Position numbers and translations under genes: made by a program
From: a bacterium
GTDB lineage: Bacteria > Lernaellota > Lernaellaia > JACKCT01
Length of the DNA: 51,829 nucleotides
Direction of reading: 5' to 3'
Assembly (NCBI GenBank): GCA_019912885.1
Contig: JAIOHV010000150.1
Location: 1 to 51,829, forward strand
The notes under the pieces: generated by a model
Seen by the model: the letters and a program-made list of their open reading frames with translations, nothing else
What the model was told of the DNA's origin: nothing
The model's database searches: none
Shown here: positions 1 through 51,829 of the stretch, in pieces
Numbering within the stretch: position 1 is the first letter of the stretch
Layout of the letters: each line of letters begins with the position of its first letter

Positions 1-2163
1 CAGTCCCTCCACGCGCGCGAGCCAGAAAGGGAGCGTGAGGTCGGCGTGGATGAAATGGTTGCGGCCGTGCGCCGAGCCGTAGTCGCGGGCGAGGTTGAAG
101 GGCGAAAAGTGCCAGATGAGGTCGTGCGCGACGCGCAGGCCGACCGGCAGCGGGTTCGCGGAGATCTGTTGAAAGTCCGGGTGGATGCCCGGGCCGGGGA
201 TGATCGTGTAGCCGAATAGCTCGAGCCCCGCCTCGCACGCGTCGATGTCGGCCTGCGTCGGGGAGACGGGCGCAAAGTCCGGATCGGGCAGCGGGTTCGC
301 GATGTAGTCGTGCGTGTAGGTGCGTTTTGGGTCGAGCGGATACGCTTCGCTTATCCGATACGCACGCAGCTCGTCCGCCGCCCAATCGACGTAATCCGCA
401 AGGCCCGCGTCGAACGCGCCCGGATCATCGAGCTCGGCCAGCGCCGCGCCGTAGGTGATGCCGAAATACGCGTTGCCGTCGTTGGCGAGCAGCTTGTCCT
501 TCAGTTCCTCCTTGGCCGCGCGGCGCAATTCGTCCGCAAGCGGATCGTCGCCGAGCATTTGCAGCGCGAGCGAGACGATGGGGTGGATGAGATCGCCGCC
601 GATCCAGTCGCCGCAAAACGGCGGCATGAAGAACGATCCGAGCGTTTGCAGGATCGCGTATCCGTCGATTTCCTCGATGAGGCCTTCGCGGATGAAGCGG
701 CGGTATTGATCCTCGCCCGTCGCGTGATACGCGAAGATCGCGTAGTTGAGCAGATACGCCACGTCGCCGCCGCGGTGCGAGACGAAGTAGGTGAAGTCGA
801 TCGGGCGATCGCCCTGGCCGGACATCGCGTTCGCGAAATCCAGAAGACGAACGAGCGTGATCGGATCGGCGGCGTCCCAGTCGTATTTCGGATCGACCTC
901 AAACGGCAGATCGGCCGGGCAGCCGAACTCGAAATCGCCCGGCGCGCCCGGCGGAATCGCCTCCTGCACGTAGCCGATCATCGTGTCGATTGTCGTCAAG
1001 TCGATGTCGTCCGGGTCCGGGTGCAGGCCGCCGGATGACGTGAGGTATTCGAGCGCGAGCTTCACGAGCGCGTTTTGCGACAGGTTCGTGATGCGCATCT
1101 TGCGAAGGCGCGTGAGGCTGCACGCGACGTTTTCCGCGATCTCGTCCTTGAGCGCCTGATCGGCCGGACCGAGCAGCGCCCACGCGCGTTCCAGGCCCGC
1201 GATCGCGCCGGAAAACGCATCGAGGCTCGGCGATCCCTCCGCGAGCGGCGTGGTGGGGTAGAACGTGTCGTCGATCGTCACCCCGCCGGCGTAGTACGCG
1301 GGCAGGTGCGCAAGCGCCGCGCCGGAAAGCTCGTAGAGCACGTGGTTCGATCGCGTCTTGTACTCGCGCAGGTTGTACTCGGGATGGCCGTGCGGAATCG
1401 GCACGCCGTCCTCGAGCATCGCGGCGATGGAGCGGAACATGTATCCCGGAACGCCGGTCGCGCGCCAGTTGACGAGTTGCTTGTTCAGCAGATCGACCAT
1501 GCGCGCGTAGTCCGCGCCGGTGCCGGTGGAGGCGTAGCGCAGCGCCGCGGCGGACAGATACATGCCCATGTAAAATGCGCCGTCGCCCCAGTCGCGCCAG
1601 GTTTCGAAGTTCGCGGGATCGGCCCAGACGGACTCCGGCGTGCCCGGCGCCATGCTCGACGTGGTGCGGAACGTCAGGCCGGAATTGTCGGAACGCAGGT
1701 AAAGATCGTGGTAGCGATCGAGGTAGAACACCTGTTCGAGAAGCGCCGGCGGATCGTCGGCGAAATCGCCCGCGCCGGAATCGTAAATCGCGCACTCGTG
1801 CACGAGTCCTCCGACGCACTGCGTCTCGCCGATGATCGCGCACGACTCGACGGCCGCGGGAAGCACGTCCTCGCCCGGTTCGACGGGGTCCTGCGTTGGC
1901 AACACGTCAGCCGTGTCGTCGTCGGCGTCGTCGTCGATATCGTCGTCCGCCGAATCGTCGTCGCCGCTGTCGTCGTCCCCGCCGTTGGCAGGGTCATCGT
2001 CCGTGTCGTCATCGCTGGCATCGTCGTCGGATACATCGTCGTCGGGCGACGCATCGTCGTCGTCATCGTCGCCGCACGAGCAGGAGCCGAGGGCGCAAAC
2101 CAGAATGGAAAGGGTGAACACCCAGAACATGCCGAATTTTCGTGCGCCGCTCTGACTTTTCAC
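1..2163 (-). CDS. Asp-rich lipoprotein, large, 3' end outside window
   Basis: The minus-strand frame stays open from a GTG at 2163 to the left edge (721 codons), so the C-terminus is missing. The GTG is chosen because TGAGG lies about 10 bases upstream and it gives a basic N-terminus (MKSQSGARK) before a hydrophobic stretch; an in-frame ATG at 2130 would lose the charged part. The signal ends in a lipobox LGSC, so it is probably a lipid-anchored envelope protein. About 60 residues rich in DDD and DDDD follow, a presumed flexible acidic linker. The rest is an all-alpha-looking globular region rich in Trp, Tyr and Ala with no catalytic motif I recognise. Two more Asp-rich lipoproteins occur in this window. 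The function is unknown; the lipoprotein assignment is strong. Confidence 0.8.
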   Translation of the reverse strand, partial: MKSQSGARKFGMFWVFTLSILVCALGSCSCGDDDDDDASPDDDVSDDDASDDDTDDDPANGGDDDSGDDDSADDDIDDDADDDTADVLPTQDPVEPGEDVLPAAVESCAIIGETQCVGGLVHECAIYDSGAGDFADDPPALLEQVFYLDRYHDLYLRSDNSGLTFRTTSSMAPGTPESVWADPANFETWRDWGDGAFYMGMYLSAAALRYASTGTGADYARMVDLLNKQLVNWRATGVPGYMFRSIAAMLEDGVPIPHGHPEYNLREYKTRSNHVLYELSGAALAHLPAYYAGGVTIDDTFYPTTPLAEGSPSLDAFSGAIAGLERAWALLGPADQALKDEIAENVACSLTRLRKMRITNLSQNALVKLALEYLTSSGGLHPDPDDIDLTTIDTMIGYVQEAIPPGAPGDFEFGCPADLPFEVDPKYDWDAADPITLVRLLDFANAMSGQGDRPIDFTYFVSHRGGDVAYLLNYAIFAYHATGEDQYRRFIREGLIEEIDGYAILQTLGSFFMPPFCGDWIGGDLIHPIVSLALQMLGDDPLADELRRAAKEELKDKLLANDGNAYFGITYGAALAELDDPGAFDAGLADYVDWAADELRAYRISEAYPLDPKRTYTHDYIANPLPDPDFAPVSPTQADIDACEAGLELFGYTIIPGPGIHPDFQQISANPLPVGLRVAHDLIWHFSPFNLARDYGSAHGRNHFIHADLTLPFWLARVEGL

Positions 2164-2176
2164 AACGTACAAAACC

Positions 2177-2587
2177 TCATTGACGGTGCAACGGCGACCT
2201 GTACAACGCGAGCCCCGGCACCGCATCGAAATGACGATCCGGCGTGTAAATCGGGAGCGCGTTTTTAAGGCAAATATGCGCTATCAACACATCCAGGCGC
2301 GGCAACGTCGTGCCCCGACTTCGCAAGCGCATATCAAGCGCACCCGCCTCGGTCCAATCCTTTTCGGTAAATGGCAATCGCGGAATCGCATCCAGAAGCG
2401 GCACGACGCGACGTCGTTCGTCGGGCCGCAGCCCGCGGAGAATCTCGAACAGGACGGGTCCGCCGGTCAGCGCTTGCCCCTGCTGGGTCAAATGGCCAAT
2501 CGTGGCCGCCGCGGCGGAGTTTTCATCGCGAAACGCATCGATCCAGGCCGACGTGTCGATAAAAACACCTTCAATATCAGCGCCCAC
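2177..2587 (-). CDS. vapC: VapC-type PIN-domain toxin ribonuclease
   Basis: This 136-residue protein has PIN-domain features: FIDTSAWID near the N-terminus with the first acidic metal ligand at D11, a central FEILRGL containing the conserved Glu, and a late LDVLIAHICLK followed by TPDRHF supplying the C-terminal acids. PIN domains of VapC toxins cut RNA (often tRNA or rRNA) using Mg2+. The start is GTG at 2587 and overlaps the end of the upstream antitoxin gene by 11 bases, the usual coupling in vapBC operons. Its length is typical for the family. The RNA target cannot be told from sequence. Confidence 0.9.
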   Translation of the reverse strand: MGADIEGVFIDTSAWIDAFRDENSAAAATIGHLTQQGQALTGGPVLFEILRGLRPDERRRVVPLLDAIPRLPFTEKDWTEAGALDMRLRSRGTTLPRLDVLIAHICLKNALPIYTPDRHFDAVPGLALYRSPLHRQ

Positions 2588-2822
2588 GCCTCCCCCGCTT
2601 CCCCGATATCAGCCGATCGCGTTCCGCGTCGGCCTTCGCTTGTCGTTTCAGGCCTTCCTCGTCCACCTGGATGTGGCCAAACAAGCTCACGAGTTTTTTT
2701 AACTTCGCGCGCCGAATCTGCTCCTCGACGGCCTGCGTCACCGCGGCGGTTTTCGTTTTGGCGCCGGACAGCTTTTGCAGTTCCCTCACGAGCGATTCGT
2801 CGAGCGTCACGTTGGTCCTCAT
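2577..2822 (-). CDS. vapB: VapB-type antitoxin
   Basis: The protein has 81 residues and starts MRTNVTLDESLV, the ribbon-helix-helix-like opening seen in VapB antitoxins (two-strand DNA-binding dimer). The ATG at 2822 is preferred over upstream in-frame starts because a perfect GGAGGTG lies 4-5 bases before it. The middle (KTKTAAVTQAVEEQIRRAKLKK) fits the RHH helices, and the basic C-terminus (GKRGRRGR) would be the toxin-wrapping tail. It overlaps vapC, so the two are translated together. Autoregulation by VapBC binding the short upstream region is expected from the family; I see no clear operator palindrome. Confidence 0.85.
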   Translation of the reverse strand: MRTNVTLDESLVRELQKLSGAKTKTAAVTQAVEEQIRRAKLKKLVSLFGHIQVDEEGLKRQAKADAERDRLISGKRGRRGR

Positions 2823-2907
2823 ATTCACCTCCGCACAGAATCGTCTCATAATTTGTGCACGATTGCTACACATAAAGTGAGCCGATTTCACACGATCGCG
2901 GACCTGT

Positions 2908-3591
2908 TTAAAAGATCGACACGAACACCGGCGCGCCGCAGTCCGGGCCGCCGCCGGTGCAATCCCACACGAGTTTCACGCGCGCGGCCCAGGGGCACCA
3001 CGTCGTCGGATTCGCGAGCCAGCCGGCGGCGTCCTGCTCCACGTAACACGGCGCGGCGTCGCACAGCTCGATCCACACGTCGCCGAAGGTCACGCCGTCC
3101 GGGTCGTGGCGGTACGCGTAGCCGGGGTTGTGCGTCGCGTCGAGTTCGATCGGCCCGCCGGGGATGCCGAGCGTGTCGGCCGACGGCGCGCTTGCGAGCC
3201 ACGACTCGATGTGCGCGACGCCTTCCGCACCCGTAACCCACGTGTAGAAGAACTGCCCGACCGCGTTGAACGCGAGCAGATAACCTTCGGTGGGCCACGC
3301 CGTTTGCGCATGCCACGCGCCGCAGGCGTCGTCGTCGTCATCGCCGGTGTCATCGTCCGACGTGTCGTCGTCGCCGGTATCGTCGTCGTCGTCGTCATCG
3401 TCCGCGTCGTCGTCCGGCGCCGTGTCGTCGTCCGATTCATCGTCGTCGATCGAGTGGTCGTCATCCGCATCGTCTTTCGCCGCGTCGTCACCGTCCGCGT
3501 CGTCGTCGTCGCTATCCGCGCACGAACACGAAACGCAAAGCATCAGCGCCGCGATCAGCAGAGCGGCAAGAATCGGGCGTCCGTTTCGCAT
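2908..3591 (-). CDS. Asp-rich lipoprotein, 227 residues
   Basis: The N-terminus MRNGRPILAALLIAALMLCVSCSC is a lipoprotein signal with the lipid-attachment Cys in the CVSCSC cluster. The ATG at 3591 is chosen over a TTG at 3612 because it begins directly at the basic n-region. A tract of roughly 65 residues made almost only of Asp with scattered Ser, Thr and Ala follows, then a compact C-terminal domain of about 130 residues with six Cys and many Trp and Tyr, suggesting a disulfide-bonded extracytoplasmic domain. The architecture matches the larger lipoprotein at the left edge. No enzyme motif is visible and the function is unknown. Confidence 0.8.
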   Translation of the reverse strand: MRNGRPILAALLIAALMLCVSCSCADSDDDDADGDDAAKDDADDDHSIDDDESDDDTAPDDDADDDDDDDDTGDDDTSDDDTGDDDDDACGAWHAQTAWPTEGYLLAFNAVGQFFYTWVTGAEGVAHIESWLASAPSADTLGIPGGPIELDATHNPGYAYRHDPDGVTFGDVWIELCDAAPCYVEQDAAGWLANPTTWCPWAARVKLVWDCTGGGPDCGAPVFVSIF

Positions 3592-3755
3592 ACACCGAAC
3601 TATGTCCCCCAAGGCGTGGAAATCAAAGAGGCGGCGCGAACTCGGGGCTCGCCAATGGCGATCGTGCGGAATTGACCGCCGTCAACTTGCTTATTTTGAT
3701 CGTACCCGCGATAGATATCAGTTGTTATACCATCGCATCGAGCGGGGCGGGATCC

Positions 3756-3926
3756 ATGAGCGATGTGTCCATCGATCAGGAATACGAGATTCTGCAGGGG
3801 CAGGCGGGGCTGCGCTACGAGATCGTGCGCAAGAAGATCGAACGGTATTTCCAGGCGGTCGAGCGCGCGCTGGCGACCGGCAAGCCTCTCCCGCCGCCCG
3901 AGTCCGGCGACGACGAGCAAAAATAG
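3756..3926 (+). CDS. small acidic protein ahead of kinase operon
   Basis: This 56-residue protein (MSDVSIDQEYEILQ...) looks like one amphipathic helical segment with a Pro- and Asp-rich tail. The ATG at 3756 follows GGGCGGGAT and is preferred over an upstream TTG frame whose extra residues are low-likelihood. It ends 9 bases before the kinase start, so it is probably the first gene of that operon. No family is recognised. It could be a kinase substrate or adaptor, which is inference from position only. Confidence 0.55.
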   Translation: MSDVSIDQEYEILQGQAGLRYEIVRKKIERYFQAVERALATGKPLPPPESGDDEQK

Positions 3927-3935
3927 GTTCGGCGC

Positions 3936-5279
3936 ATGTACGAAAAAGGCGATCTGATCGACGAGCGCTACCTCGTCTTCGACGTGCGGCGCGGGGGCAT
4001 GGGGATCGTGTACCTGTGCGAGGACACACGAGCCGGCGGCCGCCCCGTGCGCGTGGCCGCGAAAACGCTTTTGCCCGAGTTGCACAAGGTCCCCGGCGCG
4101 TCGGCGCGTTTCTATAACGAGGCAATCCTCTGGGTGGAGCTCGGCAAACATCCCAACATCCTGCAGGCGCTCTACGTCAAACGCATCGGCGGATTCCCGT
4201 TCATTTTCATGGAATTCGTCGAGGGCGCGAAGGATCGCGGCGTCGATCTTTCGAGTTGGATCCGGGGCGGCGCGCTGCCCGTCACCGTCGCGCTCAATTT
4301 CGCGCTTCAGTTCTGCAACGGCATGGTGCGCGCGCAGCGGTTTTTCGAGGCGCGCGGGCTGCGTTTCGCGCATCGGGACGTGAAGCCGCAAAACATCCTC
4401 GTGAACCATCGGCTCCGCGTGAAAATCACCGATTTCGGGCTATCCAAGGCAATGCCCGACGGCCAGGGCGACGCGCTGGATCGCACGCGCTTTCAGCGGA
4501 TTTCCTCGGACAGCGATCTGTCGCAAGCGGGCACCATCGTGGGCACGCCGCGTTACATGGCGCCCGAACAGTGGCGCGATTCGAGCGAGGCCGATCTTCG
4601 AAGCGACGTGTATTCGTTCGGGTGCGTGCTGCATGAAGTGCTCACCGGCAAGCCACTCTTTCGCGGCGACAAGCTGCGCGATATCAAGGCCGCGCATTTC
4701 ACCGGCATCCCCGCGCCGCCCTCGGAGACTGTCAGCGACATCCCGCCGCGGCTCGATCGCATCGTTCTCAAGTGCGTTCGCAAGGAGCCCGAGGCACGGT
4801 ACGCCGATTTCGCCGAGCTGTTCGGCGCGCTTGCGGAGGTTTTTCGCGAAGTGGGGGGCGACGTTTCGTGGACCGATCCGGGCGCGCTCCGGGCCGATCC
4901 CGAATCGGCCGACGAGTTATTGAACAAGAGCCTTTCGCTGTTCGAACTGGGCCGCAAGGAAGACGGCGTGCGCCTGTTCGCGCGGGCGATCGGAGAAGAC
5001 CGCCGGAGCCCCGCGCCGGGCGCCGCCGCATCGGGCCGGCCACGGCGGCTTGTGAAACGAACGACGATCGACGATCCCGTCGAGGCGCTCCCGGAGCGAT
5101 CGCCGCGCCGATCCGCGCCGGCGGTCAAACCCGACGATCCCACCATGATTCCGCCGGACGCGGCGCCCACCATGATGCCGAACGCGGACGTGGCGCTGCC
5201 GGGCCGGCCGCCTTCGAGCGCGCCCGGCCGCCCGGGGACAAGCGTTCGCCGCGCGCTTAAGGATCCGGATCCGTTATGA
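3936..5279 (+). CDS. Hanks-type Ser/Thr protein kinase, cytoplasmic
   Basis: The protein has 447 residues. An N-terminal kinase domain (about 10-305) contains the Gly-loop RRGGMGIVYL, the ATP-binding Lys at about 43 (VAAKTL), the catalytic loop HRDVKPQN (D149), the metal-binding DFG (166-168) and an activation segment ending GTPRYMAPEQW. All catalytic residues are present, so it should be active. An insert of about 25 residues precedes the APE motif. The C-terminal 130 residues are disordered, rich in Pro and Arg, with repeated DDPT and PTMM-like Thr sites that could be autophosphorylated. No transmembrane helix is seen, unlike PknB. The stop overlaps the next start (ATGA), so the next protein is translationally coupled and a likely partner. 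Confidence 0.93.
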   Translation: MYEKGDLIDERYLVFDVRRGGMGIVYLCEDTRAGGRPVRVAAKTLLPELHKVPGASARFYNEAILWVELGKHPNILQALYVKRIGGFPFIFMEFVEGAKDRGVDLSSWIRGGALPVTVALNFALQFCNGMVRAQRFFEARGLRFAHRDVKPQNILVNHRLRVKITDFGLSKAMPDGQGDALDRTRFQRISSDSDLSQAGTIVGTPRYMAPEQWRDSSEADLRSDVYSFGCVLHEVLTGKPLFRGDKLRDIKAAHFTGIPAPPSETVSDIPPRLDRIVLKCVRKEPEARYADFAELFGALAEVFREVGGDVSWTDPGALRADPESADELLNKSLSLFELGRKEDGVRLFARAIGEDRRSPAPGAAASGRPRRLVKRTTIDDPVEALPERSPRRSAPAVKPDDPTMIPPDAAPTMMPNADVALPGRPPSSAPGRPGTSVRRALKDPDPL

Positions 5280-7459
5280 CGGAAACCGAAATCCCCGTCG
5301 AAACACCGGAAGAGACGCCGCGCGCGAAGGAATACGACGCGCTCGTCACGACGTTCATCCAGCGCTTCGGCGTCTTGCGGCAGTCGTATCGCCTCTTCAC
5401 CGCGGAGAACGACACGACGCGCGACAACCTCGCCCGCTTCCGCGAGGCGCTCGACCAATGCTTCGAGATCGCGAACCCGCTGGCGCTTGTCATCGTGCGC
5501 GAGCGGCTCTACATCGGCGACCTCCAGATCAAAAGCCGGCATCCGCTCGTGGCCGATCTCGTGGACGTGCTGCTGGAACGCATGATCCGGCGCGTCGCGT
5601 TTCACAAGAACGTGACGAACAAGGAGATCGCCGCGATCGCGCATGTATTGAATCTGAGCCCGATCGAATTGCGCGACCGGGGCGGCCCCACGGTCGTCTT
5701 GCGCGAGGACCACGCCGTCGAAAACATTTCCGTCGGCGAACTGACCGGCTTCGCGCCGACGCAGACCGGCGAGGCGGACGCCCAGTCCTGGCAGAAGGCC
5801 GTGCGGATGACCGGCATGGACCTGGACGAGGTGGTCGCTTACATGAAGGGGCCGCAGCCGGTGCGTTACCGGCTCGTGGAGGACCGTTCCGCCGATCTCG
5901 AAATGGGGCACAAGAACCTCCTGCGTTCCGAGAAGACGCAACTGGTCGAGCTGCTCCTCAATCCGCGCGTGCTGGCGAGGCTGCTTCTGGAACTCGCGAC
6001 CGTGGACACCGACGAAGGGCCGATGGTGGACCCTCGCGAGCTGATCCGCGTGGTGCGCCGCACGGAGGGCTCGATGATCTTCGGCTCACAGCGCGAGCCC
6101 GAGTCGATCCGCGAGAAGATTTCCGAGGCGCTGATGCTGATCGGCGACGAGGTCCGCGTCGCGGTGCTCTCGGAGATCCTCCGCCTGCGCGCCGAGGGCG
6201 TGCATCTCACGGGCGCGGACGTCTTCGCGTTTTCGCCGAAGGAGTGGGCGCGGGCGATCGTCGAAATCGACGCGGAGGAAGACGGAGAGGCGATTCTCGC
6301 GCGCGTCGCGCTCACCGGCGCCGAATGGCGCGATATGCAAGAGCACGTCGAGGCCTTCGCCGGCGAACACGCCGCTGACGGCGGCCGACGCGCGATTTCG
6401 GATTACGCGCGCCTGGGGCGGTTCATGCTCGGGCGCAAGGAAGACGGCGCCGCCCCGCCGGACGATCGCGCGTGGGAGGCGCTGGCCGACCGCTCCCACC
6501 GCAAGGCGGTGGAGCGAGCGCTGGACGGATTGCAGCACAACCTGCAAGCGCACATCGAGCGCGGTTACGTCAACGCGCTTCTCGTGATGATCCGGAACGA
6601 ATCCGACAACGAGCGGCTTGCCTCGCTCGTGCGCACGTTTTTCGAGCAGTTGCAGCGCCTCGCGACGCACCGGCCGGCGGATGTCGTGGCGTTTCTCGAA
6701 AGGCTCTGGGCCGCGCTCGACGCGATCGAAGCGCCAAGGCCCGTCGCCGGCGAGGCTCGGCGTCTTTGGGGCGATCTGTACGGAAACCTGATTTCCCGGC
6801 TGACCAATATCGAGAACGCGGAACAGCGCGAAACGATCCAGCGCCTCCTGCCGCTTCTGACGCGCCTTGACGTCCCGGCCGTCGCCGAAATCATCGAACG
6901 CTGTTATCTCGACGCCCGCATGCCGAACGCTCCGCTGATGGCCGAAATTCTCGAGCCGGTCCGACAGGACGCGGCCAACGCGCTTGCCTTGCGCGTGGAC
7001 CCCGCGCACCGGGATTTTCGGCCGCGCCACCTGGCGGCGGCGCTGCGCCTTTTCGTCGTGTTGCGCGGCGAGGCCTGCGCGCCGGCGATCCTCCGGCTCG
7101 TGGCCTCGGAGCGGCCGGCCATCCGCATGATCGCATTGCTCGAGCTCGTTCGCGGCGAACTTCCGCAGACGGCGGCGCCGGTCTTCGCGGGGCTCGTCGG
7201 CAAGCCGGGAAAGGACGCCACCGTGGCCGAGCGCGTTCTCGCCGCGTATGGCCTTGGCCGGATGCGCGCCGCCGGCGCCGCGCCGCTTCTGAAGCGCGTC
7301 GCCAAGGGGCCGCTCATCGTCGGCCGCGCCGAACCGCACGAGTTGCGCCTGGCCGCGCTCCACGCGTATGCGTGCGTCACGGGCGACGCGTCGTCGAAAT
7401 CGTACATCCGCCTGTACCGGCGCGTCGCGGGGAAAGGGATCTACCGGTTGTTCAAATGA
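5276..7459 (+). CDS. HEAT-repeat-like protein coupled to Ser/Thr kinase
   Basis: This 727-residue soluble protein has no signal or membrane segment. Residues about 20-130 form a domain with the pattern SYRLFTAEND...LALVIVRERLYIGD, which resembles the N-terminus of the HD-GYP-like protein encoded next. The remainder is mostly helical; the last 150 residues (ALRLFVVLRGEACAPAILRL... and later blocks) look like HEAT-type paired helices, normally a protein-binding scaffold. It overlaps the kinase gene upstream and the HD-GYP gene downstream by 4 bases each (ATGA). I infer a scaffold or effector in a kinase-controlled signalling unit; the exact family is not recognised. Confidence 0.8.
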   Translation: MTETEIPVETPEETPRAKEYDALVTTFIQRFGVLRQSYRLFTAENDTTRDNLARFREALDQCFEIANPLALVIVRERLYIGDLQIKSRHPLVADLVDVLLERMIRRVAFHKNVTNKEIAAIAHVLNLSPIELRDRGGPTVVLREDHAVENISVGELTGFAPTQTGEADAQSWQKAVRMTGMDLDEVVAYMKGPQPVRYRLVEDRSADLEMGHKNLLRSEKTQLVELLLNPRVLARLLLELATVDTDEGPMVDPRELIRVVRRTEGSMIFGSQREPESIREKISEALMLIGDEVRVAVLSEILRLRAEGVHLTGADVFAFSPKEWARAIVEIDAEEDGEAILARVALTGAEWRDMQEHVEAFAGEHAADGGRRAISDYARLGRFMLGRKEDGAAPPDDRAWEALADRSHRKAVERALDGLQHNLQAHIERGYVNALLVMIRNESDNERLASLVRTFFEQLQRLATHRPADVVAFLERLWAALDAIEAPRPVAGEARRLWGDLYGNLISRLTNIENAEQRETIQRLLPLLTRLDVPAVAEIIERCYLDARMPNAPLMAEILEPVRQDAANALALRVDPAHRDFRPRHLAAALRLFVVLRGEACAPAILRLVASERPAIRMIALLELVRGELPQTAAPVFAGLVGKPGKDATVAERVLAAYGLGRMRAAGAAPLLKRVAKGPLIVGRAEPHELRLAALHAYACVTGDASSKSYIRLYRRVAGKGIYRLFK

Positions 7460-9012
7460 ACTCGACGCAAACCCGCATCCCGGCAAGCCCGCCCGCGGCG
7501 AGCGCCCGCACGCGCCGCGCCGGCCAGGAGCGCTTCCGCCGCATCACCGACGAAGCGGCGGAGATGATCAAGCTTGCGTCCGCGCTGATCGAGACGATCG
7601 GCTACGCCAGCGGCATCTACCGCCTGTACACGCGCGAACATCGCCTGGCGATCTCCGCGTCGCGCGACCTTTTGCAGCGCGTGCGCGCCTTGTTCATCAA
7701 CCGCCGCATGGTGACGATCGACGTCGGGCTGCGCCGCTTTCTCGTCTATCAGCTCCCGATCTACGAGGTGGGCGCCTCCGGCGGCGAATTCCACGCGCTC
7801 CTGCGCCGCCTCGAGATCGGCGGGCTGACGTTCCTAGAGGGCGTCGATCTGCGGCAGGTCGTCGAGTTCGTCGCCGCTCTCGGGCAGATGACCGGGCGCG
7901 ACAAAAGGCGTGAGTGGCTCGTGGACGCGCTCGCCGCGGCGAACGTCACCGGCATCGTCATCGAGCCGCCGCTCGTGGACGAGGCGCCCAAAAGCGGCGA
8001 ACGCGAGGAGGAGGACGAAGGCGGCGGTCTGGTGCAGAGCATCCGCGTCAAAATCGATGACCGCATGATTCCCGACGCGCGCCGCGTTTACGCCTACGCC
8101 GCCATGTTCGTCGCCGACATGATGACCGGCACGACGCGGCCGGAGCACATCAACCTGCGCGACTTGAACCGCATCTCGAAGAATCTCGCCGAGATTCTGC
8201 TCAAACACCCGAACGACCTCACCGCGCTCGCGGTCGCGTGCCGGCAGGACGAATATTCGTATCGGCACGCGGTCAACGTGGCGATCTTCGGCGGGCGCGT
8301 CGCCGCGACCGTGTTTTCCGAGCCGACGCAGGTCGCGGAGTTTGTCCGCATCGCGCTTCTTTATGACCTCGGCAAGGGGCACGAGGGCCAGCCGCTTGTC
8401 GATCGCGGCGGCGAGCTGTCGCCGGAGGAATTCGAGGTGATGAAACGGCATCCGCTCATCTCCGCGGACATCCTCGACCGCGTCATCGAGCTCGACAAGC
8501 TCGCCGTCGTCGTGGCGTTCGAGCATCACATCGGCGGGAAAAACGGTTATCCGCCCGCTGACGGGAACTGGGAGATCAATCTCGTCACGCGCCTGGTGCG
8601 CGTCGCGGAGGCGTTTGACTCGCTGATCGGCAACACCGGCCATCGAAATCCGCTCCTGCCCCGGGACGCCTTCGCCCGGCTGCGCGAGGAATATCGGGGG
8701 ACCGGCGAAGCGCCTCTGCTCGACCAGCTCATCGCGTCACTCGGCGTGTATCCGCCGGGCCTTGTCGTCACGTTGTCGAACGGCGAGGTCGGCGTCGTCG
8801 TTCGCCCGTCCGGCCGAAACCCGCTGACCCCGATCGTCGCCGCCGTATCGACGCCCGACGGCGTCCTTCTCGAAATGCCGGTCCGCCGGCGCACCGACGG
8901 CGACGTTCGCCTGACCGGCGTGCTGCCCATCGAGGACGTGCCGTTCAATCCGCTCGATTACTACCCGTTTCACATCAGGAATACGGGCGAGGAAAGCGAC
9001 GCGGGGGAATAG
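7456..9012 (+). CDS. degenerate HD-GYP domain protein
   Basis: The protein has 518 residues; the ATG at 7456 overlaps the previous stop (ATGA). Residues about 25-145 match the N-terminal pattern of the preceding protein (YRLYTREH..., MVTIDVGLRRFLV). Residues about 200-420 follow the HD-GYP phosphodiesterase scaffold: RHAVNVA (H271), a LYDLGKGH block, an RHPLISADIL block (H332), HHIGGKNGYP (H357, H358, GYP 364-366) and VAEAFDSL. HD-GYP enzymes hydrolyse cyclic-di-GMP. Here the HD His is Tyr (Y303-D304) and the VAD Asp is Glu, so two metal ligands differ from the canonical set. It may be a nucleotide-binding sensor rather than an enzyme. Confidence 0.85.
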   Translation: MNSTQTRIPASPPAASARTRRAGQERFRRITDEAAEMIKLASALIETIGYASGIYRLYTREHRLAISASRDLLQRVRALFINRRMVTIDVGLRRFLVYQLPIYEVGASGGEFHALLRRLEIGGLTFLEGVDLRQVVEFVAALGQMTGRDKRREWLVDALAAANVTGIVIEPPLVDEAPKSGEREEEDEGGGLVQSIRVKIDDRMIPDARRVYAYAAMFVADMMTGTTRPEHINLRDLNRISKNLAEILLKHPNDLTALAVACRQDEYSYRHAVNVAIFGGRVAATVFSEPTQVAEFVRIALLYDLGKGHEGQPLVDRGGELSPEEFEVMKRHPLISADILDRVIELDKLAVVVAFEHHIGGKNGYPPADGNWEINLVTRLVRVAEAFDSLIGNTGHRNPLLPRDAFARLREEYRGTGEAPLLDQLIASLGVYPPGLVVTLSNGEVGVVVRPSGRNPLTPIVAAVSTPDGVLLEMPVRRRTDGDVRLTGVLPIEDVPFNPLDYYPFHIRNTGEESDAGE

Positions 9013-9209
9013 CGCGGCCGGCGACAACGGGCAGGCCCCGCGCCGTCAGCGAAATTTGACAGCGCGGACGATATTTTCAAAGATCGCCGAAAGTTTCGTC
9101 GTTGTGCGTAAGTTGGCCATGCGCCCGCGGAAGACATGGCCGAATCGACGCGGCGGGGCGCGCGGACGCATTGACACGCGTGCGCCGATCCGCCGCAAGG
9201 TTCGAAATC

Positions 9210-11243
9210 ATGGACCCGCGCCCCCATCGCCGGCGTCTTGTCGCGCTTGCTCTTTTGCTGATCGTCGGGCTCGGATGGGTTCGCTTTTTTTCCGTACTTC
9301 TGACCGACCGAATCCCGCCGGTTTATGACCCTGCCAACCTGGCGGCCATCTCCGGCTATCTGGCCGAGGCCGTGGCCGGCGCGCGTCCCGGCGTGGCGCT
9401 GACGGCCTTTCTCGATTCGATCGTTCCCTGGGACTACCCGCCGCTCATCCACCTGACGGCGCTGCCGTTTCTGCTTTCGATCGACCACTCCAAGGCGGCG
9501 GAATTTTCGCTGGCCGTTTATCTGGCGCTACTGCTGGTAGCGACGTTTTTCATCGCGCGCCGCATGGCGGGCGACATGGCGGGGCTTCTCGCGGCGGCGC
9601 TCGCACTTTTCGTTCCGCACCTGGACGCCTTTTCGCGCATCTACATGCCCGACCTGCCGCTGGCGGCGCTCACGGCGTGCTTCATGGCCGTGCTTTTCGC
9701 CTCGGACGGTTTTACCCGCCGCCCCGCGGTGCTCGGCCTCGCGCTGTGCGTCACCGCCGGCATGCTCGTCAAGCAGACGTTTGTCGTTTACGTCGGCCCG
9801 CCGCTTGCCGTGTATTTGATGTGGAGTTGGATAACCGCCGCCGAACAGCGTGCCGTCGTCCGGCGTCACCTGGCCTTGTTTGCCGTCGCCGGCGGCGTCG
9901 TGCCGCTCGCGTATTACATCCCGATCCTGCCGGGTTTTCTCGATTACTGGCAGGCGATGCACACCTTTGTCATCAAGGAATCGGGCGATGTGCAGTACCG
10001 CATTTTCTATTACCCGAAGTTGTTCTACCAAAGCGCCGCCGGTCCGATCCTGACGGCGCTTGCGTTCGGCGGTCTTCTCGCAGCGCGCAAATCTCGCGAA
10101 TGGGCGTGCCTTGCCGTCTGGCCGGCGATTCCGCTTCTGGCCATCGACTGGTATCAGCCGGAGCTTTCCGCGCGCTACCTTCTTCCGATCCTTCCCGCGA
10201 TCGGGGTGGCGATCACCGCCGGCTTCGCGCGCTTATGCGAGAATCGCTCGCGCGTCTTCGCGGCGGTGAGCGCGGCGGGCGTGCTGGCATCGGCGGCGGC
10301 GGGATTCGGCCTTCATCTCGCGTCGCTTCCGCAAGACGCCTTCGATTTCGACGATTTCCACGCGCGCCTGCAGCGTCGGGGCATGCCGCGGGCTCGAACG
10401 CTCTTTTGGTCCACGGAAAAGCTCGCCGACTTCATCATCGAACAAAATGAGACCGATCGCCCGGTCGTCCTTCTGATCAACTCGCCCTACACCGAAGCGC
10501 TTGGTTACCGCCTCCGCGAACGCAATCCTTACGCCCGCGTCGACAACCTCATCGCCCGCATGGGCATCGGCGCGGCGATCGCGGGCGTCAGCCGGCTAGC
10601 GGACATGAAGCTGTACTTCGCGAATTCGGGGATCGTCGTGTTGCACTCGATGTGGGAGGAGGACGTCCAGTACATCAACTACCCCACCTGGGAAAACCCG
10701 CGTCCCGCGCTCGAGGTGATTCGTTATTTCAAGACCCGCCGAAACCATTTTCGCCTCGTCGGGCGATTTGACTATCCCGAAGGCCTGGGGCGACTTCTCG
10801 TTTACAAACGCGAGCCGAAGATCGTCGAGACGTTGTCCGACAAAAACGGAGACGGCGTGCCCGACCACTACGAGAAGCGCATCAACGAGGTGCTGGTGGA
10901 GCGCAAGGACGACGACAACCAGGACAGCCACTGGGAGGTCTGGGCGCTCATCGACGTCAAGGGGCGCGATTACATGCACCTTGGCGATCACAACAACGAC
11001 GGCATCGTGAATTATTGGGAGGTGCGCGACAGGGGGACGGTTGTCGTTCGGTCCGGCGACCGCGATCGCGACGGCCTGCCCGACGAAAAGCTGCCCGGCG
11101 ATATCCCGTTTGTCGGTGTCGAAATCCACCCCACGGCCCGCGAGATCTGGAACCTCGGCCGGCCGCTCACGCGAAAGGAGGCCGAGGCGCGCTGGTCCTT
11201 CCCGATCGCGGAGCGCTGGCCGGATCTGGACGAGGACGAATGA
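9210..11243 (+). CDS. GT39/ArnT-like membrane glycosyltransferase with Ca-binding-like tail
   Basis: This is a 677-residue membrane protein. The N-terminal 350-400 residues hold about ten hydrophobic segments with the GT-C pattern: an early acidic loop after the first helix (TDRIPPVYDPANL), WDYPPLIHL, and a DLPLAAL loop, as in PMT/ArnT-type transferases that use polyprenyl-phosphate sugars. A soluble C-terminal part of about 300 residues contains Asp-rich calcium-binding-like motifs DKNGDGVPD, DHNNDGIVN and DRDRDGLPDE, like type-3 thrombospondin repeats. The ATG at 9210 has AAGG upstream; the frame extends further upstream but without a hydrophobic start. It is convergent with the next gene, 13 bases away. 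The sugar and acceptor are unknown. Confidence 0.82.
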   Translation: MDPRPHRRRLVALALLLIVGLGWVRFFSVLLTDRIPPVYDPANLAAISGYLAEAVAGARPGVALTAFLDSIVPWDYPPLIHLTALPFLLSIDHSKAAEFSLAVYLALLLVATFFIARRMAGDMAGLLAAALALFVPHLDAFSRIYMPDLPLAALTACFMAVLFASDGFTRRPAVLGLALCVTAGMLVKQTFVVYVGPPLAVYLMWSWITAAEQRAVVRRHLALFAVAGGVVPLAYYIPILPGFLDYWQAMHTFVIKESGDVQYRIFYYPKLFYQSAAGPILTALAFGGLLAARKSREWACLAVWPAIPLLAIDWYQPELSARYLLPILPAIGVAITAGFARLCENRSRVFAAVSAAGVLASAAAGFGLHLASLPQDAFDFDDFHARLQRRGMPRARTLFWSTEKLADFIIEQNETDRPVVLLINSPYTEALGYRLRERNPYARVDNLIARMGIGAAIAGVSRLADMKLYFANSGIVVLHSMWEEDVQYINYPTWENPRPALEVIRYFKTRRNHFRLVGRFDYPEGLGRLLVYKREPKIVETLSDKNGDGVPDHYEKRINEVLVERKDDDNQDSHWEVWALIDVKGRDYMHLGDHNNDGIVNYWEVRDRGTVVVRSGDRDRDGLPDEKLPGDIPFVGVEIHPTAREIWNLGRPLTRKEAEARWSFPIAERWPDLDEDE

Positions 11244-11256
11244 CCGCCGCTCGCGT

Positions 11257-12075
11257 TCACGGCGACGCCGCGCACCGGAATCCGTAATTTCCCTGCGATG
11301 CGTCGGGAAGGTCGTGATAGCGCTTTCCGACCTTCAACCCGTCGAGATTGTTGTAGAACGACCCGCCGCGCAGGACGCGAGGCGCGCCGGTTTCGGGATC
11401 CGTGACGCAAACGGGATTCTCTTTCGCATGGCGCGCGTAGCAGTCCGATCGATACGCGTCGCTCACCCACTCCATCACGTTGCCCGCCATGTCGAGCGCG
11501 CCAAAGGGGCTCGCGTTCGCCGGAAATGAACCGACCGTCCGGGTGCGCTGCCGGCCGCCGTATCGCGTATCGGCGTCGACCACGCGCGCCGCATCGTTCT
11601 CCTCGCCCCACGGATAAAACGCCGGGTCCGCGTCGCCGCGCGCGGCCTTTTCCCACTCGGCCTCCGTCGGCAGGCGCTTTTGCCGGCTTGCGCAATACGC
11701 CGACGCGCCGTGCCAGGTGACGAACGTGGCCGGGTGATTCGCAAAACGCTCGTGGGCCGCATAGCCGTCCGCCGACCTCGTGATCACGGCGCGCGGGTGT
11801 TCGCTCTCGATCGTCACGCACCGCCGCCCGCCGCACCCGGTTTCGTGATCGCCGATCTCGTTTAGAAAGCGCGCGAATTCGGCTTGCGTCACCTCCGTGC
11901 GGTCGATGCGAAACGCCGCAAGATGGACGCGATGCACGGGCTGCTCGTCCGGATTGCGCTCGCTTCCCATCGTGAACGCTCCGGCGGGAACGGCGATCAT
12001 ATCGACCGGCGCGTCATCCGCGAGGGCGATCGCCGCGGCGAGAATCGCGATTGAAACGATAAGCGCTCGCGTCAT
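11257..12075 (-). CDS. SUMF1-fold (formylglycine-generating-enzyme family) exported protein
   Basis: The protein has 272 residues and begins with a Sec signal ending ALA-DD. It follows the family pattern: MIAVPAGAFTMGSE, DRTEVTQAEFARFLN, PATFVTWHGASAYCA, RLPTEAEWEKAARG, PFGALDMAGNVMEWVSD, RVLRGGSFYNN and GFRCA. The family includes true formylglycine-generating enzymes and many binding or regulatory relatives. The Cys pair of authentic FGE is not at the usual spacing, so sulfatase activation is not claimed. Its ATG lies inside the stop of the SGNH hydrolase gene (ATGA overlap), so the pair is translated together and probably works in the periplasm on the same substrate. Confidence 0.88.
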   Translation of the reverse strand: MTRALIVSIAILAAAIALADDAPVDMIAVPAGAFTMGSERNPDEQPVHRVHLAAFRIDRTEVTQAEFARFLNEIGDHETGCGGRRCVTIESEHPRAVITRSADGYAAHERFANHPATFVTWHGASAYCASRQKRLPTEAEWEKAARGDADPAFYPWGEENDAARVVDADTRYGGRQRTRTVGSFPANASPFGALDMAGNVMEWVSDAYRSDCYARHAKENPVCVTDPETGAPRVLRGGSFYNNLDGLKVGKRYHDLPDASQGNYGFRCAASP

Positions 12076-13082
12076 GGCGCCCACCCCTCGGCGACGAATC
12101 GCTCGGCCAGATGGCGCGCCCACACCTCGTACCCCGCGGCGTTGGGGTGCATCAATTCGAGAAAGAGATCGTCGCCGCCCGCGGCTTCGAGCACGGGCGC
12201 GAGATCCGCGAACGCCGCGCCCTCGTCGGCCGCGATCGTCCGCGCGCGAGCGATGATCGACTTGTGCAGATAAAAGCTCTCCATCGCTTCGTTGGATTGG
12301 AAGTTGCGGACGAACAATCCGATCTTCCCCGGCGCGGCGGGCTGCCCCAGCACGAGAATCCGCGCGGGCGATCGCGCGCGCACCGCGCGGATGAACTCGG
12401 TCAGCCCTTCGGCGTACCCCTCCACGTCCGGGTGATCGGGGATGACGGGATAGCGCTCGTAGCGGGCGCGGTGGCGCGCGTCGTGCCACTCCTGCGTCGC
12501 GGCTTCGAAAAAGGTCAGAAAGCGGATGCGGTCGATCATTAACGACCGCGCGCGATGCCGCCACACGCGAAAGGCCGTCATCTCCACGCCCTCGCGCACG
12601 AACGAGATGTCGTTCCACCCCAGGCCGATCACCACAATCTCGGGCTCAAAGCGTTCGATCAATCCGCGCTGCTCGACGATCTCCGCGCGCGCGCTGTGCG
12701 TCGCCCAGCCGGGCCGCCCGGCGTTCAGAACAAGCACGCTGTCGGCGCTTCGCTCGTTGAGAATCGCCTCCAGGCGCGCGGGCCACGCCTTGCCGGGGTC
12801 AAGGCCGAATCCCCACGTCGTCGAATCGCCGATGCACAGCACGCGCTTTCCCGGCCGGCCGAGCAGCTCGTACATCTCCGCCGCACGCAGGCCGAGCGTG
12901 TTTTCGCGCTCCTCGAACGCCTCGAAGGGAACGCGCGTGTTCTCCTCGATGATCGCGCGCGGATCGAGCCCCGGCCGCGCCGCGACCACCCGCGCGGCGC
13001 CTTCGATGAGGGCGAACGCGAGGAGGACCGCCACGGCCGCGCTCTCACGGTACGCACCGGCTTTTCGTCGCCTCATCCTCAT
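12072..13082 (-). CDS. SGNH/GDSL-type hydrolase, membrane-anchored
   Basis: The protein has 336 residues. An N-terminal hydrophobic helix (about 12-30) probably anchors it with the domain outside. SGNH blocks are visible: CIGDSTTWGFG holds the nucleophile Ser, LNAGRPGW the oxyanion Gly, GLGWND the Asn, and LELMHPNAAGY the catalytic His. The usual acid three residues before the His is Glu rather than Asp. Relatives deacylate or transfer acyl groups on carbohydrates. The ATG at 13082 is chosen with CAGG upstream; TTG 13106 and ATG 13076 are alternatives. It is followed by the SUMF1-fold gene with a 4-base overlap. Confidence 0.87.
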   Translation of the reverse strand: MRMRRRKAGAYRESAAVAVLLAFALIEGAARVVAARPGLDPRAIIEENTRVPFEAFEERENTLGLRAAEMYELLGRPGKRVLCIGDSTTWGFGLDPGKAWPARLEAILNERSADSVLVLNAGRPGWATHSARAEIVEQRGLIERFEPEIVVIGLGWNDISFVREGVEMTAFRVWRHRARSLMIDRIRFLTFFEAATQEWHDARHRARYERYPVIPDHPDVEGYAEGLTEFIRAVRARSPARILVLGQPAAPGKIGLFVRNFQSNEAMESFYLHKSIIARARTIAADEGAAFADLAPVLEAAGGDDLFLELMHPNAAGYEVWARHLAERFVAEGWAP

Positions 13083-13191
13083 ATCGCCTGATAATCGATT
13101 AACCAATTTAAGATTTTGTATAGCATTTTCGTATGGTTATGCGAAACCTATTGCTGTAATTTGGTCAAGACTTATTTTGGAGGTCGAAAAA

Positions 13192-13575
13192 ATGGGAATT
13201 CGATTCGTCGGTGCTCTGGTTTTTCTCGTCTGCGGTTTCGCCGCGTCAATTATCGTGGCGTCGTGCGGCGACGACGACGATGATGACTCGGACAATGAAA
13301 CGGGTGAGCCTTCCTGTATGGAGGAAGAATTCTGCGCAAAATACGCCAGATGTCAAAACATGGGAACCGATTCCAACTCGTTTCATTTCGACTCGTGCAT
13401 GGACAATTTGGCGCTGCAGCAGTCCGCGGACTGTTACAACGCGTATTTAAACTGCGGTTGCGCCTGCGCCGCCAATAAATCGTGCGAAAGAGGGCCGAAT
13501 GACCTAGCGCCACCTTTCTTGACATGTAAAAGCAATTGTCTGACCGAACATTGTGGAATGGGCGTATTCGAGTAA
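13192..13575 (+). CDS. small Cys-rich lipoprotein with Asp run
   Basis: This 127-residue protein starts at ATG 13192 after an excellent GGAGG 8-9 bases upstream. The signal peptide MGIRFVGALVFLVCGFAASIIVASC ends in lipobox VASC, followed immediately by GDDDDDDSDNE. The rest has about twelve Cys in pairs (CMEEEFC, CGCACAANKSC, CKSNCLTEHC), a compact disulfide-rich domain typical of secreted proteins of myxobacterial-type genomes. It stands alone, divergent from the SGNH/SUMF1 operon across an AT-rich 109-base spacer that must hold both promoters. The function is unknown; it is the third Asp-rich lipoprotein in this window. Confidence 0.82.
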   Translation: MGIRFVGALVFLVCGFAASIIVASCGDDDDDDSDNETGEPSCMEEEFCAKYARCQNMGTDSNSFHFDSCMDNLALQQSADCYNAYLNCGCACAANKSCERGPNDLAPPFLTCKSNCLTEHCGMGVFE

Positions 13576-13736
13576 ATATTCGAATTCCACGTTGAACGCG
13601 CCGATGTTGCGGTCAGAATACGGGCGGCGCACGGGCTGTACGACCCCGACGACGTTCATCCGGCGATTTCTGGTCGTCGACCGCAGTGAAATCGTCGCCA
13701 TCGAACGCCGCCTCATCGCCCGTGACGCCGAATATC

Positions 13737-13760
13737 AGGCCGCTTTCAGCGGCTTCCCTT
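13737..13760 (+). terminator. rho-independent terminator-like hairpin
   Basis: AGGCCGCT pairs with AGCGGCTT across a TTC loop (8-bp stem with one G-T pair), followed by a pyrimidine run CCCTTTTTC. It is about 160 bases after the Cys-rich lipoprotein gene. I see no supported gene in the 250 bases between that gene and the next; the stem lies in this gap. Confidence 0.5.
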
Positions 13761-13825
13761 TTTCTTTCATAACGCGTCGATCTTGAAAAATATGCGCTCG
13801 GCGGAATTGGGTCTGCGCCGGCGGA

Positions 13826-14773
13826 TCATGCCGATCCCTCCGCGCGCCTCGGCAAAAGCCTCAGCAGGCCGCGCACGAAAACGACGCCCGCGAGCGCGGG
13901 CCAGACGTATTCCACGAGGTCGACAAAAATCCCCGAGGCGACGGACTCGTCAAACGACAGCGCGCGGCCGATCAGAAGGACGATCAGAGCCTCGCGCGCG
14001 CCGATGCCGCTGAAGGTGATCGGGACGTAGCTGAGAAGAAGCACCAGCGGAAACGCGCCGACGGCGACGGCCGTATCGACCGGAATCGCCATCGCGCGAA
14101 ACGCGAGGTAGAACGTCACCACATCCGAGCTCTGATAAACGACCGCCAGCGCCAGCAGCCGCAACTTTTGCGCAACGCTCGCGTCGTGCCCGACAAGGCG
14201 CGAGCGCCGCGCGATCCATTCGATGCGGCCGGCCAGGCGCAGGATGCGGGTATCGAAAAAGAACGCGATGACGAACGCGCCCGCCGCGCCGCCGACGAGA
14301 AGGCGCGGCCACGGCCAACCGGCCGGCAAAAGAAACTGCCCCCCGGCGATGAGCGCGCACGTGCCGACGGCGGAGAGATACTTGTCGTAGGCGATCGTCT
14401 CCGCCGCTTCGACAAGATTGAGATTCTTGATCTTCCGGATCGCCAGCACGTAGAGCAGATGCCCGCTTTGAAACGGCATGAAGAAGCTCGCCGTCTGCAG
14501 GCCGCACCAGAGCGGGAACAGTTCGCGATACGACGCCTGGATGCGGGAGAGGCGCAGCACCTCGCGCCACTTCAGCGCGCCGACGAGATTGTTCAGAAAA
14601 AACGACGCGGCAAGCGCCAGAACGAGCCATCCGGCGGAGACGCGCGCCAGCAGGTCGCCGCCGGTGAAGTGCGTCAGCAGAGCGCCGAGCAGCAGGAGGC
14701 TGACGAGGACAGGGACAAGGCCCGTCCACGATCGGCGGCGCGCCTCCGGCGCCGGGTCGGCGCAGGGGGTCAT
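13826..14773 (-). CDS. LPG-synthase TM-region-like / UPF0104 membrane protein
   Basis: This 315-residue integral membrane protein has 7-8 hydrophobic segments. It has the family pattern of the lysylphosphatidylglycerol synthase transmembrane domain: FFLNNLVGALKWREVLR near the second helix, YDKYLSAVG in the middle, and a late VPITFSGIGAREALIV. These domains act as lipid flippases or in glycolipid and polysaccharide export; the catalytic aminoacyl-transferase domain of MprF is absent. ATG 14773 is chosen because earlier starts add Arg-rich sequence overlapping nothing useful; no strong ribosome site is visible. It lies 67 bases after asnB on the same strand, so the two may be cotranscribed. Confidence 0.82.
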   Translation of the reverse strand: MTPCADPAPEARRRSWTGLVPVLVSLLLLGALLTHFTGGDLLARVSAGWLVLALAASFFLNNLVGALKWREVLRLSRIQASYRELFPLWCGLQTASFFMPFQSGHLLYVLAIRKIKNLNLVEAAETIAYDKYLSAVGTCALIAGGQFLLPAGWPWPRLLVGGAAGAFVIAFFFDTRILRLAGRIEWIARRSRLVGHDASVAQKLRLLALAVVYQSSDVVTFYLAFRAMAIPVDTAVAVGAFPLVLLLSYVPITFSGIGAREALIVLLIGRALSFDESVASGIFVDLVEYVWPALAGVVFVRGLLRLLPRRAEGSA

Positions 14774-14840
14774 CGCCGGACGGAAACCCGCTCCCTCACG
14801 GTCGCGGTTCGTATCGCGCGCGTCGTATCGCGCGCGCGTG

Positions 14841-16760
14841 TCAGGCGAGGTAGTCCTTGAAATCCTTGTTCTCCACGAACAGGTCAAACCATATCATGTA
14901 CATGAGGATGCACCACAGCGCGCGGCCGTTGTCCTTTTTTTTCGCCCAGTGATCGTCGAGCAGCTCTTTTAGCACCGGCCAGGAAAAGATGCCGAACCGC
15001 TCGACGTTTTTCTTCGTGAAGTAGCGATCGACCACCGGCTTGAGTCCGTGGAAAAACCAGATCGAATGCGGCATCTCCAGGCCCATGTTCTGCCGCCGGT
15101 AGATGCGCCGGGGCACCGAGCCCTTCATCGCCTGCTTCTGCACGTAGCGCCGCGTGAATCCCTTCATTCGCAGATGCGGCGGGATGGTGCTGACGTACTC
15201 CAGCAGCAGGCGGTCCATCCACGGAAAGCGCGCCTCGATGGAATGCGCCATCATCATGCGATCGTTTTTCACCATCAGGTCGCCAATGAAGTATTGCCGG
15301 ATATCGACCAGCGAAATCTTGTCGAGCCCGTACTTGAAATCGGATGCGTCGAAGATGTCCGAGAAAAAGGCGTGCGTCGGCCGATACGCCTCCGAGCCGG
15401 GCATCAGGCGAAGCTTGTCCTCGTCGGTCAGCACGTGGCGCCAGTACAAATGCGCCTCGGGCGCGCTCATTTCCGCGCCGGTGGTGAAGCGCTTGGCCAC
15501 GAAATCGAAAGACAATTTTTCCATCGACACCGGCAGCGCGTGAGCCGTCTTGCGGGCCAGCATGCGAATCGGCCCCGGCACGTACCGCCGATAGAGTTTC
15601 CGTGCTTTGAACGCCATGTGCGTCTCGTAGGCGTTGAAAATCTCGTCGCCGCCCTCGCCGGACAAAAGCACGCGCACGTGTTCCCGGGCGTGCTCGGCGA
15701 GCAGGAACGACGGAATCGCCGCGCCGTCTCCGTTGGGCTCGTCCAGGAACGCCATGTGCCGGACGAGCGTTTTGGCGACGTCCTGCGGGCCGACGCGGAT
15801 CTCGTGGTGAATCGGCCGCGCGAAATCCACCATGATCTTTTGGTAGTGCGACTCGTCGAAGCTCGGCTCGTCCATGACGATCGAGTACGTGTGAACCTCG
15901 CGGTTGACGCCAAGCTCGCGGCAAAGCGCCAGGATGCTGCTCGTGTCGAAGCCCCCCGAAAGCGTCAGCCCGAGCGGCGCGTCGGAGATCAGGTTGCGGC
16001 GCACGGAATCGCGCATGCGCGCGTGCAGCTCCGGGCGCACGTCGGCCTCGGTCAGCGACTCGTCGGGCGCGTAGCGGATCTCGTAATACGGCCGCAGCGT
16101 CTGCCGCTTTTCGGCCAGGTCGATCTCGATCAGGTTCGATCCCTGCAACTCGCGCACCTGCGCCCAGGGCGTGTGTACGTCGGGCATGTACGCGAGCGAC
16201 AGGAAATGAAAGACGGCCTCGTTGTCGAGCGTGCCGTCGAATCGCGGCAGGTCCATGAAGCACTTGATCTCGGACGCGAAATACAGGCGGTCGCCGGCGG
16301 TCATGTGGAACAAGGGGCGGATGCCGTAAAAATCGCGGACGACGAACACCTTGCGGCGAGCCTTGTCGTACAGGCCCAGGGCGAACATCCCCGAAAGCCG
16401 CGAGAGGGCTTCGACGCCAAGCTCCTCGTAGAGGTGGAGAAAGACCTCCGTGTCCGAGGTGGAATGGAAGGGGTACTTTTCGCCGAGCGCGAACTCGTCC
16501 GCGATCTCGCGGAAGTTCGTTACCTCTCCATTATACGTGACGCACACCCCGCGATCGTCGTTCGTCATCGGCAGGCCGGCGTTGTCGGACAGGTCGATGA
16601 TCGAAAGCCGCGTGTTGCCGAAACACACGTCTTCGTTTTCGAAATACCCCGTCGTGTCCGGACCGCGATGCCGAAGCAGCTCCGTCATCCGGCGAATGTC
16701 GCGCCGGTCGTCTTCGCTGATGGGGGTACCCAGCGAGACAATGCCCGCAATGCCGCACAT
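14841..16760 (-). CDS. asnB: asparagine synthase, glutamine-hydrolysing
   Basis: The protein has 639 residues, the usual length. It starts MCGIAGIVS: Cys2 is the glutaminase nucleophile of the N-terminal Ntn domain, and RHRGPDTTG and VTYNGEVTNF line the glutamine pocket. The C-terminal synthetase domain has the pyrophosphate loop LSGGFDTSSILAL (Thr in place of the first Ser of SGGxDSS) and GEGGDEIFNAY. It transfers glutamine ammonia to an aspartyl-AMP. AsnB paralogues beside glycosyltransferases often amidate sugars or peptides of the cell surface rather than make free asparagine; the neighbouring flippase-like gene and GT87 gene make that possible, but the sequence does not decide. Confidence 0.94.
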   Translation of the reverse strand: MCGIAGIVSLGTPISEDDRRDIRRMTELLRHRGPDTTGYFENEDVCFGNTRLSIIDLSDNAGLPMTNDDRGVCVTYNGEVTNFREIADEFALGEKYPFHSTSDTEVFLHLYEELGVEALSRLSGMFALGLYDKARRKVFVVRDFYGIRPLFHMTAGDRLYFASEIKCFMDLPRFDGTLDNEAVFHFLSLAYMPDVHTPWAQVRELQGSNLIEIDLAEKRQTLRPYYEIRYAPDESLTEADVRPELHARMRDSVRRNLISDAPLGLTLSGGFDTSSILALCRELGVNREVHTYSIVMDEPSFDESHYQKIMVDFARPIHHEIRVGPQDVAKTLVRHMAFLDEPNGDGAAIPSFLLAEHAREHVRVLLSGEGGDEIFNAYETHMAFKARKLYRRYVPGPIRMLARKTAHALPVSMEKLSFDFVAKRFTTGAEMSAPEAHLYWRHVLTDEDKLRLMPGSEAYRPTHAFFSDIFDASDFKYGLDKISLVDIRQYFIGDLMVKNDRMMMAHSIEARFPWMDRLLLEYVSTIPPHLRMKGFTRRYVQKQAMKGSVPRRIYRRQNMGLEMPHSIWFFHGLKPVVDRYFTKKNVERFGIFSWPVLKELLDDHWAKKKDNGRALWCILMYMIWFDLFVENKDFKDYLA

Positions 16761-17094
16761 GTCGTACTTTCTTGCTCCAAATCACATCGGCCACGCAGGC
16801 CAAAAGCGCCCCGTCCCGCCAAGGGACGCCGGCGAAAATCGAACGTCGTTCATTCGCGACATCCCTTGGTACCGGTCGCGAGCGCAGAATACAACCCCGG
16901 AGATTTTGTGAGGAATCGGCCAGAAAGCGGCATCCACGCCGATTCGCCGATCAATCGGCCGCGCGTTGTTCCCAAATCGTGCCGAAATGAGGTAATCTGA
17001 CCGCTTCAAATAGGGCCAAACTCGCGGTTCAAGGCGTACGCTGGCCGCACGCGTCGGCGTCGCTTTGGTTTGACAAGGAGCGTTACTCGAGCCG
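16761..17094. other. divergent intergenic region, 334 bases, no gene seen
   Basis: It lies between asnB (minus) and the radical SAM gene (plus) and must carry both promoters. I see no supportable coding frame. An operator-like inverted repeat GCCGATT/AATCGGC sits at 16938-16959 with an 8-base spacer, and a GGAG for the radical SAM gene is about 15 bases before its ATG. No clear -35/-10 pair could be assigned. Confidence 0.4.
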
Positions 17095-18552
17095 ATGAAG
17101 AAAGTCCTGTTCGTCAATCCGCCCGATGAGATGGAGTCGATGTTCGGCGTCGGCGAGGCGTTCGTGCAGAAGTACGAGCCGCTCGGCATGCTGTACATTG
17201 CCGCCACGACGCGCGAGGCGGGTTACGAGGTCCACGTCGTGGACGCCCACGCCGAGGACCTGGACGTCAACGGCATCAAGGACCGCATCCGCGAGATCGG
17301 CCCCGACGCCGTCGGCATCTCCACGCTCACATGTTCCGGCGCGCTCGTGTGGGAGCTTGGCCGGTGGATCAAGGCCGAAGACCCCTCCGTGCTGATCGTG
17401 CTCGGCAACGTCCATGCCTCGGTTTATGCCGATCAATATCTGATGAATGGATGTTGCGACGTGGTCGTCCACGGCGAAGGTGAGGATACGTTTGTCGACG
17501 TTCTGCGTCAGGCCGCGAACGGCCGGCACTTCGATGGCATTCCGTCCATTTCCTGGCTCGACAACGGCGTCGTGCGGCAGACCTCGCCCGCGATCGTCAT
17601 CGAGGATCTGGACCGCCTGCCGTATCCGGCTCGCGACCTTGTCAATCAGAAGCTCTATAGCCTCACGGAAATCTCGAACCAGAACTACGTCACCGAAAAC
17701 GGCGACCACGGCAAGACGATGGTCACCTCGCGCGGGTGCGTGTTCCGCTGCGAGTTCTGCGTTGTGCACGCCAAGCGCAAGCAGCGATACAACGTCGTGG
17801 AAAAGGTCGTGGACGAGATGGAGATGCTCGAGCGCGACTACGGCGCCTCCTACGTCTACATCATGGACCCGCTGTTCATGGGCCGCCCGCGCCGCGTCAT
17901 CGAGATCTGCGACGAAATCAAACGACGCGGCCTTTCGCTCAAGTGGGGCTGCGACGCGCACGTCAATCTGATCACGCCGCCGCTCATCCAGGCGATGGCG
18001 TCGGCCAACTGTTTTGAACTGTCGCTCGGTATCGAGTCCGGCGTGCAGCGCCTGCTCGATGCCGTACACAAGATGTCCGAACTTTCGCGGGTCACCGAGG
18101 CGGTCAAGACGATCCGCACGTACTCGAATATCCGCATCGAGGGATTGTTCATCCTCGGCCTGCCCGGCGAGACGTACGCGGAATCGCTCGAGACAATTCG
18201 CTTCGCGACCACGCTCGACCTCGACATGGCGCAGTTTTCCATCATGACGCCGTATCCCGGCTCGCCGCTTTTCGAGGAGCTTCGCGCCACCGGCGAGCTC
18301 GACACCGGCGTCCGCCCGGACGGATCGGTGGATATTGACGTCTGGAAGCGCTACTCGTCGTACATCTGCTTTACGGACGTCGATCCGATTTGGGTCACCC
18401 CGACGCAGGATATCGAACAGCTTCGCGGCTTGCAGAAAAAGGCATTGCGCCGCTTTTACCTTCGCCCCAAACAGATCGTAAAGCAGATCAAGCGGCTGCG
18501 CGCCGACAACATCCTGGAGTCCGCGCGCATCGCCATCAACGGATTCTTCTAG
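17095..18552 (+). CDS. B12-binding-domain radical SAM protein
   Basis: The protein has 485 residues. The N-terminal 150 residues have the Rossmann-like layout of class B radical SAM proteins (KKVLFVNPPDE, LGMLYIAATTREAGYEV, VVDAHAED, VVHGEGEDTF). The classic DxHxxG cobalamin motif is not visible, so B12 binding is uncertain. The radical SAM domain begins at TSRGCVFRCEFC, with the CxxxCxxC triad binding the 4Fe-4S cluster that cleaves S-adenosylmethionine. FELSLGIESG and GLFILGLPGET are typical later strands. Such enzymes methylate or rearrange lipids, sterol-like compounds, cofactors or antibiotics. The GT87 gene follows after 5 bases, so the two probably share a transcript and a pathway. Confidence 0.9.
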   Translation: MKKVLFVNPPDEMESMFGVGEAFVQKYEPLGMLYIAATTREAGYEVHVVDAHAEDLDVNGIKDRIREIGPDAVGISTLTCSGALVWELGRWIKAEDPSVLIVLGNVHASVYADQYLMNGCCDVVVHGEGEDTFVDVLRQAANGRHFDGIPSISWLDNGVVRQTSPAIVIEDLDRLPYPARDLVNQKLYSLTEISNQNYVTENGDHGKTMVTSRGCVFRCEFCVVHAKRKQRYNVVEKVVDEMEMLERDYGASYVYIMDPLFMGRPRRVIEICDEIKRRGLSLKWGCDAHVNLITPPLIQAMASANCFELSLGIESGVQRLLDAVHKMSELSRVTEAVKTIRTYSNIRIEGLFILGLPGETYAESLETIRFATTLDLDMAQFSIMTPYPGSPLFEELRATGELDTGVRPDGSVDIDVWKRYSSYICFTDVDPIWVTPTQDIEQLRGLQKKALRRFYLRPKQIVKQIKRLRADNILESARIAINGFF

Positions 18553-18557
18553 GCCGC

Positions 18558-20003
18558 GTGTCGCGCGCCGCGACCCTGCTTGCGGCTGCCGCGCTCGCCG
18601 CCGTCGCCATCCTCGCCCCGCTCAAACTCGCATCCGTCGATACAACCCTTATCTCCGACTCCTACGGCAAGGCGAACGTGCCGTTTGAGTTGTTCGGATT
18701 TTTCGGCGCGCTTGCCGTCCTTGCCGCAGCGTCCTTCTCGTGGCGCGATCGCCGACCGCGTACAACCGCGGATTCGCTGCCGATCCTGGTCCCCGCCGCG
18801 CTGGCATTTATCTACCTGCCGATCTTCAGCGAATTCTCGGCGCCCTCCTTTGACTTCCTGTGCTACCAGCGCGCCGCCGCCGCGGTACTCGACCTGCGAA
18901 GCCCCTACGGCGATTGCTATCTCTACCCGCCGCTCGTGGCCGGCGCGCTCGCGGGCGCGTATCGGGCGCTAACGCCGATCGCGCCGGCGCTTATCGGCGA
19001 CGCCGATCCGCAGGCCGTGTGGTCGGCCGTGTTTTATCTCTACCAGGTCGCGCAGCTTGCGCTTCTCGTCGGCGCGTATTTTCTGCTGCGGCGATTTGCC
19101 GAAATGGCCGGCGCGCGGGAAACGATCGCGTGCGTCCTGCCCGCGGTGCTCATCGTGATTTCCAATCCCGTGCTTCGCACGATCCGCCACAACCAGGTAA
19201 ATTTCTGGGTTATCGACTTGTTGCTCGCGGGGATCGTGCTCATCGAACGGCGTCCGCGTGTCGCCGGTTTCGCCATCGCCGCGGCGGCGCACATCAAGCT
19301 CTATCCCGCGATCTTCATCGGCCTGTTCGCGGCGCTGAAACGAGGAACATTCCTCGCGTGGTCGATCGTCGGCCTCGTCGCCGGGCTCGTCGGCGCGGCA
19401 TCCCTTGCCGGAACGGGGCGGATATGGGGCGCGTTTTTCCGCCACCTCGCCCACTTCCCGCCGGGCCGAAACCTGCGCGACAACAGCGTGCACAGCCTGG
19501 TCGCCAACGTGTATCGCCACGTTTCCGGCGCGGGCGACGCGGCGATGGCCTCGCGCGCGGGCGTCCTCGCGGTGATCGCCTACGCGATTTCGTTGGCGTT
19601 TGTCGCCTGGCTTGCGGTGCGTTTCGTTCAGCGGGAAAGGCGATTTCGCGATCGCGCGGGCGCCTCAAACGACGCGGCGGCATCCGCGCGACGCATCGCC
19701 GCGCATTCCGCGGACGCCATCGCGGCGATGCTGCTCGTATCGCCGATGGTGTGGGAGCACCACTACGTGCTCGCGCTTCCGATCGCCTTATACGCGCTCA
19801 TCGCCGTGCCGCGTGCGCGGTTGCCGCTTGCCGCGCTTGCTGTCGCGCTGATGCTCGCGATTCCGACATTCAATGTCTTCCCGTTCAGTTACCACCGCCT
19901 CGCGGGGCTTGTTCTCTTTCTTGTCGTGACGCGGCCGGACGATGTCGGGCGGGCGGCCGGCGCCGATGTCAGCGCATCTGCCGCCGGCCCCACGCGCCGA
20001 TGA
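18558..20003 (+). CDS. GT87-family (DUF2029) polyprenyl glycosyltransferase
   Basis: This is a 481-residue polytopic membrane protein with about eleven hydrophobic segments. The pattern FDFLCYQRAAAAVLDLRSPY followed by CYLYPPLVAG and later HIKLYPAIFIGL matches the GT87 family, which includes mycobacterial PimE-type mannosyltransferases using polyprenyl-phosphate mannose. GTG 18558 lies 5 bases after the radical SAM stop and starts just before the first membrane helix; the frame is open upstream but that part overlaps the neighbour. The 3' end overlaps the convergent SDR gene by 35 bases. Substrates are unknown; a surface glycan or glycolipid is likely. Confidence 0.82.
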   Translation: MSRAATLLAAAALAAVAILAPLKLASVDTTLISDSYGKANVPFELFGFFGALAVLAAASFSWRDRRPRTTADSLPILVPAALAFIYLPIFSEFSAPSFDFLCYQRAAAAVLDLRSPYGDCYLYPPLVAGALAGAYRALTPIAPALIGDADPQAVWSAVFYLYQVAQLALLVGAYFLLRRFAEMAGARETIACVLPAVLIVISNPVLRTIRHNQVNFWVIDLLLAGIVLIERRPRVAGFAIAAAAHIKLYPAIFIGLFAALKRGTFLAWSIVGLVAGLVGAASLAGTGRIWGAFFRHLAHFPPGRNLRDNSVHSLVANVYRHVSGAGDAAMASRAGVLAVIAYAISLAFVAWLAVRFVQRERRFRDRAGASNDAAASARRIAAHSADAIAAMLLVSPMVWEHHYVLALPIALYALIAVPRARLPLAALAVALMLAIPTFNVFPFSYHRLAGLVLFLVVTRPDDVGRAAGADVSASAAGPTRR

Positions 20004-20769
20004 TGCGCGTGAACGTCGCGGGCGCGAGGCGCTTGAGTCGCCAGAGCCATCGCGCGTCCGCCATCGGCAGGCTGTAGAGCCGGCCGCGTTCGACATCGCG
20101 CAGAACGCGGCGGGCGACGCGGTCGGCGTCGATCCCGCCGCTCATCAGGCGGCGCGCGGCGTCTTTCGCCTTTTCGTTTTCGAATCGCCCCGCGTCGACG
20201 ATGTCCGAGCGAAAAAATGTCGGGCACGCGACGGTGACGCCGACCCCCGTTCCGGCAAGCTCCGCGGCGAGTGTCTCGGAAATGGAGACGACGCCGGCCT
20301 TGGCGACGTTGTACGCGCCCATCATCGGGGCGCTCACGAACCCGGCCGCCGCGGCGATGTTCAGCACGTGGCCGAATCCCTGCGCCCGCATGCGCGGAAC
20401 GAAAACGTGGCAGCCGTACACGACGCCGAAAAGGTCGATATCGAGCGTCCAGCGCCACGCCGCAAGCGACAACTCGCCGATTGCCCCCGCGCTCGTGACG
20501 CCCGCGTTGTTGACCAGAAGGTCGATGCGATCCGGGCAGGCGGCGGACAGGCGTTCGAAATCCGACGGCCGCGTCACGTCGCAGGCGACCGCGACGGCCG
20601 ACGCAGCGCCCGCTTCCGACGCGAGCCGCGCCGTTTCGAACGCCGTGGATTCGTCCTTGTCCGCAAGCACCAGCCGCGCTTTTCGCGGCGCGAGGGCAAG
20701 CGCCAGCGCGCGGCCGAATCCGCCGCCGGCGCCGGTGATGACGACATGGGGCGACGCGGCAAGGGGCAT
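19969..20769 (-). CDS. short-chain dehydrogenase-like protein lacking the catalytic Ser
   Basis: The protein has 266 residues, normal for classical SDRs. The NAD(P) loop is TGAGGGFG, the adenine-side motif LVNNAG is present, and the catalytic YxxxK is Y153-NVA-K157. Thirteen residues before the Tyr, where the catalytic Ser belongs (NIxSAAG), the sequence reads NIAAAAG, giving Ala at about 140; the codons there are GCC GCG GCG GCC. The other elements are intact. It may be a weak or cofactor-binding-only member, or use another hydroxyl. It is divergent from the saccharopine-dehydrogenase-like gene across 109 bases and may act in the same metabolic block. Confidence 0.9.
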   Translation of the reverse strand: MPLAASPHVVITGAGGGFGRALALALAPRKARLVLADKDESTAFETARLASEAGAASAVAVACDVTRPSDFERLSAACPDRIDLLVNNAGVTSAGAIGELSLAAWRWTLDIDLFGVVYGCHVFVPRMRAQGFGHVLNIAAAAGFVSAPMMGAYNVAKAGVVSISETLAAELAGTGVGVTVACPTFFRSDIVDAGRFENEKAKDAARRLMSGGIDADRVARRVLRDVERGRLYSLPMADARWLWRLKRLAPATFTRIIGAWGRRQMR

Positions 20770-20878
20770 GGCGGTCTCCGGAAAACGGCGCCCATTTCCT
20801 TACGCCCTGCTATAAGATCGGTCAAACGCGGTGGACGATCCGCGCGCGGCTTCGGACACGGCGGCACAAGGGGACCCC

Positions 20879-21934
20879 ATGAGCGACAAGACCTGGATGA
20901 TTTACGGAGCGAACGGTTACACCGGCACGCTGATCGCGATCGAAGCCGCGCGGCGCGGCATGGCGCCGATCGTCGCGGGGCGAAGCGAAAAGCCGGTGCG
21001 CGAACTCGCCGATCGTCTGAAACTTCCGCACCGCGTTTTCTCGCTCGACGATCCCGCCGCGACCCGCGCGAGCCTTGCCGCATGCGCGGCCGTGCTTCAT
21101 TGCGCCGGCCCGTTTTCGGCGACAAGCCGGCCGATGGTCGATGCGTGCCTCGATGCCGGCGCGCACTACCTCGACATCACCGGCGAGCTCGAGGTTTTCG
21201 AGGCGATCTTCGCGCGCGGCGACGAGGCGAAAACGCGCGGCGTCACGCTGATGCCCGGCGTCGGGTTTGACGTGGTGCCGTCCGACGGACTGGCCGCGAT
21301 GCTGAAGGAACGCCTGCCCGCGGCGCGTTCGCTCGAACTGGCGTTCGATTCGAAAAGCCCCGTCAGCGGCGGGACGGCCAAGACGATGATCGAGGCGCTG
21401 CCGCACGGCGGCGCGATCCGCCGGAACGGGCGCATCGAACGCACCCCGATGCTCGCGTTTCGCCGCAAGGTGGCCTTCGCGGACGGCACGCGCTGGGCGA
21501 TGAGCATCCCGTGGGGCGACGTATCGACCGCGTACCATTCGCTCGGTTTCAAGGACGTGACGATCTACGCGGGTGTGCCGCGCGCGGCGATTGTCGCGGC
21601 GCCGGTCATCCGCGCGCTCGCGCCGCTGCTCGGACGGCCGGGTGGCGTCCGGGCGCTCAAGAAGATGGTCGACCGCTTCGGAGGCCGCCTGCCCGAAAAG
21701 CCCGGTGCCGGCGAAAAGTGCGAGCTCTGGGCGCGCGCCGAGGACGCAGACGGCCGCGCGATCGAGGGCACGCTGACCACCCGCGGGACATATGCGCTCA
21801 CCGCCAAGACGGCGGTCGAATCCGTACGCCGCATGCTCGAAGGCGGCGCGCCCGCCGGCGCCGTGTCGCCGTCCCAAGCCTTCGGCGCGGATTACGTCAC
21901 GACATTTTCCGGGTGCGTGGTGCGGATCGAGTGA
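20879..21934 (+). CDS. saccharopine-dehydrogenase-like NAD(P)-binding protein (trans-enoyl-reductase type)
   Basis: The protein has 351 residues and begins with a Rossmann loop, MIYGANGYTGTLIA, then VAGRSEKPVREL. The next block, VLHCAGPFSATSRPMVDACLDAGAHYLDITGE, is the hallmark of the saccharopine dehydrogenase/trans-acting enoyl reductase superfamily. The ATG at 20879 has AAGGGG upstream, better than the GTG at 20831. It ends 2 bases before the convergent stop of a second member of the same superfamily. Such proteins act on lipids, polyketides or amino acid adducts; the substrate cannot be inferred here. Confidence 0.86.
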   Translation: MSDKTWMIYGANGYTGTLIAIEAARRGMAPIVAGRSEKPVRELADRLKLPHRVFSLDDPAATRASLAACAAVLHCAGPFSATSRPMVDACLDAGAHYLDITGELEVFEAIFARGDEAKTRGVTLMPGVGFDVVPSDGLAAMLKERLPAARSLELAFDSKSPVSGGTAKTMIEALPHGGAIRRNGRIERTPMLAFRRKVAFADGTRWAMSIPWGDVSTAYHSLGFKDVTIYAGVPRAAIVAAPVIRALAPLLGRPGGVRALKKMVDRFGGRLPEKPGAGEKCELWARAEDADGRAIEGTLTTRGTYALTAKTAVESVRRMLEGGAPAGAVSPSQAFGADYVTTFSGCVVRIE

Positions 21935-21936
21935 GG

Positions 21937-23040
21937 TCAGGGCAAATGCACACGCACCACGAACGCCTCGGCGTCGACCCCCAACCCATCGAAGGATACG
22001 AGATCGATCGGCGTTGCAAGGCCCGCGCTCCCCGCCTTGCCGGACGCGAGTAACTCCGCCAGGCGCACGGGGAGAAACGCCGTTGGCGACGCGCCGTCGG
22101 TGAAAACCATCGTGGCCTTGCGGGCCGTCTCGCCGTTTGCGACCGAGACGGTAAGCAGCACCTCGCGGGGGAGCCCTTCTTTCCGGGCGCGTTGAAACTC
22201 CTTGTCGTTCAGCGGGCGGGCGATCGCCTCGAGGAGCCGGTAGGCCCAGGCGCGCCGTTGCGGTTGCAGCAAGCGAATCACCGGAAAAAGCCACATCGGC
22301 TGCTCGCCCAGATAAAACCAGGTGTGCACGTCGCGCATGGAGTAGCCCGCGGACAGGGCCAGCGTGTCGATCGTCGGAATCTCAAACACACGGCGCTTGC
22401 CGAAGGGCGCATCGAACCCGACGGTCCGATGCGAGCGTCCCAGCACGACGGGCGTTTGCTCCCCGTCGACCACGGCGGTGGGCCGATGACAAGCGTCCAG
22501 GATACCGCCCATCACGGATCCGAAGCCGGAATCCTCGTAGGCGTGTTGAAATTGTAGATAGAAGATATCGACCGACCCGCCGCCCGCGACATCGTCGAGC
22601 AACTTTGCGGTAAGTAGCGTCGAAATGCCGGGGATCACGCCGGCCCCGGTCACAAGGAGCACGCCCTTTTCCCGTGCGTCCTCGTCGAGGGCGCGAAGGT
22701 TGCGATAGTGGATCTGCTCGTTGGCGCAGTCGATGACCGAGCAACCCGCGTCGATGGCGATGCGCGCGATACCCGCCCCGTGCACGGCGTAGGGCCCGAT
22801 CGCGTTGATGACGATCTTCGCGGACGCGCACGCATCGCGCAGCGCGCCGCGATCCGCGGCGTCGAGCACGAGCCGCCGGACGCGATCCCCGGCGCCCGCG
22901 ATATCGAGTGCCTGGAGCTTTTCCGCGTTGCGCCCGGCGGCGATGACGGGAAATCGCGTTTTCTCGACAAGCCGCTTCACAATCGCCCGCCCCGCGAGGC
23001 CGTACGCACCGAGGACAAGGATGGTTGCGGTTTGTGTCAT
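21937..23040 (-). CDS. saccharopine dehydrogenase family protein, second copy
   Basis: The protein has 367 residues with the N-terminal NAD(P) motif ILVLGAYGLAGRAIV and the superfamily signature INAIGPYAVHGAGIARIAIDAGCSVIDCANE. The C-terminal two thirds carry a substrate domain with aromatic segments (DVHTWFYLGEQPMW). ATG 23040 follows GGGG at suitable spacing. It faces the previous member tail to tail with 2 bases between stops, and the two are clearly diverged rather than a recent duplication. The upstream side is divergent from the dehydratase operon across 290 bases. The substrate is unknown. Confidence 0.85.
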   Translation of the reverse strand: MTQTATILVLGAYGLAGRAIVKRLVEKTRFPVIAAGRNAEKLQALDIAGAGDRVRRLVLDAADRGALRDACASAKIVINAIGPYAVHGAGIARIAIDAGCSVIDCANEQIHYRNLRALDEDAREKGVLLVTGAGVIPGISTLLTAKLLDDVAGGGSVDIFYLQFQHAYEDSGFGSVMGGILDACHRPTAVVDGEQTPVVLGRSHRTVGFDAPFGKRRVFEIPTIDTLALSAGYSMRDVHTWFYLGEQPMWLFPVIRLLQPQRRAWAYRLLEAIARPLNDKEFQRARKEGLPREVLLTVSVANGETARKATMVFTDGASPTAFLPVRLAELLASGKAGSAGLATPIDLVSFDGLGVDAEAFVVRVHLP

Positions 23041-23187
23041 GGGTATGTTGCCCCTTTTTTCCAGTGTTGCGCGCGGCGCAGCTTAACATTGCGCGCGTGT
23101 CGACCAAGGATGGACGCCGGGGGTGCGCGAAGTACTGGCGCCGTGCGTTTTTCGGGTTTGGGACGCTCCCTTTTGCTCGCAGGCAAG

Positions 23188-23211
23188 GGGACAATTCCGG
23201 TCCCGTTTTTT
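23188..23211 (+). terminator. terminator-like hairpin in 5' region of dehydratase operon
   Basis: GGGAC and GTCCC form a 5-bp stem around AATTCCG, followed by G and six T. It lies 120 bases before the first dehydratase gene inside a 290-base divergent region, so it could attenuate that operon or be chance. The stem is short. Confidence 0.3.
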
Positions 23212-23265
23212 ACGCGTTTTGTTTGTAAAAATGGGCCGCTTTTCTTGCATCCCGGCCACGATTAT

Positions 23266-23288
23266 GTGAATACCATTACGTAATTCAC
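23266..23288. promoter_or_regulatory. operator-like palindrome upstream of 2-hydroxyacyl-CoA dehydratase genes
   Basis: GTGAAT and ATTCAC are inverted 6-mers around an 11-base spacer, and an 8-base palindrome TTACGTAA (23276-23283) lies within. It is in an AT-rich patch of an otherwise GC-rich spacer, 43 bases before the start of the operon, a plausible site for a repressor dimer. No regulator gene is adjacent. Confidence 0.4.
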
Positions 23289-23330
23289 CGCTTCATTGGC
23301 GGGCTTCCGGGCCCGTCCCGCGGACGCACC

Positions 23331-24425
23331 ATGCGCAACCCGTACATCCGTGAACAGAAGGAAATATTCGGGCGGAAGGTCCTTGCCGTCCTTCCCGTTC
23401 ACTATCCCAAGGAAATCCTCACGGCCCTCGATATCCTCGCGGTCGAGATGTGGGGCCCTCCCGGCACGCCTCGCGGTCCCGACGCCGGCCGGCTCCAGGC
23501 GTACGTCTGCGCCGTCGCCCGCAACGCCCTGGCGTTCATGGCCTCGGGCGGCGCCGACGCCGTTGACGGCGCGCTCTTCCCGCACACGTGCGACTCGATC
23601 CAGGGACTCGCGACGCAGGCCCCGGACATGGGCGGCTGGACGAAACCCTCGTTCCGCTTCATTCACCCCAAGGGCGAATGGCGACCAAGCTCGCACACCT
23701 TCGTCGAGAAGGAGATGCGCAGCCTCGCCGGGGAGCTTGAGGCGTTCGCGGGCAAGCCGCTCGACGAGACGCGCCTTCGCGACGCGGTCCGCCTGCACCG
23801 GGAGATCGACGACGTGCGCGCCGAGCTTCTCGCCAATCGCTCGCGGATCGAAATGAACGACCGCGAATTCTACACGCTGCTGCGCCGCGGGGAGTATCTC
23901 TGGCCAGAAGAGCACCTGGACGAGCTTCGCGCGGCCCGGGAGAACCTTCGTTCGGACACCGTCCAGAAGGGCATCCCGATCATGATCACCGGCTACGTGC
24001 CGGAGCCGATGTCGATCTTCGACGCGATCGGGAACGCCGGTGCGTTCGTCGCCGTGGACGACTACGCGGCCGTTGGCCGGCGCGTCGTGCGCCCGGCGGC
24101 CGAGGCCGGCGAGGATCCCTTCCGCGATCTCGCCGACGCGTACTTTCAGGCGCCGCCTTGTCCGACGCGCTCGTCGAACCGGTCGATCCGGATGGCCTGG
24201 CTGGCCGGCCTGTACGACAAGGGCGGCGCGGCCGGCGTCATTGTCCACGAGCCGAAATTCTGCGAGCCGGAGCTCTTCGACGTCCCCGGCCTCCGCGAGA
24301 CGTTCTCCGCGAAAAAAGCTCCGCTGCTCTACCTCGAAGGCGAGTTGGAAACCGAACTGCCCGGGCAGGCCGTCACGCGCATCGAGGCCTTCGTCGAAAT
24401 GCTTGGATCCGGGAGTCGCGCATGA
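23331..24425 (+). CDS. 2-hydroxyacyl-CoA dehydratase subunit (HgdB/BcrC-like), smaller
   Basis: The protein has 364 residues. Family marks are an early FPHTCDSIQGLA with a cluster-ligand Cys, MITGYVPEP in the middle, and IVHEPKFCEPELFDVP with a second conserved Cys near the C-terminus, followed by LYLEGELETELPGQAVTRIEAF. With the next gene it would form the heterodimer that binds 4Fe-4S clusters and removes water from (R)-2-hydroxyacyl-CoA through a ketyl radical, or reduces aromatic CoA esters. The reaction needs strict anaerobiosis. The start at ATG 23331 fits the family N-terminus. The stop overlaps the next start (ATGA). Confidence 0.9.
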   Translation: MRNPYIREQKEIFGRKVLAVLPVHYPKEILTALDILAVEMWGPPGTPRGPDAGRLQAYVCAVARNALAFMASGGADAVDGALFPHTCDSIQGLATQAPDMGGWTKPSFRFIHPKGEWRPSSHTFVEKEMRSLAGELEAFAGKPLDETRLRDAVRLHREIDDVRAELLANRSRIEMNDREFYTLLRRGEYLWPEEHLDELRAARENLRSDTVQKGIPIMITGYVPEPMSIFDAIGNAGAFVAVDDYAAVGRRVVRPAAEAGEDPFRDLADAYFQAPPCPTRSSNRSIRMAWLAGLYDKGGAAGVIVHEPKFCEPELFDVPGLRETFSAKKAPLLYLEGELETELPGQAVTRIEAFVEMLGSGSRA

Positions 24426-25738
24426 TCACAAGGCGCATCCAATACGAGGTCGCGGGCCGCGTCGTCGGGCCCATGCTCATGTCCCTTCAGAACTGGCAGG
24501 CCGACCGAAAGCGCCGCGCGCGCAAGCCGAAAGAAAATCCCTTCGGCCCGCCGTTCGAGTGCCTGCGCAAGCTCAAGGACATCATGTCGATCCACTACCT
24601 GAAGGGCCGATACGCCGATGGCGCGGTGCCGGTGGCCTGGGTCACGAGCGGTTTTCCCGTCGAGGTGCTGCGTCCGCTGGGTTATCACTGCGTCTACCCG
24701 GAAAACCACGCGGCGATCTGCGGGGTCCAGCGCCTCACGCCCGAGCTCTCCGACGCGGTCGAGAAGGAAGGCTACTCGCGCGACCTCTGTTCCTACGCGC
24801 GCGCCGACATCGGGTGCGTCATCACGGGAAAGACTCCCGTCGGCCGCCTCCCCAGGCCGGACCTGCTCGCATGCTGCACGAACATCTGCCAGACCGTCCT
24901 TTACTGGTACCGGAGCCTCGCGGAGTACTTCGGCTGCCCGCTCGTCCTCATCGACACGCCATACCTCTACGGCCCGGCGAAGCCGCACCAGCTTGAGTAC
25001 GTCAAGGACCAGCTCATGGAGCTGATCGACGTCGCCGAGAAGGTCGCCGGCAAGAAGGTGGACATGGAAGAGCTGGCGAAGGTCGTCGAACTCGCCCGCG
25101 ATGGCACGAAGCTCTGGGGCGACTGCCTGGCTACCGCAACGGCGAAACCGTCCCCCTGGACCGGCATCGACGGATTCTTCCACATCGCGCCCATCGTCGC
25201 GTTGCGCGGCACCCAAGAGTGCAACGCCTATTACCGCCTGCTCCTCGACGAACTCAAGGACCGCGTTCAAAAGGGCGTCGGCGGCATCAAGAACGAGAAG
25301 TACCGCCTGCTCTGGGACAACCTTCCCATCTGGTACAACACACGCGACCTTTCAACGAAGCTCGCCAACGAGGGATTCAACTTCGTCGTCACGACGTACA
25401 CCAACGCCTGGGCCGAGGCCGGCGCGCAAATCGATCCGGCCGATCCGTGGAACTCCGCGGCCAGATCCTACACGTACATCATCCTGAACCAGGATTTGAA
25501 CAACCGCCTTCAGATCATGAACCGTCTCGCGAGAACGTACTCCGTGGACGGCGCGATCCTGCACAGCGACCGCTCGTGCAAGCCGTATTCGATCGGGCAG
25601 CTCGACCTCAAGGAACGCATGAGCCGCGAGCTCGGCATCCGCGTTCTCGTCCTGGAGGCCGACCACAACGACCCGCGCGCCTGGTCCGCCGAGCAGGGCG
25701 ACACCCGCGTTGGCGCGTTCATGGAGAGCTTCGCGTGA
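24422..25738 (+). CDS. 2-hydroxyacyl-CoA dehydratase subunit, larger
   Basis: The protein has 438 residues. ATG 24422 overlaps the preceding stop; the open frame upstream is a shadow of the first subunit. Conserved Cys-bearing segments are YPENHAAICGVQ, a CSYARADIGC stretch and LLACCTNICQTV, plus the late ILHSDRSCKPYSIGQ, as expected for cluster ligands and the substrate pocket of HgdA/BcrB-like subunits. Two subunits plus a downstream activator is the complete gene set of this enzyme type. The identity of the acyl group (glutaryl, phenyllactyl, benzoyl and so on) cannot be deduced. Confidence 0.92.
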   Translation: MITRRIQYEVAGRVVGPMLMSLQNWQADRKRRARKPKENPFGPPFECLRKLKDIMSIHYLKGRYADGAVPVAWVTSGFPVEVLRPLGYHCVYPENHAAICGVQRLTPELSDAVEKEGYSRDLCSYARADIGCVITGKTPVGRLPRPDLLACCTNICQTVLYWYRSLAEYFGCPLVLIDTPYLYGPAKPHQLEYVKDQLMELIDVAEKVAGKKVDMEELAKVVELARDGTKLWGDCLATATAKPSPWTGIDGFFHIAPIVALRGTQECNAYYRLLLDELKDRVQKGVGGIKNEKYRLLWDNLPIWYNTRDLSTKLANEGFNFVVTTYTNAWAEAGAQIDPADPWNSAARSYTYIILNQDLNNRLQIMNRLARTYSVDGAILHSDRSCKPYSIGQLDLKERMSRELGIRVLVLEADHNDPRAWSAEQGDTRVGAFMESFA

Positions 25739-25765
25739 GCGCGGAGCGTTGAGAATCGAATTCCA

Positions 25766-26551
25766 TTGACCGGAAACGAAATAAAATCCCATCCTCCCGC
25801 CGCGATTGGCGTCGACGTCGGAAGCACCACCTGGAAGGGCGTCGTCATCGACGCGGACGGGAGCGTCCTTGCGAGCGCCGTTGAGCCGGCGAACCCGCGC
25901 GTCGAAGAGCAGACGCGCGCGCGGCTGGCCGAGCTTATGGAAAAATCCGGGGCCGAGCCCGATACGCCCGTCGGTGCGACGGGTTACGGACGCAAGCGCG
26001 TCAACGCCACGAAGGTTCTGACCGAGATCACCTGCCATGCGCGCGGCGCCTTCACCCTTGCCGGGCGCGCCGGTGTCCTCATCGACATGGGCGGGCAGGA
26101 TACGAAGGTCATCCGTATCGGGCCCGCGGGCGAGGTCCTCGATTTCGTCATGAACGACAAGTGCGCCGCCGGCACGGGGCGGTTCCTCGAGGTCATTCTC
26201 GGCCGCCTCCAGATCCCGTTCGACCAGGTCGCCGAGCACGCGCGGCGCGCGCCATCAGGCGTTCCCGTGTCCAACACGTGCACGGTCTTCGCGGAGAGCG
26301 AGGTCATCTCGCTCGTGGCCGAGGGCCATGCCGTCGAGGGCATCGTGCGCGGGCTGCATCAATCACTCTCCACGCGCGTCGCGTCGCTGGCGGGAAAGAT
26401 GACCGACGGAGCCGATATATTCATGAGCGGCGGCGTCGCCTTGAACCTCGCCATGATCGACGCGCTCGGCGAAGCCCTGCGAAAGCCGATATCCGTCCTG
26501 CCCGATCCGCAACTGGTCGGCGCGCTTGGCGCGGCCCTCTCGGTGGCCTGA
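25766..26551 (+). CDS. dehydratase activator ATPase (HgdC/BadF/BcrD family)
   Basis: The protein has 261 residues, normal for the family. The ASKHA-fold phosphate loops are IGVDVGSTTWKGVV and IDMGGQDTKVI. The two Cys that hold the single 4Fe-4S cluster between the dimer subunits are in NDKCAAGTGRF and VSNTCTVFAESE. It hydrolyses ATP to push one low-potential electron onto the dehydratase. The start is taken as TTG 25766, 27 bases after the second subunit; no ATG exists close by in frame and the conserved first strand begins 14 residues in. No strong ribosome site is visible, so the start is uncertain. Confidence 0.92.
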   Translation: MTGNEIKSHPPAAIGVDVGSTTWKGVVIDADGSVLASAVEPANPRVEEQTRARLAELMEKSGAEPDTPVGATGYGRKRVNATKVLTEITCHARGAFTLAGRAGVLIDMGGQDTKVIRIGPAGEVLDFVMNDKCAAGTGRFLEVILGRLQIPFDQVAEHARRAPSGVPVSNTCTVFAESEVISLVAEGHAVEGIVRGLHQSLSTRVASLAGKMTDGADIFMSGGVALNLAMIDALGEALRKPISVLPDPQLVGALGAALSVA

Positions 26552-26605
26552 AGGCGCCGGCGCGCCTCACGCTCCTTGGCCCCGACCGCCTCGGCGAGCG
26601 AAAAT

Positions 26606-26634
26606 TTGACAAAAGCGCGCCGCGACCCCATTAT
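26606..26634 (+). promoter_or_regulatory. sigma-70-type promoter of ssrA
   Basis: A perfect -35 TTGACA at 26606-26611 is followed after 17 bases by CATTAT at 26629-26634 (4 of 6 to consensus), in a locally AT-rich stretch. Transcription would start near 26641, giving a precursor with about 50 leader bases before the mature tmRNA 5' end. Confidence 0.7.
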
Positions 26635-26690
26635 TTAATGTTCGGCGAAAGGCCGGGCAGCGATTTTCGGATCGCGGGTTCCTTGAAAAT

Positions 26691-27049
<359 letters not shown>

Positions 27050-27423
27050 CTCTTTCTTTTTGAACTCGTTCTCTCTATATTTGGGTCAAATGCGAGGGGC
27101 TTTTGCAGGAGCACACACAAGCGCGTGAACTAAAAGGTTTTTCCAGAGGTGGGACGAGTCTCGGCTCGCCCGATCTTATGGACGCGGTTGAGTCTCAAAT
27201 CGGCCATCTTGCCTCTAAAATCGCCCTTTCTCCCTCTCTTTCTCTGAAACCTTTGGACTGCCCCCACCTCGTCCATAAGATGAGAGTGCTGGAAAATCAT
27301 ACAGTTACGAGAGGCATTTTATCGAGAGTTCGACTCCATTTTGCAGTACCAGTCCAAATTTACGAAACGCTGGGGCAATGTTCAATTATAACAAAAAGCT
27401 AAAAGTGCGGCCGGAGTAATTGA
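27050..27423. repeat. 374-base non-coding junction with inverted-repeat words
   Basis: No supported gene; a TTG-started frame of 99 codons here has no ribosome site and poor codon character. Three pairs of inverted words are present: AAAGGTTT (27133) with AAACCTTT (27247), GAGGTGGG (27146) with CCCACCTC (27263), and the 12-mer ATCTTATGGACG (27173) with CGTCCATAAGAT (27270). A pyrimidine-rich stretch lies near 27225-27245. Since the region abuts the integration target, these may be recombinase arm sites or part of the attachment site; that is inference. Confidence 0.5.
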
Positions 27424-29079
27424 ATGCAGGATAAAGCAACGCTGAAAAAAGTTACGGTAAAGACACCTATTATGGACCTGGAATGGGAAGCTGGTGGAAA
27501 GGGTCATTGTTTTGCGACGCGTTTAATTAACGGGATTCGAAGGCGTTGTTACAATAAATGGAAGAATCGAGTAAATCCATTGCGAATAGTGAATTTTTCT
27601 TATCTATCTTATGATCTGGACAAGTTATCAGATCAAACAGAAGCAATTTTAAGTCTTTTAAAAAAGTATGGTTGGTCAGGTTTCAATATTGACAACTGCA
27701 AACTGTCAAAAGCAAATGTTTACAATGTTGACAACAATATTTTTGCCCTTGCGTATGATTTAGAACCTGGATGTTTGGATTTCTCTTTTAACAGAAGCAA
27801 AAATAATGGCGAACTTGTCGAGTTCATAGTAGACGACCAACTAATAATCGGCGGGTTATATATTATGGTATCCGTACGCGATAAAAGTGGCGTTTTGTGC
27901 AATAAATGTATTAACATTACGACAGTAAAAAGTGATCAGGATATTGGGCCTCACGGAGATGGCTCCTATGAATGGAAGGCCTATGCTCCCACGTTGAATA
28001 TTAAAAAGGGTTGGCAATCGATCAGGGTTAATGTTCCTTTGGTTTTAAAAAAACAGGCATTTAATGGCATTTATACTCTTGACACTATTATTGGGATCAG
28101 ACTTCGAGGTAAATGTAAAATAGTTGGCATCAACTCTTACAATATAACCACTCCATCCAAAATTGAACCGTCTGATGCGATGGATGCTGACACAAGTGAA
28201 CCATCTATAGAGCCAGACAAACTATGGTATTCTGTCAAGGGGACCTGGGCTCAAAGCGGAGATGTTCTGGAACTAAATGCACCTGATATCGGTCCAGACG
28301 CATATTACGTTTGGAATAGCAGGGTAGCGCGACAGCAAGAGGCAGTGTTTAATTTCAACTTTTCCTTTTTATCGTTGCAAAAGACAGATATACGCCTTGT
28401 AGTTTTTGCAAAAAGCCCTACAGAAAACTATCAGTCCTCTGACCACTTGGTTATTTATTGCCCGTGGGAATCCGGTGGGTTTAGAGTTGATATTCTAAAA
28501 AATGACAAAATAGAACACATCCACCGTGAAGACAAAAACAAACCATCTTTTAAGATTTCACAGAACCATAAAGTAAAAGTTAAAATTAAAGGTAAAACAG
28601 TCAGAATATTCTATGACGGGTCGCCAGTGCTTATTGCTTCGGATGAGAGATTATTGGCGTACACAACACGAGGACAATGGTATTGGGGATTCTCTACGGT
28701 CTGCGGAAACGTACGAGTTTCGAATATCTATTTGGAACCTCTGGAAAACGATAGTATGAAGAGGGGCGCTTTAACTGACAGTAAAAAGGATGGTGATGGC
28801 GATTTCGTATCTCATCCTAAAAAAATTTCCCAAAAGGATAGATTGGTAAAATCCACTACGATTAGAACGGCCATGAGCGGGATTGTCTTTCTCCTTTTGG
28901 AGTTTGCGGTTGGTAGATATGTGAATCAATATGGAGAAGGTAGTAACTTTTTACAGAAATCGGTCAACTCGTGGGTTCTGTACGCCTGTGGTTTTGGAGC
29001 CGTCGCCTTTATATTTCCATTCTACTTGGGGAAAGAGAGATTGAAAATATTAAAGTTATGGAAAGGTGATAGCGATTAA
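27424..29079 (+). CDS. AT-rich cargo: membrane-anchored protein with LamG/concanavalin-like domain
   Basis: The protein has 551 residues; ATG 27424 follows GGAG at 7-8 bases. Codon use is strikingly AT-rich compared with everything around it, a sign of recent transfer. Residues 1-255 are beta-rich with no recognised motif. Residues about 265-440 resemble a jelly-roll of the LamG/DUF1080 kind: HKVKVKIKGKTVRIFYDG, then GQWYWGFSTVCGN and VRVSNIYLEPL. After a charged linker come two hydrophobic helices (about 485-500 and 520-540), so the protein is probably held in the inner membrane by its C-terminus with a cytoplasmic bulk (no signal peptide). Position between integration site and recombinase suggests cargo, perhaps defence. 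The function is unknown. Confidence 0.7.
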   Translation: MQDKATLKKVTVKTPIMDLEWEAGGKGHCFATRLINGIRRRCYNKWKNRVNPLRIVNFSYLSYDLDKLSDQTEAILSLLKKYGWSGFNIDNCKLSKANVYNVDNNIFALAYDLEPGCLDFSFNRSKNNGELVEFIVDDQLIIGGLYIMVSVRDKSGVLCNKCINITTVKSDQDIGPHGDGSYEWKAYAPTLNIKKGWQSIRVNVPLVLKKQAFNGIYTLDTIIGIRLRGKCKIVGINSYNITTPSKIEPSDAMDADTSEPSIEPDKLWYSVKGTWAQSGDVLELNAPDIGPDAYYVWNSRVARQQEAVFNFNFSFLSLQKTDIRLVVFAKSPTENYQSSDHLVIYCPWESGGFRVDILKNDKIEHIHREDKNKPSFKISQNHKVKVKIKGKTVRIFYDGSPVLIASDERLLAYTTRGQWYWGFSTVCGNVRVSNIYLEPLENDSMKRGALTDSKKDGDGDFVSHPKKISQKDRLVKSTTIRTAMSGIVFLLLEFAVGRYVNQYGEGSNFLQKSVNSWVLYACGFGAVAFIFPFYLGKERLKILKLWKGDSD

Positions 29080-29513
29080 ACTACTTGTGGCCGTTTAATT
29101 ATTCCAAAAGAGGTTTTCTGATCCAACCAAAGAAGTGGAATATGTTTTGTTATTTTGGAGAGCGACAATCCGGAAGGCTCTTGTCCTTCAAGAATAAACT
29201 CCACGATGTCTGGTGCTAGAAGCGTTAAGCGGAGAATCCTGCTCAAGTATGACGCATCGACGCGAAAAATCTTTGCCAATTCGCTCATCGAAGCGACCTG
29301 CCCGGTCTCTAGCAATTCCTTCCATCGAAAAGCGCGGGCCAGCGCGACGAGCAGCGCATATTTGGCGGGTTGCTTTCGTGGCAGAAACTTCTCCAATCCC
29401 TCGGGCACGATGATTTCCTTCCGCCCACCGCGCCGTTTGAACTTCAGCGGGATGTGAATGCGGATGCTCTGGCCGTCACGGTGGAGGGTGATCTTCTCGT
29501 CCTGCTCATCCAT
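29076..29513 (-). CDS. HTH partner protein of serine recombinase
   Basis: The protein has 145 residues; its ATG (29513) overlaps the recombinase stop by 8 bases. The middle part, SMSELAKIFRVDASYLSRIL followed by LAPDIVEFIL, is a ParB/KorB-like helix-turn-helix segment often found in the small gene directly after DUF2924-linked recombinases. The N-terminus (IHIPLKFKRRGGRKEIIVPE) is beta-rich and basic. The role is probably DNA binding at the recombination site or regulation of the cassette; this is inference from context. It ends convergently with the cargo gene, overlapping by 4 bases. Confidence 0.75.
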   Translation of the reverse strand: MDEQDEKITLHRDGQSIRIHIPLKFKRRGGRKEIIVPEGLEKFLPRKQPAKYALLVALARAFRWKELLETGQVASMSELAKIFRVDASYLSRILRLTLLAPDIVEFILEGQEPSGLSLSKITKHIPLLWLDQKTSFGIIKRPQVV

Positions 29514-31038
29514 CGACACTGATCCTTTCCTCGCGGTCGCCCAGTTCGTCGACGAGCGAGTGTAGGCCATCCGACCGCATGACCACTTCCGCGCCGGTCT
29601 CGCTCACCACCACGCGTTCGATCAGCAGGCTCACGATGCGCGCCTGCTCGGCTGGAAATAACTCGTCCCACACCGCGTCGAGGTTGCTCAGTGCGTCAGC
29701 GACCTGCTGCTCGGACAGGGGGTTGGCCTGCATCGCGGCGACCGTGGCGTCGATCTCAATGATCCGTTCGTTGATGTCGCGTTGGCGCAGCGGGTTGCTG
29801 GCCGTGGGCAACTCGCCCGCCAGGTCGAACCGTTCGCTTTTCAGGCGCTCGATTTCCTCGTTCTCTTTTTGCCGGGTGACGCGGCAGGTCTCGGCGACGA
29901 GTTCCGGCGACTGGAACACCGCGCGCATCTGGGCCATGACCGCGCCCTCGATCTCGCCCGCGGACACGTTTTTCACCGGACAGGTGTCCCACCCTTTTTT
30001 GGTCGCCTGGATGCAAACGTAATAGCGGTACGTCTTGCCGTTCTTCTTCGTGAACGATGGCCCCATCGACCCGCCGCAGTGCCCGCACTTGATGATGCCC
30101 TTGAGCAGCGCGGGCGTCTTGGCGCGAGCCTTGTTTCCACGAATGCGGTAGTTCTCTTCGAGGATGGCCTGGACCTTATTGAAAAGATCGCGCGGTACGA
30201 TGGCCTCGTGCTCGCCCGGATAGACTTGGTCCTTGTGGACGATCTCGCCGACGTAGATGCGATTGTTGAACAGCCGATACAGGTGCATCTTGTGCCACGG
30301 CTGCCCGGGCCGGACGACGCCTTTCGCCGTGGTCCACGATTTCGTCTGGCGTCCTTGTTCATTGAGTTCCCTGGCGAGCAACGTCGCAGATTGCGCTACG
30401 ACGAACCGCTTGAAGATGTGCCGCACCAGTTCCGCTTCCTTGGGATTCACGATCAGTTTCTTGGCGACGCGGTCCACGTCGTATCCGAGGATCGGCATGC
30501 CGCCGGTGTACTTTCCCTTGCGCTTGGAGGCGGCGATTTTGTCGCGGATGCGCTCGCCGATGATCTCGCGCTCGAACTGCGCGAACGAAAGAAGGATGTT
30601 GAGCGTCAGGCGCCCCATTGATGTCGTCGTATTGAACTGCTGCGTCACAGAAACGAACGTCACGCCCTGACGCTCGAAGGTCTCGACGATCTTCGTGAAG
30701 TCGAGCAGTGAGCGAGAAAGCCGGTCGACCTTGTAGACGACCACGCAATCGATCCGTCGCTCCTCGATGTCCTGCAGCAGGCGCTTGAGTGCTGGGCGCT
30801 CTATCGTGCCGCCGGAGAAACCGCCATCGTCGTATCGGTTCGTGAGAGCGACCCAGCCTTCGCTTTTCTGACTGGCGATGTACGACTCGGCCGCCTCGCG
30901 CTGCGCGTCGAGTGAATTGAATTCCTGGTCGAGACCTTCCTCGGTCGATTTCCGCGTGTAGATCGCGCAGCGGACCTTGGGCGTCACGCCGTTGGGGGCT
31001 TTTCCATTGCCGTTGCCTTGGCTGTTCCCGTTTCTCAT
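29506..31038 (-). CDS. large serine recombinase
   Basis: The protein has 510 residues. The resolvase catalytic domain (about 20-175) has the nucleophile Ser31 in AIYTRKSTEEG, YDDGGFSGG, VVYKVDRLSRSL and the helix E region FAQFEREIIGERIRDK. A recombinase domain follows (HIFKRFV..., RLFNNRIYVGEI), then a zinc ribbon with CGHCGG and a second Cys pair (YVCI, DTCP), and a C-terminal coiled coil around EEIERLKSERF. These are all the parts needed for integration or excision through a double-strand break with 2-base overlap. It is the recombinase nearest the tmRNA junction. The start overlaps the DUF2924 stop (ATGA). Confidence 0.95.
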   Translation of the reverse strand: MRNGNSQGNGNGKAPNGVTPKVRCAIYTRKSTEEGLDQEFNSLDAQREAAESYIASQKSEGWVALTNRYDDGGFSGGTIERPALKRLLQDIEERRIDCVVVYKVDRLSRSLLDFTKIVETFERQGVTFVSVTQQFNTTTSMGRLTLNILLSFAQFEREIIGERIRDKIAASKRKGKYTGGMPILGYDVDRVAKKLIVNPKEAELVRHIFKRFVVAQSATLLARELNEQGRQTKSWTTAKGVVRPGQPWHKMHLYRLFNNRIYVGEIVHKDQVYPGEHEAIVPRDLFNKVQAILEENYRIRGNKARAKTPALLKGIIKCGHCGGSMGPSFTKKNGKTYRYYVCIQATKKGWDTCPVKNVSAGEIEGAVMAQMRAVFQSPELVAETCRVTRQKENEEIERLKSERFDLAGELPTASNPLRQRDINERIIEIDATVAAMQANPLSEQQVADALSNLDAVWDELFPAEQARIVSLLIERVVVSETGAEVVMRSDGLHSLVDELGDREERISVDG

Positions 31039-31505
31039 TTACGACCATCCCCGTTGCTGCCCCTGCGCAACCCAAAAAATGCGGGCCCGTTCCAATGCGT
31101 GCCGGTAATGGCCTTCGTGATCGCGGTGAGCGACCGATAGGTCTTGCCTTGGTATTCGAAGCCGTTGTGGACCACCGTGACTTCGTAGCGGTCGCCATTC
31201 CACTCACGCACCAGGCGCGTCCCAATGACCGGCATACCCTTTTTGCGCGGGGTGGTCCGGTCGAGCGACGCCAGTTCGTCCATGCCGTTCTCACGGGCGA
31301 TCTCGTCGAGCCGCGCTTTCGCGTTTTCGGAAAGGCCGCCGTAGGCGAGTTCCTGGATGCGGTACGCCAGGCGCTTGACGAGGAATGGCTTGTTGTAGGC
31401 GGGCGGCTCCGAGCCGTTTAGGGCGCGCCATCGCTCCTTGAGTTCCTCGAACGACAGACCGGGCAGCTGCGCGATCTGCTTGAGAACCTTGGTTTCTTGT
31501 TTCAT
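31035..31505 (-). CDS. DUF2924 family protein
   Basis: The protein has 156 residues. Family pattern: LPGLSFEELKERWRALNGSEPPAYNKPFLVKRLAYRIQEL in the N-terminal half, then GTRLVREWNGDRYEVTVV, GFEYQGKTYRSLTAI and ITGTHWNGPAFFGL. The second half resembles a small DNA-binding beta domain seen next to restriction or recombinase genes. Genes of this family usually sit immediately before a large serine recombinase, as here, with 4-base overlaps on both sides. It probably assists the recombinase; the biochemical role is not established. Confidence 0.9.
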   Translation of the reverse strand: MKQETKVLKQIAQLPGLSFEELKERWRALNGSEPPAYNKPFLVKRLAYRIQELAYGGLSENAKARLDEIARENGMDELASLDRTTPRKKGMPVIGTRLVREWNGDRYEVTVVHNGFEYQGKTYRSLTAITKAITGTHWNGPAFFGLRRGSNGDGRK

Positions 31506-31702
31506 CGTTTCTCTTCTCCGTGCTTCGGTTCGAGACGATGAAGGCTCTTAGCAGACGAAACCTCAAGGCCATTCTCTGATTTCACGTTCTTTTTCAGACG
31601 GTTACGCACATCGCGCAGATGCATGCGCACGATGGCTGTGGCCAGGATTGAGGCGATATCAGAAATGGCCCCGCCTTGGGCAATGGATCGACTTGTCGTC
31701 AT
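31502..31702 (-). CDS. small protein, first gene of recombinase cassette
   Basis: The protein has 66 residues, basic, with one amphipathic helix around ISDIASILATAIVRMHLRDV. GGGAG lies 6 bases before the ATG, and the stop overlaps the DUF2924 start (ATGA), which supports it as a real coupled gene. No family is recognised. It is divergent from the LexA-like gene across 166 bases. Confidence 0.6.
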   Translation of the reverse strand: MTTSRSIAQGGAISDIASILATAIVRMHLRDVRNRLKKNVKSENGLEVSSAKSLHRLEPKHGEEKR

Positions 31703-31802
31703 GGATTCTCCCTTTCAAAAGGCTCCTGACTTCCCAAGTCATCCGCGCCGAAAAACGTGACAGCCTCTTGCTTCCATCTTTCCTTTTGCCTTCACATTTG
31801 CA

Positions 31803-31831
31803 TTGACATTCGAAGTGGGCTGCCCTACGAT
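31803..31831 (+). promoter_or_regulatory. promoter of LexA-like repressor gene
   Basis: TTGACA (31803-31808), a 17-base spacer, then TACGAT (31826-31831), predicting a start near 31838 and a short leader before ATG 31869. The palindrome ATTCGAAG-like core TTCGAA at 31809-31814 lies in the spacer and is a possible self-operator. Confidence 0.6.
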
Positions 31832-31868
31832 TTCCCATTCTCCGGAACCCGAAACAGGGAGCGAGAAC

Positions 31869-32504
31869 ATGCGGGAAGAATTGACGATCAGGCAGCGTGA
31901 ACTACTCACCTACCTGGAGCGCGAGCTAAAGCGGCACGGCAGGATTCCAAGCCTGCGAAGCGCCGGTGCCGACCTCGGAATCAGTCACGCCGCCGTTCTC
32001 CAGATGCTCAAGACGTTGGAGGACAAGGGCTACGTTCGCCGAGAAGGCCCATACAGCCGCACCGTCCATTTGCTGAATCGCGCGGGAGAATCCCAGGCAG
32101 AACATCGGTCGAGAGAGATTCCGATCATCGGCCGCATCGCGGCGGGGTTGCCGATATACGCCCAACAGGAGTGGGCGGGTACGGTCGTAGTCGACGCGGC
32201 CATGTACATGAAGCCCGACCTGTTCGCGTTGCGCATCAAAGGTGACTCGATGCGCGAGGCGGGCATTCTCGACGGCGACTTGGTCATCTGCGAGCCGCGT
32301 CAGTTCGCTGAGGATGGTGAGATCGTTGTCGCGCTCATCCATAGCGAGAGCGCGACGGTCAAGCGGTTCTATCTGCACAGGGGCCAGGTCGAACTTCGAC
32401 CGGCCAACAAGAAACTTAAACCGACGTTTTTCCGGTTCGATGAAATCTTGGTTCAAGGGAAGGTCATCGGGGTTCAACGCGGCCCCGTGGTTGACATCAA
32501 TTAA
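31869..32504 (+). CDS. LexA-like self-cleaving repressor (S24 peptidase)
   Basis: The protein has 211 residues. The N-terminal winged helix (about 1-65) matches LexA: TIRQRELLTYLERELKRHGR, PSLRSAGADLGISHAAV, LEDKGYVRREG. The C-terminal S24 domain has the cleavage site RIAAGLP (A92-G93), the catalytic Ser127 in KGDSM and Lys165 in ATVKRF, so RecA-stimulated self-cleavage should be possible. ATG 31869 follows GGGAG at 6-7 bases. It heads an unknown two-gene unit 20 bases downstream and is divergent from the recombinase cassette, so it may control both in response to DNA damage. Confidence 0.92.
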   Translation: MREELTIRQRELLTYLERELKRHGRIPSLRSAGADLGISHAAVLQMLKTLEDKGYVRREGPYSRTVHLLNRAGESQAEHRSREIPIIGRIAAGLPIYAQQEWAGTVVVDAAMYMKPDLFALRIKGDSMREAGILDGDLVICEPRQFAEDGEIVVALIHSESATVKRFYLHRGQVELRPANKKLKPTFFRFDEILVQGKVIGVQRGPVVDIN

Positions 32505-32524
32505 TAGGGACAGGGGGGAACGCA

Positions 32525-33721
32525 ATGGCGACCGTTAAATGGAACCGATTTGCTCATGTGGAAGTTCTGAAGCAGGCGCGACCGGAGTGGCTGAAAAAGC
32601 TGTTCGCGCCGCACGAGCCTTTCTTCACCTCGCGAGGCATTGTCTTCGATGGAGCCACGGATTTTGACTACGAGAAGCTGGCGTCCGTTCTGGCGGCGCC
32701 CGATGCCGAGATGGATGACAACCTGATCGAGGCGTTGTTCTTCATCCACGAGATGTCCAAGCCTGAGGACATGACCAGAATCCTGGACGAGAACCACAAG
32801 CGTCCGGCGGGCGAGCAGATATCTTTCGATTTCTTGTCCGATCCAACTCCGATGGAGGTCGCAATCCAGACGTGGCTTGAGGATAGAGACTTCCTTGAGG
32901 AGAAACACGCGGAACAGAACCTCGCGACTCGGCGTTCGTTCGAAACGTTTCCGAGTCACATCTCAGCGCCGCTTGCGAAGGTCGATCCGACCGCGCTCAA
33001 AAAGATCGTCGCCGATGTGGATGACTGGCTCGCAAAGATGAAACGGGAACGGAATTGCAAGGTTTTCACGCTGCAACACAAGGACGGTACCTGGTTCATG
33101 ATTCGGCACGGGTTGCCCTTCCGCCGCGAGGGATCGATCAAGAAGGGAAAATCCGGAGCGGTCTATTTCCAACCGGAGCACTTCGACGTCGTCGTCTACG
33201 ATCCCGAAGTCGGGGACCTTCGAATCAACGCTGAGAACGCCAAGGCCACGGCGCTCTATCGGGAGTCATTCGGCCAGCACCTTTTCGGCGACGGGGACTA
33301 TTTCAAGAAAGATGACAAGTACACGCTCGAACCGCTGTTCGAGAAGGGCGAGGACTGTTTGGCATGCTCCGATATTCCAGGACTGGAAAGGGTTACGCTC
33401 AAAGAGTTGACCTTTTTCTGGGGTGGGAAGCAAAACGAGATCGAGGTGCGGAAGGCGGATGACCTTTTTGCGGCCTACAAAGCTCGCGACAAGGAGTTTC
33501 CGAAAGGCGGCCGCCATACGAGCGCAACGTTCGAGGTCAAGTACGCCGACGTGAAGGCGACGCGCTCTTTTACGATCCGTGTCCCGCGTGGAACCAAATT
33601 CACCCGCGACGAGGACGGATTGCTGCTGTACACCTGGATGAAAGAGCGCAAATTCATAGTCGAGTCGATGGAAGATGACGAAATCCACCCTGACCCGGTT
33701 TTGGCGACTGCTTCAGTCTAG
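32525..33721 (+). CDS. unknown protein A of LexA-linked gene pair
   Basis: The protein has 398 residues, soluble and acidic, with no membrane segment or signal. It opens WNRFAHVEVLKQARPEWLKKLFAPHEPFF; a helical N-terminal half is followed from about 170 by a mixed alpha/beta part with HKDGTWFMIRHGLPFRREGS and YFQPEHFDVVVYDPEVGDL. The last region (SATFEVKYADVKATRSFTIR) is beta-rich. No catalytic motif is recognised. GGGG precedes the ATG. It starts 20 bases after the LexA-like repressor and its 3' end overlaps the next gene by 47 bases, so the three form one transcription unit. Confidence 0.8.
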   Translation: MATVKWNRFAHVEVLKQARPEWLKKLFAPHEPFFTSRGIVFDGATDFDYEKLASVLAAPDAEMDDNLIEALFFIHEMSKPEDMTRILDENHKRPAGEQISFDFLSDPTPMEVAIQTWLEDRDFLEEKHAEQNLATRRSFETFPSHISAPLAKVDPTALKKIVADVDDWLAKMKRERNCKVFTLQHKDGTWFMIRHGLPFRREGSIKKGKSGAVYFQPEHFDVVVYDPEVGDLRINAENAKATALYRESFGQHLFGDGDYFKKDDKYTLEPLFEKGEDCLACSDIPGLERVTLKELTFFWGGKQNEIEVRKADDLFAAYKARDKEFPKGGRHTSATFEVKYADVKATRSFTIRVPRGTKFTRDEDGLLLYTWMKERKFIVESMEDDEIHPDPVLATASV

Positions 33722-34832
33722 GTCCGACCTGGGCGACGTCGAAGCGGTATGGCGACGCGACTTGAGAGAGGAATGGGACGCTGTCCGTTCCTTTTTCAAG
33801 CCGACGGACAGCCTTGCCAAATCGTATCCATGTCCATCGCCCGGGGACGTCAATTGCCCGCGACGCATCGTGCAGCATGAGCATGATCGGTTCGCCGCCT
33901 TCTGCGGCCAAAGCCCGCCGGAATGTGACACGCTGCAACTGACCCGCAAGGACGTGATCATTCACAAGTTTGACGTGGCGACCTTCGCCAAACATCTGGC
34001 CAGTCAATTGCAATTCAGCGTCAGGCCATCTAGAGACGATTCCTTTTGGCATCTATGGCGAGTCGGCAGCTACGTTCCAATCGCCAATCAAGCCTTTCCC
34101 GTTTTTCTGTCGCTCGCGCCGGACGAGGAGCAGTTTCTACGGGCGCTTGATTTCTTGCTCGCCGATCAAACAACCCCGTTCATTTTAATGACTCCTTCGT
34201 CCGAATATCTGGATGACCAGCACGAGAGAATGCTGAACAACCATCGCAGTCGCCTTTTGCCGTTAAACGAATCCATCGTGTGGAATGGCGAGACGTTGGT
34301 CGCGTCAGCCCCTCCAGCGGATCTCCTGGAGGTATTTCGTAAAAGGGCTCTACACGGTGGAGTTGTCGAACCGGGACACGTTGCCAAGTTGTTCTCGCAT
34401 GAAGGCTGCAATGGGATCACCAAGCAAGAGATGGACGAAATACTGGGGCTTCGGAAATCCGGTTACGACCTGATCGTCGATGGTATCCGGCAGGAGATTT
34501 GGTATCCAAAGCTCAAACGCAAGCAGCCCGAAAAGTTCCGAGCTATGTACCACTTGAAGGTTCTTCGAGAATTGGTGGAAAGAGGAGCGGCGCTCCTCCC
34601 TGAGCAGTTCAACACTCTCAGTCACATCGCGAGAGGCAGTTCCACCGATCCGGATAAGGCGATGGCCGAGCAAGTCCAACGGACGCGCAGCGCCATCGAT
34701 CCGGAGTCCAAGAAGCCCGATTACCTTTATATCAAGACGGTGAAGGTGGACGACGCATCCACCGCCTATCACTTTTCACCAGAGCCCGGCCTGAAATATG
34801 CCTTGATTTTTCCGCTTGAGTCCGATTCCTAG
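33675..34832 (+). CDS. unknown protein B of LexA-linked gene pair
   Basis: The protein has 385 residues and starts MTKSTLTRFWRLLQSRSDL. The start lies inside the previous gene (47-base overlap), with GGAAG just ahead, implying coupled translation. Segments such as DEEQFLRALDFLLADQTTPFILMTPSS and ESIVWNGETLVASAPPADLLEVF look like an alpha/beta domain, followed by a helical part (TKQEMDEILGLRKSGYDLIV) that could be a DNA-binding or dimerisation element. There is no transmembrane helix or known nuclease or ATPase motif. It probably works with protein A. Confidence 0.78.
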   Translation: MTKSTLTRFWRLLQSRSDLGDVEAVWRRDLREEWDAVRSFFKPTDSLAKSYPCPSPGDVNCPRRIVQHEHDRFAAFCGQSPPECDTLQLTRKDVIIHKFDVATFAKHLASQLQFSVRPSRDDSFWHLWRVGSYVPIANQAFPVFLSLAPDEEQFLRALDFLLADQTTPFILMTPSSEYLDDQHERMLNNHRSRLLPLNESIVWNGETLVASAPPADLLEVFRKRALHGGVVEPGHVAKLFSHEGCNGITKQEMDEILGLRKSGYDLIVDGIRQEIWYPKLKRKQPEKFRAMYHLKVLRELVERGAALLPEQFNTLSHIARGSSTDPDKAMAEQVQRTRSAIDPESKKPDYLYIKTVKVDDASTAYHFSPEPGLKYALIFPLESDS

Positions 34833-34837
34833 ACCGC

Positions 34838-34876
34838 CAACCAGAAACCAACCAGAACTCAACCACAAGTCAACCA
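34838..34876 (+). repeat. four CAACCA repeats at exact 11-base spacing
   Basis: CAACCA begins at 34838, 34849, 34860 and 34871. The full units read CAACCAGAAAC, CAACCAGAACT, CAACCACAAGT, CAACCAGATCG. They lie between the LexA-linked pair and the replication operon. An 11-base period puts every copy on the same face of the helix, as for a cooperative DNA-binding protein. Confidence 0.7.
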
Positions 34877-34891
34877 GATCGATCTCGTAGC

Positions 34892-34933
34892 GTTCCGTCC
34901 AGCGACGAAAAAACGTCGCGGAAAGGACGGAAC
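34892..34933 (+). promoter_or_regulatory. leader hairpin covering the ribosome-binding site of the Com-like gene
   Basis: GTTCCGTCC (34892-34900) pairs perfectly with GGACGGAAC (34925-34933), and inside it GCGACG (34902-34907) pairs with CGTCGC (34914-34919) around AAAAAA. The right arm contains the AGGA ribosome site three to ten bases before ATG 34936, so the folded RNA would block translation. Confidence 0.75.
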
Positions 34934-34935
34934 AA

Positions 34936-35148
34936 ATGACCACCGAACACCGCTGCCCCGAATGCGGATTGCTGCTGGCCGTTGAGAAGAACGGCAAGCT
35001 CTTCATCCGCTACAAAACCCTCCAATTCGTCGTGACCGGCGGCTCCGTGCTCACCACCTGCCGCCGCTGCCAAGCCATGCAGGAAATCGATCTGAGCGGC
35101 CCCGCCGACGGCCAACGAACAGCCGAGGCTTCGATCAGGACCGCGTAA
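34936..35148 (+). CDS. Com-like zinc-ribbon protein
   Basis: The protein has 70 residues. Two Cys pairs, RCPECG at residues 6-10 and TCRRCQ about 30 residues later, enclose a short beta-rich middle (GKLFIRYKTLQFVV). This is the layout of phage Mu Com, an RNA-binding zinc finger that opens a hairpin hiding the mom ribosome site. Here its own ribosome site (AAGGA) is inside a strong hairpin, suggesting autogenous or cross-gene translational control. Mom itself is not in the window. First gene of the early or replication operon. Confidence 0.75.
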   Translation: MTTEHRCPECGLLLAVEKNGKLFIRYKTLQFVVTGGSVLTTCRRCQAMQEIDLSGPADGQRTAEASIRTA

Positions 35149-35231
35149 CAGCACAACCCAACCTGAGGCCCAAGGAGGTCCATCAACGGCCATCGTGAGG
35201 CGCAAGACGCCCGCCGGAAAGCGGGTGCTTC

Positions 35232-36134
35232 ATGGGCTTCACCTGGAAGGATTTTCGGCGAGGAATGGAACTCGAACTCACCACCGCATGCCACATCAAG
35301 GCTTTCGACAAGGCGAAGGGTACTCGGTCATGTCTTCAACGGTTCGATTCGCCGGGTCACCTTGTCGAGTGGCTGCTGGATTACGGATCGCATCCCACCG
35401 GTGAAGAGGATGACGTCATCCGCTCGTTGCGGGAACTGCACGCCGCCGGACCCTCCCCGACGTTATGGCTTGCGATCCTGGCGCTCGGCCTGTGGCCGAC
35501 GATGGAATGGGTCTTTTGCCACGTCCGCAAGTCATTCGTTTCGGACGCGGAAGCGGCCAGCGCGATATGGGATTCGTTGTGCGACCGGCTTGGTTACGAA
35601 CCGCTGTGGAGCGAGGCAGGGCTCGCCAAGCGGCTCATGGTCGCGGTCTGGACCAAGGCGCGCCGCTCGGCGCTGAAAGAAATCAAGGCACGAAGCGGGA
35701 CGGTCAGCTTCGACATACTATTTCAACTTGCCGACGCGGCCGCAGACGATATCGAGTCCGACGACGGGGAGATTGCTCAACCGAAACGACCTGCTTTTCG
35801 GGAGCCGATTCAACTTCCGACAACGGACTGCTTCGACACATCCCTCGACGATCTGAAGACGCGCCTGGTTCGGGACGCAGGCTTGTCCGCACCAGACGCG
35901 GCGCTGCTCGTGAACCACATCGTGTTCGGAAAGACCCTCACCGAGATGGCCGCCGAGGAGGGAGTATCCCCCGCCGCGTTTCGTCAACGATTTCATCGCG
36001 CCAAAGACCGTCTTCGCAAGGCCGCCGAAAAAATCTCACCGAACGCTGTCACGTTTTCGATTCCCGATGACTTGGGAATTCAAAGGGGCAATGAGGCCCC
36101 CGCGAAATCCAACGTCAACGGGAGGGTCGCATGA
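35232..36134 (+). CDS. phage sigma-like / HTH regulatory protein
   Basis: The protein has 300 residues. The C-terminal part, LLVNHIVFGKTLTEMAAEEGVSPAAFRQRFHRAKDRLRKA, matches sigma-70 region 4 of ECF factors (-35 recognition helix-turn-helix). The first 200 residues are helical (WKDFRRGMELELTTACHI, LWLAILALGLWPTMEWVF), without a recognisable region 2 core-binding signature, so it may be a sigma-like regulator of phage genes rather than a full sigma factor. The stop overlaps the next start (ATGA). Confidence 0.65.
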   Translation: MGFTWKDFRRGMELELTTACHIKAFDKAKGTRSCLQRFDSPGHLVEWLLDYGSHPTGEEDDVIRSLRELHAAGPSPTLWLAILALGLWPTMEWVFCHVRKSFVSDAEAASAIWDSLCDRLGYEPLWSEAGLAKRLMVAVWTKARRSALKEIKARSGTVSFDILFQLADAAADDIESDDGEIAQPKRPAFREPIQLPTTDCFDTSLDDLKTRLVRDAGLSAPDAALLVNHIVFGKTLTEMAAEEGVSPAAFRQRFHRAKDRLRKAAEKISPNAVTFSIPDDLGIQRGNEAPAKSNVNGRVA

Positions 36135-36340
36135 AATTCGACCTTGAAGCGCTTCTGAAAAAGAACGCCGACACCAAGCAATACCGGCGCGTCCCCGGTC
36201 TTTTCCGGCGATGGGAACTCGAACACCTCATCGAACCGGGCTTCGAGTATTTCGTCGAGGAGGCCGGAAAGGATGCGGGCGGCGCGGCGTTGTATGCGCT
36301 CTTCTGCCGGGAGTTGGCCGAGCAGGAGGTGCCAAGGTGA
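36131..36340 (+). CDS. small protein in replication operon
   Basis: The protein has 69 residues and is acidic and helical (LEALLKKNADTKQYRRVPGLF, then IEPGFEYFVEEAGKD). It overlaps both neighbours (ATGA upstream, GTGA downstream), which supports it as real. No family is recognised. Confidence 0.65.
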   Translation: MKFDLEALLKKNADTKQYRRVPGLFRRWELEHLIEPGFEYFVEEAGKDAGGAALYALFCRELAEQEVPR

Positions 36341-37374
36341 GTGCGAAAAATCGCCCCGACACGAGAATGATATCCACATATTCAATGTGGAGTTCGTTCC
36401 GCAACTGCCGCATGGCCTGCAAGCTGCGGTATCTCGATTTCCTTGTTGCCCTGGAATCCGATCCGAACCTTCGCTTCGGTTCCGCGATCCATCAGTTCCT
36501 CGAGTGCTGGCATCGGCACCGCGACCTCGCGCAGGTGCTCGACCTGATCGACCGCGCGTATCCGAACCGCGCTGGCGACGAGGATCAGCAGCGCGACTGG
36601 CACCTGGCGACGGCAATCATGCAAGCATACGCCGGTCGGTATCCGTCCGAGGAATTTGCGGTCGTTGAATTGGAAAAGAAATTCGAGGGCGAGATCGTCA
36701 ACCCGGCGACCGCCGCCACGTCGCGCAGTTTCCTTCTGGCGGGCAAGGTCGACGGGATCGTCCGGATCGGCGACGAGCATTTTCTCTTGGAACACAAGAC
36801 CGCGTCGCTGCTCGACTCCGGTTACCTCGAACGGCTGTGGACCGATTTTCAAATCACGCTGTACGCCTGGTATGTCGAGCAGGCCCTGGGCATCCGCGTC
36901 AGCGGCGTTATCTACAACATCCTCATCAAGGCCAAGCTCCAACAATCAAAGGGCGAAACCGAGGCCGAGTACGAAGCCCGCCGCGCGGAACTCATCGCCA
37001 AATCCAAAACCGGCAAGACCACGGCGCAGCGCCGCATGCCGGAAACCGACGATGAATTCCAGGCTCGTCTCGCGATCAAATACATCGAGCCTGGGATGTT
37101 CCACCGGGAGATTCTGTATATCTCCCGCGACCGCTTCGCGGTGCTACAGGCCGAACTCTGGGAGTTGACGCAGAACTTCCTCGACGCCCGCCGCCGCGAC
37201 GTTTGGTATCAGAACACGTCTCAGTGCTTTCAGTACGGTCGCCCGTGCAGCTACTTCCCGCTGTGCCGCAGCGATTTCTCGCCGCTCGTCCGCGACAACC
37301 ACTATCGCATTGAACCGCCCCACACCGAGCTTTCCGACACATCAACAACAACCAGCAACACGCCCGTTTTTTGA
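36337..37374 (+). CDS. Cas4/RecB-like PD-(D/E)XK nuclease with Fe-S cysteines
   Basis: The protein has 345 residues; GTG 36337 overlaps the preceding stop. Nuclease motifs are GKVDGIV with the metal Asp and LLEHKT with the E-x-K pair. Cys24 or Cys28 near the N-terminus (SFRNCRMAC) and Cys297, Cys304 and Cys310 near the C-terminus (QCFQYGRPCSYFPLC) are arranged as in Cas4 and AddB, where four Cys hold a 4Fe-4S cluster. It would resect double-stranded ends to make single strands for the Sak4-like protein encoded next. Confidence 0.87.
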   Translation: MSAKNRPDTRMISTYSMWSSFRNCRMACKLRYLDFLVALESDPNLRFGSAIHQFLECWHRHRDLAQVLDLIDRAYPNRAGDEDQQRDWHLATAIMQAYAGRYPSEEFAVVELEKKFEGEIVNPATAATSRSFLLAGKVDGIVRIGDEHFLLEHKTASLLDSGYLERLWTDFQITLYAWYVEQALGIRVSGVIYNILIKAKLQQSKGETEAEYEARRAELIAKSKTGKTTAQRRMPETDDEFQARLAIKYIEPGMFHREILYISRDRFAVLQAELWELTQNFLDARRRDVWYQNTSQCFQYGRPCSYFPLCRSDFSPLVRDNHYRIEPPHTELSDTSTTTSNTPVF

Positions 37375-37387
37375 AGAGGAGATGGAC

Positions 37388-38122
37388 ATGATTCTGCCAA
37401 AGGAAAAATCGAAACCGAAAACCGAACTCAGCGAGTTCACGATCTTCGGCTACGGCATGCCCAAGATCGGCAAGACCACCTTTGCCGCCGGATTCCCCGA
37501 CGCCGTGTTCCTGGCGACGGAAGCCGGACACAACGCGCTGTCGATTTTCAAGGTCGACCTGCCCGACTGGGAAGCCTTCCTCGAAGCCTGCCGCGAACTG
37601 GCCGAAGGCAAACACGGCTTCCGCAACATCATCATCGACACCGTCGACAACTTGTGGCTTCTGTGCCGCAACCACATCTGCGCGAAGAACAAGATCGAGC
37701 ACGAAGCGGATCTCGCCTACGGCAAGGGCTATGCGCTGATCCTGGGCGAGTTCGCCCGCGTGTTGATGAAGCTGTCGATGTTGCCTTATGGCCTCGTGCT
37801 GATCTCCCACGCGACCGTCCAGGAAATCCAGACGCGCACCGGCACGCTCCACAAGATTGTCCCGTCGCTTCCCGAAAAGCCTCGCAAACTCATCCTCGGC
37901 ATGGCCGACATGATTTTATTTTTCGACCAGGACTTCATTCGCGCCGATGACGGCAAGCAAACTATCCGCCGCATCATCCGCACGCAGCCGAGTCCGAACT
38001 ACGAAGCGGGCGACCGCACGGGGCGTCTGCCCGAAGTGATCGATCTCGATTACCGGAAGTTCACCGAGGCCTTCGGGCGCCCGGCTCCGACCACCGCCAA
38101 CACCAACAAGAAAGCCCAATAA
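37388..38122 (+). CDS. Sak4-like RecA-fold single-strand annealing ATPase
   Basis: The protein has 244 residues. Walker A is GYGMPKIGKTTFAAGFP and Walker B-like NIIIDTVDNLW. The family (AAA_24, phage Sak4) comprises RecA-core proteins that promote annealing or strand exchange in phages. The ATG at 37388 is chosen rather than 37382 because GAGGAG sits 6 bases before it. It is flanked by a Cas4-like nuclease and a DUF669 single-strand-binding partner, the common phage recombination trio. Confidence 0.85.
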   Translation: MILPKEKSKPKTELSEFTIFGYGMPKIGKTTFAAGFPDAVFLATEAGHNALSIFKVDLPDWEAFLEACRELAEGKHGFRNIIIDTVDNLWLLCRNHICAKNKIEHEADLAYGKGYALILGEFARVLMKLSMLPYGLVLISHATVQEIQTRTGTLHKIVPSLPEKPRKLILGMADMILFFDQDFIRADDGKQTIRRIIRTQPSPNYEAGDRTGRLPEVIDLDYRKFTEAFGRPAPTTANTNKKAQ

Positions 38123-38137
38123 GAGGAGGACAAATCC

Positions 38138-38605
38138 ATGTCGAACCAACCCCCCGTCGATTCCACTGATCTCTCCGTTTACGACGCCGACTACGCGGCC
38201 GCCGATGTGCAGCCCAACCAGTTCGACGAAGTCCCGGACGGGAAGTACCAGGCCAAGGTTGAGAAGGTCGAACTCGTCCGCACGCAGAACGGCGCGCCCA
38301 TGCTCAAATGGCACCTGCGCGTGCTCGGCCCGCAGCAACGCGGTCGCATGATGTTCCGAAACAACGTCATGGCGTCGAGCGAGAACATCAAGTTCCTCAA
38401 GGCCGACCTGCTCGCCTGCGGCCTCGAACTCGGCAAGCTCTCCGATCTGCCCGGGCGTCTCGGTGAACTGCTGGACGTGGCCCTCGAAGTCACGAAGAAG
38501 ACGCGCGGCGAGTACGCCAACGTGTACATCAACAAGCGCATCGTCCTGGACAATCCGGACGCGGACTATCAGAGCACGGCCAAGGGCCCGCTGTCGGCAT
38601 TCTGA
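38138..38605 (+). CDS. DUF669 single-strand-DNA-binding-like protein
   Basis: The protein has 155 residues. QFDEVPDGKYQAKVEKVEL opens the family's beta-barrel, followed by LKWHLRVLGPQQRGRMMFRNN and a central FLKADLLACGLELGKLSDLP. DUF669 proteins accompany Sak4-type recombinases and probably bind single-stranded DNA. GAGGAGG lies about 9 bases upstream of the ATG. It ends 2 bases before the ERCC4 gene. Confidence 0.87.
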   Translation: MSNQPPVDSTDLSVYDADYAAADVQPNQFDEVPDGKYQAKVEKVELVRTQNGAPMLKWHLRVLGPQQRGRMMFRNNVMASSENIKFLKADLLACGLELGKLSDLPGRLGELLDVALEVTKKTRGEYANVYINKRIVLDNPDADYQSTAKGPLSAF

Positions 38606-38607
38606 TC

Positions 38608-39048
38608 ATGGACGCGGCCGCCATCATCATCGACACCCGCGAGCAGGTTCCCTACACCTTCGGTTCCCGGCAGGTGGTGCGCCAGGCACTGCCTGCCGGG
38701 GATTACTCGGTCGTGGGATTCGAATCGGCGGTCGCGGTCGAACGCAAGACGCTTGAGGACTTCGTCCATTCGGTGATCCGCGACCGCGAGCGGTTCAAGA
38801 AGGAACTGACGAAGCTCGCGGACTATCCCCAGGCGTGCATCGTCGTCGAGGCGAACCTGCCCGACGTTCTCTCGGCCCGATATCCATCGGGCGCACATCC
38901 CCACTCTGTGTTCGGCGCGGCGGTTTCCATCTGCGTGGACCACCGCGTGCCGGTGTTCTTTTGCGGCGACCGCCAGGCGGCCCGCCGGTTCACCGAGGAG
39001 TTTCTGGAGCGCGCCGCCATGAAAATCAAAGCGGAAAGTAATCCATGA
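38608..39048 (+). CDS. ERCC4-type structure-specific nuclease
   Basis: The protein has 146 residues. The XPF/ERCC4 nuclease signature is present in order: IIIDTREQVPY, LPAGDYSVVG, VAVERKTLEDFV (the ERK triad) and a later YPQACIVVEAN. Such nucleases cut branched or flap DNA. As a stand-alone domain it is common in phage replication loci. The stop overlaps the recD2-like start (ATGA). Confidence 0.9.
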   Translation: MDAAAIIIDTREQVPYTFGSRQVVRQALPAGDYSVVGFESAVAVERKTLEDFVHSVIRDRERFKKELTKLADYPQACIVVEANLPDVLSARYPSGAHPHSVFGAAVSICVDHRVPVFFCGDRQAARRFTEEFLERAAMKIKAESNP

Positions 39049-41264
39049 ACGAATCGACCCAATACCTGCGCGGCCGCGTGGAGACGCTCTACTTCGCCTC
39101 GTCCCGATATTCGGCGGGTCGCTTGAAAAAGAACGACGGCGAGGAAGTTAGCTTCGCGGGGAATGTCGTGGCCGCCGTCGGCGAGCAGGTCATCCTCCAG
39201 GGCGCGTGGGTGAATCACCCGAAGTATGGCAAGCAGTTTCAGGCCGACACGCTCACGCACGATCTCGATCTGTCTGTCGATGGCCTGGCTCATTATCTCG
39301 CCAACAATCCCGCGTTCGTCGGGCTGGGTCCGGTCAAAGCAAGGAGGATCGCCCAGGCGTTCGGGAAGGACTTCGGTCGCGTCATCGTCGAGAATCCCGA
39401 TGCCGTCGCCAAGGCCGGGCCGATCACGCTCGAGGCCGCGCAGAATATTCGTGCCGAATGGATGCGACACCAGGTCATCAATGCGGCCGCGACCGAGCTA
39501 TCCGCCTTCGGCCTCACGCATCACCAGGTGCGCTCGCTGATCGACAAATATGGCAACGACGCTGTCGCAATCATCACGAGCGATCCGTATCTGATTGTCC
39601 GGGATCTGCGGGGCTACGGATTTAAAACCGTGGACGCCATTGCCCGCAAGGTGGGCATACCCAAGGAATTTCCGCCGAGAGTGCGCGCCGGAATTCTCGA
39701 CTGCCTCGATGACGCCCTCGACCAGGGACACACCTGGATTGAAGAAGCTGATCTCATCGAGCGCGCCAACAAGCTGCTGGTCATGGACTCGCTCCAGAGC
39801 CGCGACATCATCGAGATGGAACTGAGCGGCTTGATCACCAATGGTGCTCTTTCCTGTGATTCCTATGACGGCCGCTTTCTCATTGCCCGCGCCGACATCC
39901 GGACGATGGAGCGCGAGGTCGAGCAGTGGCTGCGGGGCGGGGACAAGGACCATCCCTGCGTGTTCGACCTGCTGGGCGTCTGGCAGAAGGTCCGGGACGG
40001 CGAACTCTGTCCCGAATTAAATCCACGACAACGCGACGCCGTCGTCGCCGCGCTCACGCACCAGATCACCGTGATTTCCGGCGGCGCGGGCAGCGGCAAG
40101 ACCTTCACCGTAGGCGCACTGACGAAGCTGCTGGACCAGCATTTCATCAAGGTCATGCTCGCCGCACCGACCGGCAAAGCCGCCAAGCGCCTCGAACAGG
40201 TTGTCGGCAAAGAGGCGTTCACGATCCATCGCCTTCTCGGTTTCAACGGCCATGAGTGGTCGCGCGGCCCCGACGACCCCATCGACGCCGATGTCGTCAT
40301 CATTGACGAGACCTCGATGGTGGACCTGCACCTGGCGTGGCGTCTGCTTCGCGCCATCGACCTTGAGAAAACCGCCGTCGTATTTGTCGGCGATCACAAC
40401 CAGCTTCCGCCGGTCGGCCCCGGCGATTTGCTACGTGACATGATCCATACGGGCATCGTGCCTGGCGTCGTGCTGACCGACGTGGTTCGACAGGCCGGTG
40501 AACTCAAGGAAAACAGCACAGCGATCCTGCGGGGGAGCGTCGCCAAGACCTCGGCTCACGTCGATGCGCGTGGTCGCCGCCCCTGGTATTGCATCGACGA
40601 GTTCACAGACCCGTGGGATGTGCGGCGGTTTATTCGGGATCTGTATGAGACGGTCCTGGCCGACAAGCTCGGCTATGACCTGCTGGACGACGTTCAACTC
40701 CTGACACCCAAGCGCAAGGACATCCTGGGCGTCGACGAATTGAACATCGAACTGCAGAGTCTGATTCAGCGGAAGCTCTACGGCGTCGAGGCGCCCGCCG
40801 TTCCACCAGGACGCAGGCCGCCGTTTCTCCTCCACGACAAAGTCATCCAGCGCCGCAACAACTATGACCTCGGCATCATGAATGGAGCCATCGGGCGCGT
40901 TCTGGAATTGCTGCCCCACGGTGATCTGCGCGTGCGCTTCGACAACGCCGAGGTGACCCTCTGCCGCGCCGAGGGCGATCTGAACGATCTGCAACTCGCG
41001 TATGCGCTGACGATCCATCAGTGCCAGGGCAGCGAATTCCCCTGCGCCGTGGTGATCGTCCACAAGAGCCACAGCTTCATGCATTCGCAAAACTTGTTTT
41101 ACACCGGCGTCTCCCGCGCCAAGCAAACTACCATCGTCATCGGCGACCGCTGGGGCGTGCGGAACTGCGCCACGAAGAAAGCCAACGACCAGCGCAGTAC
41201 GTTCCTGGGATTGTGGCGAAAAGATAACGAGGCCGCCTCCCTCAAAGAGGCGCTGAATGAGTAA
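39045..41264 (+). CDS. recD2: RecD2-type 5'-3' DNA helicase
   Basis: The protein has 739 residues, the full family length. The N-terminal part has the RecD2-specific OB-like and tandem helix-hairpin-helix region (LGPVKARRIAQAFGKDF). Superfamily 1B helicase motifs follow: Walker A SGGAGSGKT (346-353), DVVIIDETSMVD, GDHNQLPPVGPG, and the C-terminal YALTIHQCQGSEFPCAVV and FYTGVSRAK. It unwinds DNA 5' to 3' and here probably supports element replication or recombination. The 3' end overlaps the primase gene by 8 bases. Confidence 0.93.
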   Translation: MNESTQYLRGRVETLYFASSRYSAGRLKKNDGEEVSFAGNVVAAVGEQVILQGAWVNHPKYGKQFQADTLTHDLDLSVDGLAHYLANNPAFVGLGPVKARRIAQAFGKDFGRVIVENPDAVAKAGPITLEAAQNIRAEWMRHQVINAAATELSAFGLTHHQVRSLIDKYGNDAVAIITSDPYLIVRDLRGYGFKTVDAIARKVGIPKEFPPRVRAGILDCLDDALDQGHTWIEEADLIERANKLLVMDSLQSRDIIEMELSGLITNGALSCDSYDGRFLIARADIRTMEREVEQWLRGGDKDHPCVFDLLGVWQKVRDGELCPELNPRQRDAVVAALTHQITVISGGAGSGKTFTVGALTKLLDQHFIKVMLAAPTGKAAKRLEQVVGKEAFTIHRLLGFNGHEWSRGPDDPIDADVVIIDETSMVDLHLAWRLLRAIDLEKTAVVFVGDHNQLPPVGPGDLLRDMIHTGIVPGVVLTDVVRQAGELKENSTAILRGSVAKTSAHVDARGRRPWYCIDEFTDPWDVRRFIRDLYETVLADKLGYDLLDDVQLLTPKRKDILGVDELNIELQSLIQRKLYGVEAPAVPPGRRPPFLLHDKVIQRRNNYDLGIMNGAIGRVLELLPHGDLRVRFDNAEVTLCRAEGDLNDLQLAYALTIHQCQGSEFPCAVVIVHKSHSFMHSQNLFYTGVSRAKQTTIVIGDRWGVRNCATKKANDQRSTFLGLWRKDNEAASLKEALNE

Positions 41265-44200
41265 CCCGCCTCGTCCTGATGCTGCGACCGCATGCCGCCT
41301 ACTGCGTGAATACTTTTTCTCGCGCATTGACATCGTGGCGGCCCGGCAGTCGTGGATCGACCGCAAGACCCAGGAACGCATCACGCAACCGCGTCCGGTG
41401 ACGGGCGATGCATATCTGGACGCGCTGATTGCTTTCCACGTTTCCGGCCCCGATCCGAGCAAGGCCCCGGCGCTCAACTACATCAACCGCAAAACCAACG
41501 GCCTCGTCGCGGACAAGCGCGGCTTTGATCGGGTCGGCAGCTATGCCGTGGCCCCGGACAATACGACCGTCTGGCTCTGCTTCGACTTCGATGGGCCGGG
41601 CCATCCGCTGCCGCTGGCTGATCCACTGGCGACGATGCTCGCCTGCGTGGAACGCTGCCGTGCGCTCGGTATCCCGGCGCATATTGAAAAGTCAGGCAGC
41701 GGCCACGGTTGGCATCTCTGGGTGTTTTTCGAAGCGCCAGTGCCCGCTGCCGATGCGCGACTGCTCGCGCATTTCGTTGCACCGACCGGCCATTTCCTTG
41801 TCAGCGGCGAATCCGCCGACATCCGGGCCGGCCGCGGAATCGAATGCTTCCCGAAGCAGAACAGCGTCAGCGACAAACCGTTCCGCGCGGGCAACATGGT
41901 TTGGTTGCCGTTCTGGTACGGGGCAAAGGACGGCGGCAATCAGTTTTATCGGATTGAGGACGGCGGAAGCCTTGTCCCGTTTGCGCCCGATGGGTTCGAC
42001 CGTCTGGCGGCCGCGCGGCTCCAGGATATCCTCGCGCAGGTACCCGACGAAATCCGGCGCTTCGTCTTGAAAACGAAGGGTGTACTAAAAGAGGCGTCGG
42101 CCCCCAAAAGTAGTCCACCCTCGGCTCCCGGAAATTTCGCACCCACAGATTCTGCCGTGGTCCACGCGGCGCTCGACCACATCTCGCCCGACTGCTCCTA
42201 CGACGACTGGCTCCATATCGGCATGGCGCTCCACCACTGGGACGCGCAGGCGGGCCTCGCGATCTGGGAAGCGTGGAGCGCGCGCGGCGAGAAGTATGTG
42301 GCCGGGGAACCATCGCTCAAGTGGGACGGCTTCACGTCCGGCGGCGGCGTCACGCTCGGCACGCTGTTCGACATGGCGAAGAAAGCAGGATGGACGCCGC
42401 CCGCGCATCAGCGAACGCCGCTGCCGACCGATGCAGAGATCGCCGCATTCATGGACATTGATCCGGCGGCGCTGCCGGTGACAAGTGCCGCCGCCACTCC
42501 GGAGCGCGCTGAAATCCTGCGATGTCTGACGCAATCAGCGGAAGCGCTGAGTCCCAAGGAGATCGCCGAGCGGCTCAACAAAGATTATTGGGCTGTCCAA
42601 AAAACCCTCAACCGCATGTCCAAATCGGGTCAGATCGAGAAATTTGGACATGGCAAGTACCGGGGTTTGGACACATCACCTGTCCAAATGGACGATTTGG
42701 ATACCCGCGAGCCTGTCCAATTGGACACTTCGCCTGTCCAAACGAACCATTTGGACACGTCACGCCCTGTCCAAAACGGCGATTTGGACACCCCGCGCGG
42801 TTCTCTCTCGCGCAATTTGGACACCTATGATGATCGCCCTCGCCTCCCCACCGTCGTCGTCAAGCGTCAATTGCGATACGAAACGGGGGACGCGTGGGCG
42901 GTGGTCCACGCCTCCAATTATCCGCCCAAGTTGTTCCAGAGAACCGGCGGGCTCGTGCGCCTAGCCCAGACCGACAATGCGCCGGTGATCATGCCGGTCG
43001 GTGAGACCGCACTTCTCGGGCACCTCTCACAGATTGCCAATTGGGTCGTTCAGACCAAGGACATGGAAGTTCCCGTGCATCCGCCTCGGAACGTCGTCGC
43101 GGTGATGGCGGCACTGCCGGACCCGACCCTGCCGCACCTTGAAACGGTCTCGTCCACTCCCATGTTCGACCACGACGGCTCTTTGATCGCCGCGCCAGGT
43201 TACCACCGCGAGGCGCGACTCTGGATGCATCGTCCTCTCAATTTCGACGTGGGCGATATTCCCGCGAATCCGACTTCGCATGAGATCGATGAAGCACGCT
43301 CCTTGCTGCTCGACGACTTGCTTGTTGATTTTCCGTTTGCGTCCGACGCGGACAGATGCCACGCGATGGCCGCGCTGTTTCCTACGTTCGTGCGCCGCAT
43401 GATCCACGGCCCGCTGCCCATCCATCTTATCGAAGCACCGACACCCGGCACCGGCAAATCGCTTCTGGCCGAAACCGTTTCCCTCGTGTGCGTGGGGCAC
43501 GGCGCCGATGTGACCACGTTCGACAGAGACGAAAACGACACGCGCAAAAAGATCACGGCGATTCTCGCTTCCGCCCCCCAGATCGTGCTGGTGGACAACC
43601 TGCGCAAGGGACTTCTGTCGTCGCAGATCGCGGCGGCGATCACGGCGGATATCTGGACGGACCGCCTGCTCCAGACCTCGCAGATGCTCCGGTTGCCCAA
43701 CCGCGCCATGTGGTTCGCCACGGCCAACAATCCCGCGCTCTCGATGGAAAACGCCCGCCGCAGCATCCGCATCCGTGTGGACGCCAAGATGGATCGACCG
43801 GGACGGCGGCGCGGCTTCAAGCACAACCCGCTGCGACAGTGGGTCATGGATAACCGCCCCGCATTGGTACGCGCTGTCCTCACCATCATTCGCGGTTGGG
43901 TCGCGGCGGGTATGCCGAACACAGACCAGGTGCTCGGCTCCTTCGAGTCATGGTCCAAGGTCGTCGGCGGAATTCTCCAATGGCTCGAGGTGCCCGGCTT
44001 CCTCGCCAACGCCGAAGAGCTTTACGAGATCGCCGACACCGAGGGCAGTGAATGGCGCGAGTTCGTCGCGGCATGGTGGGATCGCTTTGGTCCCCGGTTC
44101 GTCACGACAACCGATCTGCTCGGCCTCGCTACCGCCAAGGACCTTCTCGGCACCGTTATCGGCGATGGCGGCTCGCGCTCGCAGAAGATCCGTCTTGGCC

Positions 44201-44673
44201 GCGCTCTCGGCACGATGCGTGATCGCCAGTTTGATTTGTACCGGATCAAGATGAGCCGGGAGCGGCATTCCAAGCAGTGGGAATACGGTCTTGAGAAGGT
44301 CGATGAAAGCGAGAACCGCACCGCCTCAGTCCATCCGCTGTTTGCGGGTAGTGCGGGTAGTGGTGCGGGTAGTGCCGACCCCACTACCCGCATACAAAAT
44401 ACTCATGAAAACGGTCAGTTGGAATGCGCTGCGGGTAGTGCGGGTAGTGTACCTGAAACGTTAACGCATACGCATGCGCACGCGCCCGCACATACATGCG
44501 ATGCATCAACCTCAAAAAACCACCCGCACTACCCGCACGGCCAGCAAGACTTTGAAAACAAAGAGAAATGTCCTGCGGGTAGTGCTTCCGACCCAAAATC
44601 GAACTACCCGCACTACCCGCAAGACATCGTCGCCGATCTTGCCGCATTCGATATCGAGGAGGAAGAATCATGA
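41257..44673 (+). CDS. archaeo-eukaryotic-type primase fused to helicase, replication protein
   Basis: The protein has 1138 residues. The AEP primase domain has the metal acids in WLCFDFDG (D110, D112), SGSGHGWHLW (146-155) and IECFPKQN. A PriCT-like segment follows around 300-370 (CSYDDWLHIGMALHHWDAQ), then a winged helix (about 411-470; LSPKEIAERLNKDYWAVQKTL). From about 470 to 525 there is an 18-residue repeat with LDT...PVQ that comes from DNA iterons. The helicase-type ATPase has Walker A PTPGTGKS (G731-S735) and Walker B IVLVDN. The C-terminal 120 residues are low complexity (AGSAGS, HYPH) and also derive from DNA repeats. It probably initiates element replication from sites within its own gene. 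Confidence 0.88.
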   Translation: MSNPPRPDAATACRLLREYFFSRIDIVAARQSWIDRKTQERITQPRPVTGDAYLDALIAFHVSGPDPSKAPALNYINRKTNGLVADKRGFDRVGSYAVAPDNTTVWLCFDFDGPGHPLPLADPLATMLACVERCRALGIPAHIEKSGSGHGWHLWVFFEAPVPAADARLLAHFVAPTGHFLVSGESADIRAGRGIECFPKQNSVSDKPFRAGNMVWLPFWYGAKDGGNQFYRIEDGGSLVPFAPDGFDRLAAARLQDILAQVPDEIRRFVLKTKGVLKEASAPKSSPPSAPGNFAPTDSAVVHAALDHISPDCSYDDWLHIGMALHHWDAQAGLAIWEAWSARGEKYVAGEPSLKWDGFTSGGGVTLGTLFDMAKKAGWTPPAHQRTPLPTDAEIAAFMDIDPAALPVTSAAATPERAEILRCLTQSAEALSPKEIAERLNKDYWAVQKTLNRMSKSGQIEKFGHGKYRGLDTSPVQMDDLDTREPVQLDTSPVQTNHLDTSRPVQNGDLDTPRGSLSRNLDTYDDRPRLPTVVVKRQLRYETGDAWAVVHASNYPPKLFQRTGGLVRLAQTDNAPVIMPVGETALLGHLSQIANWVVQTKDMEVPVHPPRNVVAVMAALPDPTLPHLETVSSTPMFDHDGSLIAAPGYHREARLWMHRPLNFDVGDIPANPTSHEIDEARSLLLDDLLVDFPFASDADRCHAMAALFPTFVRRMIHGPLPIHLIEAPTPGTGKSLLAETVSLVCVGHGADVTTFDRDENDTRKKITAILASAPQIVLVDNLRKGLLSSQIAAAITADIWTDRLLQTSQMLRLPNRAMWFATANNPALSMENARRSIRIRVDAKMDRPGRRRGFKHNPLRQWVMDNRPALVRAVLTIIRGWVAAGMPNTDQVLGSFESWSKVVGGILQWLEVPGFLANAEELYEIADTEGSEWREFVAAWWDRFGPRFVTTTDLLGLATAKDLLGTVIGDGGSRSQKIRLGRALGTMRDRQFDLYRIKMSRERHSKQWEYGLEKVDESENRTASVHPLFAGSAGSGAGSADPTTRIQNTHENGQLECAAGSAGSVPETLTHTHAHAPAHTCDASTSKNHPHYPHGQQDFENKEKCPAGSASDPKSNYPHYPQDIVADLAAFDIEEEES
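42594..42823. repeat. inverted iteron array TGTCCAA/TTGGACA inside primase gene
   Basis: TGTCCAA starts at 42594, 42617, 42681, 42714, 42735 and 42768; its complement TTGGACA starts at 42644, 42667, 42721, 42751, 42784 and 42817, with one variant TTGGATA at 42697. Part is a 54-base tandem repeat (42667 to 42721), but the copies at 42617 and 42644 are in another reading frame, so the DNA word itself appears to be conserved. Candidate replication origin or initiator-binding site. Confidence 0.8.
44344..44620. repeat. second inverted iteron array GCGGGTAGTG/CACTACCCGC
   Basis: GCGGGTAGTG starts at 44344, 44353, 44365, 44431, 44440 and 44575; CACTACCCGC starts at 44382, 44527 and 44611, with ACTACCCGC at 44603. 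The complement at 44382 is in a different reading frame from the other two. The array lies in the last 330 bases of the primase-helicase gene, about 1.5 kb from the first iteron family and with a different word. Confidence 0.78.
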
Positions 44674-45452
44674 GCAAACAGCGCAAGCTGCACGTCCGAC
44701 TCCGCGTGTCCACAACTCTGGAAACCGTAGCCGATGCCTCGGGCGACTTCCACGTCCAAGACATGATCTATCCCCACGAGCCAGGTAAAGTCTTCCGCCT
44801 GCTCGATGCACCGTACTACGCCTGGCTCCGCCGCCGAATGGAGCGGGCGAAGAAAGCATTCGACGCCGGAAAGCTGCCCAAGGAAACCTGGGAATCGTTG
44901 CGAGCGAAATTCGGCGCGGTCCATGAGTGGGCTATCGATTTCATTGGCGAGCCCGCGCTGCTCGATGCCATCGCCACGCTCGACGAGAAATCGTATCCGC
45001 CCCCGCGCCATGACCATGCCCTCGGCTTGGTCGACTCCTGGGAAGAACGCTCGGCCATCATGGAGCACGACGGCGGCCTCGCCCAAGCCGCTGCCGAACA
45101 CGCGGCCGCCGAACGAGTCTCCCGCGAACTCACGCCCGAAGACGTCGCGTCGTTCAAGGCTCTGGGCGTCGAGGTCCATGTCAAATCCTCGGTCGGCGAA
45201 TTCACGCTCGTTCCCGAATACACCGACCAGGCAGGCAGCGCCCGCATGGAGATATCCGCCGAGGACCTGCGGAAAATCTCGATGATCATGCACGCGTTCC
45301 CCGGCACCGAGATCACCTACGTGGGGCCGCAGAAAGAGCCGTGGGAACCGGCGGACGAATCGCCAGCGGTCTTGCCGCCTCCGACCTTACCGGCACCCAG
45401 ACCCGAACCCCAGCAACCGACAACGCAGCAGCACCAGGCCCCGCTGTTTTGA
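44670..45452 (+). CDS. hypothetical phage protein
   Basis: The protein has 260 residues and overlaps the primase stop (ATGA). It has a beta-rich start (KLHVRLRVSTTLETVADASG), a helical middle with many Glu and Ala, and a Pro/Gln-rich tail (PPPTLPAPRPEPQQPTTQQ). No family is recognised. Position suggests an accessory replication role. Confidence 0.7.
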   Translation: MSKQRKLHVRLRVSTTLETVADASGDFHVQDMIYPHEPGKVFRLLDAPYYAWLRRRMERAKKAFDAGKLPKETWESLRAKFGAVHEWAIDFIGEPALLDAIATLDEKSYPPPRHDHALGLVDSWEERSAIMEHDGGLAQAAAEHAAAERVSRELTPEDVASFKALGVEVHVKSSVGEFTLVPEYTDQAGSARMEISAEDLRKISMIMHAFPGTEITYVGPQKEPWEPADESPAVLPPPTLPAPRPEPQQPTTQQHQAPLF

Positions 45453-45463
45453 TGGAGATGACG

Positions 45464-45838
45464 ATGACCGCACCGAACACCCCGATAAAGATCGCCTACG
45501 TCGCTGGCCCGTATCGCGGCCGCACCCACAACGACGTCGCCATGAACATTGCGGCGGCCCGCGAAGTCGCCGCACACCTCTGGTCGCTCGGTTATGCGGT
45601 CATCTGCCCGCATTTGAATTCCGCGTTCATGTCCGGCGCGGCCCCCGAAACAGTCTTCATGGACGGCGGCATCGAGATGCTCCGACGCGCTGACCTCGTG
45701 GTCCTGGTCGACGGATGGCAAGCGTCCCAGGGAACCGCACGCGAGATTGAAGTGGCTCGCGCATGCGGCCTGCCCATTTTCTCCGACATCGAGTTTGTTC
45801 CACCGGCCAGCGCCAACGAGCGATGCGCCAATGAGTAG
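45464..45838 (+). CDS. DUF4406-like nucleoside 2-deoxyribosyltransferase-fold protein
   Basis: The protein has 124 residues. It opens IKIAYVAGPYRGRTHNDVA, then NIAAAREVAAHLWSLGYAVICPHL, a middle MEMLRRADLVVLVDGWQAS-like acidic strand (ADLVVLVDGW) and GTAREIEVARACGLPIF. This is the small Rossmann-like fold of 2-deoxyribosyltransferases, which move deoxyribose between bases; phages carry such genes for nucleotide salvage. ATG 45464 is chosen because GGAG is 6 bases before it; ATG 45452 overlapping the previous stop is an alternative. Confidence 0.8.
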   Translation: MTAPNTPIKIAYVAGPYRGRTHNDVAMNIAAAREVAAHLWSLGYAVICPHLNSAFMSGAAPETVFMDGGIEMLRRADLVVLVDGWQASQGTAREIEVARACGLPIFSDIEFVPPASANERCANE

Positions 45839-45866
45839 TCACAACCCCACCACCAACGGAGGACCC

Positions 45867-46190
45867 ATGAAAGCCGGCACCGAAAAATCGACTCGCATCA
45901 TCCACTGCGCCAACTGCCTGCACTGCAAGGTTTATCTCGAACGGGCCGAGCGCGGCGCTAATGCCGAACGTCGCGTCCGCTGCGCCGTCGGCAATTGGCA
46001 GACGCCCTCGAACAAGGAACGGACTTACTGCTACCACACGGTCCTCAAGCGCCGCATGGTCTCGTGCCCCGATTACAACAGCATGGGCGAACGCGACCGC
46101 GACGAGTTTCTGAAGGACCTGCGCGACAACCTGCCCGTCGAGCGCGACGTGGTCGATGTGAGCGCGCTGGCCGTCGGAGCAAATGCGTGA
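45867..46190 (+). CDS. Cys-rich small protein, zinc-ribbon-like
   Basis: The protein has 107 residues; ATG 45867 has a perfect GGAGG 4-5 bases upstream, better than ATG 45831. Cys pattern CANCLHC, RRVRCAVGNW, TYCYHT, VSCPDY suggests a zinc-binding fold. Family unknown; typical small early phage gene. Confidence 0.65.
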   Translation: MKAGTEKSTRIIHCANCLHCKVYLERAERGANAERRVRCAVGNWQTPSNKERTYCYHTVLKRRMVSCPDYNSMGERDRDEFLKDLRDNLPVERDVVDVSALAVGANA

Positions 46191-46438
46191 AGCACGTAAA
46201 CGCGAAGGACGTTTTGCCGCCCGACCTGCTGGTTCAGGTCTACGAGCACGTGCCGCGCGGCGGGTTGTTGTATCTGCCGCGTCGAGCGGCGGCGGCCCGC
46301 ATCCGGCGCAACCTGGAGATATTCCGGATGCACTCGGAAGGCAAAACCATCACGGAAATCAGCGAACGGATGATGATCCATCGCGCCACGGTCTACCGCG
46401 TGCTGTCGCATTTCGTACTAAAGAAAAGCACAGCCTAG
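46187..46438 (+). CDS. CD3324-like small HTH protein
   Basis: The protein has 83 residues; GTG 46187 overlaps the previous stop (GTGA). The opening NAKDVLPPDLLVQVYEHV, RGGLLYLPRR is the CD3324-type pattern, and the end KTITEISERMMIHRATVYRVLSHF is a helix-turn-helix. Probably a DNA-binding regulator of the late genes that follow. Confidence 0.75.
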   Translation: MKHVNAKDVLPPDLLVQVYEHVPRGGLLYLPRRAAAARIRRNLEIFRMHSEGKTITEISERMMIHRATVYRVLSHFVLKKSTA

Positions 46439-46538
46439 GGTTTGGAGATCGTGGTCAGGGAGTGTTTAGTCTTGGGGCACGAGGCCGTCCGCCGGTCGGC
46501 AAAACGGCGGGACGCAGCCCTAATGTGAAGGAGAAAAA

Positions 46539-47099
46539 ATGGTCGATTCTGATGCGAACTTGAAGGATGAGGACGTCGTCATCCGCTTTAAGAAGCGCAT
46601 ACGGCGCTGCAAGGCGAAAATGAAGAGCAATGGCGAGCGCTGCACCCACCCGGCCGTGGAGGGATACACGGTTTGCCGCTTTCACGGGGCGAATCCCAAG
46701 AACAAAGGCGGAAGTCCGAAGGGAAATCTGCACGGTCTGACCCACGGCGCGTATGTGAAGCGTTTGCTCGACGAGCAGGACAAGGAACTCTTCGACCAGA
46801 CGCTCGATGCGATCCGCCGTGACTTCGATCTCAATGACTCGACCGACCAGATTCAGGCGGCGATGGCGTCGTTTTACTTCACGCGGTGGTACCGCGCCAT
46901 CGAGGGCAAGGCTGACGCGGCCATCGGCGAGTTCGATGTGCTGCTGCGTAAGCAACTTGAATCACTCAAGACCACGCGGGCGCAGCGGGACACTGGCGGC
47001 GGGCCGCAGACGTCGCCCGCTGAGTGGGCCGTGGCGCTGCTGGAGAGCGTGCGCGGCGAGGCGCCAATCAAGGCGCCGAAGGAAAAACCGGAGGACTGA
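46539..47099 (+). CDS. terminase small-subunit-like zinc-finger protein
   Basis: The protein has 186 residues; GGAG is 7-8 bases before the ATG. The region RCKAKMKSNGERCTHPAV with VCRFHG forms a CxxxxxxxxxC...CxxHG zinc motif, followed by GGSPKGNLHGLTHGAYVKRL, a HGxY pattern found in phage packaging small subunits and HNH-type companions. The helical C-terminus suits oligomerisation. The large subunit is 2.9 kb further on, beyond an inserted reverse block. The call is by motif and place, not certain. Confidence 0.65.
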   Translation: MVDSDANLKDEDVVIRFKKRIRRCKAKMKSNGERCTHPAVEGYTVCRFHGANPKNKGGSPKGNLHGLTHGAYVKRLLDEQDKELFDQTLDAIRRDFDLNDSTDQIQAAMASFYFTRWYRAIEGKADAAIGEFDVLLRKQLESLKTTRAQRDTGGGPQTSPAEWAVALLESVRGEAPIKAPKEKPED

Positions 47100-47212
47100 T
47101 GCTGCGAGAACACGAAACCTATCGCGCAGAAGTCGCTCGCGGTGGTCGGCGCAAGTACGCGGACTGTCGCGGTTCGGCCTTCCGCCGTTCCGCGCATAAG
47201 ACGCCTTCTGTG

Positions 47213-47231
47213 AATAAAAAGCCGGGCGGCT
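47213..47231 (-). terminator. terminator-like hairpin after tyrosine recombinase gene
   Basis: On the minus strand AGCC and GGCT pair around GCCC, followed by TTTTTATT, directly at the recombinase stop. The stem is short (4 bp). The 130 bases between the convergent terminase-like and recombinase genes show no supported gene. Confidence 0.4.
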
Positions 47232-48169
47232 CAGAGGCTCTCGAGGGCGTCCTCGAGATCGTCGTCGGTGATGTGGGCGTAGACCTGCGTGGTTGTGACG
47301 CGGGCATGGCCGAGGGCTTTGGCGACGAGCAGCAGGTTGTGCGTGCGGCCATAGAGCAGCGTGGCGAAGGTATGGCGCAAGCCGTGGACGGTGATCTTAC
47401 CGTCGAGCCCGGCCCAGGCGAGCCAGAGGCCCATGCGCTCCTGGACCTGGCGGGTGGAAATCCTCCGACCACGATTCGAGAGGAAGAGCGCGTCGGTCTC
47501 GGCCATCTCCTTGCGGCGGCGCTGTGTGTACTTGCGAAGGATCGACCGCAGTTCGGTGTTCAGGAAGCGCACCTGGGCCTTGCCTCCCTTGGCCCGCCGG
47601 ATGCGCAGCTGCTTCTCGTCCAGGCGCACGTCGCCGATGTCGAGGCCGACCAGTTCCGCCAGGCGGATGCCCGTTCCGAGCAGGACGCGCAGCATGACCA
47701 GATCGCGCTCGGCGGCCACGCCCTTGCGCGTGGCGACCGCCTTGACGAGCGCCTTCACCTCGGTGGCGCTGAGGAACGACGGCGCTTCCCGGTCGTGCCG
47801 CTTGATCTTGATCCAGTCGGCGGGGTCGCGCCTCGTTGCGCCCACGTTGGCCACGTAGCGCCCGAAGCTGCGGAGGCAGGCCTTTATGCGCCCCAGACTC
47901 GCTTCGCCACGGGGCGCGCCCGTGTGCGTCGTGGTGACCGAAGCCGACAAAAGGAACCGCGCCAGCAGATCGGCACTCAGAACCGAGGCGTCCACGTCGC
48001 CCGCGAAGGCGAGCAGCAGACGCAGATCCCGGCCATAGCAGCTGAGGGTGTGCGGGCTTTTGCCGTCGGCCTCCAGGCGCGTCAGGTAGCTCTCGATCAA
48101 TTCCGAAAGTGTTCGGGACGGGTGGTACTGAGTCGCAGGGGTCTGGAGAGGGTCGCGCAGGGTCTGCAT
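47231..48169 (-). CDS. tyrosine recombinase / phage integrase
   Basis: The protein has 312 residues, XerC/D size. The N-terminal core-binding domain (about 20-125) is followed by the catalytic domain with Arg in GTGIRLAELV, Lys in RRAKGGKAQV, the box II HGLRHTFAT, LGHARVTTTQ and the nucleophile Tyr in QVYAH. All catalytic residues are present. It closes a minus-strand block of seven small genes that separates the terminase genes. It could resolve dimers, integrate the element or belong to a nested insertion. Confidence 0.93.
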   Translation of the reverse strand: MQTLRDPLQTPATQYHPSRTLSELIESYLTRLEADGKSPHTLSCYGRDLRLLLAFAGDVDASVLSADLLARFLLSASVTTTHTGAPRGEASLGRIKACLRSFGRYVANVGATRRDPADWIKIKRHDREAPSFLSATEVKALVKAVATRKGVAAERDLVMLRVLLGTGIRLAELVGLDIGDVRLDEKQLRIRRAKGGKAQVRFLNTELRSILRKYTQRRRKEMAETDALFLSNRGRRISTRQVQERMGLWLAWAGLDGKITVHGLRHTFATLLYGRTHNLLLVAKALGHARVTTTQVYAHITDDDLEDALESL

Positions 48170-48172
48170 GAT

Positions 48173-48469
48173 TCACTGCTCCTTTCCAGGGTCAGAGCCG
48201 GGGGCGGCTTCGATCACGAATCGCGGTTTGCCGTGGCGACTCCCGCCCGTGGCATCCGCCGGAATCTCGATATGGACGATCCCGGCGCGCATGGCCTTTT
48301 TGAGGTTGGGTCCTGCGAATCCCGCCAGCTTGGTCCAGTGGGCGGCCGTGCTCGGCGGTTGGTCGAGCGACTGCTCCCACCGAGACGTCTGCTCGTGGGC
48401 GGCGGCGATCTCGTCACGAACCGCCGCGAGGTCGATGGAGACCGAGTTTTTGTCCGGCATGGCGTTCAT
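48173..48469 (-). CDS. small phage protein ahead of integrase
   Basis: The protein has 98 residues, 3 bases before the integrase gene. It has a helical start (IDLAAVRDEIAAAHEQTSRW) and a later HWTKLAGFAGPNLKKAM. ATG 48469 overlaps the previous stop (ATGA). Family unknown. Confidence 0.6.
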   Translation of the reverse strand: MNAMPDKNSVSIDLAAVRDEIAAAHEQTSRWEQSLDQPPSTAAHWTKLAGFAGPNLKKAMRAGIVHIEIPADATGGSRHGKPRFVIEAAPGSDPGKEQ

Positions 48470-48696
48470 GATTTGTCCTCGTCCAGCGGCACCAGATCCT
48501 CGCGCCGCGCATCGCTCGTGACCCACGAGAACCGCTGTTCTTTCTCGATCCACGGTGCGACGTCCCAGAGTCCGGTGGGCCGTCCGTTGTCGCCCAGGAT
48601 CGGCTCGTTCACTCTCACCTTGAGTCCTGTCATGAAGGTGTGGACCGTTCCCACGTACCGCGCGACCATACCGCGTCGCAATTTAGGCTTTGGCAT
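48466..48696 (-). CDS. small phage protein
   Basis: The protein has 76 residues, beta-rich (MVARYVGTVHTFMTGLKVRV, then DVAPWIEKEQRFSWV). AGGAGGT is 5 bases before the ATG at 48696. It overlaps both neighbours. No family is recognised. Confidence 0.65.
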   Translation of the reverse strand: MPKPKLRRGMVARYVGTVHTFMTGLKVRVNEPILGDNGRPTGLWDVAPWIEKEQRFSWVTSDARREDLVPLDEDKS

Positions 48697-48871
48697 CGTT
48701 GACCTCCTGGTTGGGATTTTCCTGGCCTGCGTCCTGGCCAGCATTTTGTTTTTCCATTGCCGCCGCGATGCGCTCCAGGACGGTGTTCAGCCGTTCAAGC
48801 TCGCGGGCGATGGTGGGCATGGTGTGCTCGTAGAACGTGTGCCCCATGCGCGTCTGGTAGAACTCTGTCAC
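48683..48871 (-). CDS. small coiled-coil phage protein
   Basis: The protein has 62 residues; GTG 48871 has GGGAG 7 bases upstream. TMPTIARELERLNTVLERIA is a likely amphipathic coiled coil and the tail is Gln/Asn-rich. It overlaps the next gene by 14 bases. Family unknown; the 162 bases upstream show no gene. Confidence 0.6.
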   Translation of the reverse strand: MTEFYQTRMGHTFYEHTMPTIARELERLNTVLERIAAAMEKQNAGQDAGQENPNQEVNDAKA

Positions 48872-49033
48872 TTGGCTCTCCCTTCTGTTTTGGTTCCTCG
48901 TGCTCACGCGCCGCATGAGGGCTTCGGGACACATCAAAGTCAAGGGAAAACAACCACTTATGCGAACTTTTCCGGCCCGAAGAGAAGCGCCCGTTGGCGG
49001 GCGCAAGAGGTGGGAAAGTGTTCGTGGTGGGCG

Positions 49034-49288
49034 TTATGGAGTGACTGTCTTGTCCTCGGTTCGACTCTGCTCTCCGCAGGCTCGGAAGCCTCGGAAGATT
49101 CCCTCGGCGTAGGTCTTGCGGTTGGCCTTGTCGTCGAGCCAGAAGGCGGCCTCGACGTGGCCAAGGTCCAGGGCGATGGCGGCGACCGCATTCCGGTCGA
49201 GCATGTTCGTGCGCCCGGAGACGCGGACGGCCTCGATGCCCTTCAGCACCTCGGGTGGGATGGGGACTTTGCCGTTGGCGTCCGACAT
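49034..49288 (-). CDS. DUF5049-like small protein
   Basis: The protein has 84 residues. The pattern GIEAVRVSGRTNMLDRNAVAAIA followed by ALDLGHVEAAFWLDDKANRK matches DUF5049 proteins of phages. It starts 3 bases after the core-binding-domain gene. Function unknown. Confidence 0.75.
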   Translation of the reverse strand: MSDANGKVPIPPEVLKGIEAVRVSGRTNMLDRNAVAAIALDLGHVEAAFWLDDKANRKTYAEGIFRGFRACGEQSRTEDKTVTP

Positions 49289-49291
49289 GGC

Positions 49292-49723
49292 TTACTCGGC
49301 GCTCGCGGCGGGCTTTTCGCCGTCAGCGGCGGGATCGGCCTCGGCGCTTTCCTTGACCTTCGCCAGTTCGTCCTTGGGCAGCGGCACCTTATCGAGCCAT
49401 CCCTGGTCCTTGCAGAACACCAGCATCATGCGGAAGACGCGCTTGGTCTGGTCGATGGTGTGGTGACTGCGCGGCCGCTCCTGGCGCGCCTCGCCCTCTT
49501 TCTTGGGTTCGCGGATCAGCTTGTTGACGGCGTCGCTCTTGAAGAAGGCGGCGATGTGGACCGGCAAGAACTTGGCGATGTCTTTGCCCTCGCCGAAATG
49601 CTCGACCGCGAGGTCGAGGTGCCGCCCATACGTGACGACGGTCCGTTCGTTCTTGCCGAGTTCCTTCAGGTGGGCAACGTACTTCTCGGCGGCCTGTTTG
49701 ATCGTGATGGTCTTCGTGCTCAT
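49292..49723 (-). CDS. stand-alone tyrosine-recombinase core-binding (SAM-like) domain protein
   Basis: The protein has 143 residues. The opening TIKQAAEKYVAHLKELGKNE and TVVTYGRHLDLAVEHFGEGK, then HTIDQTKRVFRMMLVFCKDQGWLDK, are the two helical hairpins of a phage-integrase N-terminal core-binding domain. The catalytic domain is absent and the C-terminus is a charged tail, so it cannot cut DNA by itself. It lies in the same operon as the full tyrosine recombinase and may compete for or mark its sites. GGAG is upstream of the ATG. Confidence 0.75.
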   Translation of the reverse strand: MSTKTITIKQAAEKYVAHLKELGKNERTVVTYGRHLDLAVEHFGEGKDIAKFLPVHIAAFFKSDAVNKLIREPKKEGEARQERPRSHHTIDQTKRVFRMMLVFCKDQGWLDKVPLPKDELAKVKESAEADPAADGEKPAASAE

Positions 49724-49738
49724 GGGGTTCTCCTTCGC

Positions 49739-49930
49739 TCAGTTGGTTTGTTGGGGCTTCACTTCGCGCCGCAGACGCGCGGCGGTCTTGATCCGGACTT
49801 CGCGGTGGGTGACGGTGTTGACGCCGACCCAGCCGTTGCGCGGGTGTTCGGCCTGAATGCGAACCGGCACAACCGCGCCGGACACCTTGGCCAGATACGT
49901 CCCGCCCACTCTTACGCTGTCTTTCTTCAT
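49739..49930 (-). CDS. small beta-rich phage protein, first gene of reverse block
   Basis: The protein has 63 residues (KKDSVRVGGTYLAKVSGAVV...), a small beta barrel-like sequence common in phages. AAGGAG is 7 bases before the ATG. Divergent from the terminase large subunit across 110 bases that should contain both promoters. Confidence 0.7.
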   Translation of the reverse strand: MKKDSVRVGGTYLAKVSGAVVPVRIQAEHPRNGWVGVNTVTHREVRIKTAARLRREVKPQQTN

Positions 49931-50040
49931 GCTGTTTCTCCTTTCGATTCAGCAGCTTACGACGTGTCACATCGCTTCACGTGGCGGGCAAGTCAAGGAC
50001 TTTCTGCGACCGAATGCGAGATTCTTCGGGAGGCGGCATG

Positions 50041-51570
50041 ATGGTCAGTACCGCACTACCCAAGGACCGCCATGAGATCGCCCGCGTCCTGGGCGACCCC
50101 GTGCTCTGGGGCCAGGCGTACTTGCACGACCGCGACGGATCGCGCCGCGTTTTCTGGAAGCACCAGGCCGAGGACCTGCGGTGCGAGCGCGGCAACATCA
50201 TCCACCTGGACGGCAGAGATTCTGGAAAGTCGATCACGTTGGCGGGCGATGTCCTGCACTACGCCTTCACCACGCGTAACGGCATGGGCCTAGTGGCCGC
50301 GCCGCACCAAGGGCACCTCGACACGATCATCGACGAGGTGGAGTTCCAGATCGGCGCGAATCCGGACCTGGAAGCGTCCATCGCTAAAAACAAGAACGGC
50401 ACGCCCAAGATCAAGCGCAGTCCCTATTTCCGGATCGAGTTCACCACCGGCACGGTGCTTCACTTCCGGCCCGCCGGACCCTATGGCGAAGCGTCGTTTC
50501 GGTCGCTTCACGTGGACCGCCTTTGGGTGGACGAGGGCGCGTGGATTCCGGAGAGGGCGTGGAATGCTCTGCGCCAGTGCCTCAACGCGGGCGGCAAGTT
50601 CCGCATTTACTCGACGCCCAACGGCCTGCGCGATACGACCTACTACCGGCTGACGGAAACGAAAAAGTGGAAGGTGTTCCGCTGGCCGTCGTGGATCAAC
50701 CCGACGTGGACGCCCGAGCGCGAGGCGGAACTCGTGGAATTCTACGGCGGCAAGGACACGCCGGGTTGGCAGCACGAGGTCGCGGGCGAGCACGGCAAGC
50801 CGAGCTTCGGCGCGTTCGATCTGGATGCGCTCCACGCCTGCCGCAAGGAAGTGCCGGATTATCGCCTGGTCGTCATCACCAGCGAGGAGTTGGAGGGATG
50901 CGAGGACGAGGCGGCGGTGCGCGAGCGCTTCGACATGCTCGTGAATCTATCGCCGAAAACGGGCGCCTATTGGCTCGGCATCGACACCGGCTACACGAGC
51001 GATCCGACGGAACTGGTGGTGTTCCGCGAGGATGAATTCGGCCTCACGATGGTGCTGCGCGTCCACGGCGAGCAGGTGCCGTACCCGTGGCTCTCCGAAC
51101 TTATCCGCATCCTGGACATCTACTTCGAGTTCGCGGGCATCGGCCTGGACAACGGCGGCAACGGCCTGGCCGTGGCGCAGGAACTGACGAGCCTGGACAA
51201 GTTCAAGGACCGCCATTTTCTCGGTCGGCTGATGGGCTTCGACTTCGGCGGCAACACCATCGTGAGCTTCGATACGGAGGGCAAGCCGACCAAGAAGCGC
51301 ACGAAGGAACACATGACCGCGCTGATTAATGCGGCGCTGCGACGCAGGCTGATTACCTTCCCGCGCGACGACCGCCAGATCGAAGAGCAATTTGCCACGC
51401 AGACCTACACCATGACGGACGGCCGCGTGACCTACAGCAAGGGCCGCGACCACATCATCGATGCGGTGCGCTGTGCGCTGCTGGCCAAGGACCGCAAGGC
51501 GTTCGCGGCGCAGGGGACGCACTTTGAAGAGGTCTTCTTGCTGCCTCTGGCGACCAAGCCGATTTTTTGA
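50041..51570 (+). CDS. phage terminase large subunit
   Basis: The protein has 509 residues. ATPase part: Walker A HLDGRDSGKS (58-64), Walker B LWVDEGAW. Nuclease part: LGIDTGYTSDPTEL with the metal Asp, IGLDNGGNGLAV and the late DHIIDAVRCALL. It packages DNA into the prohead. ATG 50041 is chosen with GGAGG 7 bases upstream; ATG 50038 and GTG 49981 are alternatives. The Walker A carries Asp-Ser in the position often Lys/Arg-Gly, as in some related families. Confidence 0.92.
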   Translation: MVSTALPKDRHEIARVLGDPVLWGQAYLHDRDGSRRVFWKHQAEDLRCERGNIIHLDGRDSGKSITLAGDVLHYAFTTRNGMGLVAAPHQGHLDTIIDEVEFQIGANPDLEASIAKNKNGTPKIKRSPYFRIEFTTGTVLHFRPAGPYGEASFRSLHVDRLWVDEGAWIPERAWNALRQCLNAGGKFRIYSTPNGLRDTTYYRLTETKKWKVFRWPSWINPTWTPEREAELVEFYGGKDTPGWQHEVAGEHGKPSFGAFDLDALHACRKEVPDYRLVVITSEELEGCEDEAAVRERFDMLVNLSPKTGAYWLGIDTGYTSDPTELVVFREDEFGLTMVLRVHGEQVPYPWLSELIRILDIYFEFAGIGLDNGGNGLAVAQELTSLDKFKDRHFLGRLMGFDFGGNTIVSFDTEGKPTKKRTKEHMTALINAALRRRLITFPRDDRQIEEQFATQTYTMTDGRVTYSKGRDHIIDAVRCALLAKDRKAFAAQGTHFEEVFLLPLATKPIF

Positions 51571-51581
51571 AGGGAGAGACA

Positions 51582-51829
51582 GTGAATAACAGTGAGCGGA
51601 CAGTACCGAAGAAGAACACTCCCCAGGTTCCGAGCATTCCGGAACCTTCTGTGGTGAGCGAAGTCGAACCATTGGCCGCCTTTGCCATCATCCTCGACCC
51701 GACGCGCATGGGATCGGCGGCGTCGCTCGCGGGCAACGTGTTCGAGAAGCACGGCGTCAAGGACTCCATCCCCGCCGAGTGGCACGAGCGCGCGGCCAAG
51801 GCGTGGGAGTTCTATCTCGAGGAACCCAT
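51582..51829 (+). CDS. phage protein after terminase, 3' end outside window
   Basis: GTG 51582 has GGGAG 6 bases upstream and starts 11 bases after the terminase stop; the frame stays open to the edge (82 codons). It has a Pro/Glu-rich start (TPQVPSIPEPSVV) then LAAFAIILDPTRMGSAAS. A portal or structural gene is expected at this place, but nothing diagnostic is visible. Confidence 0.6.
   Translation, partial: MNNSERTVPKKNTPQVPSIPEPSVVSEVEPLAAFAIILDPTRMGSAASLAGNVFEKHGVKDSIPAEWHERAAKAWEFYLEEP

Follow-up and report, generated by a model that had tools for sequence, protein, structure and literature searches.

Origins embedded in initiator genes (lambda O), helicase-linked iterons (pWTY27, SaPI, SCCmec) and, as general background, the two iteron regions of phage P4 are already known. 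The P4 alpha protein is a primase-helicase whose C-terminal domain binds DNA, and it uses this one domain for both of its iteron regions (ori/crr and ori2). In the O initiator of phage lambda, the DNA-binding domain is followed, inside the protein's own gene, by the iterons that are bound. The location of the lambda origin within the O gene is cited in PMC7157519. Origins within initiator genes are known as individual examples, lambda being one. Binding of the RepA protein of the Streptomyces plasmid pWTY27 to its repeats has been shown by EMSA and DNase I footprinting, and these repeats lie in the minimal replication locus and are needed for replication (PMC3583192). The initiator helicases SaPI Rep and SCCmec Cch2 recognise short iterons through their C-terminal domains, and their origins are located immediately downstream of the genes (PMC7581432).

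The window considered here, the whole analysed stretch of 51,829 bases (contig C150 of a bacterial draft genome), contains a primase-helicase gene, P0001, with two arrays of short words about 1.5 kb apart, each beside a different domain. As in lambda O, an initiator DNA-binding domain is followed by iterons within the same gene; unlike lambda O, which is not a primase or helicase, P0001 is a fusion with two domain-array pairs, and its iterons are short words on both strands. The pWTY27 system shares a homologous helicase whose gene is immediately followed by GC-rich repeats on both strands, but there the iterons lie outside coding sequence and the primase has a gene of its own, whereas the second array of P0001 lies in the coding tail and the gene additionally has an internal winged helix with a first array. 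SaPI Rep and SCCmec Cch2 are similar in the recognition of short iterons by a helicase C-terminal domain and differ in helicase family, in their non-coding origin and in having one array. P4 alpha is likewise a primase-helicase with a C-terminal DNA-binding domain and a pair of iteron regions, but one domain serves both regions, whereas P0001 has two domains and different words. Within the literature searched, with most subscription journals outside its scope, no reports were found of coding-embedded iterons in primase-helicases, of a gene with two domain-array pairs, of a one-residue code, or of a general coding-embedded layout in these families.

Domain organization of P0001

The P0001 open reading frame (41257..44673, + strand, 1138 aa) matches Pfam AEP-TOTE and PriCT_2 and the helicase/primase PHROGs 10537 and 19930, and its domains are ordered as primase, PriCT_2, winged helix, linker, helicase half, C-terminal domain and tail. 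The archaeo-eukaryotic-type primase domain occupies aa 15-229 (41299..41943, + strand; PF22548, E 9e-20) and PriCT_2 aa 303-374 (42163..42378, + strand; PF08707, E 1e-21). The internal winged-helix domain (aa ~413-470, 42493..42666, + strand) is modelled by AlphaFold2 with pLDDT of 85-93 across the domain, and its Foldseek matches are the IclR, MarR, Zur and Zalpha winged helices at a TM of about 0.6. Its recognition helix in the model spans aa 444-456 (42586-42624, + strand) and includes the predicted specificity residue K449 (42601-42603, + strand), which corresponds to the helix column found below to associate with the word.

The AAA-type helicase half (aa 625-1020, 43129..44316, + strand), assigned by tblastn, PHROGs and an AAA match (PF00004) in the relative L013, is a homologue of pWTY27 RepA, with 30.5% identity over aa 557-962 (tblastn, E 1e-37). 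The C-terminal predicted DNA-binding domain (aa ~935-1015, 44059..44301, + strand) rests on high-confidence AlphaFold2 secondary structure with the winged-helix-like element order helix-helix-helix-strand-strand; a fold search with this domain gave zero significant matches, and the winged-helix label is therefore provisional. The search for solved structures related by sequence returned one marginal primase match only. Homology to lambda O is absent, as Pfam and PHROGs return primase, PriCT_2 and helicase families only; P0001 would work like an O protein while not being one by homology.

Array 1 and the coding constraint

Array 1 (42594..42823, both strands) comprises 12 exact copies of TTGGACA/TGTCCAA, six per strand, and the variant TTGGATA at 42697, with most copies extending to TTTGGACA. 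This recount agrees with an earlier note made from the sequence, which also described a 54-base tandem unit that is indeed present (42667-42774, 2.0 copies). The whole window holds 14 copies of the word, 12 in the array and two elsewhere, against a chance expectation of 3.8 in dinucleotide shuffles. No comparable array was found elsewhere in the window outside P0001 or in any of 200 codon-order shuffles of the gene. The same array detector, run on 588 kb from 83 other phage contigs, returned only two comparable arrays, of which one lies immediately after a replication gene, and the phage collection contained no DNA-level relatives of the array-1 region. The array had been placed just after the winged-helix segment; it adjoins the domain, yet starts inside its coding stretch, with the copies at 42594 and 42617 overlapping the codons of the recognition helix. 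Repeats of one word thus occur near an initiator gene beyond chance and coding constraint, as in iterons, and they lie within that gene beside its DNA-binding domain, as in the layout of lambda O.

A highly improbable explanation is that the linker is a functional repetitive peptide (LDT-PVQ, AGS) and that the DNA repeats are a side effect of it. The tandem unit exists, and arrays of this kind probably grow in part by tandem duplication, but both strands and several reading frames are used: the copies at 42617 and 42644 are in phase 1, as the note had observed, the other plus-strand copies in phase 0 and the minus-strand copies in phase 2. Synonymous-codon nulls are also rejected. When codons are redrawn from the gene's own usage with the protein fixed, the mean is 0.96 copies and the maximum 5, compared with 12 observed (0/2000), and when synonymous codons are permuted within the array region the mean is 6.8 and the maximum 11 (0/2000). 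Under such nulls, peptide repetition is rejected as the source of array 1 in five genes and of the second array in six; for array 1 of L009, the stricter codon-permutation null alone fails to reject it.

The relatives of P0001 alter the peptide and retain the array. A search for conservation of TTGGACA had been proposed, and conservation of the same word is ruled out, with every relative having its own. At the array-1 position, L013 of the 62-72% identity class carries a GGTTACA array, L009 and L010 of the same class carry CATTACA, and L017 (about 40% identical) carries CCGGACA on one strand in all three reading frames. The encoded peptides differ among relatives in step with the words. The case named in advance as refuting an origin, an LDT-PVQ peptide kept while the word is lost, was looked for in these relatives and was not found; the opposite is seen, a persisting array of sites whose word differs from relative to relative, with the peptide altered to match. 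Because relatives hold an array at the same place with different words, it is, judging from the sequences, the DNA array rather than the LDT-PVQ peptide that is kept. Nulls, frames and relatives all agree in excluding peptide repetition as the source of the copies.

The viral relatives L139-L142, whose helicase half is 42-52% identical, lack both the internal winged helix and array 1, while array-bearing relatives have the winged helix; the domain and the array are accordingly present or absent together in the nine genes compared. A similar recognition helix occurs in L037/L038 with no array. Array 1 is dispensable within the family, an optional module.

Array 2 behind the helicase half

Scanning of P0001 revealed a second array, absent from the earlier note. 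Array 2 (44343..44621, both strands) has 12 copies of TGCGGG, 11 of them as TGCGGGT and mostly TGCGGGTAGTG, with many at 9-bp spacing, a number reached in 0/2000 draws of the synonymous-codon null. It lies behind the C-terminal domain of the helicase and is coded in the protein tail. Every intact relative has array-2-type repeats in its coding tail, with its own variant word. The position is shared by L009 (TGCGGTG), L013 (TGCGGGAC) and the viral relatives, which retain the array with slightly different words, GCGGGAC in L139 and L142, GCGGAAC in L140 and GCGGTAC in L141.

In distant helicase relatives among plasmids and phages the array sits just past the stop codon, with GTGGGAA x10 in pWTY27 (L093), CGGGTTT x10 in pCM32, CGGGTAG x14 in a Streptomyces plasmid, GCGGGTA x8 in a methanogen phage and AGTGGGT x6 in an Azospirillum prophage; four others (L095, L098, L099 and L103) have none of these repeats. 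P0001 shares with the pWTY27 family a homologous helicase and mixed-strand, GC-rich repeats behind the C-terminal domain, here coding rather than non-coding, and in both its position and its kind array 2 is homologous to the iterons to which pWTY27 RepA binds.

Midway through array 2 lies an alternating purine-pyrimidine tract of 22 nt and then 14 nt (44464..44500), the longest such run in the window and a candidate unwinding element. Alternating tracts occur at the same place in L013 (30 nt), L009 (22), L140 (42) and L141 (23), and none was found mid-array in L139, L142 or the third element of this genome described below.

Winged helices followed by arrays in other replication genes

The arrangement of a winged helix followed by an array extends to RepA (AAA_25) helicases, a class unrelated to that of P0001. 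From 80 viral loci fetched for a similar C-terminal winged helix, 67 were usable, some of them near-duplicate contigs, and 30 of these 67 reached the threshold of at least seven copies of a 7-mer, with copies on both strands, within 510 bp from the end of the winged helix onward, compared with 0 of 311 control windows drawn from the same loci. Some of the RepA arrays are coding (PVTPVT, DHSDHS, CRQSRQS) and others begin past the stop codon, and the occurrence of both alike again points to DNA; the many arrays after a stop codon likewise argue against a peptide by-product. The survey shows what looks like a general layout in which a domain is followed by its sites, whether coding or not. A winged-helix profile alone was dropped as a survey tool, as it mostly matched ordinary regulators.

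Among the viral contigs L216-L295, RepA-type helicases end in PVTPVTPVT, DHSDHSDHS, CRQSRQSRQ or VHEVHEVHE repeats, and these repetitive C-terminal peptides appear to be translated iteron arrays. Four bacterial RepA-type genes (L079, L081, L067 and L073) have an iteron-like array just past the stop codon, with the words GGGACA, AAAGTTA, GGAACGG and GTTTTC. The layout could serve as a search rule for candidate origins in many phages, satellites and plasmids not yet characterised, and it offers an explanation for puzzling repetitive peptides in replication proteins.

Covariation of word and recognition helix

Across 43 non-redundant helix-word pairs, word similarity tracks recognition-helix similarity when the rest of the winged helix is allowed for (partial Mantel r 0.27, p 0.0002). 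Helix column 6, the position of K449 in P0001, alone associates with the XY of XYACA words (23 words; 0/2000), with K paired with GG in 5/5, Q with TG in 7/7 and V with TT in 3/5. Because this pattern was seen before being tested, predictions were fixed in advance for new loci, where they held in part, with 7/17 matches on target against 1/34 off target (p 0.0006). Success was 6/9 for the closest winged helices and, by residue, 3/3 for V, 2/7 for K and 2/7 for Q; the two new cases with M both contradicted the prediction, and among distant winged helices the predictions for K and Q were mostly wrong. A fully general recognition code is unsupported, as many distant helices and the M prediction fail. 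A one-residue code appears real but limited, being partly predictive and readily testable, and the change of words together with the domain suggests that the protein code of such genes conceals the signals at which their own replication starts.

A probable composite origin and its alternatives

Taken together, the data point to P0001 as a fused primase-helicase initiator whose two pairs of initiator and sites probably form a composite origin, with array 2 as the likelier core and array 1 as the optional module. The sequences themselves show the two arrays, selection on them as DNA, their placement beside the two domains, the shared occurrence of array 1 and the internal winged helix, and the covariation of word and recognition helix, which points indirectly to binding. 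From these observations we infer binding, origin function and a division of labour between the arrays. The P0001 protein would bind both arrays of its own gene in cis. The internal winged helix (aa 413-470) would bind TTTGGACA at array 1, which runs from the codons of the recognition helix into those of the linker behind it; the comparison with lambda O drawn earlier seems apt in this respect, as the words lie beside the winged helix most likely reading them. The C-terminal helicase domain would bind TGCGGGT at array 2; the pWTY27 footprints were made with whole RepA, so the choice of this domain is inferred. Array 2 would be the helicase assembly site and core origin, the helicase probably opening the alternating purine-pyrimidine tract between the inverted halves of the array, and array 1 would anchor the primase half and add specificity.

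The earlier note had taken array 1 as the candidate origin. Its view of the words as DNA-level sites is upheld, but array 1 by itself as the origin is not, given that array 2 is more conserved and that L139-L142 lack array 1. A lambda O-like origin at array 1 alone, with array 2 secondary or regulatory, is accordingly doubtful: array 1 is dense, mixed-strand and adjoins a confident winged helix, and in RepA-type elements the winged-helix array is the only one detected, but relatives without array 1 persist, and array 2, which every intact relative has, corresponds to plasmid iterons that have been footprinted. Cumulative GC skew, suggested as a check, was computed and has its minimum at 46136, which is closer to array 2 than to array 1; this weak minimum, confounded by gene direction, is compatible with the origin model and was dropped as decisive evidence.

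L104 at the end of contig C6 and L105 at the end of contig C197 appear to be the halves of a third such element of the same genome, whose unity is presumed because it is split over two contig ends. The two halves share the word ACCGGACA, with 15 copies in the primase half and three exact copies of this array-1 word in the middle of array 2 in the helicase half. These array-1 words inside an array 2 favour a joint function and tie the two arrays together.

In iteron plasmids, copy control is often exerted through iterons that lie away from the core origin. A second alternative, less probable than the composite origin though more so than array 1 alone, is that array 2 alone is the origin and array 1 a control site bound by the internal winged helix, with roles in handcuffing, copy control, autoregulation, incompatibility or partition. 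The optional nature of array 1 and the common copy-control role of iterons outside the core would fit this, while the interdigitation of the array-1 word with array 2 in the third element and the occurrence elsewhere of homologous winged-helix arrays without any other array speak against it.

Within the composite origin, a bolder proposal has slightly less than even odds, namely that two complete and separately evolving cassettes, each a winged helix with its DNA words carried through the protein code, make up a bipartite origin. The first would be an exchangeable module that is common among the replication proteins of phages, satellites and plasmids, its word partly readable from one residue of the recognition helix (K to GGAC, Q to TGAC, V to TTAC), and low-complexity tails of such proteins, PVTPVT or DHSDHS for example, would be translated iterons. 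The two different pairs in P0001 would make primase-linked and helicase-linked origin recognition separable by recoding with the protein unchanged.

Genomic context

P0001 most likely belongs to a prophage, since its neighbours are phage recombination, helicase and packaging genes (Pfam, PHROGs) and the ORF at 29506-31038 reads as a serine recombinase. Neither terminal repeats nor circularity was found in contig C150. The segment 27001-28500, at 42% G+C within a contig of 60-65% and spanning a 551-aa ORF (27424-29079), is probably foreign DNA. The 1005-aa plus-strand ORF at 47024-50041 has no Pfam or PHROG match, is overlapped by a minus-strand ORF (47231-48169) that reads like a tyrosine recombinase, and is probably spurious. 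A further tandem repeat at 3326-3511 is CGT-rich and in a single frame.

Follow-up and report, generated by a model that had tools for sequence, protein, structure and literature searches.

Why should the last part of a primase-helicase gene carry a short DNA word many times over, in both orientations, and what does this array do? The gene lies in a prophage-like stretch of the window, by which we mean the whole 51,829-nucleotide stretch of DNA that was analysed. The array, called array 2 here, covers 44344-44620. We conclude that it is an initiator-binding iteron array and most likely the replication origin of a prophage replication module, with a probability of roughly 0.84. Judged from sequence, it is almost certainly the landing site of the replication protein encoded by the same gene, and probably an origin of the P4/SaPI type that is embedded in its initiator gene.

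The gene and its surroundings

Pfam searches of the gene product found an AEP-TOTE primase domain (9e-20) and PriCT_2 (1e-21), and PHROG 10537 matched across the helicase part (9e-86). The helicase gave no Pfam family above the cut-off, and a sequence search for a solved structure found no relative of it in the PDB. In Foldseek its AlphaFold model matched the SaPI-type initiator PriRep1 best (7pds, E 6e-8; also 7ola), ahead of the D5/E5 poxvirus helicases, NrS-1 and Cch (VIA Z about 12-13). The helicase is followed by a C-terminal winged helix, WH2, the AlphaFold model of which has the elements H416-425, H430-433, H438-451, E460-466 and E473-479, and array 2 stands at the end of the gene directly behind it. 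An iteron plasmid with a Rep_3-type initiator was considered and rejected; the gene has no Pfam hit to a Rep_3/RepA-type initiator domain.

SSB-like, ERCC4 nuclease and RecD2-like genes precede the gene and terminase-like genes follow it at 46.5-51.6 kb. As regards the gene content expected of a satellite, the window contains these terminase-like genes and the contig ends at both sides. The cumulative GC-skew minimum at 46136 is 1.5 kb from array 2, in the same region but not at the array, and is weak evidence.

Table 1. Features of the primase-helicase locus; positions are those of the window.
Feature	Position	Strand	Remarks
Primase-helicase gene, 1138 aa	41257..44673	+	AEP-TOTE primase, PriCT_2, WH1, AAA+ helicase, WH2, low-complexity tail
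WH1, internal winged helix, residues 414-469	42496..42663	+	Sub-threshold Pfam HVO_A0114 3e-5; AlphaFold
Array 1, 12-13 copies of TGTCCAAA/TTTGGACA	42594..42823		Both orientations
AAA+ helicase domain, self-loading initiator (PriRep/D5-like) type	42862..44088	+	AlphaFold pLDDT 83; Foldseek
WH2, C-terminal winged helix	44089..44301	+	Predicted model; covariation
WH2 recognition helix, residues 973-986	44173-44214	+	Ile978 codon 44188-44190
Array 2, left half	44344..44449		+++ − ++ (44344, 44353, 44365, 44382−, 44431, 44440)
Alternating purine-pyrimidine tract, 22 bp, dyad centre	44464..44485
Array 2, right half	44518..44620		−− + −− (44518 degenerate, 44527, 44575+, 44602, 44611)
Array 2, exact GCGGGTAGTG copies	44344, 44353, 44365, 44431, 44440, 44575	+
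Array 2, exact GCGGGTAGTG copies	44382, 44527, 44611	−
Array 2, degenerate copies	44602, 44518	−	One mismatch (44602), two mismatches (44518)

The word and its copies

The word GCGGGTAGTG is present in array 2 in nine exact copies, six direct and three inverted, together with one to two degenerate ones. An earlier note on this DNA had counted six occurrences and three to four inverted copies in 280 bases, and the recount agrees with it. The same is true of its remarks that the array yields an odd low-complexity peptide, since the copies translate to AGSAGS and HYPH, and that the inverted copy at 44382 lies in a frame different from that of all other copies. In the whole window there are 14 matches to GCGGGTAGTG with at most one mismatch, as compared to 2.65 expected, and 0 of 100 shuffles reach 14. 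The note had named genome-wide dispersal of the word as the finding that would speak against its reading. However, the 4.8-Mb genome contains 11 exact copies, nine of them within array 2 and two elsewhere; a dispersed host repeat is therefore ruled out and the reading survives.

We then used a null model in which the peptide is kept, codons are drawn by the gene's own codon usage and the sites of the best word are counted. Array 2 has 11 such sites, whereas the null averages 3.7 and never goes above 7, which indicates that the array does not simply follow from encoding the AGSAGS/HYPH peptide. Array 1, which lies further upstream in the gene, has 13 sites against a mean of 5.6 and a maximum of 9. 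Both arrays thus exceed the synonymous null, and the claim of two distinct arrays in one replication gene stands. With coding GTC trinucleotide runs set aside, they are the only arrays in the window with at least seven sites per 300 bp. GTCGTCGTC-like trinucleotides form two runs, at 1915-2062 and 3325-3499 of the window, with 9-11 copies per 300 bp. The word was also tried as a diagnostic marker and rejected: a 19-mer scan of viral contigs gave five loci, mostly 3-copy runs, and the helicase of the primase-helicase family was detected at none of the five.

Relatives retain the array as DNA

Close relatives are few, namely L015 from the same genome (63%) and L007 and L008 from related MAGs. 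Profile scans yielded 49 loci in viral contigs; a viral scan with full-length alignment gave no matches. About 25 relatives, with 31-66% identity, have a word of 9-10 bases in 8-14 copies and both orientations directly behind WH2. As controls, dinucleotide shuffles gave 3-6 copies in most of them and upstream DNA 3-5. The words are TGCGGGACAT (L015), TGCGGGACGT (L039), TTGGGGATGT (L044), TTGGGGACCT (L045), TTGGGGATCT (L052), ATAAGGACGT (L069), CGCGGTACCT (L058) and ATGGAAACG (L086), among others. The array was not detected in L056, L067, L092, L093, L096, L097, L099 and L100.

The position of the stop codon is informative. It comes ahead of the whole array in L052, L055, L041, L069, L054 and L066, ahead of every site except one in L063, L073 and L061, and ahead of most sites in L050 and L060; the reading frame passes through the array in the window and in the remaining array-bearing loci. 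The fact that the array lies wholly or largely beyond the stop codon in about ten relatives indicates that selection acts on the DNA and that the array is kept as DNA; the comparison with homologues that had been proposed as a check therefore came out in favour of the reading. In L045 a DnaG-type zinc ribbon and Toprim replace the AEP domain, with helicase, WH2 and array as in the other relatives. By this comparison the primase end is exchangeable among relatives.

Small plasmids with related Reps also have such an array beside rep. The word of the window itself, GCGGGTAGT, occurs in 14 copies after the rep stop codon, in an intergenic gap of a 28-kb Streptomyces cyaneofuscatus plasmid (L098, 3861-4083), the Rep of which is distantly related to the protein of the window (about 32% identity). 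This may reflect either convergence or shared ancestry. Behind the rep stop of plasmid pCM32 (L101), AAACCCGGA recurs 12 times, for the most part in direct orientation and with no clear dyad map.

The same genome contains two or three further loci of the family: L015 (G000:C57:29764-33132), L021 (G000:C6 end) and L019 (G000:C197 end). Their words are TGCGGGACAT, TGCGG[A/T]ATGT and the linker word AACCGGACA; both L021 and L019 run into a contig edge and could be the two parts of a single gene. The helicase part of L008 (7000-8300), like that of L011, L016, L020 and L022, has in-frame stops or frame changes, either as a pseudogene or from assembly errors. In L092 a RecD2-like helicase ORF from near 1171 is apparently split by an intein-like insert (CLHPDTLVETPEGLFPI...) with an ETP repeat.

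Site map and match to phage P4 ori

The relatives have a common signed site map, +++ − ++ facing −− + −−−, which is a dyad; in most loci each half comprises 5-8 sites. Across loci the expected orientation was found at 104 of 109 outer sites and 43 of 51 middle sites. The map was centred on the largest inner gap with the help of the inner pairs and the sum of the signs, which makes the inner pairs agree by construction. The outer left triplet is inverted in L015 and L037, and the L007 array, read by eye, has the L015-type order. In the window the right half of array 2 is missing one expected outer site.

The left half in the window has site offsets of 0, 9, 21, 43, 87 and 96 with the signs +++−++. 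The annotated type-1 repeats of P4 ori (NC_001609) have offsets of 0, 10, 21, 43, 86 and 96 with the signs −−−+−−. All six sites agree within 3 bp, and none of 200 maps with gaps and signs permuted within the locus did equally well. Averaged over 23 loci the match to the P4 map was 4.96 as compared to 3.40 for permuted maps; L015, L019, L057, L047, L063 and L066 were no better than permuted maps. The crr block of P4, which has the word of ori and is located just past the 3' end of the alpha gene, 4.7 kb from ori, matches the same template at four of six sites. The idea that array 1 repeats this origin map was rejected (3 of 6 sites, null 3.5). Array 2 is not P4 ori itself, because its word is TGCGGGTAGTG rather than GGTGAACAG; the P4 iteron sequence is absent, and the examined relatives differ freely in their word. 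The array is of P4 type by site map and protein class, not by word, and its presumed melting region differs.

This region, the spacer at the dyad centre, contains an alternating purine-pyrimidine tract, the longest alternation being 22 bp in the window as compared to a shuffle mean of 6.6. The tract measures 30 bp in L015 and 52 bp in L041 and L066, and in 14 of 23 loci the alternation is significant against base-shuffled spacers (p≤0.015). It also occurs where the array is non-coding, so codon usage does not account for it. Tracts of this kind are able to adopt the Z-DNA form. Unlike PICI-type origins, the spacer shows no AT-richness, with a GC content of 0.50 vs 0.56 for the array.

WH2 as candidate reader of the word

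We compared the words with 453 variable columns of the helicase and WH2. The best column for a C after A in the word was residue 978 in the WH2 recognition helix, which is Thr in 16 loci, all with AC, and Ile or Val in nine, none with AC; the window has Ile978. On a tree built without WH2 the trait changes state several times. Counted as supported independent pairs on this tree, switches of residue 978 and of the word base agree in five cases and disagree in none (sign test p=0.0625, the lowest value that five contrasts allow), for a feature that was picked after inspection of the alignment and with words put in register by hand. Columns 1006 and 1005 rank first for word position 2 and column 1003 for position 1, in the wing; the top columns for positions 3-7 and 9 are mostly outside WH2. 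The word of the window, GGGTAG, is without the AT found in most Ile/Val relatives. The covariation is support, not proof, that WH2 probably reads the word of array 2. The earlier note had proposed to look for a protein of the element that binds the word; on this covariation the likely binder is WH2 of the gene's own product.

Array 1 and the internal winged helix

Array 1 appears to belong to another winged helix, WH1. AlphaFold models of two homologues have H26-37, H44-51, H55-68, E71-74 and E78-81, with pLDDT of about 82-92 over residues 31 to 80. An array of 8-16 sites is located right behind WH1 in all six distinct loci that have this domain; of about 18 loci without WH1, L092 has 7 sites and the others 3-5. 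Array 1 is thus found only where WH1 is present. Recognition helices and words, paired by eye in this small set, are, in one group, LNKDYWAVQKTLNRM with TTTGGACA in the window and LNKPYDAARKMLKRM with CCGGACA in L021 and, in the other, KDHNSTKVLLHRM with GGTTACATC in L015 and RDQNATRVLLHRM with CATTACATC in L007/L008. The two arrays had been described as unrelated. Their words do differ, but array 1 is tied to WH1 and is no unrelated repeat. The role that we favour for array 1, at even odds, is to offer the same protein a second place to bind, for instance to position the primase or to control copy number, among candidates that include regulation, partition and a second initiator site. We consider it equally balanced whether the protein is a dual-specificity initiator, in which WH1 beside the primase and WH2 behind the helicase each read their own array in the gene segment after that domain, so that one gene would encode the readers and also contain their targets. 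In this view the general form of origin would be the dyad of array 2, two P4-ori-like six-site halves around a Z-DNA-prone tract, with a word that co-evolves with WH2 and a fixed map.

Alternative explanations

Array 2 could be an operator or an autoregulatory or incompatibility site of the same protein, like P4 crr, with the origin elsewhere in the element. The presence of a second array in the same gene is in line with this, and crr, with the same iterons as ori, lies past the end of its gene while the P4 origin is distant. However, it is the 3-1-2 map of P4 ori that the window reproduces in full, crr itself fits less well, the window has no iteron array besides array 1, and small plasmids with related Reps have such an array beside rep. 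We consider this explanation unlikely. Iteron clusters also serve as centromeres, and the terminase-like genes lie behind the locus, so that one may think of a parS-like partition site or a packaging or recombination site of another protein. Yet the array stays right behind the gene whether the primase is of the AEP or the DnaG/Toprim type, and in small plasmids too, and changes of the word follow WH2 residues; such a role is very improbable.

The least probable explanation, which we hardly credit, is that the repeats are a feature of the protein, a disordered repetitive tail grown by repeat slippage. Proteins of this kind often have disordered tails, and the copies do encode AGSAGS and HYPH. 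Nevertheless, the copies use both orientations and two frames, the synonymous null never exceeds seven sites as against the 11 present, relatives have the array past the stop codon, and spacing and orientation persist where the words differ. In contrast, the position and site map of array 2 are those of a known origin type, so the term origin is well supported. The suggestion that one array is the origin and the other a regulatory or partition site is thereby supported for array 2 in its origin part, by the P4 ori map and the SaPI-like placement.

Proposed mechanism and implications

In the origin reading, the gene product would join a primase to a hexameric AAA+ helicase, with WH2 reading TGCGGGTAGTG. 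Each of the two half-sites would comprise six iterons (3-1-2); they would face each other across the purine-pyrimidine tract, and each may seat one initiator hexamer, which loads itself. The hexamer would open the spacer, and priming could be carried out by the initiator's own primase domain. The coding status of the array would be incidental; the frame just runs through it and so gives the low-complexity tail.

The +++ − ++ / −− + −−− map, in any word and behind a C-terminal winged helix, provides a testable rule for finding origins in phages and plasmids with unannotated primase-helicases. That the map stays fixed, and is common to P4, while the word drifts suggests a constraint set by the geometry of hexamer loading. 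The approximately 25 natural pairs of word and reader are a starting code for winged-helix specificity, and three related primase-helicase loci with three words in one genome suggest selection for origins that do not cross-react. Literature searches on origins inside primase genes, on Z-DNA at such origins and on plasmid pCM32 gave nothing usable.

Comparison with known systems

The locus resembles P4 ori and its alpha protein in having a primase-helicase with a C-terminal winged helix (here predicted), short iterons in both orientations and the six-site 3-1-2 map, with spacing within 1 bp in the window. It resembles P4 crr in the location of an iteron array, which is just 3' of the initiator gene in crr and at its 3' end in array 2. 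Unlike P4, it has the word TGCGGGTAGTG instead of GGTGAACAG, a dyad of two half-sites instead of one, an array inside the ORF, an AEP instead of a Toprim primase, and an alternating purine-pyrimidine spacer instead of an A+T-rich flank. Lambda O and N15 repA also have origin DNA within the initiator coding sequence; their proteins and iteron map differ.

The initiators of SaPI and SCCmec bind repeats directly downstream of their own genes via a C-terminal domain (PMC7581432). In the SaPI/PICI replicon the origin is adjacent to the 3' end of rep and has two iteron sets (PMC6092414, PMC7581432), with an AT-rich region between the sets in PICI origins (PMC6092414). Array 2 likewise lies at the 3' end of its rep gene and has two sets of iterons that flank the presumed site of melting. 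As in SaPI/PICI Rep-ori and SCCmec Cch2, the initiator is a self-loading AAA+ protein with a C-terminal DNA-binding domain (here predicted). In contrast to SaPI/PICI, the element is a prophage with terminase-like genes, the iterons lie in translated sequence, the spacer lacks AT-richness and a second winged helix has its own array. The kind of origin is thus already known; what is new here is a dyad of two P4-ori-like halves inside the initiator's own coding sequence.
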